From IMG/VR virus record IMGVR_UViG_3300030060_004225, positions 1-31,446 of that record: DNA of 31,446 bases; one strand, 5' to 3'. This document shows, piece after piece, positions 1 through 31,446 of the stretch; positions within the stretch are counted from its first letter, which is position 1; each line of letters begins with the position of its first letter. The notes below the pieces were generated by a model that saw only the letters and a program-made list of their open reading frames with translations, made no database searches and was not told the DNA's origin. This DNA is from a virus. A program made the translations under genes and the position numbers.

Positions 1-91
1 AGAAGTACAACTAATACAAGAGATAAATTATTATTTGCAAATGATTCAGCAGCAGAGCAAACATTAGCTTATGTTGATTTTCTGTCAAATG
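1..91. repeat. Left copy of 91-bp terminal direct repeat (circular closure)
   Basis: Bases 1-91 are identical to 31356-31446. The repeat lies inside one open reading frame that stays in phase when the ends are merged, so this is a circular or circularly permuted genome with duplicated sequence at the contig ends. The unit length is 31,355 bp. Confidence 0.97.
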
Positions 92-2175
92 GCTTTCAAA
101 TTGTTGCAGCAGGTGGTACAGGTGATACAAATATAAACATTAATGGAAGTACATATTTATATTGGGCTATAGCAGGTGCAGCAGCAGATGTAACACCAAC
201 AGTAGAAGAAAGTTTAGCAGTAGAAAATTGGGGTGGTTCAGATTATGCTAAAAACATAATGAACAATTTTAGAGCAGGTCTTGTAATAACAAGAGCAAAA
301 GGTGAAGCTCATCATTGGGGTTGGTTTGATATAGTAAGAGGTGTCGGAGAATGGTTACAAGTTAATTCAAATAGTGCGCAACAACAAGGTAGTTATGGAC
401 CGAGTGCTTATAATGCAAAAAATACAGAGTTTTATGGTAATTTTACACCAAGTAATTCTGACTATCTTAATGAAACTTATAATGGTTGGTTTATAAAAGC
501 AGCAGAAAATACAGTATCAAATTCAAATGGTTCTATTACATCTGATGTTTCTGCAAATGCAGCAGCAGGATTTAGTATAGTAAAATATACAGGAACTGGT
601 GCAAATGCTTCGGTAGGACACGGATTATCATCAGCTCCTGAACTAATCTTCATCAAGAAATATTCTGCAAGTGCAGATTGGGTAGCAGGTGTTTCGGATT
701 GGACAAAATATTTAGAGCCAAATGGTACACCACCTTTTAGAACTGCTAATGTTTGGCAAAATACTGCACCAACAAGTACTGTGTTTACACTTGCTACAAG
801 TGGTGATACAAATGGTAATGGCGATAATATGATTGCATATTGTTGGCATTCTGTTACTGGATTTAGTAAAGTAGGTTCATATACAGGCACAGGTTCACTT
901 CAAACTATTGTTACTGGATTTACTCCTGATTTTATTATAATCAAAAATACAACGGATACTGATAATTGGGCAGTATTTAGTTCTTATGATTTAGGTATGA
1001 GTGTAAATTCATTTGACCAAACACAAGCACAACAATCATTTAACAATTCAACAATGTTTAGTCAAAGTAATGGATTTCAAGTACCATCATCAAGTGGTAT
1101 GACAAATGGAAGTGGTAAAAATTATATATATCTTGCTATGAAGAAAAATGTAACACAAGATAATACTACACAATATAATTTTAATATTAAATTGTATGAT
1201 GGAAATGCAGCTGCAAATCATTATATAGATGGTTTTGATTTTAGACCTGATTTAGCTATTGTGAAACCATACAATGCAACAGGTCAATGGTCTTGGTTTG
1301 ATAGTGTAAGAGGTGCAGGTAATAGATTAGATTCAACAGAGACAAGTCAAGCAGTACAAAATGGTGATACTTTACAATCATTTGCTTTTGATGGATTTAC
1401 TTTTGGTAACGAGTCAGGTAATAACAATGGTGAGGGTAATGTGGCTTATGGTTGGAGAGCAGGTAGAACTTGGCTTGTAAATAATGATGGAAATATTACA
1501 TCTTTAGCTAATGCAAATCAAAGTGCAGGTTTTAGTATTGTAAAATATCAAGGTACAGCTAATGGCTCTGCAAAAACTATTGGTCATGGATTAAGCTCGG
1601 CACCAGAATTTGTGATTATAAAAGATTATGAATGGAGTACACCAAGTTGGTTTGTTTATCACAAAGATTTATCTAATACTAATCAATATTTACAATTAAA
1701 TTCAAATAGTGCAGAAGCAACTGCAAGTACAGTATTTGGGGCAGCACCTACATCTTCGGTCATTAATGTCGGTAATGATAGTGGTGTAGGCGATAGAGCA
1801 GACAACTATATAGCATACTGTTTCCATTCAGTATCAGGTAAAAGAAAGATTGGTACATACACAGGAAATGGTCTTGCTTCAGGTACAGTTGTGCAACCAG
1901 GATTTTCTCCTGATTTTGTAATGGTAAAAAGAGTAGATAGTACAAGTAATTGGGGAGTGTTTGATAGTAAAAGAGGTGGTAGTTACTATCAAAAAGGATT
2001 ACTATTTAATAATACTGCAAGTCAATATGCAGAAACAGATTCAAATAGTGCGTGTGAGTTTTTAGCAGCAGGTCACGGAGATGCACCAACTGGTGGATTT
2101 AGATTTAGAGATAGTAGTTCACCTTATAATGTATCAAGTGGAACTTATATTTATTGGGCAGAGAAAATACATTAA
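1..2175 (+). CDS. Modular tail fibre / receptor-binding protein, 3' part (crosses the contig join)
   Basis: This is the 3' part of a gene that begins at 30492. The frame is open from base 1, and joining 30492-31355 to 1-2175 gives one 1012-residue protein, so the first internal ATG at 259 is not the true start. The sequence is built from three repeats of roughly 320 residues. Each contains an AGFSIVKY...GHGLS block (near bases 559 and 1525 here, and 30918 in the 5' part) followed by an IAYC[FW]-G-KxGxYTGxG block and a hydrophobic PDFxxxK-xWxxFDxxR strand. This repeat type is common in long tail fibres of uncultured marine phages (DUF7483-like, from memory). Gly, Asn, Ser and Thr are abundant, as in beta-rich fibres. 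It lies in the fibre cluster. The role in host recognition is inferred; the structural assignment is fairly safe. Confidence 0.85.
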   Translation, partial: RSTTNTRDKLLFANDSAAEQTLAYVDFLSNGFQIVAAGGTGDTNININGSTYLYWAIAGAAADVTPTVEESLAVENWGGSDYAKNIMNNFRAGLVITRAKGEAHHWGWFDIVRGVGEWLQVNSNSAQQQGSYGPSAYNAKNTEFYGNFTPSNSDYLNETYNGWFIKAAENTVSNSNGSITSDVSANAAAGFSIVKYTGTGANASVGHGLSSAPELIFIKKYSASADWVAGVSDWTKYLEPNGTPPFRTANVWQNTAPTSTVFTLATSGDTNGNGDNMIAYCWHSVTGFSKVGSYTGTGSLQTIVTGFTPDFIIIKNTTDTDNWAVFSSYDLGMSVNSFDQTQAQQSFNNSTMFSQSNGFQVPSSSGMTNGSGKNYIYLAMKKNVTQDNTTQYNFNIKLYDGNAAANHYIDGFDFRPDLAIVKPYNATGQWSWFDSVRGAGNRLDSTETSQAVQNGDTLQSFAFDGFTFGNESGNNNGEGNVAYGWRAGRTWLVNNDGNITSLANANQSAGFSIVKYQGTANGSAKTIGHGLSSAPEFVIIKDYEWSTPSWFVYHKDLSNTNQYLQLNSNSAEATASTVFGAAPTSSVINVGNDSGVGDRADNYIAYCFHSVSGKRKIGTYTGNGLASGTVVQPGFSPDFVMVKRVDSTSNWGVFDSKRGGSYYQKGLLFNNTASQYAETDSNSACEFLAAGHGDAPTGGFRFRDSSSPYNVSSGTYIYWAEKIH

Positions 2176-2186
2176 AAATTTAAGTT

Positions 2187-2483
2187 ATGGCAAATTTAGA
2201 TATAGAAGAAATCAAAAAAAAGAAGTTTAATATTAGTGTTGAAAATATGATAACGATTGGAATGGTGATTGTTACAGTAACAGGAATGTGGTACAGTTTG
2301 CAGGGCGAGATAGAATTAGCTAAGAAACTACCTGAACCTGAAGTGTCAAGAACAGAGTATGATTTAAAAGATCAATTAATAAGAGAAACAATAATCAATA
2401 CACAAGAGAAAGTGCAGGAGAATGGCGAAAAGTTAGAAGATATTGACCAAAAATTATTTGAGATAATTACAAAAGATAATTAA
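2187..2483 (+). CDS. Small single-pass membrane protein with C-terminal coiled coil (possible lysis or anchor protein)
   Basis: This 98-residue protein has a charged Lys-rich N-terminus, one hydrophobic segment at about residues 20-37 (ITIGMVIVTVTGMWY core) and a charged helical tail (about 58-98) with heptad-like spacing suited to a coiled coil. The topology is probably N-in with the coiled coil outside the inner membrane. It sits 11 bp after the fibre gene, and its stop overlaps the next start (TAATG), so translation is probably coupled to the secreted protein downstream. A second-holin or spanin-like role is possible because both neighbours in this pair are membrane-targeted, but the main holin and endolysin lie at 27550-28489. 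No specific family is recognised. Confidence 0.75.
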   Translation: MANLDIEEIKKKKFNISVENMITIGMVIVTVTGMWYSLQGEIELAKKLPEPEVSRTEYDLKDQLIRETIINTQEKVQENGEKLEDIDQKLFEIITKDN

Positions 2484-2806
2484 TGAGATTTATATTTTTA
2501 ATACTGTTATTTACAATAACTTCTTTAAGTTATGGACAAGATATAACAACAGTTCATTTTAATTACAAATGGAATGTTACAAATGCTTATAGAGGTCTTG
2601 ACAGGTTAAAAAACACAAAGGTGCAGTATGCTTATGTAGAAGATCAATCCGATGTAGTTAAGAAGTCAATAAAATCTGTACCAACTATAATTATATATAA
2701 AAATGGCAGACCAATACATAAATTTGAAGCAGGATTATCAATGGAGATTTTAGTAAGGTTTGATTCAATACAAAAAACAATAAATAAACACAACGAAAAA
2801 AAATAA
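2483..2806 (+). CDS. Secreted thioredoxin-like fold protein lacking both active-site cysteines
   Basis: This 107-residue protein starts with a clear signal peptide (about residues 1-18; hydrophobic core, then SYG/QD, a cleavage context usual in Bacteroidota). The mature part reads like a compact thioredoxin fold: a strand ending FNYKW, helix, strand, then the cis-Pro segment SVPTIIIYKNG and a final GLSMEIL helix start. Aligned by eye to FWAEWCGPCK of thioredoxin, the CGPC motif is NVTN (Asn31 and Asn34), and no cysteine remains in the protein. It therefore cannot perform dithiol-disulfide chemistry. A binding or structural role in the periplasm or on the virion, or a role in lysis, is possible. 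It is translationally coupled to the membrane protein upstream. Confidence 0.8.
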   Translation: MRFIFLILLFTITSLSYGQDITTVHFNYKWNVTNAYRGLDRLKNTKVQYAYVEDQSDVVKKSIKSVPTIIIYKNGRPIHKFEAGLSMEILVRFDSIQKTINKHNEKK

Positions 2807-2811
2807 AAAAC

Positions 2812-2916
2812 ATGGCAAAAATTTTTGAATATTTAGCACAAAAAATTAGAAACTTCAACCTTTGGTTTTCTACTGGTTGGAATAAAATCATCAAAAAATT
2901 ATTAATCAAAATTTAA
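2812..2916 (+). CDS. Tiny Trp-containing cationic peptide, 34 aa
   Basis: The frame MAKIFEYLAQK... ends in KKLLIKI and has 34 residues. It begins 5 bp after the preceding stop with an A-rich upstream sequence, which is how genes without Shine-Dalgarno sequences start here. It is amphipathic and positively charged with two Trp residues. A second short Trp-rich gene lies at 28935, flanking the same fibre block. The function is unknown; a membrane-active or minor virion peptide is possible. It could also be non-coding, because the frame is very short. Confidence 0.5.
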   Translation: MAKIFEYLAQKIRNFNLWFSTGWNKIIKKLLIKI

Positions 2917-2917
2917 T

Positions 2918-2925
2918 TATATTTG
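2918..2925 (+). promoter_or_regulatory. Bacteroidota -7 promoter element TATATTTG, leader about 19 nt
   Basis: TATATTTG fits TAnnTTTG exactly and lies 19 nt before the major tail protein start. No convincing -33 TTG is seen at the usual 17-23 nt spacing. The leader is A-rich. Confidence 0.6.
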
Positions 2926-2944
2926 TAATATAAAAATTTAAGAT

Positions 2945-3367
2945 ATGGCTTCAACAGTTTTCAATGGTAGCAACCTTTTAATAAAAGTAGCAGATGATGG
3001 TTCAAGTCCAACTACAATCGGACATTCTACATCATGTACTATTTCATTTACTAACGACATGGCAGATGCCACTACAAAAGATTCATCAGGTTTTTCAGAA
3101 GTGATTGCAGGTTTAAGATCTGCAGAAATTTCTTTTGATGGTCTAATTGATTACACAGATGGTTCAAGTGGTGGTGCTGAAATTGCACACAAACTTTTAA
3201 CAAGACAGAAATGTGATTTTTCTTTCGGTACTGCTGCCACGGGGGACACTATTTACACAGGAGAGGGTTTTATTTCCTCGTGTGAAATAAGTGGTTCTAT
3301 GGAAGAAGCAGTTACCTATTCAGGAACAATCACAGTTACAGGTGCAATCACAGAATCAGTAAATTAA
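2945..3367 (+). CDS. Major tail tube protein
   Basis: This 140-residue protein resembles tail-tube proteins of the TP901-1/lambda gpV type. The N-terminal NGSNLLIKV...IGHSTSCTISF pattern, the central SAEISFDGL strand and the C-terminal GSMEEAVTYSGTITVTGAI strand are the usual beta-sandwich signatures. It directly precedes the frameshifted chaperone pair and tape measure, the canonical order for siphovirus tails. It has its own -7 element at 2918, fitting high late expression. The ring-forming tube role is inferred from the family and gene order. Confidence 0.85.
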   Translation: MASTVFNGSNLLIKVADDGSSPTTIGHSTSCTISFTNDMADATTKDSSGFSEVIAGLRSAEISFDGLIDYTDGSSGGAEIAHKLLTRQKCDFSFGTAATGDTIYTGEGFISSCEISGSMEEAVTYSGTITVTGAITESVN

Positions 3368-3370
3368 AAA

Positions 3371-3400
3371 TTGGTTTATAATGTGTAATTGTTATATTTG
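3371..3400 (+). promoter_or_regulatory. Promoter TTG-N19-TATATTTG before the tail chaperone gene
   Basis: TTG at 3371-3373 and TATATTTG at 3393-3400 are separated by 19 nt, the ideal spacing for the Bacteroidota primary sigma factor. An 18-nt A+T-rich leader follows before the ATG at 3419. Confidence 0.7.
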
Positions 3401-3418
3401 TTATTGTAAATAAATTCT

Positions 3419-3784
3419 ATGACAAAACAAAGAGGTTACTACACTCTTAAATTAGGGGGAAAAAATCGCACACTTCATTTTAGCATGAACTTTTGGGCAA
3501 CCTTTACAGATATGCTTGATATTTCTCTTGATGAAATTGGAACTGTATTTGAAAAAGGTGCTTCATTAAAAACAATAATTACTATTGTATATGCAGGAAT
3601 TTTAACATACGATCAAGAAAATAAAAATAAAATTGATTACGATAATTTTGATGTAGGTAATTGGCTTGAAGATGCAACTTCAGAAGATATTGAAAAGATA
3701 ATCAAAGCTATGACTGAATCAAGAATATTAGGTAATGATTTAAATGCAGGTATGCAAAGAAATCCTGACACAAAAAAAAAGTAA
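3419..3784 (+). CDS. Tail assembly chaperone, gpG-like short product
   Basis: This 121-residue protein (MTKQRGYYTLKLGGK...) sits between the major tail protein and the tape measure, where siphoviruses encode the gpG chaperone. The gene ends in an A-run and stop (ACA AAA AAA AAG TAA). This is a -1 slippery site, and the -1 frame is open for 109 further codons, so the short product comes from normal decoding and a longer gpGT product from frameshifting. In lambda the G and GT proteins coat and extend the tape measure during tail tube assembly. Length and position match the family. It has its own promoter at 3371-3400. Confidence 0.85.
   Translation: MTKQRGYYTLKLGGKNRTLHFSMNFWATFTDMLDISLDEIGTVFEKGASLKTIITIVYAGILTYDQENKNKIDYDNFDVGNWLEDATSEDIEKIIKAMTESRILGNDLNAGMQRNPDTKKK
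3775..3781 (+). other. Programmed -1 ribosomal frameshift site A AAA AAG
   Basis: Nine consecutive A bases (3772-3780) precede G3781 and the zero-frame stop at 3782-3784. In phase, the last heptamer is A AAA AAG, the same heptamer used in E. coli dnaX. Slipping back one base puts the ribosome in the frame reading GTA AGC GAT and onward to a stop at 4108-4110. No obvious strong downstream pseudoknot is seen by eye. Confidence 0.85.
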
Positions 3785-4110
3785 GCGATAAAACAACTTG
3801 GGAAGATATTATTGATTTCTACATTGGTTATTGTGGAATAAACCCTAATGAGTTTTGGACTAATACTTTCAAAGAAAACAAACTTATTTCTGAATCTTAC
3901 ATAATTAGAATAAATGCAGAATGGGAACAATTTAGATTTTTAGCTGCTATGGTTCATAATGTAAACTGCACAAAGAAATCTCAAATGATAAAACCACACG
4001 AGTTGTTTGAGTTACCACAAGACAATATTAAAAGAAAAACTGCTAAATCTACAAGGGAAGAATTTGAAAGGTATAGAGATCTTGTAAATAGTAAGTTGAA
4101 TAAAAAATAG
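3781..4110 (+). CDS. Tail assembly chaperone gpT-like extension, made by -1 frameshift (gpGT, about 230 aa in total)
   Basis: This frame has no start codon before position 3951 but stays open from the slippery site to TAG at 4108-4110, adding 109 residues beginning VSDKTTWEDIIDFYIGY. With the first 121 residues of the 3419 gene it gives a fusion of about 230 residues. The sequence is rich in Trp, Phe and Glu in the style of gpT domains (ISESYIIRINAEWEQFRF), which bind the major tail protein during tube polymerisation. Its placement just before the tape measure is canonical. Annotation that ignores frameshifting would miss it and leave a false 340-bp gap. Confidence 0.88.
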   Translation, partial: VSDKTTWEDIIDFYIGYCGINPNEFWTNTFKENKLISESYIIRINAEWEQFRFLAAMVHNVNCTKKSQMIKPHELFELPQDNIKRKTAKSTREEFERYRDLVNSKLNKK

Positions 4111-4111
4111 T

Positions 4112-4119
4112 TATTTTTG
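4112..4119 (+). promoter_or_regulatory. -7 element TATTTTTG, 4 nt before the tape-measure ATG
   Basis: The element begins 2 nt after the gpGT stop and ends 4 nt before ATG 4124. Transcription from it would start at or next to the start codon, giving a leaderless mRNA. Confidence 0.6.
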
Positions 4120-4123
4120 TAGT

Positions 4124-6004
4124 ATGGCAGACCAAAATTTTAGATTACTTTTTGAATTTATTGCAAAAACTGCAAAATTTAATCAAGATATTAATAATGC
4201 TCGTGGTAAAATAAAAAAATTTACTACTGATATGACCAAATTTGGTCGTACAATGTCCACAAGAGTTTCACTACCACTTGCAGCAGTTGGTACCTTGGCT
4301 TTAAGACAAGCAGCTAAATTTGAAAGATTAAGAGTTACATTAAATACACTTACTGGTTCTGCTGATGCAGGTGCTGAATCTTTTCAGAGATTAGTACAAT
4401 TTAGTGCAGAAACACCTTTACAATTAGAGGAACTTACAAGAGTAAACAATATGTTAATGGGATTTGGGCAATCAAGTGATGATGCTTTCAAATCTCTAAA
4501 AATGCTTGGTGATGTATCTGCTATAACAGGTGGTAATCTTACAGGTATTGCAGTAGCATTTGGTCAAGCAGCAGCAGAAGGCCGTGTGATGACAAGAGAC
4601 TTAAGGCAATTTATAAATAATGGTGTACCTATATTACAACTGCTTTCTGAAGAAATGGGTGTTGCAGAGGGTAAAATAATGGATTTAGCTTCAGAGGGTA
4701 AACTAACATTTGACATCTTAAATACTGCATTTGAAAAAGCAACAAGTGAAGGTGGTCGTTTTAATGATGGTCTTAAAATACTTTCGCAAACATTAGAGGG
4801 TTTATTTAGTACATTAAAAGATAATATTAATATAGCACTTGCAAGATTAGGTGAAGAAATTGCTGAAACATTAAATTTAAAAGATGGTATTCCTGCACTT
4901 TCAAAAAAAATAGGTCAATTAGTTAATGATTTTGAAAATCTTGATGGCAGCACACAAAAGATTATAATGGGTTTAACTGCATTTACAATAGCTGCAGGAC
5001 CTTTACTTTTATTTTTTGGTGCTTTAGCTGCTGCTGCAACTGCAATAACAACTGCAGTATCAGCTACAACTGTAGCTATTATTGCTTTAAGTTCTGCATT
5101 AGCAGGATTTGCAATATTTAGTTCTTCAAAAGGTGTATCAGGAAATATGGGACTTTTTGAAGGTACAAGTTTAGATCCTATAAAATTAAGTGAAACTAAT
5201 AAAGAACTTCAATTATTACAAAACAATATAGATGCAATAGGTAAACAAGGTTTTATTGGACCGTTAGGTAAAAATCAAAATAGATTACCTTTTTCTTTAG
5301 TACAACCACCTGGCACTTTTAGTACACCTAATACAGATGATACAAAAACCGAATTTGATGGATTATCTGAATCTGCTACAAATTTACATCAAGCAATATT
5401 TGGTATGATAGAATCTGCAGGTGTTGGTATAAATACAGTAGTAAGACCTGCACTTTCTACATTAAGTCCAATAATAACAACAACAACAAGTGCATTTCAA
5501 GATTTAAATTCACAAGCAATAAAACCTTTAGTTGAAGATTTTAAGACATTTGGAGAACAAATAATACCACAAATCGGTGTTGCATTACAAGAGGGATTTG
5601 CTGCTATTGCAGATGGTGAAAACCCATTAAAAAGATTAGGAACAATATTAAAAGCTTTAGTTACAAGATTACTTGCAGCAGCAGCAGCAGCTATGCTACT
5701 TGGTGCATTTTTGGGTGGTGCAGGTGGTGGTTCTAAAATACTTACAAGAATCGGTGGTATAAAAGGGTTATTTACTCAATTCTCTGGTATAGAGTTAGCA
5801 AGAGGTGGAATAGTATCAAGCCCAACAACTGCTCTTATTGGAGAATATCCTGGTGCAAGATCTAATCCTGAAGTAGTCGCACCATTAAGTAAATTAAAAA
5901 CAATGTTAGGTGGTGGTGCTATGCAGGGTGAGTTTGTGTTAAGAGGACAAGATTTAGTTGTAGCTTTACAAAGAGCAGAAAGAAATAGAAATAGATTTAA
6001 ATAA
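4124..6004 (+). CDS. Tail tape measure protein
   Basis: This 626-residue protein has the TP901-type tape-measure domain in its first 250 residues (RVSLPLAAVGTLALRQAAKF; TLTGSADAGAESFQRLVQFS; SAITGGNLTGIAVAFGQAAAEGRVMTRDL). Hydrophobic segments lie near residues 285-335 and 515-540, and a C-terminal ARGGIVSSPTTALIGE...EVVAPL motif is typical of tape measures ending near the tail tip. At about 0.15 nm per residue it predicts a tail of roughly 90-95 nm. No peptidase or lysozyme domain is evident. Its stop overlaps the next start (TAATG). Confidence 0.93.
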   Translation: MADQNFRLLFEFIAKTAKFNQDINNARGKIKKFTTDMTKFGRTMSTRVSLPLAAVGTLALRQAAKFERLRVTLNTLTGSADAGAESFQRLVQFSAETPLQLEELTRVNNMLMGFGQSSDDAFKSLKMLGDVSAITGGNLTGIAVAFGQAAAEGRVMTRDLRQFINNGVPILQLLSEEMGVAEGKIMDLASEGKLTFDILNTAFEKATSEGGRFNDGLKILSQTLEGLFSTLKDNINIALARLGEEIAETLNLKDGIPALSKKIGQLVNDFENLDGSTQKIIMGLTAFTIAAGPLLLFFGALAAAATAITTAVSATTVAIIALSSALAGFAIFSSSKGVSGNMGLFEGTSLDPIKLSETNKELQLLQNNIDAIGKQGFIGPLGKNQNRLPFSLVQPPGTFSTPNTDDTKTEFDGLSESATNLHQAIFGMIESAGVGINTVVRPALSTLSPIITTTTSAFQDLNSQAIKPLVEDFKTFGEQIIPQIGVALQEGFAAIADGENPLKRLGTILKALVTRLLAAAAAAMLLGAFLGGAGGGSKILTRIGGIKGLFTQFSGIELARGGIVSSPTTALIGEYPGARSNPEVVAPLSKLKTMLGGGAMQGEFVLRGQDLVVALQRAERNRNRFK

Positions 6005-9000
6005 TGGCATACGGTGTAAAATATGAACTTGATTTTTCTGACATCAAGGGTAATAAAAGGAGTGTACAAATACTCAAACAAGATTATACTGGTGATGTAA
6101 ATTCTATTGTTGGTACTGATAATCCTGTTATTGTAAAATATACAAGTGATGATGATTTTTACAATCCTATAATTGGTTCTTCTTGTGAGTTAAATATAAA
6201 AACTACCGACACAATATCTTATGATGAGTTTACTGATTTTGATGAAAGAGAATATAAAGTAAGAGTTATTGTTGGAGTTGAAGATCCTGCTGCTGATATT
6301 AATTCACCAATATGGGAGACAGTAGATACAAACTGGGAAGCACTTGATGAAAACTGGGCAGCAGCAACTGACTTTCAAGTTTATTGGGAGGGATATTTAG
6401 TTTCAGATACTTTTACAGAATCTATACAATCAAAACCTTTTGACATTTCACTTAGAGCAATAGATAATCTTGGAACTTTAGATTCTTATTTAGTACCTGA
6501 TGGAAAATTAAATACTAATGCAGATGGTACAATAAAAACTGCAACAGGAGATCAAAATAATTTGGATTCTGCTTTTTATTATATACATAGAATTTTATCA
6601 TTTACTGGTTTGGATTTTGACATTTTTGTCCAAAATAATATTCGTTTGACAGATCCTGTTACAAACACAGTTGTTGAAGAAAGCCACACAGTATATCATG
6701 ATATGTTTATAAATGAGTTTGCACTTTTCAATGGCTTTGCAAAAAAATCTGCAAAAGAAGTTTTAGAAAACATTTTAAGAGTTACCAATTCAAGAGTTTA
6801 TCAAGCTAATGCAAGATGGTATGTAGTATCTAATAGTAATTACTATGACAAATCAATATCAGGTCAAAGTATAGGTGATTTAGGTGGCGATCTTACAGAA
6901 AATAATCCAGTAGTTGAAACAAGAAGTGTATCTAATACAAGTGATACTGCAGCTAATTTAAATGGTGAAATAACAGATGATAAAGGTTTAGCAATTATTG
7001 AAAGAGGTTTTTATTTTGGAACAAATCAAAATGCTTTAACAAATCCAAAAATACAATCAACTGATACATCTGCAAGTTTTGCAGTTTCAGTTACAAATCT
7101 CGAAACTGGTGTGCCACACTTTATAATAGCTTATGCAAAGAGTAGTTTGTTTTTAGAGGGTAGAGGAGATGTCGTGCAGTTTACACCTGGAGAAACTACA
7201 ACAACAGAGCCACCTGGTGCAAGAGCAGTTGTTACGAATAATACACTTGCGAACAATCAAGTAAAAAATACATCTATGATATTAAATGGTACCATACGAG
7301 AAGTAGGTACAAGTAATGTTACAGAATATGGGTTTTATTTTGGAACAGATGCTGCTGATTATACCAAAAATGTACAATATCCAGTCGCAACAGGACAGAA
7401 TGTATCTACTGCTCTAACTTTTACTGCCGATACATCACAAGCACCTTTTAATTTAACACTTACACCAGGTAGAGCATATTATTTTAATGCTTATGCAAAA
7501 AATACAACAGGTGAATCTGTACCAACGGCAGGTCAAAAAGAGCAATATACTTGGAACTCATTTAGATTAAGGAAATTAGCAACTAATGAAGGTCAAAATG
7601 TAGCTTACAATGCTTCATTTACTAATGAAGATTTTGTGGTAATATCAACTGATGGTGCCAACTGTTATCAGGTATCTTATGGACAAAGTTTGTTTGATAT
7701 TACAGGACTTCCAACAATAACTGGTGCTTGTTCAACAAGTGGTTCAATACCTGGTGGTAATGTAGATGCAACTTGTAAAAGTATCATATTATATAGAAGT
7801 AGTACTGCTTTTAGTTTGTGTTGTGAAACACCTACATCGAGAGAACATTTTATTGATGGTGAATCATTTACAGACAATACTGGTACAACTAAAGTTTATA
7901 CTGATAGCGAGTGTACGACCTTGCTACCAACTGCACAATTTTTGTCAGAGGATTTAGTTAATTACAGAGAATGGAATGGTTCTGCTTTACAAAATACTGC
8001 AAGTTGTCCTGCTTGTGAACCCGATATAGTTACACCTGATGGGTTCTTAGTACAAAAAGATAATTCTTTAGATACACTTAGAGTTGATTTTAATGCGAGT
8101 TTTAGTATTGGTGATAGGGTAATTTTAAGTGTTCAAACATCGGATTGTTTTACAATACTTGAAGAAATTACAACCCCTGATGATTTAAGTGGTATTACAA
8201 TAAATACTTTGTGTACAGTTTCACCACCAGTAGTTACAGAACAATGTCCAACAATGACATTTTTTGCAAGATATCTAAAATGTGGCGATGATGTAATTAA
8301 AATAATAGGTAATAACAAAGATGAGTTTCCACAATTTGTAAAACAAACAAGTTCAGGTGATTGTTTTAGTTTAATAAATAGAACAGGACAACCTACATCA
8401 AATGATGATTTTAACTTAGGTTGTTTTCCAACACCAAAATTTACATCAGGTTTTGTAAGTTGTGATGATTGTTTAGGTATATCAACTACAACACAATTAC
8501 CTACAACAACAACTACAACACAACCAACAACTTTCTTTAGAATATATCAAAGTTTGCAATCAAATTGTTCTGCTGATGACCAAATCATTGAAGTATCTAA
8601 TGAAACAAATACTTTTCCTTCGGTCATTTCAGATGGTATCATTTGTTATGCTTCACTTCAAGATGGTGGTTCAGGTGCAAATGGAGATGTAGATAATTTT
8701 ATAAGTTTTGCTGATTGTCCTACTTGTCAAGCATTTTTATCAACGACAACGACACAAGCTACAACGACAACAGAAGCACCTTGTGTTGCAATTCAAGCAG
8801 CAGTATCTACGATTGCTGAAAGTGTTTGTTGTGGAGATAAATCAATTACTATATATATAAATGCGACAACAATAGATGCTGCAAGTGCAGTATTTACAAA
8901 TTCAACTTGTACTACTTTTTTACCACCAGGTAATTTTATTCATACAGGTGGTAATTTATTCTTTTGGAATGGTGCAACTATTGCAACGAGAACTTGTCCT

Positions 9001-9012
9001 GCTTGTCCATAA
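6004..9012 (+). CDS. Large tail-tip protein with FN3-like domains and Cys/Thr-rich C-terminal modules
   Basis: This 1002-residue protein follows the tape measure, the usual place of the distal tail/tail-tip protein. Residues 1-295 form an N-terminal domain of tail-tip character (YELDFSDIKGNKRSVQILKQ start). Residues about 300-398 and 399-522 are two related domains with GFYFGT...YAK signatures, like the FN3-type domains of Bacteroidota surface proteins. From about 549 onward it is cysteine-rich, with four CxxC pairs (668/671, 820/823, 905/908, 998/1001) that each close a module of 85-150 residues. Two Thr-rich linkers (827-843 and 913-925) separate the last modules. The last CxxC is two residues from the C-terminus. 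The distal modules probably project from the tip and bind the host; disulfides or zinc binding are possible. Position and N-terminal assignment are firmer than the adhesion role. Confidence 0.75.
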   Translation: MAYGVKYELDFSDIKGNKRSVQILKQDYTGDVNSIVGTDNPVIVKYTSDDDFYNPIIGSSCELNIKTTDTISYDEFTDFDEREYKVRVIVGVEDPAADINSPIWETVDTNWEALDENWAAATDFQVYWEGYLVSDTFTESIQSKPFDISLRAIDNLGTLDSYLVPDGKLNTNADGTIKTATGDQNNLDSAFYYIHRILSFTGLDFDIFVQNNIRLTDPVTNTVVEESHTVYHDMFINEFALFNGFAKKSAKEVLENILRVTNSRVYQANARWYVVSNSNYYDKSISGQSIGDLGGDLTENNPVVETRSVSNTSDTAANLNGEITDDKGLAIIERGFYFGTNQNALTNPKIQSTDTSASFAVSVTNLETGVPHFIIAYAKSSLFLEGRGDVVQFTPGETTTTEPPGARAVVTNNTLANNQVKNTSMILNGTIREVGTSNVTEYGFYFGTDAADYTKNVQYPVATGQNVSTALTFTADTSQAPFNLTLTPGRAYYFNAYAKNTTGESVPTAGQKEQYTWNSFRLRKLATNEGQNVAYNASFTNEDFVVISTDGANCYQVSYGQSLFDITGLPTITGACSTSGSIPGGNVDATCKSIILYRSSTAFSLCCETPTSREHFIDGESFTDNTGTTKVYTDSECTTLLPTAQFLSEDLVNYREWNGSALQNTASCPACEPDIVTPDGFLVQKDNSLDTLRVDFNASFSIGDRVILSVQTSDCFTILEEITTPDDLSGITINTLCTVSPPVVTEQCPTMTFFARYLKCGDDVIKIIGNNKDEFPQFVKQTSSGDCFSLINRTGQPTSNDDFNLGCFPTPKFTSGFVSCDDCLGISTTTQLPTTTTTTQPTTFFRIYQSLQSNCSADDQIIEVSNETNTFPSVISDGIICYASLQDGGSGANGDVDNFISFADCPTCQAFLSTTTTQATTTTEAPCVAIQAAVSTIAESVCCGDKSITIYINATTIDAASAVFTNSTCTTFLPPGNFIHTGGNLFFWNGATIATRTCPACP

Positions 9013-9015
9013 TTT

Positions 9016-9924
9016 ATGAGATATATTTGTTGCCAACCATCTACATTATATTTTACATGGCAAGTAGATGTTATGATACATAGCTTTTTAAAACAAGGTG
9101 TTAAAAGTGAGCAAATAGATATTGTGTTTGCAGACAAAGCAGATCCATCTACACCTGCATATTATTTATTAGAAAAATACCCAAAAGTAAATTTTTACTT
9201 TTATCCTGATACAAGAGAAAAAATAAAATATATATCAAGTGTAAGACCTCATGTTTTAAAAAAACATTTTTACAGATATGCCAATCTTTATAAGGGTACT
9301 TTTTTATATCATGATTGTGATATTGCACTTACAAAACCACTTAACTTAACACCTTATGTTTGTGGTTGCAATCCAACTTGTTATGTTAGCGATACAATTA
9401 GTTATATAGGTTATGAATATATAATGTCAAAAGGAGAAGATATGTTAGATCTTATGTGTGATATTGTAAATATAGATAAAGAATTAGTAAAGAAAAATCA
9501 AGATAATTCAGGTGGTTGTCAGTACCTACTTAAAAATATAGATTTTACATTTTGGCAAGAAGTTGAAATAGATTGTGAAAATTTATTTACAGAAGTAGTA
9601 AAATTAAATGGAGAGAAAAAAGCAAAAGATGAAAAATATCATGGATTACAAATTTGGTGTGCAGATATGTGGGCAGTACTTTGGAATCTTTGGAAAAGAA
9701 ATCGTAACACAAAAATTATAGATGAGTTGGATTTTACTTGGGCTACTAACAATGTAGATGATTGGGGTAAAAAAGCTATATATCATAATGCAGGTATTAA
9801 TAATGGTAATGATAAAGCATTTTATAAAGGTGAGTATATTACAAAAAGACCACCAAAAGATTTGCAGATAAATCCTAATTTAGCATCTTATAAATACTAT
9901 CAGTTGGTCAAAGAAATATTGTAA
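9016..9924 (+). CDS. Glycosyltransferase of the GT-A type embedded in the tail operon
   Basis: This 302-residue protein has an N-terminal nucleotide-binding-like half and a DxD motif at Asp100-Cys101-Asp102 (LYHDCDIALTKP), preceded by hydrophobic residues as in GT-A enzymes that bind nucleotide sugar through a metal. A C-terminal IYHNAGI motif resembles the terminal His motif of several GT-A families. It lacks signal or membrane segments, so it should act in the cytoplasm. It starts 3 bp after the Cys/Thr-rich tail protein and precedes another tail protein, so it is co-expressed with virion genes. A virion protein, perhaps its Thr-rich neighbour, is a plausible acceptor; modification of a host glycan is the alternative. 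The sugar donor cannot be told from sequence. Confidence 0.75.
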   Translation: MRYICCQPSTLYFTWQVDVMIHSFLKQGVKSEQIDIVFADKADPSTPAYYLLEKYPKVNFYFYPDTREKIKYISSVRPHVLKKHFYRYANLYKGTFLYHDCDIALTKPLNLTPYVCGCNPTCYVSDTISYIGYEYIMSKGEDMLDLMCDIVNIDKELVKKNQDNSGGCQYLLKNIDFTFWQEVEIDCENLFTEVVKLNGEKKAKDEKYHGLQIWCADMWAVLWNLWKRNRNTKIIDELDFTWATNNVDDWGKKAIYHNAGINNGNDKAFYKGEYITKRPPKDLQINPNLASYKYYQLVKEIL

Positions 9925-9929
9925 ATTTG
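9922..9929 (+). promoter_or_regulatory. -7 element TAAATTTG, 4 nt before ATG 9934
   Basis: The element includes the TAA stop of the glycosyltransferase gene and ends exactly 4 nt before the next start codon. A weak TTG lies 15 nt upstream (9904-9906). A leaderless transcript is predicted. Confidence 0.55.
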
Positions 9930-9933
9930 TATT

Positions 9934-11223
9934 ATGGGTTTTATTAGAACAGAGCAAACAAGATTGTTACAAACAAATGGTACTGAAAACATTGAGTTTC
10001 AAGTTTACGATAAAGATGGTGTAGCTAAGTCAGAGTTCTTGCAAACTAAAGATGTTTTAAAACAAGTGCCAAGTAATCTTACACCACTAAATCAAGATTT
10101 AATCGTTGAATATTTAAAACCACTTCGTGATGCAGTTAAAACTACTGTAACAAATCAAATGCAACTTCTAAATAAAAATCCTAATTTTAGATATAACACT
10201 TTTGATTGGGATATTACTGCTGCACAAGCAAGTGTGCAAATACCAAGTCAAATTTTGTTTGGTGTAAATCCAATATCAGGTTTATACTGTTTATTTCAAG
10301 ATCAAATACCTCTTACACCTGAAAAAACTACCCACATGATTAAAAATATATTAAGTACAACACCAATACAAAGTGGGCGTGATATTGAGATTTCTTGGAA
10401 CTATTTTATTTTTACAGGTCTTGGAACATCAAAAACATCACAATTTTTAAGTGTTGGTCTTGATTCTACAAACGATGGTAGTATAAACAAGATGTATAAT
10501 TTTGAAACTAATAAATTTGAAACAGGCAATTTTACAAATGATGAGTATTTTCAAAAAATAGATTATACACAAATGGATTCCTGGAATAAATATAAAACAG
10601 TTATAAAAGCAAATTTAACTACAACTGAAACAAGTCCAAGGATAGAGGTAAAGTTATTTAGAATGACTGGTAATGCTAATACTTTCTTTTTTGGTAAGGT
10701 TTTGTATGATGGTTTTGAAATATCTCAAAAATCAAGTTCTACAAAAAGAGTACATATTCGTAGGAGAGGTAATACATTTAAAATTATAGATGGTTCAATA
10801 ACAGAAGAACAAGACAATGTAACAGGAGAATATGAGCAAAAATCTACAATATTATCTAATGAACTTGAGGAACTTGATGTAGCTTCTATACAAGGTGCAG
10901 GTGTATTCACAAGAAAAAATTTACCATTATCAATACTTACAAATACGCTTGATAAAAATATTCTTCAAGAGAAGATAAATGATTTTAGAGAACCAGTAAA
11001 AAGGTATGAGGGAACATTTTATAAAGATGATGCTGATACCACACCAATATATTTTTATAACAAGATTTGGATAAATTTTGGAACAACAGTATTACAAGAA
11101 CCAGTAGCTGCTATCATAGATGGTTTTGAGTATGATGTAAAGCTAAATGAGTATAGAATTATTATGCATTTGCCGAATCAAGATGATGATAAGGTTTCAT
11201 TTGACTTGTATAAATTTGAGTAA
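9934..11223 (+). CDS. Minor tail protein, probable tip or adhesion component
   Basis: This 429-residue protein is the last gene of the tail block. Its middle (about residues 120-250) has the alternating aromatic/beta pattern seen in carbohydrate-binding-like jelly rolls (ISWNYFIFTGLG...; KYKTVIKANL...; FFFGKVLYDGFEI). The C-terminus (FGTTVLQEPVAAIIDGFEY...LNEYRIIMHLP) resembles ends of baseplate or tail-tip proteins of Bacteroidota phages. No enzymatic motif is seen. Its expression probably starts at the abutting -7 element. The tail assignment rests mostly on gene order; receptor-binding is a guess. Confidence 0.6.
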   Translation: MGFIRTEQTRLLQTNGTENIEFQVYDKDGVAKSEFLQTKDVLKQVPSNLTPLNQDLIVEYLKPLRDAVKTTVTNQMQLLNKNPNFRYNTFDWDITAAQASVQIPSQILFGVNPISGLYCLFQDQIPLTPEKTTHMIKNILSTTPIQSGRDIEISWNYFIFTGLGTSKTSQFLSVGLDSTNDGSINKMYNFETNKFETGNFTNDEYFQKIDYTQMDSWNKYKTVIKANLTTTETSPRIEVKLFRMTGNANTFFFGKVLYDGFEISQKSSSTKRVHIRRRGNTFKIIDGSITEEQDNVTGEYEQKSTILSNELEELDVASIQGAGVFTRKNLPLSILTNTLDKNILQEKINDFREPVKRYEGTFYKDDADTTPIYFYNKIWINFGTTVLQEPVAAIIDGFEYDVKLNEYRIIMHLPNQDDDKVSFDLYKFE

Positions 11224-11247
11224 ATATTTTTTTATATGTAAAATATT
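11222..11247. repeat. 26-nt repeated element with inverted arms, copy 1 (candidate operator)
   Basis: These 26 bases are identical to 17238-17263. The element contains perfect 8-bp inverted arms AATATTTT and AAAATATT separated by 8 bases. It begins inside the stop codon of the upstream tail gene and ends 2 bases before the TAACTTTG element at 11250, covering the place where a -33 element would normally sit. It is probably a binding site for a regulator of early genes, phage- or host-encoded. Confidence 0.6.
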
Positions 11248-11249
11248 TT

Positions 11250-11257
11250 TAACTTTG
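11250..11257 (+). promoter_or_regulatory. -7 element TAACTTTG opening the early region
   Basis: The element lies 6 nt before ATG 11264 and directly downstream of the 26-nt palindromic element. No -33 TTG is present at proper distance, so activity may depend on a factor bound to the palindrome. Confidence 0.6.
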
Positions 11258-11263
11258 TGAGAT

Positions 11264-11536
11264 ATGTTACTAAAGAACATTTTAGAGGGTTGGGCTAATT
11301 GGGCTTTAAAAGAGTTCAAAATGTTAGATCCTGAAATCGTGCAAATGTCTAAGTTAAGATTATTGATTTGTGATGTTTGCGATATGCGAACAGGTCAAAT
11401 ATGTAATCCCAATAAACAAGGTGTAAATATTGAAACACAACAAATTAGAAATGGTTGTGGTTGTATAATACCACCCAAAACACTTTCCCCTTATTCCGAA
11501 TGTCCTTTAGGCAAATGGAAAAAATATGAGTATTGA
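11264..11536 (+). CDS. Small cysteine-rich, probably zinc-binding protein
   Basis: This 90-residue protein carries C-x2-C (ICDVC), then single Cys (QIC), then CGC and a last Cys in the ending SECPLGKWKKYEY. The order of Cys residues and the CPLGKW ending are typical of a small phage and bacterial zinc-binding family (DUF6171-like, from memory). It is the first gene of the early cluster, right behind the palindromic element and its -7 box. It overlaps the next gene by 11 bp. No enzymatic function is known for the family; a nucleic-acid or protein-binding zinc module is likely. Confidence 0.7.
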   Translation: MLLKNILEGWANWALKEFKMLDPEIVQMSKLRLLICDVCDMRTGQICNPNKQGVNIETQQIRNGCGCIIPPKTLSPYSECPLGKWKKYEY

Positions 11537-11756
11537 AAAATCATTTATGAGTGAATTTGAAATAGAGTTCATTAGCGACCTAAGAAGATTAGGTCTTAAT
11601 AAAAAAGATGTTGCAGAAAAGTTAGAAATGACTATGCCAACACTTAATTCAAGGATTGAGAAACCTGAAACATTAACTGTCAAAGATCTCAATAACTTGA
11701 AAGAATTAGAATTTAATTTAAAAACTATTTATATTAATGGAATCAATAAAAATTAA
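11526..11756 (+). CDS. Small helix-turn-helix protein (XRE/Cro-like)
   Basis: This 76-residue protein has an HTH of the Cro/XRE type at about residues 22-45: LGLNKKDVAEKLEMTMPTLN, with the Ala-Glu turn and recognition helix in register. A second in-frame Met at residue 8 is an alternative start. It overlaps both the upstream Cys-rich gene (11 bp) and the downstream annealing-protein gene (20 bp), so it belongs to the early operon. It is a candidate to bind the 26-nt palindromes at 11222 and 17238. That pairing is inference only. Confidence 0.7.
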   Translation: MSIEKSFMSEFEIEFISDLRRLGLNKKDVAEKLEMTMPTLNSRIEKPETLTVKDLNNLKELEFNLKTIYINGINKN

Positions 11757-12198
11757 AGGAAAGGATTATATACAAGTCCACGAAAGAGTAGCAGAGTTTC
11801 GTAGAAACCCCCTGTATAAATCTCTAACTATTGAAACTGAAATAGTTGAAAAAAACTATTCAGAACTTACTGGTGATATTGTAAAGAACGAAAAAGTTGT
11901 AGGTAAAAAAACAACAAGAGTTTTAGATTCAATAATCATTAAGTGTGTGATTCGTAACAAAGATGGAAACATAGTTTCTACTGGTTATGCACAAGAAGAA
12001 AAAACTACGAGTTTTGTAAACGAAACAAGTTTTGTTGAGAATTGCGAAACATCAGCAGTTGGTCGTGCTTTAGGTTTTTTAGGCTTAGGTATTAAAGATT
12101 CAATAGCAAGTGCAGATGAACTTGTTGTTGCAATATCAAAACAAAAAAAAGCTACAAAGCAAACTAAAAAAAAAGTTGAACATATAAATCAAATATAA
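11737..12198 (+). CDS. Probable single-strand annealing protein, Rad52/ERF-like
   Basis: This 153-residue protein has a beta-rich N-terminal half, then GYAQEEKTTSFVN and the motif ENCETSAVGRALGFLGLGI...SIASADELVVAI. The [ED]TSAxGRALxxLG segment is a recurring signature of phage recombination proteins and resembles the KRAL-type helix of Rad52/ERF annealing proteins. The tail is Lys-rich, fitting DNA binding. Its stop overlaps the SSB-like gene (TAATG), and a RecB-family exonuclease follows, giving the trio expected for phage homologous recombination. The fold assignment is tentative: the motif match is clear, the family name less so. Confidence 0.6.
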   Translation: MESIKIKGKDYIQVHERVAEFRRNPLYKSLTIETEIVEKNYSELTGDIVKNEKVVGKKTTRVLDSIIIKCVIRNKDGNIVSTGYAQEEKTTSFVNETSFVENCETSAVGRALGFLGLGIKDSIASADELVVAISKQKKATKQTKKKVEHINQI

Positions 12199-12497
12199 TG
12201 TCAAAAAAAGCAATATATATAAAAGGTATTACAATATTTGCACCAAGTCCAAATGCACCTGATTTTGTATTAGGTCAAGGATTTATAACACCAAAAGTGT
12301 TGATAGATTTTATAAAAGAAAATCCTGACATACTTACAAGTGAATATGATGGCAATAAGCAAATACCTATTCAATTAACAAAGAATGACAATGGTGATCC
12401 ATCTGTTAAATTCAATGATTTTAAACCACAAAAACAAGAGGTAAAAACTGAATCTATACCTGTCAGAGCAGAGCAAGAAGATGACTTACCATTTTAA
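12198..12497 (+). CDS. SSB-like protein with acidic DDLPF C-terminal tip
   Basis: This 99-residue protein has a small beta-rich N-terminal domain (residues 5-75; YIKGITIFAPSPNAPDFVLG) and a disordered linker ending in EQEDDLPF. The acidic tip ending in Pro-Phe is the hallmark by which bacterial SSB recruits replication and repair proteins (E. coli SSB ends DDDIPF). The body is shorter than a standard OB fold of about 110 residues and diverges in sequence, as small phage SSBs often do. It lies between the annealing protein and the exonuclease. It probably coats ssDNA and docks host or phage partners through the tip. Confidence 0.7.
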   Translation: MSKKAIYIKGITIFAPSPNAPDFVLGQGFITPKVLIDFIKENPDILTSEYDGNKQIPIQLTKNDNGDPSVKFNDFKPQKQEVKTESIPVRAEQEDDLPF

Positions 12498-12501
12498 TTA
12501 T

Positions 12502-12526
12502 AAGGGGGTTTTTACCCCCTTTTTTA
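12502..12526 (+). terminator. Intrinsic terminator after the SSB-like gene
   Basis: A perfect 8-bp stem AAGGGGGT / ACCCCCTT (12502-12509 and 12514-12521) with a 4-base loop is followed by a T-run. Confidence 0.85.
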
Positions 12527-12536
12527 ATATTTTATT

Positions 12537-12656
12537 ATGAATGAACATATGTTATATAACAATTTAATTGCAAACCTTACAAAGCAATTAGAAGAAAAAG
12601 AATTAGAAATTAAACAATTAAAAGATGAGATTAGAGAACTTAGAAATAAAAAATGA
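12537..12656 (+). CDS. Small coiled-coil protein, 39 aa
   Basis: The frame MNEHMLYNNLIANLTKQLEE... ends ...EIRELRNKK and has 39 residues. From residue 14 on it is a continuous charged helix with Leu/Ile at heptad positions, so it should form a short leucine-zipper-like coiled coil. It begins 11 bp after the terminator and overlaps the exonuclease gene by 32 bp in another frame. No function is recognised. Confidence 0.6.
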   Translation: MNEHMLYNNLIANLTKQLEEKELEIKQLKDEIRELRNKK

Positions 12657-13422
12657 TACTATTGAAGATTATCATGCAAAAAAATCAATATCAGCAAGTA
12701 GTTTAAAATATATTGCAGCTACTTCTGTGTTTCATTACTTAAATAAAAAACCGATAGAACAAACTAAATATATGATTCGAGGTAATGCAGTACACACTAT
12801 TTGTTATGAGGGTGTTGAAGAATTTAAAAAGCAATATTTTGTTTTACCAAAACTTGATCTTCGTAAAAAAGATGATAAAGATTTAAAAACAAAACTATTA
12901 GAAAAAAACAAAGGTAAGGTTCCTTTAGATGAAGAAGAAGATAATATAATAAGAGGAATTTACAAAAATTTCAATGGTAGCGACAAGGTAAAAAAATGGA
13001 CTAATGGAAAAGTAGAAGTTTCTCATTATGGTACTTATCAAGGTATTGATGTAAGGGTGCGACCTGATTGTTTGGGTGATGATTGGATAAGCGATATAAA
13101 AACTTGTCAAGATGCTTCACCTGAAAAATTTAACAGAGAAATTGAAAATCGTAAATATAACTTACAAGCATATTTTTACTGTCTTATGTTAGGAATAGAT
13201 CCCCACAGATTTAGGTTTATAGCTTGTGAAACCAATCACCCTTTTGCAGTAGAAGTTTACAAGTTAGATGATACACACCTTGAAAATGCAGAAATGGATT
13301 TTGAAAGAGCATTTACATTTTGGAAACTATATAAAGAAAAAGGTATTGTTACTGGCTATCAATCACAAGATTTTGATGATGATGGTACAATTATTTTAAA
13401 AGGTTGGAAACGAAGAAAATGA
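12625..13422 (+). CDS. PD-(D/E)XK exonuclease of the RecB/RecE-like family
   Basis: This 265-residue protein starts with ISASSLKYIAATSVFHYL, the N-terminal helix of the phage exonuclease family related to RecE C-terminal nuclease (PDDEXK_12/DUF3799-like). Active-site features follow in order: MIRGNAVHTICYEG (His in motif I), RPD at 146-148, SDIKT with Asp157 and Lys159, and the RecB-type QxxxY at Gln181-Tyr185. It should resect double-stranded DNA ends 5' to 3' to feed the annealing protein. The start at 12625 keeps the conserved N-terminus; it overlaps the coiled-coil gene by 32 bp. It ends in an ATGA overlap with the next gene. Confidence 0.85.
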   Translation: MRLENLEIKNDTIEDYHAKKSISASSLKYIAATSVFHYLNKKPIEQTKYMIRGNAVHTICYEGVEEFKKQYFVLPKLDLRKKDDKDLKTKLLEKNKGKVPLDEEEDNIIRGIYKNFNGSDKVKKWTNGKVEVSHYGTYQGIDVRVRPDCLGDDWISDIKTCQDASPEKFNREIENRKYNLQAYFYCLMLGIDPHRFRFIACETNHPFAVEVYKLDDTHLENAEMDFERAFTFWKLYKEKGIVTGYQSQDFDDDGTIILKGWKRRK

Positions 13423-14090
13423 AAGATTTGAGATTAGTAAAAAAGATTGTAAATGATTATTTTGAAATTAATATATCAGATAAATCACGAAAAAGAGATT
13501 TTGTTGATGCAAGAAGATTTTACTATACACTTTCAAGAGAAATCGTAAAAAATGCAACACTTACAAAAATTGGTGAACTTGTAAAAAAAGATCATGCTTC
13601 TGTAAATTTTGGAATCAAAACATTACATTCTTTTATGCAGTATGATAAACACACTCAAAATAATTATTTAACTTTAAAAAAAATATGTTTAAGTAAATTA
13701 GATGAATTGGGAAATCCATTTGAAAAATATTTAAGTAAAGAAGATAAATTGCAGCATTCTGTAATGAATTATTTAAGTTTTGAATATCCAAGTGTTTACG
13801 CAATTCATGTAGCTAATGAGGGCAAAAGAAGTCCATTTGAAAGATTTAAATTTAAATATTTAGGTGGCAAGGCAGGAGTACCTGATATATTAATATTTAG
13901 GTCAAATGGCATAAGAAATGGTCTTGCCATTGAATTAAAAGTTGGATATAATAAACCAACTGATAGTCAAAAAGAATCGTTAGAAAAATTAAGAGAAGAA
14001 AATTGGGAATGTCATTGGACAAATGACTATGATAAAACTATTGAAATTATAGACAAATATTTATCACTACCCAATGATACAAACACTTAA
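13419..14090 (+). CDS. DnaA domain IV-like HTH fused to a VRR-NUC nuclease
   Basis: The start at 13419 overlaps the upstream stop (ATGA), giving 223 residues. Residues about 18-75 match the DnaA C-terminal DNA-binding domain: KSRKRDFVDARRFYYTLSRE, then LTKIGELVKKDHASVNFGIK, where DHASV (59-63 region) corresponds to the DnaA signature that contacts DnaA boxes. Residues about 112-215 form a VRR-NUC fold of the PD-(D/E)XK superfamily: HVANEGKRS, GVPD (Asp156), IELK (Glu172, Lys174) and a Gln-containing helix PTDSQKESLEKL. No AAA+ ATPase domain is present. The fusion suggests a nuclease steered to DnaA-box-like DNA or to the phage origin. Both domain calls are by motif; the joint role is inferred. 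Confidence 0.82.
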   Translation: MKDLRLVKKIVNDYFEINISDKSRKRDFVDARRFYYTLSREIVKNATLTKIGELVKKDHASVNFGIKTLHSFMQYDKHTQNNYLTLKKICLSKLDELGNPFEKYLSKEDKLQHSVMNYLSFEYPSVYAIHVANEGKRSPFERFKFKYLGGKAGVPDILIFRSNGIRNGLAIELKVGYNKPTDSQKESLEKLREENWECHWTNDYDKTIEIIDKYLSLPNDTNT

Positions 14091-14091
14091 A

Positions 14092-14328
14092 ATGGTTTAT
14101 TGGTCAGAATCAAAACAAAGGATTCGTTTTACTGAAATACATAATTTTGAGGATTCTGAAAATTATGAATATATTGGTTCTTTAACAAGAGTTGAGTTTG
14201 ATTTACTTATTGAAGCATTATTTATGAAGTTTGAAGATGAAGAAATATGTTTAGAAGATGTACAACTTATGTATGATCGTTTGAGAAGATTTTGTAATGA
14301 GATAAAAAATATTACGACAAACCTATAA
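14092..14328 (+). CDS. Conserved-looking early protein of unknown function, 78 aa
   Basis: The frame starts MVYWSESKQRIRFTEIHNF directly after the preceding stop (one base between). An alternative ATG at 14074 would add six residues and overlap the upstream gene. It is acidic in the C-terminal half, mixed alpha/beta, and has no cysteine motif or membrane segment beyond ordinary hydrophobic residues. It sits between the DnaA-C/VRR-NUC fusion and the replication organiser. No family is recognised. Confidence 0.6.
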   Translation: MVYWSESKQRIRFTEIHNFEDSENYEYIGSLTRVEFDLLIEALFMKFEDEEICLEDVQLMYDRLRRFCNEIKNITTNL

Positions 14329-14334
14329 ATATAA

Positions 14335-15018
14335 ATGAAAAAAAGCTATTATGCTATCATACCTGCATTTGTCAGATATGACACCAATTTGACTGCCAAT
14401 GCTAAATTAATGTATGGTGAAATAACTGCACTTTGTAATGAAAAAGGTTATTGTTTTGCTACTAATAAATATTTCGCAGAACTTTATAGTGTTTCAAATG
14501 TATCAGTATCTAAGTGGATAAATCAACTGAAAGATTATGGATATATAAAAGTAAAAATGGTTTATAAAGAAAATTCAAAAGAAATAGAATCCAGGCAGAT
14601 GTACATAACAAATTTTAAAGAGGTACTAAATAATTCTTTGGGAGGTAACATAAAAAAGTTGAAGGATAATAAATATATATATAACAATAATAATACAGTA
14701 GAATATAAAGAGAATAAATATTCAGACATGGTTGTTAAATCCTTAGATCCTATTTGTAAATTATTTCCCACTCAAACAAGACCAAAAACAAAGAGTGAAA
14801 AAAACACTTGGCTTGACTGCATAGATAAACTTGAAAGATTAGATGGGTATAGTCCAAGAAAAGTTTATTACATAGCTTCAAAAGTTCGTAACGATGAATT
14901 TTGGAAAAACAACTTTTTATCAATACTAAAACTTCGTAAGAAAAATAAAGATGGTATAAAATACATAAATCTGTTTGAAGCAAAGTTTGGTACAAATTTA
15001 AAAGAAATGAATTTATGA
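14335..15018 (+). CDS. Winged-helix replication initiator / replisome organiser
   Basis: This 227-residue protein begins MKKSYYAIIPAFVRYD and then has LTANAKLMYGEITALCNEKGYCFATNKYFAELYSVSNVSVSKWINQLKDYGYI, the winged-helix domain of phage replication initiators (DnaD-N/replisome organiser type) that bind the origin. The C-terminal part (from about 165; NTWLDCIDKLERLDGYSP...FWKNNFLSILKL) resembles the helical partner domain that recruits helicase. Genes upstream and downstream are replication genes, and the primase-helicase is close by. A direct origin-binding role is inferred. Its stop overlaps the next start. Confidence 0.78.
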   Translation: MKKSYYAIIPAFVRYDTNLTANAKLMYGEITALCNEKGYCFATNKYFAELYSVSNVSVSKWINQLKDYGYIKVKMVYKENSKEIESRQMYITNFKEVLNNSLGGNIKKLKDNKYIYNNNNTVEYKENKYSDMVVKSLDPICKLFPTQTRPKTKSEKNTWLDCIDKLERLDGYSPRKVYYIASKVRNDEFWKNNFLSILKLRKKNKDGIKYINLFEAKFGTNLKEMNL

Positions 15019-15344
15019 ATAAATCACTTGTAAAAGAATTAAGAATAAAAGCAGAGGGTGTAGCTGAAAAGTTTTCTATTAGTAAAAGAGAGGGAAATTT
15101 TAACAATGAGATATTTAAGGTGTTAGAGATAATACCAATGTCAGATCATACTGCAACAGTTATCATGAAAAAAAATACTGGTAAAAAAGCAGCATTCTTT
15201 TTTTACTATTTAAATAGAGGATTGTCAAAAGGTTGGCATTATTTTGTACCAACTGATTCTCATATTTTAGGTATGCAATCATTTAATTTTTATAAATTAG
15301 AAATAGAAAGAAACAATTATAAAGAAAACTTTAATGAAAGATAA
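15015..15344 (+). CDS. Unknown protein between replication organiser and primase-helicase, 109 aa
   Basis: This protein overlaps the upstream gene by an ATGA and the downstream gene by 11 bp, so it is translated as part of the replication operon. It is basic, with an N-terminal helix (LVKELRIKAEGVAEKFSISKR) and a beta-rich middle (DHTATVIMKKNTGKKAAFFFYYL), ending in an Asn/Glu-rich tail. A helicase-loading or DNA-binding accessory role would fit the position, but no family is recognised. Confidence 0.7.
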   Translation: MNKSLVKELRIKAEGVAEKFSISKREGNFNNEIFKVLEIIPMSDHTATVIMKKNTGKKAAFFFYYLNRGLSKGWHYFVPTDSHILGMQSFNFYKLEIERNNYKENFNER

Positions 15345-17007
15345 ATTTTTTAACTTCGGAATTGATATTGGTTTTAAGACAGGTGAGTTTCATATAACTT
15401 GCCCTAAATGTTCACACAAAAGAAAAAAGAAAACAGAAAAATGTTTGTCAATAAACGAACCAAAAGGTTTATTTAATTGCCATCATTGTGGTTGGAGTGG
15501 TAATGTAAATCTTCAACAAAAAAAAGAATATGTAAGACCACTTGAAATAAAAGCAGATCTGTCTGAAAAAACATTAAAATGGTTTGCAAAAAGAGGTATA
15601 TCTGAAACCACAATAGTAAATTGGAAAATTAGTGAATCAGTTGAGTATTTTCCACAAGTTAAAAAGGAAAGGATTGCTATAAATTTTAATTACTATCGTG
15701 AGGGTAATCTTATAAATGTAAAATATCGTGATGGTCAAAAGAACTTTAAATTATTTAAAGATGCTGAACTTATCTTTTATGGTCTTGATAATATAAAAGA
15801 GATGGACAAGATTTACATTGTAGAGGGTGAAATAGATGCTTTATCACTACATGAAGCAGGTCTTTATAGTGTTTGTTCAGTACCTAATGGTGCATCAAAG
15901 GGTTCACAACGATTAGAGTATCTTGACAACTGTTGGGAATACTTTGTTGATAAAAAAGAGATTGTACTTTGCACAGATAACGACCAGGCAGGTTTATCTT
16001 TGAGGAATGAACTTGCAAGAAGATTTGGTCAGGGTAGATGTAAATATGTAGAATTTGGCGATTATAAAGATGCAAACGACATATTAGTTAGCAAAGGTGC
16101 AAGTGAACTTAGAGAGGTCGTAAATCAAGCTAAAAACTTTCCAATAGAGGGTGTATTAAATATTAACGATATTTGGGATAGTGTTCTTAACTACAACGAA
16201 AATGGAATCAAGAATTATAGTGTGCGACTTGGCGACAGTAATAGATATTTTAACATTAGTTTCGGACAATGGACTATTGTTACAGGAATACCCAATAGTG
16301 GCAAGTCAGATGTCTGCGACCAAATATGTACTAATCTTGCATTATCCGAAAATTTTAGAATAGCAATTTTCTCACCTGAAAGTTTTCCATACGAAGCCCA
16401 TATAAAACGACTTGCAAATAAGATAAATGAAAAAGAATGTAATACAGAAGATCTTAATAAGACAAAAGATTTTATAGAGGAACACTTTTACTTTGTAAAA
16501 ATAGATTTAGAGAATCTTACACTCAAAGGTATATTAGATGCTTTTAGGCAACTTGTTTTCCAAAAAGGTGTCAATGTTTGTGTCATAGATCCATATAATA
16601 TGTTAGATCATTCTGCTCAAAAAGATTTTACTTATGTAGGCAAATTGCTTTCAGAAATTACACAGTTCTGCCAACAAACAAACACACACTTATTTTTAGT
16701 AGCACACCCAAGAAAAATGGAAAGTGTTGAGGGTAAATATAGAGTACCTAACCCCTATGATATTTCCCAGTCAAGCGACTTCTTTAACAAAGCATATAAC
16801 TGTATAACAGTTTATCGTAATCTTGGACAAAAAACTATATATGGAAGTGATAGTGTGCAGATATATGTGCAAAAAGTAAAGACAAAAGAGAATGGTATTC
16901 AAGGCGATTTTATGATTGCACCTGATTTTAAAAATGGTGGTGTATATAAAGCAGTTGATAAAGACAAACAAAGGTTTGAGGTAATCAGAGATAATATACC
17001 TTTTTAG
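15334..17007 (+). CDS. Bifunctional primase-helicase (T7 gp4/Twinkle-like)
   Basis: This 557-residue protein has a zinc-binding primase N-terminus (Cys23, Cys26, Cys49, Cys52), a Toprim domain (VEGEIDAL with Glu164, then TDNDQAG with Asp215/Asp217) and a RecA-type helicase core. The helicase core shows Walker A GIPNSGKS at 318-325 and Walker B VCVIDP with Asp419, plus the LFLVAHPRK segment and a KTKENG finger near the C-terminus. It should unwind DNA and lay primers at the phage fork. No phage DNA polymerase is encoded, so the host polymerase is presumably recruited. It ends just before a -7 element. Confidence 0.92.
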   Translation: MKDKFFNFGIDIGFKTGEFHITCPKCSHKRKKKTEKCLSINEPKGLFNCHHCGWSGNVNLQQKKEYVRPLEIKADLSEKTLKWFAKRGISETTIVNWKISESVEYFPQVKKERIAINFNYYREGNLINVKYRDGQKNFKLFKDAELIFYGLDNIKEMDKIYIVEGEIDALSLHEAGLYSVCSVPNGASKGSQRLEYLDNCWEYFVDKKEIVLCTDNDQAGLSLRNELARRFGQGRCKYVEFGDYKDANDILVSKGASELREVVNQAKNFPIEGVLNINDIWDSVLNYNENGIKNYSVRLGDSNRYFNISFGQWTIVTGIPNSGKSDVCDQICTNLALSENFRIAIFSPESFPYEAHIKRLANKINEKECNTEDLNKTKDFIEEHFYFVKIDLENLTLKGILDAFRQLVFQKGVNVCVIDPYNMLDHSAQKDFTYVGKLLSEITQFCQQTNTHLFLVAHPRKMESVEGKYRVPNPYDISQSSDFFNKAYNCITVYRNLGQKTIYGSDSVQIYVQKVKTKENGIQGDFMIAPDFKNGGVYKAVDKDKQRFEVIRDNIPF

Positions 17008-17015
17008 TAACTTTG
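17008..17015 (+). promoter_or_regulatory. -7 element TAACTTTG, 4 nt before ATG 17020
   Basis: The element starts right after the primase-helicase stop and is followed by TTTA then ATG, the same spacing seen at seven other genes. No -33 element is seen at 17-23 nt. Confidence 0.6.
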
Positions 17016-17019
17016 TTTA

Positions 17020-17187
17020 ATGTTTGATATTGACATAGCAGTTATGAGGGGTTTTGGTATAGGTTTTAACTATACAAATGAAGATATTGAGGGTGTAGAA
17101 ACCATAGCTGATGATCTAAGACATACAATCCAGGTAATCTTTTTCTTTGTAATAATTAACATAAATTACTATACTCCAGTAGAATAA
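17020..17187 (+). CDS. Small protein with hydrophobic C-terminal segment, 55 aa
   Basis: The frame MFDIDIAVMRGFGIGFNYTN... has 55 residues. Its existence is supported by the -7 element exactly 4 nt before the ATG. The N-terminal part is acidic, and residues about 38-50 (QVIFFFVIININ) are hydrophobic enough to associate with the membrane. Function is not recognised; similarly sized proteins with a GxGFNY stretch occur in phage early regions. Confidence 0.6.
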   Translation: MFDIDIAVMRGFGIGFNYTNEDIEGVETIADDLRHTIQVIFFFVIININYYTPVE

Positions 17188-17313
17188 GATTAAAATTTTT
17201 CTCATTGATTATCAATTAGTTAGCAATTATTTACATAAAATATTTTTTTATATGTAAAATATTCTTTATATTGCAGTATATTTAAAAACTAATAATAACT
17301 AAAATTAATTAAA
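17188..17313. other. A+T-rich intergenic control region with several palindromes
   Basis: This 126-bp gap is the most A+T-rich non-coding stretch near the replication genes. It holds a perfect palindrome ATTGAT-T-ATCAAT (17204-17216). A match to the enterobacterial IHF consensus WATCAANNNNTTR (17210-17222) overlaps it. Inverted arms TTTACATA/TATGTAAA follow (17230-17237 and 17251-17258), and then the second copy of the 26-nt element. An A-rich leader precedes the gene at 17314. It may be a regulatory region, a replication origin, or both; nothing in it decides between these. Confidence 0.5.
17238..17263. repeat. 26-nt repeated element with inverted arms, copy 2 (candidate operator)
   Basis: These bases are identical to 11222-11247, with arms AATATTTT / AAAATATT. 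Here the element is followed by TTATATTG at the position where copy 1 has TAACTTTG, a degenerate -7 element, and the gene at 17314 starts about 50 bp further on. Confidence 0.6.
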
Positions 17314-17634
17314 ATGAAAACAATAAAAGTTACTAAATTACAAAAACAAGTACTTGAAGCATTAGCAGATAGAATGTATGCTGAAGCAGGATTTTCTGAC
17401 ACTACATTTAACGATTTAAGAGAGGCTACAGGTCTTACAAAATCAACTTTAACTGGTGTCATTGTATCTCTACAAAATGCAGATTATATGTACACAGATG
17501 AGGAATATGTTACGAGTGATGATGACATTATAATGTATCTTGATGGTGTAATGTTTGGATTAGTTCCTAATTGGGTAGAAGAATGTAAAAATTCTCCTGG
17601 TGCTTTCCCCTTAGTACAATTAGAAGTAAAATAA
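17314..17634 (+). CDS. Winged-helix transcription regulator-like protein
   Basis: This 106-residue protein has an N-terminal winged-helix domain: KLQKQVLEALADRMYAEAGF, FNDLREATGLTKSTLTGVIVSLQNADYMYTDE, where TGLTKSTLTGVIVSL is the helix-turn-helix and the following YMYTDEEYV the wing. The acidic C-terminus (SDDDIIMYLDGVMFGLVPNWVEEC) may mediate dimerisation or partner binding. It lies directly behind the second copy of the 26-nt element, the arrangement expected for an autoregulated regulator. It is followed by a hairpin terminator, so it is probably a one-gene transcript. The binding target is inferred. Confidence 0.7.
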   Translation: MKTIKVTKLQKQVLEALADRMYAEAGFSDTTFNDLREATGLTKSTLTGVIVSLQNADYMYTDEEYVTSDDDIIMYLDGVMFGLVPNWVEECKNSPGAFPLVQLEVK

Positions 17635-17647
17635 ATAAAACAATCAA

Positions 17648-17670
17648 GGGGGTGAAAATCACCCCCATTT
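17648..17670 (+). terminator. Hairpin terminator after the winged-helix gene
   Basis: A perfect 8-bp stem GGGGGTGA / TCACCCCC (17648-17655, 17659-17666) has a 3-base loop. The following ATTT is a weak T-tract, so termination may be partial. Confidence 0.7.
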
Positions 17671-17687
17671 AACTAAAATTAAAAAAG

Positions 17688-18023
17688 ATGAGTATTGAAA
17701 AATTATTAAATGAAATAAATAAAATTAAAAATAACGAACCTATAGATGTTAATACATTTGAGGAACTAACATTCAAAACTGGAATGTTAGGAGAAAAAAG
17801 ATCTAAATATACTTTCAACAATGGACTAACATTATCAGTAGTGGGTGGTGATGGTTTCTATGGAGATGGTATAGAAGATTTTGAGATTGCTATATTAGAT
17901 AGCTTTGATGAACTTATGTCATTGAATATATTTTCTGATGAATATGGTAATGTTTTAGGTTGGCAAACTAAAGAAGATATTACTAAATGGATTCAAAGAA
18001 TAAAACAATATAGTGTCCATTAA
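17688..18023 (+). CDS. Small acidic phage protein of unknown function, 111 aa
   Basis: This protein has a beta-rich core YTFNNGLTLSVVGGDGFYGDGIEDFEIAIL and a C-terminal NVLGWQTKEDITKWIQRIK. The combination of an NG-LSVVxGxxxYG stretch with a C-terminal GW-T-EDI helix recurs in small early proteins of many phages, without known function. It lies between a hairpin terminator and the intergenic region before the terminase genes. The net charge is negative; there is no signal peptide or membrane segment. Confidence 0.7.
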   Translation: MSIEKLLNEINKIKNNEPIDVNTFEELTFKTGMLGEKRSKYTFNNGLTLSVVGGDGFYGDGIEDFEIAILDSFDELMSLNIFSDEYGNVLGWQTKEDITKWIQRIKQYSVH

Positions 18024-18080
18024 AACCACTTTCCGACATAAACTGTGAAAGATAATAGGAAGTTATGAAACCTGGTTTTT
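18022..18080. other. Possible structured region upstream of terminase (candidate pac/cos or leader RNA)
   Basis: Nested complementary blocks AAAACC/GGTTTT (18022-18027, 18074-18079) and ACTTTCC/GGAAGT (18028-18034, 18058-18063, with one bulge) could form an extended stem. An alternative inner pairing CTTTC/GAAAG exists. Its position just upstream of the terminase small subunit is where packaging recognition sites often lie. Evidence is structural only. Confidence 0.3.
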
Positions 18081-18108
18081 ACCCTACTTGAAAAAGTGGG
18101 GTTTTTTT
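18081..18108 (+). terminator. Intrinsic terminator before the packaging operon
   Basis: The stem ACCCTACTT / AAGTGGGGT (one T-G wobble; 18081-18089, 18094-18102) with loop GAAA is followed by seven T. It separates early from late transcription. A TTG-initiated reading of the downstream gene would start inside this stem. Confidence 0.88.
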
Positions 18109-18111
18109 ATG

Positions 18112-18119
18112 TATTTTTG
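18112..18119 (+). promoter_or_regulatory. -7 element TATTTTTG, 4 nt before the terminase small subunit GTG
   Basis: The element directly follows the terminator T-run. A TTG at 18088-18090 lies 21 nt upstream, within the accepted spacing. The GTG at 18124 follows after TAAA, the recurrent 4-nt spacing. Confidence 0.65.
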
Positions 18120-18123
18120 TAAA

Positions 18124-18567
18124 GTGAAAAGCAACAAAAAACAACACACTAAAAAAGCAATACTTACTGCTCTTGAAAAATCTCTTGGAGTTGTAACAAC
18201 TGCTTGTAGGCAAGTGGGTATAAATAGAACTACTTATTACAAGTATCTAAAAGAAGATAAGGAGTTTGCAAAGCAAGTAAAAGATATTGAGAACATAGCA
18301 CTTGATTTTGCTGAATCACAACTGCACAAACAAATAAGTGAGGGCAATACTACTGCTACAATATTTCTTTTAAAGACAAAAGGTAAATCTCGTGGTTATG
18401 TAGAGAGAAGCGAGATAGTGCATGACAATCAAATTAAATCTACAATCATAGAATGGACACCACCAAGACAGTTGAACAAAAATGTAACAGACAATTCTAC
18501 GACCTCATCAAATCAAACAAAAGATTCAAAGTCCATCAAGGTGGAACAAGATCAGGAAAAACAGTAG
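18124..18567 (+). CDS. terS: Terminase small subunit
   Basis: The protein is 147 residues if started at GTG 18124. An upstream TTG at 18088 is rejected because it lies in a terminator hairpin and ahead of the promoter. The N-terminal half has an HTH: KKAILTALEKSLGVVTTACRQVGINRTTYYKYLKED, the DNA-recognition domain of small terminases. A helical oligomerisation region follows (KQVKDIENIALDFAESQLHKQI), then TATIFLLKTKGKSRGY, a well-known TerS ending motif. It binds the phage packaging site and presents DNA to the large subunit. The 3' end overlaps the large subunit gene by 115 bp, which is unusually long. Confidence 0.88.
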   Translation: MKSNKKQHTKKAILTALEKSLGVVTTACRQVGINRTTYYKYLKEDKEFAKQVKDIENIALDFAESQLHKQISEGNTTATIFLLKTKGKSRGYVERSEIVHDNQIKSTIIEWTPPRQLNKNVTDNSTTSSNQTKDSKSIKVEQDQEKQ

Positions 18568-19637
18568 CAGTTTGTCAATACCTTGTATATCTTATAACAA
18601 CTTCTGATAAACCTTTAACTATATCAGTAGTTAGAAAAACACTTCCTGCACTCAAAGGATCTGTGCTTCGTGATATAATGAATATTCTTCAAGAAACTGG
18701 TATATACTATTTAGGAGTGCATAACAAAGCAGAAAACACTTTTAAATACAATAATCATCTTATTGAATTTCTTTCAGTAGATGAACCCCAAAAGATTCGT
18801 GGCCGTAAAAGAAATATAGCTTTCTTAAATGAGGGAAACGAATTAAACATAGAAGATTTTAGACAAATCAATATGAGAACAACAGATATGTTAATACTTG
18901 ACTTTAACCCATCAGATCCTGTGCATTGGATTTATAGCGACTTAATACCAAGAGATGACTGCGATACCTGGATTACAACTTATAGAGATAATAACTTTTT
19001 ATCAGCAGAACTTGTAAATGAAATAGAGAGAATGAAAGAAAGAGATCCTGATTATTGGAGAGTATATGGTGAGGGATTACAAGCAATATTTAGTGCAAGA
19101 CAAGTATTTAACAACTGGCACTTTATTGACTATAAAGATTTTCCAAAGTTTGATTTAGAAGTAGAGGGTGTAATTGGTATTGATTATGGATATTCTAACG
19201 ACCCTACTGCTATTGTTTTAACATTTAGACAAAACGATAAACTTTATTTACATGAATTACTCTATCGTAAGGGCATGACAAATTCGGATATTGTAGATTT
19301 TTTAAAAGCTGGTGGTTATGGTGAAGTAATATATTATGCAGATTCAGCAGAACCTAAATCAATAGAGGAGATGCGAAGATTAGGTTTGTATATCAAACCT
19401 GCAATAAAAGGTCAAGGTAGCATCAATGCAGGAATATCACTTCTTAAAGAGTATGATATATTTGTAAGCAAAGAATCTCAAAATATTACAAGAGAATATC
19501 ATAATTATTACTGGCAAGAATTAAAAGATGGAACCATAATAAATAAGCCACAAGACAAAGAGAATCATGCTATGGATTCTATAAGATATGCTACATATTC
19601 CAGGTTTGGAAAGAGGGAAAACTTTTTTGTAATTTAA
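18453..19637 (+). CDS. terL: Terminase large subunit
   Basis: This 394-residue protein has the packaging ATPase Walker A GGTRSGKT at residues 30-37, Walker B AFLNEGNE at about 122-129 and a coupling segment MLILDFNPSDPVHW. The RNase-H-like nuclease domain contributes Asp244 (GIDYGYSNDPT), Asp297 (YADSAEP) and Asp375 (HAMDSIRYA). This is the PBSX/Terminase_3 pattern. Walker A falls inside the 115-bp overlap with the small-subunit gene, so the start must lie upstream of it; ATG 18453 is the only good choice. The enzyme cuts concatemers and pumps DNA through the portal. Confidence 0.95.
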   Translation: MDTTKTVEQKCNRQFYDLIKSNKRFKVHQGGTRSGKTVAVCQYLVYLITTSDKPLTISVVRKTLPALKGSVLRDIMNILQETGIYYLGVHNKAENTFKYNNHLIEFLSVDEPQKIRGRKRNIAFLNEGNELNIEDFRQINMRTTDMLILDFNPSDPVHWIYSDLIPRDDCDTWITTYRDNNFLSAELVNEIERMKERDPDYWRVYGEGLQAIFSARQVFNNWHFIDYKDFPKFDLEVEGVIGIDYGYSNDPTAIVLTFRQNDKLYLHELLYRKGMTNSDIVDFLKAGGYGEVIYYADSAEPKSIEEMRRLGLYIKPAIKGQGSINAGISLLKEYDIFVSKESQNITREYHNYYWQELKDGTIINKPQDKENHAMDSIRYATYSRFGKRENFFVI

Positions 19638-19641
19638 TTGT

Positions 19642-19649
19642 TATTTTTG
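19642..19649 (+). promoter_or_regulatory. -7 element TATTTTTG before the portal gene, 18-nt leader
   Basis: An exact TAnnTTTG match lies 18 nt before ATG 19668, between terL and portal. No -33 TTG occurs at standard spacing. Confidence 0.5.
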
Positions 19650-19667
19650 TAAGATAAAAGAGATCTA

Positions 19668-21905
19668 ATGGCATCAATATTTACAAGATTTAGAAACTTG
19701 GTTTCTAAGAACTTTCAACAAACAAGTCAAGAGTTTAATAGAGCAATCTACAATTATTTAGGTAACAGTATAATTTGGAATCCTGAAAACGACAACACCT
19801 ACATAGAAAAAGGTTATCAATACAACACAACTGTATATTCTATTGTAAACCTAATTGCAAAAACTGCTGCGACAATACCACTACAAGTTTATGAGATAAA
19901 AAATGAGAATGAGTTAAAAAGATATAAGTCAATGACAAGTGGTATTGCAAATGGTGCTGCACTACATAAAGCAGAAGTCATTAGAAAACATGCTTTAGAA
20001 GAAGTAACAGATACAGATTTGCACCAATTACTTTCAAGACCTAATCCTGCACAATCATACAATTCATGGATTCAAGAGGTTATAGCTTTTGGTAAACTAA
20101 CTGGTAATCGTTATATCTATGGACTAAAACCTGATACTGGTGCAAACCAAGGTAAGTACCAGGAACTTTATGTATTGCCAAGTCAAAAGGTAGAAATAAA
20201 TAGTGGTGGAATTTTTGAACCAGTAAAATCTTACTCATTAGAGTACAATGGTCAATATAAGATGGAAGCTGAAGATATATGCCATATAAAAGATTTTAAC
20301 CCATATTATGATGGTACTGGTTCACACCTGTATGGAATGTCGCCATTAAAAGCAGGTCTAAGATCATTAGACACAAACAATGAAGCAGTAACAACAGGTG
20401 CAAAATATTTACAGAATCAAACTGCGAGAGGTGTGCTTATGTCAGATGAGGGCGATTTAAATGAAGTTCAAGCACAACAATTAAAAGAAAAATTTAGACA
20501 AAATTATTCAGGAAGCAGAAATGCAGGTGATATTGTTATAACACCTAAAAAACTGTCTTGGATAAACTTTGGAATGTCTGCAAGTGATTTATCTCTTATT
20601 GAGCAGTACAATGCAAGTATCAAAGATCTTTGTAATATTTATTCTGTACCTGCAGTTTTACTTAACAATACAGAATCTTCTACATATAATAATGTTATAG
20701 AAGCAAAAAAGAGTTTGTATCAAAATGCAATTATACCTGAACTTAACAAAATCAAAGATGAACTGAATAGGTGGCTTGTACCTGGTTATGGTGAAAAGTT
20801 ATATATAGATTTTGATTACACAAGTATTTCTGAAATGCAAGAGGAGATGGACAAAGTTGTAAATCAAATGAGTCAATCTTGGTGGCTAACACCTAATGAG
20901 AAAAGACAAGCTATGAGTTATGGTGTTGAAGCAGATAACGAAAAGTTAAATGATTACTATATTCCAATGAATCTTGTGCCACTTGGAGAAGAAACGATTG
21001 AAGAAGATTTTAAGAGTGTTAAGATTGACTACAATGAACTTCTTGATGTAAAGCGACAAGTTAGGAGAGATGTTTATACTACTGCATCTGAAGCAAGAGC
21101 AAGAGCCGAACAAATAGGTTGTAGTGGTATTCATTCTCACGATGCTGATGGACAAACAATTTATATGCCATGTTCTTCCCATGATGATTATATGGACATA
21201 GTTGGTTCAGATGTTAAGTATTATCATGATGAAGATGAAGAAGATGACAAAGAATATATTGATAAACCTGTAAAACCAGGAAGTGCAGTAGAAACAGGAT
21301 TAAGAAACAAAGTCAAAGACCATAACGAGAAAGTTGGTAATGACAGAACTAAGAGAACAACTTATAGAACTTTACAAACAGTATTTAATCGTGGTGTAGG
21401 TGCTTATAGAACAAATCCACAAAGCGTTAGACCGAGTGTAAGAAGTGAAGATCAATGGGCTTATGCAAGAGTAAATTCTTTTTTATATGTTCTTAGAAAT
21501 GGTAAATTTAGAAGTGGTAAGCATGATACAGATTTACTGCCAAGTGGACACCCAATGTCAAGTAAGAAATCTCTAAAACAAGAAAGCTATAAAGATTATC
21601 CACAAGGTGCTACAAACAATGCAAAAAGAATGTTAGGTTGGATTGATAAATATGGCCGTGATGTAGTAAGAGGTGGCACAGAGGTTGGTCTTGCAAGAGC
21701 AAATCAACTTGCAAAGAGGGAACCAATATCTCTTGATACTGTAAAGAGAATCAATAGTTTTTTAGCAAGACATGAAGATAATGCTAAAATTGCAGACCAG
21801 TATAGAGATGAACCTTGGAAAGATAAAGGTTATGTAGCTTATAATATGTGGGGTGGCAAAGCTATGGTTTCTTGGGCAAAAAGGATTTCTCAAAATGCTG
21901 ACTAA
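19668..21905 (+). CDS. Portal protein with three appended C-terminal domains
   Basis: This 745-residue protein carries an HK97-type portal in its first 430 or so residues (VYSIVNLIAKTAATIPLQVYE; HQLLSRPNPAQSYNSWIQEV; DICHIKDFNPYYDGTGSHLYGMSPL; SSTYNNVIEAKKSLYQNAI). Typical members stop there. Then follow a Cys/His-rich segment at about 484-515 (GCSGIHSHDADG...YMPCSSHDDY), a second at about 544-640 resembling DUF5824 of marine phages (KDHNEKVGNDRTKRTTYRT...RVNSFLYVLRNGKFRSGKHDTDLLPSGHP), and a third at about 645-745 (RGGTEVGLARANQLAKRE...INSFLARHED...YNMWGGKAMVSWAKR). These modules occur attached to varied virion proteins. The gene overlaps the next by 11 bp. Confidence 0.88.
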   Translation: MASIFTRFRNLVSKNFQQTSQEFNRAIYNYLGNSIIWNPENDNTYIEKGYQYNTTVYSIVNLIAKTAATIPLQVYEIKNENELKRYKSMTSGIANGAALHKAEVIRKHALEEVTDTDLHQLLSRPNPAQSYNSWIQEVIAFGKLTGNRYIYGLKPDTGANQGKYQELYVLPSQKVEINSGGIFEPVKSYSLEYNGQYKMEAEDICHIKDFNPYYDGTGSHLYGMSPLKAGLRSLDTNNEAVTTGAKYLQNQTARGVLMSDEGDLNEVQAQQLKEKFRQNYSGSRNAGDIVITPKKLSWINFGMSASDLSLIEQYNASIKDLCNIYSVPAVLLNNTESSTYNNVIEAKKSLYQNAIIPELNKIKDELNRWLVPGYGEKLYIDFDYTSISEMQEEMDKVVNQMSQSWWLTPNEKRQAMSYGVEADNEKLNDYYIPMNLVPLGEETIEEDFKSVKIDYNELLDVKRQVRRDVYTTASEARARAEQIGCSGIHSHDADGQTIYMPCSSHDDYMDIVGSDVKYYHDEDEEDDKEYIDKPVKPGSAVETGLRNKVKDHNEKVGNDRTKRTTYRTLQTVFNRGVGAYRTNPQSVRPSVRSEDQWAYARVNSFLYVLRNGKFRSGKHDTDLLPSGHPMSSKKSLKQESYKDYPQGATNNAKRMLGWIDKYGRDVVRGGTEVGLARANQLAKREPISLDTVKRINSFLARHEDNAKIADQYRDEPWKDKGYVAYNMWGGKAMVSWAKRISQNAD

Positions 21906-22788
21906 AAAATTCAAAAGAGATTATCATAAAGATTGGCTAAAACAATTAGATATTGTTGAAGCAAAACAAGATGTTAAATGGTCAAGATATTTCAAAAGTC
22001 AAAGCCAGGAAATAATAGATGAGTTTATTTCTTCAAACAAACAAATACCTAATCTGCAATTTAAATTTAAAGAATCTGACATAACAAATCTATATGTAGA
22101 ACTATATCAAGAGATTGGTAACAGAATGGCTAAATGGTACGCAGGTAATTTTGATAAGTATATAAAAAAAGATATAAGTAACGACTACCAAGAAATATGG
22201 AATGCAAAGTTTGCATATATAGGAAATCAAGTAGCAGGTGAAAGAGTAGTAAGTGTAGCAACAAATAGAAGAAAAGAGTTTCAAAGAACATTAAAAAGAT
22301 TTATGCAAGATCCTAATTTTCAATCTATGAATGAAGCACAAGCAGGAAGAATACTTAGAAAAAAATTTAACGATATGTCTGTAAACAATGCAAAGAGAAT
22401 AGTTAGAACAGAAAGTGTCAATGCTGCTAACTATGCAACTAATCAAAGTGCAGTAGATGTATTTGGTCAAGAAAACTTACAAAAAGAGTGGATTGCAACT
22501 TTAGATAATAGAGTAAGAATAGATCATATAGAAGCAAATGGACAAATTGTTGATATGGACAAAAACTTTTTAGTTGGTGGTGAAGAATTGGCATATCCTG
22601 GAGATAGTAGAGGATCTGCTGCTAATGTAATTAATTGTAGATGTACTAATGCACCTTTTCCAAAAGAACTTGATAATGATTATAGTTCAGGTGGTGTTAT
22701 AGAAGATGTCATTACAGTAGCACAAACAGTAGCGACAGTAGCTGCAATAGAAGAAATATTAGATGATAATACAGAAGAAAATAATTAG
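21895..22788 (+). CDS. Minor head protein, MuF/SPP1 gp7-like
   Basis: The protein is 297 residues from ATG 21895, overlapping the portal stop; an upstream ATG at 21853 would overlap the portal gene by 53 bp and is less likely. The MuF domain lies in the C-terminal half: AKRIVRTESVNAANYATNQSAV, EWIATLDNRVRIDHIEANGQIVDMDKNF and AYPGDSRGSAANVINCRC, a pattern that includes the Arg-Thr-Glu and Asn-Cys-Arg-Cys signatures. MuF proteins attach to the portal and enter the head, sometimes ejected with DNA. No toxin domain is fused; the C-terminal tail is short and acidic. Confidence 0.9.
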   Translation: MLTKKFKRDYHKDWLKQLDIVEAKQDVKWSRYFKSQSQEIIDEFISSNKQIPNLQFKFKESDITNLYVELYQEIGNRMAKWYAGNFDKYIKKDISNDYQEIWNAKFAYIGNQVAGERVVSVATNRRKEFQRTLKRFMQDPNFQSMNEAQAGRILRKKFNDMSVNNAKRIVRTESVNAANYATNQSAVDVFGQENLQKEWIATLDNRVRIDHIEANGQIVDMDKNFLVGGEELAYPGDSRGSAANVINCRCTNAPFPKELDNDYSSGGVIEDVITVAQTVATVAAIEEILDDNTEENN

Positions 22789-22799
22789 TATAAAATTAA

Positions 22800-22807
22800 T
22801 AACTTTG
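22800..22807 (+). promoter_or_regulatory. -7 element TAACTTTG, 4 nt before the prohead protease ATG
   Basis: TAACTTTG is followed by CATT and then ATG 22812. No -33 TTG is found at 17-23 nt. A leaderless mRNA is predicted. Confidence 0.6.
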
Positions 22808-22811
22808 CATT

Positions 22812-23516
22812 ATGGAAAATATTATTTATAAGTCAAGCCCAATCGGTGAATTAATTGATGCCGATGAAAAGTCAGGAATCGTAAAAGGGTATGGTTCAGT
22901 ATTTAACAATGTAGATAGTGATGGTGATATAATCACACAAGGTGCTTACACAAAAACCATTATGGAAAATGGTAAGCGAGTGAAATATCTATACCAACAC
23001 AATATGGAACAACCTATTGGTAAAATGCGAAATCTTTATGAAGATGATAAAGGACTTGTGTTTGAAGCAGTAGTACCTAAAACACAACTTGGTAAAGATG
23101 TTCTTGAATTAATGAAAGCAGGGGTTATTACTGAAAATAGTGTAGGAATTTTACCTATGCAAAAAGAATCAGGTATGGGAGAAGATTATAATAGAAAACT
23201 TACAGAAGTAAAGTTATATGAGATTTCTGCAGTAACACTTGCAGCGAATGATGAAGCGATGATATTAGATGTTAAGGGTAATTTTGATAAAGAAAAAGTA
23301 TTAAAACGATATGACAAACTTGTGAAGCTAATTCGCAAGGGAGATATATCTGACAACTTAGGTTATGCTATTGAAGCAGAACTTATTAAGCTAAAATCAA
23401 TATTTAACGATAGTGCCACTTTGCCAACTGAAATTGAAGTTACAGAGCCGACAGAGATAAAAAATGATAATAGCGATATTTATAATTATTTGTTTAATAA
23501 ATTAAAAAATTCGTAA
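22812..23516 (+). CDS. HK97-family prohead protease
   Basis: This 234-residue protein has the serine protease core of phage prohead proteases (peptidase S78/U35): GYGSVFNNVDSDGDIITQGAYTK, the catalytic His63 in YLYQHNMEQPIGK and catalytic Ser110 in TENSVGILP, followed by LYEISAVTLAANDEA. It matures the capsid by cutting the delta domain of the major capsid protein, which lies 2 bp downstream. The C-terminal 70 residues are charged and may act as scaffold. It is preceded by the -7 element at 22800. Confidence 0.93.
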   Translation: MENIIYKSSPIGELIDADEKSGIVKGYGSVFNNVDSDGDIITQGAYTKTIMENGKRVKYLYQHNMEQPIGKMRNLYEDDKGLVFEAVVPKTQLGKDVLELMKAGVITENSVGILPMQKESGMGEDYNRKLTEVKLYEISAVTLAANDEAMILDVKGNFDKEKVLKRYDKLVKLIRKGDISDNLGYAIEAELIKLKSIFNDSATLPTEIEVTEPTEIKNDNSDIYNYLFNKLKNS

Positions 23517-23518
23517 AA

Positions 23519-24724
23519 ATGAACGATGAAATCAAAAAAGAATTAGACCAAATCGGAGATTTAGTTGATTCTAAAATTGAAAAAGCAATGAATGCTGCTC
23601 AAGATAATGCGAAAGGTGAAGTAGAAGAATCACTTAAAAGTGAGATTTCTAACTTATCTAACGACTATATTGAAAAGCACGATGCTATGCAAAAAAGAAT
23701 GGACACTATTGAAATTGAAGCTAAAAAAAATGCTATTGATAGTGTGCCAATGACATTCAAAGGTGCTTTAAAAGAAGCAGTTGATGGTGGTGCTATTGAG
23801 GACTTTAAAAAAGGAAGATCAAGAGCAACTTCATTTGAAGTAAAAGCCGATATGACAACTGGTGCAGATTTTACAGGAGAAGTAATTGCTGCAACAAGAG
23901 TACCTGGTATTAAGTTTGATCCATCAAACGAAGTCCATGTAAGGTCAATAGTACCTGTTGGTACTACAACTTCTGATACAATTAGATTTGTAAAAGAGAG
24001 TGCATATACAGATGGTAATGCAGCTACATCAGAGGGAAGTGCTTTAGGACAAACTGACTTTAACTTAACTGCATCTACTGCTAATGTAGAGTTAATTGGA
24101 ACTTATTTAAGATTATCTAAGCAAATGTTAGATGACACAGAGCAACTAACATCTTATATATCTGCAAGAGTACCAAGTAAATTAATGGCAGTTGAAGATG
24201 ACCAGTTATTAGGTGGTAATGGTGTTGCACCAAATTTAGAGGGATTAAGAAATTCAGCTACTGCATGGAGTAACACAGATTCAGGTTTTGCTGCAGGTGT
24301 AATTTCTAACCCACAAAACATTGATGTATTAATTACTGCACTAAATCAAATTGCTAAGTTTAACTATACATCAGATGGGATTTTAATGCACCCAACTGAT
24401 TTCCACAAAATCTTAGCACTTAAAGATGGTGATAACAGATATTTAAAAGACCAAGTATATCAAGGCCTGCAACCTACATTTATGGGAGTACCATTTAGAT
24501 TATCAACTGCTATGGCAGAGGGTGAATTTATTGTAGGAAACTTTAGCCAAGCAGCACAGATTTGGCAAAGAGATAATGTAAGTGTAGAGTTCTTTGAGCA
24601 AGATTCAGACAATGTTCAAAAGAACTTTATTACAGTTAGAGTTCAAGAAAGATTGGCTATGACTACTTACTTACCAAATGCACTATGTAGAGGATCATTC
24701 GCAACTGTGATTGCTGCTCTATAA
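23519..24724 (+). CDS. Major capsid protein, HK97 fold
   Basis: This 401-residue protein has an N-terminal coiled-coil delta domain (about 1-95, EIKKELDQIGDLVDSKIEKAMNA...) expected to be removed by the protease. The HK97 core follows: TGADFTGEVIAATRVPGIKF, VRSIVPVGTTTSDTIRFVKES, VELIGTYLRLSKQMLDDTEQLTSYI, LLGGNGVAPNLEGLRN and ILMHPTDFHKILALKD, with a typical C-terminal FITVRVQERLAMTTYLPNA. Placement after the protease and a strong terminator downstream match an abundant structural transcript. Confidence 0.95.
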   Translation: MNDEIKKELDQIGDLVDSKIEKAMNAAQDNAKGEVEESLKSEISNLSNDYIEKHDAMQKRMDTIEIEAKKNAIDSVPMTFKGALKEAVDGGAIEDFKKGRSRATSFEVKADMTTGADFTGEVIAATRVPGIKFDPSNEVHVRSIVPVGTTTSDTIRFVKESAYTDGNAATSEGSALGQTDFNLTASTANVELIGTYLRLSKQMLDDTEQLTSYISARVPSKLMAVEDDQLLGGNGVAPNLEGLRNSATAWSNTDSGFAAGVISNPQNIDVLITALNQIAKFNYTSDGILMHPTDFHKILALKDGDNRYLKDQVYQGLQPTFMGVPFRLSTAMAEGEFIVGNFSQAAQIWQRDNVSVEFFEQDSDNVQKNFITVRVQERLAMTTYLPNALCRGSFATVIAAL

Positions 24725-24743
24725 TCATTTGTGATTATTTTAT

Positions 24744-24770
24744 AAAGGGGGTTTCGTACCCCCTTTTTTT
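24744..24770 (+). terminator. Strong intrinsic terminator after the major capsid gene
   Basis: A perfect 9-bp stem AAAGGGGGT / ACCCCCTTT (24744-24752, 24758-24766) with a 5-base loop is followed by a T-run. A second, weaker hairpin (ATAATCA/TGATTAT, 24721-24738) lies just before it, overlapping the stop codon. Confidence 0.9.
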
Positions 24771-24780
24771 ATGTTTTATA

Positions 24781-24798
24781 TATAAGAAATATCTTATA
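24781..24798. promoter_or_regulatory. 18-bp palindrome, possible operator of the accessory block
   Basis: The sequence TATAAGA-AATA-TCTTATA is a perfect inverted repeat with 7-bp arms, lying 11 bp upstream of the -33 element of the promoter at 24810-24840. It is unlike the 26-nt elements elsewhere. Confidence 0.45.
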
Positions 24799-24809
24799 AT
24801 AAAAAAAAT

Positions 24810-24840
24810 TTTGTATTATTAAAAAATAATTATACCTTTG
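24810..24840 (+). promoter_or_regulatory. Full consensus promoter TTTG-N19-TACCTTTG of the accessory block
   Basis: TTTG at 24810-24813 and TACCTTTG at 24833-24840 are 19 nt apart, the best promoter in the window. The ATG at 24845 follows after AATT, the 4-nt leaderless spacing. It would drive the accessory genes independently of late control. Confidence 0.8.
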
Positions 24841-24844
24841 AATT

Positions 24845-24949
24845 ATGAAAAAAATTATAACAACAATAGAAAAACTGCAAACACCGATTATACTTTTTGC
24901 TATGATCTATTTTGCATCACACTTTTTAGTATGTCTAATCACCCATTAA
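24845..24949 (+). CDS. Very small membrane protein 1 of the accessory block, 34 aa
   Basis: The frame MKKIITTIEKLQTPIILFAM... has 34 residues, with one hydrophobic helix at about residues 14-32. It is chosen over a TTG-initiated frame at 24838 because its ATG lies exactly 4 nt after the consensus promoter and the TTG would be inside the -7 element. It overlaps the next gene by 19 bp. Small single-pass proteins expressed from their own promoter often act in superinfection exclusion or host takeover, but nothing in the sequence proves that. Confidence 0.65.
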   Translation: MKKIITTIEKLQTPIILFAMIYFASHFLVCLITH

Positions 24950-25092
24950 GTAAAGCAACAAAGAAAGAAATCAATATGCCAGTAGATTATAAATTACAAG
25001 AAAGAATATTAAGATATTTTGTTTGGGGTATGGGTTTTTTTACATTTTGGTCTATATTATTTATTAACTTTTTATTCTGGTTAATAAGATGA
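24931..25092 (+). CDS. Small membrane protein 2 of the accessory block, 53 aa
   Basis: The frame from ATG 24931 encodes a hydrophilic basic N-terminal part (MSNHPLSKATKKEINMPVDY) and a hydrophobic, aromatic-rich segment at about residues 29-52 (FVWGMGFFTFWSILFINFLF core). This indicates a C-terminal membrane anchor with the N-terminus probably in the cytoplasm. Its stop overlaps the next start (ATGA). A longer TTG-initiated form in the same frame would merge it with the region of the preceding gene and is judged artefactual. No family is recognised. Confidence 0.65.
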   Translation: MSNHPLSKATKKEINMPVDYKLQERILRYFVWGMGFFTFWSILFINFLFWLIR

Positions 25093-25235
25093 ATGCAAGA
25101 AAATTGGCACCTAAGATTATGAAGCTTGTTTCTGAAAGTTTAAATAAAGAAACTATTTCAAACGATGTGTATTTTAAAATATTAGGTCATGCATATAATA
25201 TAGAAGAAGAAATAGAAAAGAGTAACGAAAGATAA
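25089..25235 (+). CDS. Small helical protein of the accessory block, 48 aa
   Basis: The frame MNARKLAPKIMKLVSESLNK... overlaps the previous stop by ATGA and ends in a charged helix (YNIEEEIEKSNER). It is soluble by appearance, with mixed charge and no motif. It is the last gene before the terminator at 25280, so the three small genes form one short transcript. Confidence 0.6.
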   Translation: MNARKLAPKIMKLVSESLNKETISNDVYFKILGHAYNIEEEIEKSNER

Positions 25236-25279
25236 TTTTTAGTTAATTAGTTTTTTTTCATATTAATTGGTTTATTTGT

Positions 25280-25311
25280 AAGCCCATTTGTTAGTTCAGA
25301 TGGGCTTTTTA
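25280..25311 (+). terminator. Terminator between the small genes and the nuclease
   Basis: The stem AAGCCCATTTG / CAGATGGGCTT (11 bp, one wobble; 25280-25290 and 25297-25307) with a 6-base loop is followed by TTT. Confidence 0.9.
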
Positions 25312-25320
25312 ACTTTTTCT

Positions 25321-25328
25321 TAACTTTG
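25321..25328 (+). promoter_or_regulatory. -7 element TAACTTTG before the nuclease gene
   Basis: The element lies 5 nt before GTG 25334. The upstream terminator occupies the place of a -33 box. A GTG start at 25328 would share the last base of the element and would precede the predicted transcription start. Confidence 0.6.
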
Positions 25329-25333
25329 TGTTC

Positions 25334-25696
25334 GTGGACAGTAATGCACGAGGTTGTCTTGCCGAATACTTGTTCGGAGTTGAGTGTTTAAAAAGAGGAG
25401 TTATAGTTTCTTTTCCTATTTTAGATTCTTGTGTTTATGATTGCATTGCTGACACAGGAAACAATGTATACAAAATTCAAGTTAAATATTCAGGTAAAGG
25501 TTTTTTAAAACACAGAAAAACAATACAATGTAATTGGCATCAAGCATATTCTTTACAAGATGTAGATTACTTTGCAGTATATATAGAAATGTATAAAGGG
25601 TTTTTTATATTTCCTAACAACGGTGTTAGAAAATGTATTAGAGTTAGTTTAGATAATGTAAATTCAAAATATTTTAATAACTTTGAGTTTAGATAG
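25334..25696 (+). CDS. PD-(D/E)XK nuclease, homing-endonuclease-like
   Basis: The protein has 120 residues from GTG 25334. It shows the small PD-(D/E)XK pattern related to I-Ssp6803I-type homing enzymes (PDDEXK_5-like): GCLAEYLFGVECLKRGVIVSFP with conserved Glu11, then YDCIAD (Asp36) and KIQVKYS with Gln49 and Lys51, the QxK variant of ExK. The C-terminal half contains an aromatic-rich beta region and VDYFAVYIEMYKGFFIFP, as in resolvase-like folds. It has its own promoter and is flanked by terminators on both sides. No intron is seen nearby, so it would be free-standing. An anti-competitor or host-DNA-directed role is an alternative. Confidence 0.75.
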   Translation: MDSNARGCLAEYLFGVECLKRGVIVSFPILDSCVYDCIADTGNNVYKIQVKYSGKGFLKHRKTIQCNWHQAYSLQDVDYFAVYIEMYKGFFIFPNNGVRKCIRVSLDNVNSKYFNNFEFR

Positions 25697-25723
25697 TTTT
25701 TTCTTTCTTTATTCTTTTCTAAT

Positions 25724-25757
25724 AAAAGCACTATAAATTTTATGGTGCTTTTTTTTT
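25724..25757 (+). terminator. Terminator after the nuclease gene
   Basis: A long near-perfect stem AAAAGCACTATA / TATGGTGCTTTT (one wobble) is followed by a T-run to 25757. It closes the accessory block. Confidence 0.9.
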
Positions 25758-25758
25758 G

Positions 25759-25766
25759 TATTTTTG
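25759..25766 (+). promoter_or_regulatory. -7 element TATTTTTG restarting the head-tail operon
   Basis: This exact TAnnTTTG lies right behind the terminator T-run and 15 nt before ATG 25782. It would restart transcription of the connector genes after the accessory block. Confidence 0.55.
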
Positions 25767-25781
25767 TTTTAAATAATAATT

Positions 25782-25892
25782 ATGTTAATAGATATAATAA
25801 GATTTTTTACTTTAAATAATCGTGAGAAAAAAAGTAAAGAAACCAAGGAACTAAAACAAGCATACAGGAGAAATCAAAAAAAATTTAAATAA
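25782..25892 (+). CDS. Small basic protein, 36 aa, upstream of the connector
   Basis: The frame MLIDIIRFFTLNNREKKSKE... has a short hydrophobic N-terminus and a strongly basic C-terminal half (KQAYRRNQKKFK). Its stop overlaps the connector start by TAATG, and it follows a promoter with a 15-nt leader, so it may act mainly as a coupled leader peptide gene. No family is recognised. Confidence 0.55.
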   Translation: MLIDIIRFFTLNNREKKSKETKELKQAYRRNQKKFK

Positions 25893-26437
25893 TGAAATAT
25901 TATAGTAATCCTTTAAATCGTTTTCACACACAAATCAAGATAACTGCTACAACTGGTTCAGAGATCATAAATACTGCTACTGCAAAATCTTATATGAGAG
26001 TTGATACTACTGCTGATGATACTTTGATTGGACAAATGATTACACAAGCAAGGATTATTATTGAAAATTATATTACGAAAGATATTGTTGCAAAAACAAG
26101 AAAATTGTATTTATCAACAGTTGATGAAAGATTTGTTTTGCCATTTTCACCAATAGCTTCTATACAATCAATAACAGTTGATGGTACTGCAACAACTGCA
26201 TATACAGAGTATGGTCTTGATGATACAATTATAGAATTAGAAAGTTTACCTGCCGAAGAAGTCATTGTGAGTTATACGACATCAGGATTGAGTGATAGTT
26301 TTTTAATTCAAGCAAATCTTCAACTTGTATCAACACTCTATGATAATAGAGCAGATTTTGTTGTAGGTAATACAGTTACAAATATACCAACAGATGTTAA
26401 AAGTATTTTAAGTTCACACAAAACAATGTTTATATAA
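25892..26437 (+). CDS. Head-tail connector (adaptor), HK97 gp6-like
   Basis: This 181-residue protein has the gp6/gp15-type helical start ATAKSYMRVDTTADDTLIGQMITQARIIIENYITKDIV followed by a beta-rich domain with LPFSPIASIQSITVDG and a C-terminal helix (SDSFLIQANLQLVSTLYDNRADF). This is the connector ring that docks to the portal. It is followed immediately by the stopper gene with a stop/start overlap (TAATG), the usual head-completion order. Confidence 0.87.
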   Translation: MKYYSNPLNRFHTQIKITATTGSEIINTATAKSYMRVDTTADDTLIGQMITQARIIIENYITKDIVAKTRKLYLSTVDERFVLPFSPIASIQSITVDGTATTAYTEYGLDDTIIELESLPAEEVIVSYTTSGLSDSFLIQANLQLVSTLYDNRADFVVGNTVTNIPTDVKSILSSHKTMFI

Positions 26438-26763
26438 TGAACCCTGGTAAATTAGACAAAAGAGTTTTGATAAAAAGACAAAGTAAAACTGCCGATGGTT
26501 TTGGTGGTTTTTCATCTACACTTGCAACACAAACTACAATATGGGCAAATGTTAATTATACTGATGGAAATATAACTATAAAAAATGGAAAAAGAGATAG
26601 GAACTTAGTTATTGAATTGATTGTAAGAAAAAAAACTGCTGACAATATTGCGACAACAGATTTACTTGAAATAGAAAATGTAAGTGGACAATTTCAAATA
26701 AACAGTATGTTTGATAGTAATTATAAATATTTTACAACAATAACTGCTACAAAAAGAGAGTAA
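26437..26763 (+). CDS. Head closure (stopper) protein, SPP1 gp16-like
   Basis: This 108-residue protein opens MNPGKLDKRVLIKRQSKTADGFGGFSST, the diagnostic start of the phage head-tail joining family. Beta strands follow (TTIWANVNY, RNLVIELIVRKK, FQINSMF). It seals the connector after packaging and joins the tail. Its stop overlaps the next start by TAATG. Confidence 0.88.
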   Translation: MNPGKLDKRVLIKRQSKTADGFGGFSSTLATQTTIWANVNYTDGNITIKNGKRDRNLVIELIVRKKTADNIATTDLLEIENVSGQFQINSMFDSNYKYFTTITATKRE

Positions 26764-27110
26764 TGGAAATAAAAATAAATCAATCTGATCTTCGTAAAGT
26801 AAATAGGTTATTTGATAAACTTGAAGATATTTCTGAAAAACAAGCTAATATTATTATTGATAAAAATGGTTTGAGTATTGTTAGACAAATAAAACAACCA
26901 CCAATACCAGTAGATACTGGTAATTTAAGAAACAATGTAGTTTACAATGCAAACGAAAAAGCAATAGAATCAAAAGCACCCTATTCAGGTTTTCTTGAAT
27001 TTGGTACAAAGTTTCAAAAGGCACAACCTTATTTCTTTAGTAAAATAAATATTGGTTTGAAAAAATTAGTTTTAGATTTAAATAATGCGATTACAAGGGC
27101 TTTAAGATGA
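26763..27110 (+). CDS. Tail-completion/neck protein, HK97 gp10-like
   Basis: This 115-residue protein has the gp10 signature PPIPVDTGNLRNNVVY followed by APYSGFLEFGTKFQKAQPYF, where the PVDTGxLR and (Y)xxFLEFGT motifs define the family. The N-terminal helix is charged. It overlaps the next gene by an ATGA. It acts at the head-tail interface or as a tail-completion factor; its exact role in the family is still debated. Confidence 0.9.
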   Translation: MEIKINQSDLRKVNRLFDKLEDISEKQANIIIDKNGLSIVRQIKQPPIPVDTGNLRNNVVYNANEKAIESKAPYSGFLEFGTKFQKAQPYFFSKINIGLKKLVLDLNNAITRALR

Positions 27111-27544
27111 AAGAACCAATTAGATTTATAAGACAAAAGATATTTACTTTACTCAATGGTAATGTTAGTTATGATGGCTCTAATGTACCTGTTTTTAATC
27201 GTGTGCCATCAACACAAAGTGAACCATATATAATTATATATTCAGTTGATACTGCACAAACAAATCAAAATCAAAGTGATTTTATTGTTGAATGTATTAC
27301 AAGAATAGAAGTTGTTACTGCTTTTTTTTCAGATGATGGTGGTGAGTTACAAGTAAACGATATTGTAGAATCAATCTTAGAACTTATAAAAACTACTACA
27401 ACTGATTTCTTTGATTTAACCTCAAACAACTTTAATGTTTTTACATCAAACATAAATGGTATAGCATATAGTGAGGACAATGAAGATGAGAAAACTTATT
27501 ATAGAGCAATCATTGATATTGCAAACAGAGTTCAACAAATTTAA
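27107..27544 (+). CDS. Tail terminator protein (DUF3168/gpU-like)
   Basis: This 145-residue protein has an N-terminal helix IRFIRQKIFTLLNGNV, the PVFNRVPSTQSEPYIIIYSVD segment typical of tail terminators, and ITRIEVVTAFF...VNDIVESILELIK. It ends DEKTYYRAIIDIANRV. It caps the growing tail tube and joins it to the head. The tail tube gene itself is far downstream, at 2945 across the circular join. Confidence 0.83.
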   Translation: MKEPIRFIRQKIFTLLNGNVSYDGSNVPVFNRVPSTQSEPYIIIYSVDTAQTNQNQSDFIVECITRIEVVTAFFSDDGGELQVNDIVESILELIKTTTTDFFDLTSNNFNVFTSNINGIAYSEDNEDEKTYYRAIIDIANRVQQI

Positions 27545-27549
27545 ATATT

Positions 27550-28047
27550 ATGGCAAAAACAAAAAAATTTAGTAAACATATAACTTGGAAAGAAGCAACT
27601 GGATCTGCAACTGCAAAAAAATTAGATATAGATAATACACCAAACGATGAGCAATTATCTAATATGAAAATTCTTGCAGAGGAATTGTTTGAACCACTTA
27701 GAGAAAGAGTTGGAGAACCAATATTGGTTAATAGTTTTTTTAGATGCGAAAAACTAAATCAAGCAATTTCAGGTTCAGCTACAACTTCGCAGCATATTCA
27801 AGGTTGTGCTATTGACCTTGATGCAACTAAAATGAAAAACTGTGAATTGTTTTACATTATAAAAAATGAGTTTGATTATGATAAATTAATATGGGAGTAT
27901 GGAGATGATACAAATCCTGATTGGATTCATGTAAGTTATGTAAAAGGTAAAAACAGAAAACTTGTTTATCAAGCTAAAAGAAAACCAGGTAAAGGTTATT
28001 CTACATATACTCATTTTGATTTAGATATAGTACAAGAAGATGAGTAA
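27550..28047 (+). CDS. Endolysin, M15-family zinc peptidase
   Basis: This 165-residue protein has the peptidase M15 metal-binding set: His82 and Asp89 in SQHIQGCAIDLD and His127 in WIHVSY, on the family's HxxxxxxD...H pattern. Ser-Phe-Phe-Arg (SFFRC) precedes it as usual. It should cleave D-Ala-type peptide bonds in host peptidoglycan at the end of infection. There is no signal peptide, so it needs a holin, which follows with an 8-bp overlap. Confidence 0.92.
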   Translation: MAKTKKFSKHITWKEATGSATAKKLDIDNTPNDEQLSNMKILAEELFEPLRERVGEPILVNSFFRCEKLNQAISGSATTSQHIQGCAIDLDATKMKNCELFYIIKNEFDYDKLIWEYGDDTNPDWIHVSYVKGKNRKLVYQAKRKPGKGYSTYTHFDLDIVQEDE

Positions 28048-28489
28048 GAAAAAATTAAAAGACACTAAGGTTGGTAAATTTTTAAGTGGTGCAGGTTCTT
28101 CTATTGTAGATTCGTTAGGAGATGTTCTGCCTGACAAGGGTGTTTTTGGTCTTGTAAAAAACCTTATAAAAAAAGATCCGATACTGCCACCTGAAGATAA
28201 AGAAAAAGCATTAGCACTTTTAAATCAAGATACAATAGAAATGCAAGAAGTATCTAAAAGATGGGCAAGTGATATGCAGAGTGATTCTTGGCTTTCTAAA
28301 AACACAAGACCTATGGCCTTAATTTTTTTAACTGTATCTATGGTGTTATTAATATTTGTTGATTCAAGTGGTATTGAATTTACTGTTGATAGTGGTTGGA
28401 TTGATTTACTCAAAAGTTTACTTATTACTGTTTATGTAGCTTACTTTGGTTCAAGGGGTGCCGAGAAGTTTAAAAGCATAAGTAAATAA
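28040..28489 (+). CDS. Holin-like membrane protein
   Basis: This 149-residue protein has an amphipathic N-terminal part (residues 1-85, ending MQEVSKRWASDMQSDSWLSKNTRP), then two hydrophobic segments at about 91-107 and 120-137, and a basic tail. The WxSDMxSDSWLSKNTRP stretch before the first membrane segment is typical of holins annotated as the three-TM GTA type. Overlap with the endolysin gene gives a classic lysis pair. The number of membrane spans (2 or 3) is uncertain. Confidence 0.8.
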   Translation: MSKKKLKDTKVGKFLSGAGSSIVDSLGDVLPDKGVFGLVKNLIKKDPILPPEDKEKALALLNQDTIEMQEVSKRWASDMQSDSWLSKNTRPMALIFLTVSMVLLIFVDSSGIEFTVDSGWIDLLKSLLITVYVAYFGSRGAEKFKSISK

Positions 28490-28629
28490 TGGCAAAAATT
28501 AGGCGACCAAAAGTATTTGCAAAAGTAGAGAAACCAAAAAAAAGGCGTAGAGGTGTACACTCAAAAAATGCCAGTCGAGGTCAGACAGGTTACAAAAAAA
28601 AATACAGAGGACAAGGCAGAAAACATTAA
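28489..28629 (+). CDS. Very basic small protein, 46 aa
   Basis: The frame MAKIRRPKVFAKVEKPKKRR... overlaps the holin stop (TAATG). More than a third of its residues are Lys or Arg, and it has RGVHSKNASRGQTGYKKKYRGQGRKH at the end in parts. Short proteins with this GVHSK...YKKxYRGQG pattern recur near lysis or structural genes of Bacteroidota phages. It probably binds nucleic acid or is packaged, but the function is unknown. Confidence 0.7.
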   Translation: MAKIRRPKVFAKVEKPKKRRRGVHSKNASRGQTGYKKKYRGQGRKH

Positions 28630-28641
28630 TTATTAATTTAC

Positions 28642-28649
28642 TATTTTTG
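28642..28649 (+). promoter_or_regulatory. -7 element TATTTTTG opening the fibre cluster
   Basis: An exact TAnnTTTG lies 16 nt before ATG 28666. No -33 TTG is visible. Confidence 0.55.
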
Positions 28650-28665
28650 TATTAAATTAGTAACA

Positions 28666-28938
28666 ATGGCAACAGATTTATTTTTTTCAGCAGATTTTCA
28701 AAAAGCAGCATTTGGACATAAGGGTTTAAGAATTTTAGGTGCAGGTGAAAGTTCAGTAGGTGGCGAGAAGTTTTTAGCAATTCAAGTAGTTGCAGATGCA
28801 CAAGTTGATTTTACAAGTTCAGCAGGTGCAGGTGATACAACAATTACAAATTTAGTTTTAGAAGCAGGATTTATTTTTTATGGTGATCTTACTTCAATAA
28901 CAGTTGATAGTGGTAAAGTAATAGCTTATTTACAATGA
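28666..28938 (+). CDS. Small structural protein of the fibre cluster, 90 aa
   Basis: This protein starts MATDLFFSADFQKAAFGHKG, a recurrent N-terminus of small virion-associated proteins in marine phages. It is followed by short beta strands and Gly/Ala-rich turns (SSAGAGDTTITNLVLEAGFIFYG). It is the first gene after the promoter at 28642 and is joined to the next tiny gene by ATGA overlap. A decoration or fibre-base role fits its size and position; this is not proven. Confidence 0.65.
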   Translation: MATDLFFSADFQKAAFGHKGLRILGAGESSVGGEKFLAIQVVADAQVDFTSSAGAGDTTITNLVLEAGFIFYGDLTSITVDSGKVIAYLQ

Positions 28939-29060
28939 TAGGATTATTTAATTCATTAGCAAATGTTTCTAAAAAAGTAAAATCTCATATTGAAAAATAT
29001 TGGAACGAATGGTTTGTAAATTGGGAAAGCGAAAATACAAATTGGGATAATGCACAATAA
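28935..29060 (+). CDS. Trp-rich tiny protein, 41 aa
   Basis: The frame MIGLFNSLANVSKKVKSHIE... has 41 residues with four Trp in its last 25 (KYWNEWFVNWESENTNWD). The ATGA overlap with the upstream gene argues that it is translated. It is amphipathic and may be a helical virion or membrane-associated peptide. Compare the peptide at 2812, also Trp-containing and at the other side of the fibre genes. Confidence 0.6.
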   Translation: MIGLFNSLANVSKKVKSHIEKYWNEWFVNWESENTNWDNAQ

Positions 29061-29070
29061 TTAAAAAGAT

Positions 29071-30000
29071 ATGGCAAGTTTAACAGGTAATAAAATAAAA
29101 GATACTTATACATCACTACTAAAAGTTGGTGATAATGGTACAATAGATAGTTCAGCACAAGCACTTACAGATGGTGCAGGGAATGCACTTGGGCTTACAC
29201 TAACAAATGGTGGAGTGATTGTTTCTACAACAAATGGAACATTAATTGGAACTTCTGACACAAATGTAGTTGGTGCTTCACTTTTAAATATAAGTGGTAA
29301 TGGTACTGCAGGACAATTAATACAATCTGATGGTGATGGATCTTTTAGTTATGTAGATGCTTCAACTGGTGATATAACAGGAGTTACTGCAGGAACAGGT
29401 TTGTCAGGTGGTGGTACAAGTGGTGCAGTTACAGTAAGTTTGGCAAGTAGCACAACAAATTCTTTTACAATGGGTGGTAATGGTTCATCAGGTGGTGTTA
29501 CTGTTGCAGATGGTTCAATACAAATGAGAACAGGAACAGGAAGTGTTGCAGAAATTAGAATGTATTGTGAAAGTTCAAATGCACATTTTCAAACAATAAA
29601 AGCACAACCACACGCATCTGCAAGTTCAGCAGTTATAACACTACCTACTGCAACAGGTACACTTGTAGGTACAGGTGATACATCAAGTGTATCATTAGGA
29701 ATGTTAGCAGCAAATTTCAAAACAATTGTTGCATTGTCAGGAACAAGTGTTGATTGGAGTGCAGGTCAAGTATTTACAAAAACATTGTCAGGAAATACTA
29801 TATTAACATTTACAGGTGTACAAACAGGAATGCAGATAAATCTTGTCATTGATGGTAACTATACATTAACATTACCAACAAGTGTAAAAGAATTAAATGG
29901 TGCAAGTACTTATGATGGTTCAGGTGAACATCTAATTAGTATTGTATCTACAAATGGTTCAACAGAACAATTCGCAACAATTAATAAAATAGCTTCATAA
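29071..30000 (+). CDS. Tail fibre protein with conserved N-terminal anchor
   Basis: This 309-residue protein starts MASLTGNKIKDTYTSLLKVGDNG, the typical N-terminal attachment region of marine phage tail fibres and spikes. Low-complexity Gly/Ser/Thr repeats follow (GDITGVTAGTGLSGGGTSGAVTVSL), and a C-terminal beta-rich region contains FKTIVALSGTSVDWSAGQVFTKTLSGNTILTFTGV. It has no obvious depolymerase motif. Its stop overlaps the next start. It is probably an extended trimeric fibre. Confidence 0.8.
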   Translation: MASLTGNKIKDTYTSLLKVGDNGTIDSSAQALTDGAGNALGLTLTNGGVIVSTTNGTLIGTSDTNVVGASLLNISGNGTAGQLIQSDGDGSFSYVDASTGDITGVTAGTGLSGGGTSGAVTVSLASSTTNSFTMGGNGSSGGVTVADGSIQMRTGTGSVAEIRMYCESSNAHFQTIKAQPHASASSAVITLPTATGTLVGTGDTSSVSLGMLAANFKTIVALSGTSVDWSAGQVFTKTLSGNTILTFTGVQTGMQINLVIDGNYTLTLPTSVKELNGASTYDGSGEHLISIVSTNGSTEQFATINKIAS

Positions 30001-30488
30001 TGAAAATAGGATTAGCAGTAAATAACGAGGGTACAATTACATTTTATAATTCACTACCTACAAAATTAAGAACTTCAACAGGTTTACATTTAAACATAAA
30101 AGATTGGTCAGAAGAAGAAATGCAAAACAATGGTCTTTTTGATGTTATTGTAGATGATTCTTATGATGAAAGAATCCATAATTTAGGTGAGGTATATTGG
30201 GATACAGAAGAAACAGTATTTAAAAAAGATATATCAAATAAAACTTGGACAAAAACATTAACTGAATTAAAAGAACAAGCGATTGCAAATTATAAAAATA
30301 GAATTGGAAGTGAACTTGCAAAAACAGATTGGTATATAATTAGAAGTATTGATAATGGAACAGAAGTACCAAACGATATAAGTGAAGCAAGAGAAAATTT
30401 AAGAGTGCAATCTCAAAATGTAGAATCTGAAATTAATGCGATCACTACAAAAGCAGGTGTGATTACATACGATTTCCCAAATATATAA
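30000..30488 (+). CDS. Fibre-associated chaperone-like protein (tail fibre assembly type)
   Basis: This 162-residue protein has a C-terminal segment ELKEQAIANYKNRIGSELAKTDWYIIRSIDNGTEVPNDISEARENLR, matching the conserved ending of fibre-assembly proteins (the DUF4376-like LxxTDWxxxR...VPxxIxxxR pattern). The N-terminal part is a small beta domain. It lies between two fibre genes, the place of a fibre chaperone. It may help trimerise one of its neighbours. Confidence 0.68.
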   Translation: MKIGLAVNNEGTITFYNSLPTKLRTSTGLHLNIKDWSEEEMQNNGLFDVIVDDSYDERIHNLGEVYWDTEETVFKKDISNKTWTKTLTELKEQAIANYKNRIGSELAKTDWYIIRSIDNGTEVPNDISEARENLRVQSQNVESEINAITTKAGVITYDFPNI

Positions 30489-30491
30489 TCA

Positions 30492-31446
30492 ATGAGTGTA
30501 AATAAACGACTTATTGGTGCAGGTGCAACTGACACAGGTGGTGGTGGTGGTGCTATAACACCAACAAATCATTTTGATACTTTAATATGGACAGGTACAG
30601 GAAGTGCGAGACAAATTTCAGGATTAAATTTTCAACCTGATTTAGTTTGGTATAAGGAAAGGTCAAACACAAGTAGTCACGAATGGTTAGATAGTACAAG
30701 AGGTGCTACAAATTACATAATGAGTAATTCAGATAATGCACAAGCTACATCAGCACAAGGATTACAAAGTTTTGATTCAAGTGGATTTTCAGTAGGTAAT
30801 GATGGTGCAGTAAATCAAAATGGTGAAACATATGTTGCCTGGTGTTGGCATGCAAACGGAGGTAATACAAGTAGTAATACAAATGGTACAATTACAAGTA
30901 CAGTACAAGCTAATGATGCAGCAGGTTTTTCAATAGTTAAATATGTAGGTGATGGTAATTCTGCAAGGACTGTTGGTCACGGTCTTTCTGCTAAATGTGA
31001 TTTAGTCATAATTAAGATTATAGACCAAAGTGATAAATGGATTATACAAACACCACAACTTGGTGATAATGCAAGGACAGTATTTGTAGGTGCACCAGCT
31101 GTAACAAATGATTCTACAACTGCACAAGCAGGTAACGATACTGTGTTTGGTATAGGTGGTGATAATTCAGTAAATAAATCAGGAGATAATCACATTGCTT
31201 ATTGTTTTAGAAATATAAGTGGGTATCAAAAAATTGGTACATATACAGGGAATGGTTCAGCAACAGGTCCGACTATTGATTTAGGATTTGAACCTGCTTT
31301 TTTAATGATAAAAAGAAGTAGCAGCACAGGAAACTGGTTAATATTTGATAATAAAAGAAGTACAACTAATACAAGAGATAAATTATTATTTGCAAATGAT
31401 TCAGCAGCAGAGCAAACATTAGCTTATGTTGATTTTCTGTCAAATG
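30492..31446 (+). CDS. Modular tail fibre / receptor-binding protein, 5' part (continues at base 1)
   Basis: This is the true start of the 1012-residue protein that ends at 2175. The ATG lies 3 bp after the preceding stop, and 288 codons run to 31355 before the 91-bp duplication. The N-terminus MSVNKRLIGAGATDTGGGGG is a flexible anchor. The first repeat module follows: PDLVWYKERSNTSSHEWLDSTRG, AWCWHANGG, AGFSIVKYVGDGNSARTVGHGLS, then HIAYCFRNISGYQKIGTYTGNG and FLMIKRSSSTGNWLIFDNKR. The frame stays open across the join, which proves the closure. The function is inferred from the repeat type and neighbouring fibre genes. Confidence 0.88.
   Translation, partial: MSVNKRLIGAGATDTGGGGGAITPTNHFDTLIWTGTGSARQISGLNFQPDLVWYKERSNTSSHEWLDSTRGATNYIMSNSDNAQATSAQGLQSFDSSGFSVGNDGAVNQNGETYVAWCWHANGGNTSSNTNGTITSTVQANDAAGFSIVKYVGDGNSARTVGHGLSAKCDLVIIKIIDQSDKWIIQTPQLGDNARTVFVGAPAVTNDSTTAQAGNDTVFGIGGDNSVNKSGDNHIAYCFRNISGYQKIGTYTGNGSATGPTIDLGFEPAFLMIKRSSSTGNWLIFDNKRSTTNTRDKLLFANDSAAEQTLAYVDFLSN
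31356..31446. repeat. Right copy of 91-bp terminal direct repeat
   Basis: This is identical to bases 1-91. The overlapped gene reads straight through, so the copy is a duplicated junction, not two separate functional repeats. Whether it reflects assembly overlap or real terminal redundancy cannot be told from one sequence. Confidence 0.97.

Follow-up and report, generated by a model that had tools for sequence, protein, structure and literature searches.

A conserved locus for an I-Ssp6803I-like nuclease gene between the capsid and connector genes of uncultured marine phages

Between the major capsid and head-tail connector genes of an uncultured marine phage lies a terminator-bounded block of small genes, one of which encodes a PD-(D/E)XK nuclease that is present at this place throughout the lineage and whose alleles have been exchanged independently of both neighbours. 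From the sequence comparisons described below, we give an even chance to the reading that this is a permanent site for a homing-type endonuclease, free-standing and fixed in the lineage, whose alleles compete during co-infection.

Genome and gene block

The window, i.e. the whole stretch of DNA analysed (IMG/VR record IMGVR_UViG_3300030060_004225; 31,446 nt), is a complete small phage genome whose first and last 91 bases are identical. It contains genes for terminase, portal, protease, capsid, connector, tape measure, a peptidase-M15 endolysin and replication proteins, and also encodes a VRR-NUC protein (13404–14090). Its close relatives are all metagenomic contigs in IMG/VR, with no close relative among cultured phages (best identity about 31% for the capsid and about 30% for the nuclease), and the family is an uncultured, marine one of Bacteroidota type. 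One scan of genome contigs for prophages and hosts returned a single contig, in a Woesearchaeota MAG; this contig (L174, PBPJ01000031.1) is a phage of the family with the order capsid-nuclease-connector kept, and is probably mis-binned.

The features of the block and its two flanking genes, in the order in which they lie, are:

23519..24724, + strand: major capsid protein (left flank; PF05065)
24744..24766, + strand: terminator 1, behind the major capsid gene (hairpin scan; kept in 76/77 relatives)
24810..24840, + strand: Bacteroidota-type promoter TTTG-N19-TACCTTTG, with 4 nt between the end of its -7 box and the ATG of TM1; mRNA predicted to be leaderless
24845..24949, + strand: TM1, predicted single-pass membrane protein of 34 aa (hydropathy)
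24931..25092, + strand: TM2, predicted membrane protein of 53 aa (hydropathy), with the conserved core ...INMPVD..LQ.RI.KY..WG..
25089..25235, + strand: predicted helical soluble protein of 48 aa
25280..25307, + strand: terminator 2, followed directly by the nuclease promoter box (hairpin scan; 70/77 relatives)
25321..25328, + strand: -7 box TAACTTTG in the promoter of the nuclease gene, with 5 nt between box and start codon; mRNA predicted to be leaderless
25334..25696, + strand: PD-(D/E)XK nuclease of 120 aa, GTG start, catalytic E11, D36 and Q49-x-K51
25724..25752, + strand: terminator 3, behind the nuclease (hairpin scan; kept in 77/77 relatives)
25759..25766, + strand: -7 box TATTTTTG for restart of the late operon, directly behind terminator 3
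25782..25892, + strand: basic protein of 36 aa (...KETKELKQAYRRNQKKFK), overlapping the connector start
25892..26437, + strand: head-tail connector (right flank; PF05135)

The hairpin scan found 8 terminator-like hairpins in 11.4 kb, compared with 3.1 in shuffles. Across 77 non-identical relatives, a hairpin followed by a T-run was detected behind the capsid gene in 76, ahead of the nuclease in 70 (by a stricter scan, which missed the window's own copy) and behind the nuclease in 77, with none in shuffles; the positions of these junctions are conserved, and the sequences of the stems differ. The terminators placed at 24744, 25280 and 25724 in a preliminary description of this DNA were thereby confirmed as hairpins, and its independent promoter-gene-terminator units are borne out as predicted units conserved in the relatives. 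Its "strong" terminators and "best" promoter are present as elements, the superlatives being statements about consensus. The three terminator/promoter junctions would keep transcription of the block apart from that of the capsid and connector genes. An "18-bp palindrome" (24781–24798), also described there and considered here as an operator, contains one mismatched pair and was rejected, as such palindromes are no commoner in the window (9) than expected by chance (9.6 in shuffles). The capsid terminator (GGGGG/CCCCC) has a second copy, 80% identical, behind an early gene of the window (12498–12556).

The nuclease

The PD-(D/E)XK assignment made in the preliminary description was upheld by a match to PF11645 (E 1.5e-13; 51.4 bits, curated cut-off 26.1), and the start codon is probably the GTG at 25334, not 25328. 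Residues E11, D36, Q49 and K51 were invariant in 32 and in 52 nuclease sequences. Searching the PDB with the 32-sequence profile gave I-Ssp6803I as the only match (E 1.5e-9), and Foldseek, using an AlphaFold model of the nuclease (pLDDT 90), returned I-Ssp6803I for all of the top four hits (TM about 0.8), followed by archaeal Hjc Holliday junction resolvases. PADLOC labelled the protein "homing endonuclease" (E 1.9e-4), and NCBIfam gave no match. Judged by profile and model, the nuclease is predicted to share its fold and active-site residues with the homing endonuclease I-Ssp6803I (PDB 2ost, PF11645), to which it is similar in size and with which G7, D36 and Q49-x-K51 align. The resemblance to the Hjc resolvases is weaker: the PDB profile search gave no significant Hjc sequence match, and the nuclease has QxK instead of ExK, the usual Hjc motif.

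The gene for I-Ssp6803I lies within a group I intron of a cyanobacterial tRNA-fMet gene (PMC1995217), whereas the phage nuclease gene is free-standing between structural genes and has its own predicted promoter and terminators. The candidate of a group I intron-encoded endonuclease was rejected, as no intron or tRNA was found near the block; at the gathering threshold, Rfam gave no match in the window, and the block has only two sub-threshold sRNA matches. Distant homologues of the nuclease in the T5-like phages My1 and River4 lie inside tRNA arrays, as does the free-standing SegB of T4 (PMC2988022).

The most variable stretch of the protein, residues 53–77 (mean entropy 2.0 vs 1.26 bits), lies just past the catalytic QxK and may contact DNA. 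The gene is under purifying selection (median dN/dS 0.21; connector 0.18).

A fixed site with exchanged alleles

Searches with capsid, connector and nuclease profiles placed the nuclease between capsid and connector in 129 of 129 loci holding both; some of these are the same contig fetched twice, and those with all five marker genes comprise 77 non-identical intervals. The nuclease is also present in 61 of 61 further loci around a distant capsid clade, and no empty nuclease site was seen among the 129 and 61 loci of the window's lineage. Since the nuclease is not optional in this lineage, the "acquired moron" of the preliminary description does not hold in the strict sense: the block has its own promoter and terminator (as predicted elements), as a moron has, but absence from some close relatives, also typical of a moron, applies to some small ORFs between capsid and nuclease and not to the nuclease itself.

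In L085 and L121, the DNA flanking the nuclease gene is ~97–100% identical and the nucleases are 55% identical, with similarity falling at the GTG start and returning in the last ~20 codons. The pair L089/L142 shows the same pattern, and the proteins of L006 and L019 share 97% (capsid), 100% (connector) and 63% (nuclease) identity. The converse is found in L039/L045 and L007/L046, where nucleases 94–95% identical are bordered by flanks that diverge at the ORF ends. Over 58 pairs of this latter kind, which are not independent of each other, mean identity drops from about 0.8–0.9 to 0.36 at the stop codon. AU tests rejected the tree of each flanking gene for the nuclease data; in the other direction, the data of every flanking gene rejected the nuclease tree. 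Among complete relatives, identity of the nuclease to that of the window is 51–62%, whether the neighbouring genes are 95% or 60% identical; outside this band are the nearest relative (87%), one genome at 68% and the deepest genomes (38–40%). The invariance and co-evolution of the gene set that the preliminary description had named as evidence against cargo are thus found in part: invariance holds for the presence of the nuclease only (129/129 and 61/61), and co-evolution does not, the alleles being exchanged independently of both flanks.

In whole-genome comparison, few genes other than those of the tail/host-recognition region vary as much as the nuclease. Other genes have also been swapped, including the capsid gene in G020, the region 26763–27110 in G009 and G010, a holin-like gene and tail genes; mosaicism is therefore general, and the nuclease is an extreme, not a unique, case. 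In L085, L088, L090 and L121, the major capsid gene (23519–24724 in the window) is replaced by a ~53%-identical version, while the protease and connector remain 83–90% identical to those of the window.

Two of the properties expected of homing relate to these exchanges. i) Transfer independent of the genome, with a phylogeny discordant with that of the neighbours, is seen for the nuclease. ii) Co-conversion of flanks is not seen, as the tracts stop at the ORF ends; these are old events only, in which early tracts may have been lost.

A sister lineage with occupied and empty sites

Five contigs (L125, L127, L128, L131 and L132; the three long ones are 33.8–37.6 kb) have the gene for a 55–57% identical nuclease at another place, flanked by a small basic gene and the M15 endolysin gene, and no HK97-type capsid gene could be recognized in these five records. 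Sixteen further loci have the same gene order without the nuclease at that place, and comparison of L309 with L132 reveals an ORF-sized insertion with no obvious scar. Occupied and empty sites thus occur in the sister lineage, but not in that of the window, and on sequence evidence the nuclease appears to be dispensable there. The gene ahead of the sister nuclease is a basic one of KNASRGQ type, no TM1/TM2-like membrane block adjoins, and RusA is encoded in all sister loci whose contig extends far enough. In L131, the nuclease is adjoined by another ORF that is optional (about 200 codons; about 2575–3260).

Small genes of the block

The three tiny genes of the preliminary description, two for membrane proteins and one for a helical protein, are present (34, 53 and 48 aa); their reading frames overlap, and the hydropathy peaks of TM1 and TM2 are 2.3 and 1.9, respectively. 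All the genes listed there were found, but the 36-aa basic gene (25782–25892) in the gap between nuclease and connector had been overlooked. The coding fraction of the block genes is 0.70, compared with 0.17 on the reverse strand.

The variable content between capsid and connector anticipated in that description is present in the small genes, which vary in number and kind, but not in the nuclease and the terminators, which are fixed. The interval between terminator and nuclease contains 2–7 small ORFs, with 1–2 predicted membrane proteins in 48 of 52 relatives, and in distant clades unrelated small membrane proteins take the place of TM1 and TM2 at the same site. L121 has gained an ORF of ~62 codons cleanly between TM1 and TM2, which its near-twin L085 lacks. 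None of the known defence families searched for was matched among the small genes. A protein of ~47 aa with four cysteines, possibly a zinc ribbon, is encoded ahead of the nuclease in 13 of 52 relatives (e.g. L012 7893–8036 and L085 5786–5929) and is not present in the window.

Promoters and predicted leaderless mRNAs

The promoter consensus of Bacteroidota consists of TTTG at -33 and TAnnTTTG at -7 (PMC6847099). TTTG-N19-TACCTTTG is the only match to it on the + strand of the genome, where a reversed control pattern also gives 1. Two-box promoters are enriched in relatives behind the capsid terminator (22/50; 1.8 expected). Enrichment was also found for -7 boxes at two places, immediately ahead of the nuclease (39/50; 7.9 expected) and right behind terminator 3 (49/52; 11.3 expected). 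A promoter of the form TTG-N17-21-TANNTTTR was not enriched behind the nuclease (2/50; 2.6 expected), so that of the late-operon restart promoter previously proposed, the -7 box at 25759 stands, with no enrichment of a matching -33 element. A scan for sigma-70 promoters, which are the wrong type, gave no more than shuffles.

Transcription in Flavobacterium johnsoniae starts 4–5 nt behind the -7 box (PMC6847099). In 32 of the 39 box-bearing relatives, the start codon of the nuclease is located 4–5 nt behind its box, and its mRNA is therefore predicted to be leaderless. In the window and 17 related genomes, 30 start codons lie exactly 4 nt past TAHHTTTG, compared with 0–2 at neighbouring spacings (except 5 at a spacing of 2), and control patterns have no spike at 4 nt. 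These starts belong mainly to the genes for the small terminase, tape measure, protease, a 427-aa protein, a 56-aa membrane protein and the nuclease, each in 6–8 genomes. In the window, the starts at 4124, 9934, 17020, 18124, 22812, 24845 and 25334 are 4 nt (25334: 5 nt) past TAnnTTTG, and such starts also occur in genomes L175–L208. The small terminase probably starts at GTG 18124, not at TTG 18088. Leaderless mRNAs thus appear, from these spacings, to be a standing mode of expression in this phage group beyond the block. Such mRNAs are rare in flavobacterial hosts (5.5%; PMC9723704), which makes the predicted signal an unexpected translation strategy for Bacteroidota.

Possible function of the nuclease locus

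Of the three functions guessed in the preliminary description (exclusion, anti-defence and homing), homing is best supported. We infer that when phages with different alleles co-infect a cell, the late-expressed nuclease would cut the DNA of the other phage at or near the locus. Repair with the cutter's genome as template would then transfer that genome's allele to the cut phage, or else the latter would be lost. Occupancy would be held at 100% because a phage without an allele would be cut and converted, and diversity would be kept because each allele must cut others but not itself. It is more tentatively suggested that the homing-type nuclease has become a fixed inter-phage weapon, with many incompatible alleles at one insulated site, whole-ORF replacement in co-infection leading to both complete occupancy and diverse alleles. 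One might, with similar reserve, liken this contest to that between bacteriocin immunity types, here between virus genomes.

Several known systems resemble parts of this arrangement. The seg and mob genes of T4 are free-standing, segD being located between capsid genes 23 and 24, and SegH and Hef replace mobC and mobE in related phages (PMC2988022); the phage nuclease likewise is free-standing, lies between conserved genes and is replaced by other endonuclease genes. However, the T4 enzymes are of the GIY-YIG or HNH type, sporadic and in several cases promoter-less, whereas the present one is of the PD-(D/E)XK type, fixed in its lineage and isolated by terminators. T4 endonucleases cause marker exclusion of T2 (PMC2988022), and the intron homing endonuclease gp210 of PhiPA3 confers an advantage over co-infecting PhiKZ (PMC11620839). 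The role proposed here, cutting the DNA of a co-infecting relative, is like that of gp210, for which, as an intron-encoded HNH enzyme, competition has been demonstrated, whereas competition in the present case would follow from sequence patterns. Allele exchange associated with homing endonuclease genes is also known in ICP1-like phages (PMC10448857), where, as here, nuclease genes sit at sites of exchange; the exchanged unit there is an island of flanking genes, but here it is the nuclease ORF itself.

Some observations do not fit homing easily. Complete occupancy in the main lineage is unusual, as homing genes tend to be sporadic, and the tracts appear to be limited to the ORF, unlike classical homing with its flank co-conversion. 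Furthermore, since the capsid gene, 26763–27110 and the holin-like gene have been swapped too, exchange needs no nuclease, and passive exchange might require no more than short stretches of homology where the ORF ends are conserved.

The main alternative is that the enzyme is a late housekeeping nuclease needed in this lineage, which would either resolve branches in replicated DNA or trim the ends of packaged DNA at head filling, in the manner of Hjc-type resolvases or head-completion nucleases, its alleles being swapped passively because the protein works alone. We regard this as rather unlikely. Its presence between head genes in all 129 and 61 loci, the purifying selection, the Hjc resolvases as second fold neighbours and the lack of any RusA found in the window's lineage agree with such a function, but the sister nuclease is present or absent with RusA alongside, the VRR-NUC protein of the window could itself resolve junctions, the closest relative of known structure is a homing enzyme with site specificity, and allele identity is almost independent of phage relatedness. 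The narrower proposal that the nuclease is the lineage's only junction resolvase is weakened by the VRR-NUC protein and the sister-lineage RusA. Permanence and purifying selection together argue against a decaying parasite, while ORF-exact replacement, independence of the flanks, the mixture of occupied and empty sister-lineage sites and the relationship to a homing enzyme argue against an ordinary head gene. A homing-type enzyme held at full occupancy by contests in co-infection would reconcile the two, in agreement with marker exclusion by T4 and interference by PhiPA3.

It is improbable that the whole block was acquired as exclusion or anti-defence cargo, with membrane proteins that block superinfection or counter defence and a nuclease directed against host DNA or incoming DNA. 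The two small membrane proteins of the window, and the one or two predicted in most relatives, would suit this function, as would the variable ORFs ahead of the nuclease, the recent gain in L121 and the block's own predicted promoter and terminators; yet the nuclease and terminators are fixed, exchange of the nuclease does not extend to the adjoining membrane genes, and in the sister lineage the nuclease follows the basic gene with no membrane block beside it. That the block is an expression insulator only, setting capsid and connector levels apart with tolerated passengers in between, would explain three junctions conserved in position and not in stem sequence, but is very improbable given the coding fraction and the purifying selection on the nuclease.

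The reading of the block as a permanent locus for competing homing-type alleles bears on how such enzymes are seen. Homing endonucleases are usually viewed as sporadic parasites that invade, become fixed and decay, whereas the homing-type nuclease of this lineage is an intact, constantly present enzyme under purifying selection, with its alleles traded gene for gene. The occupied and empty sites of the sister lineage and the near-twin phages L085 and L121 provide natural experiments, and it thereby becomes testable whether such enzymes turn into permanent weapons between co-infecting viruses.
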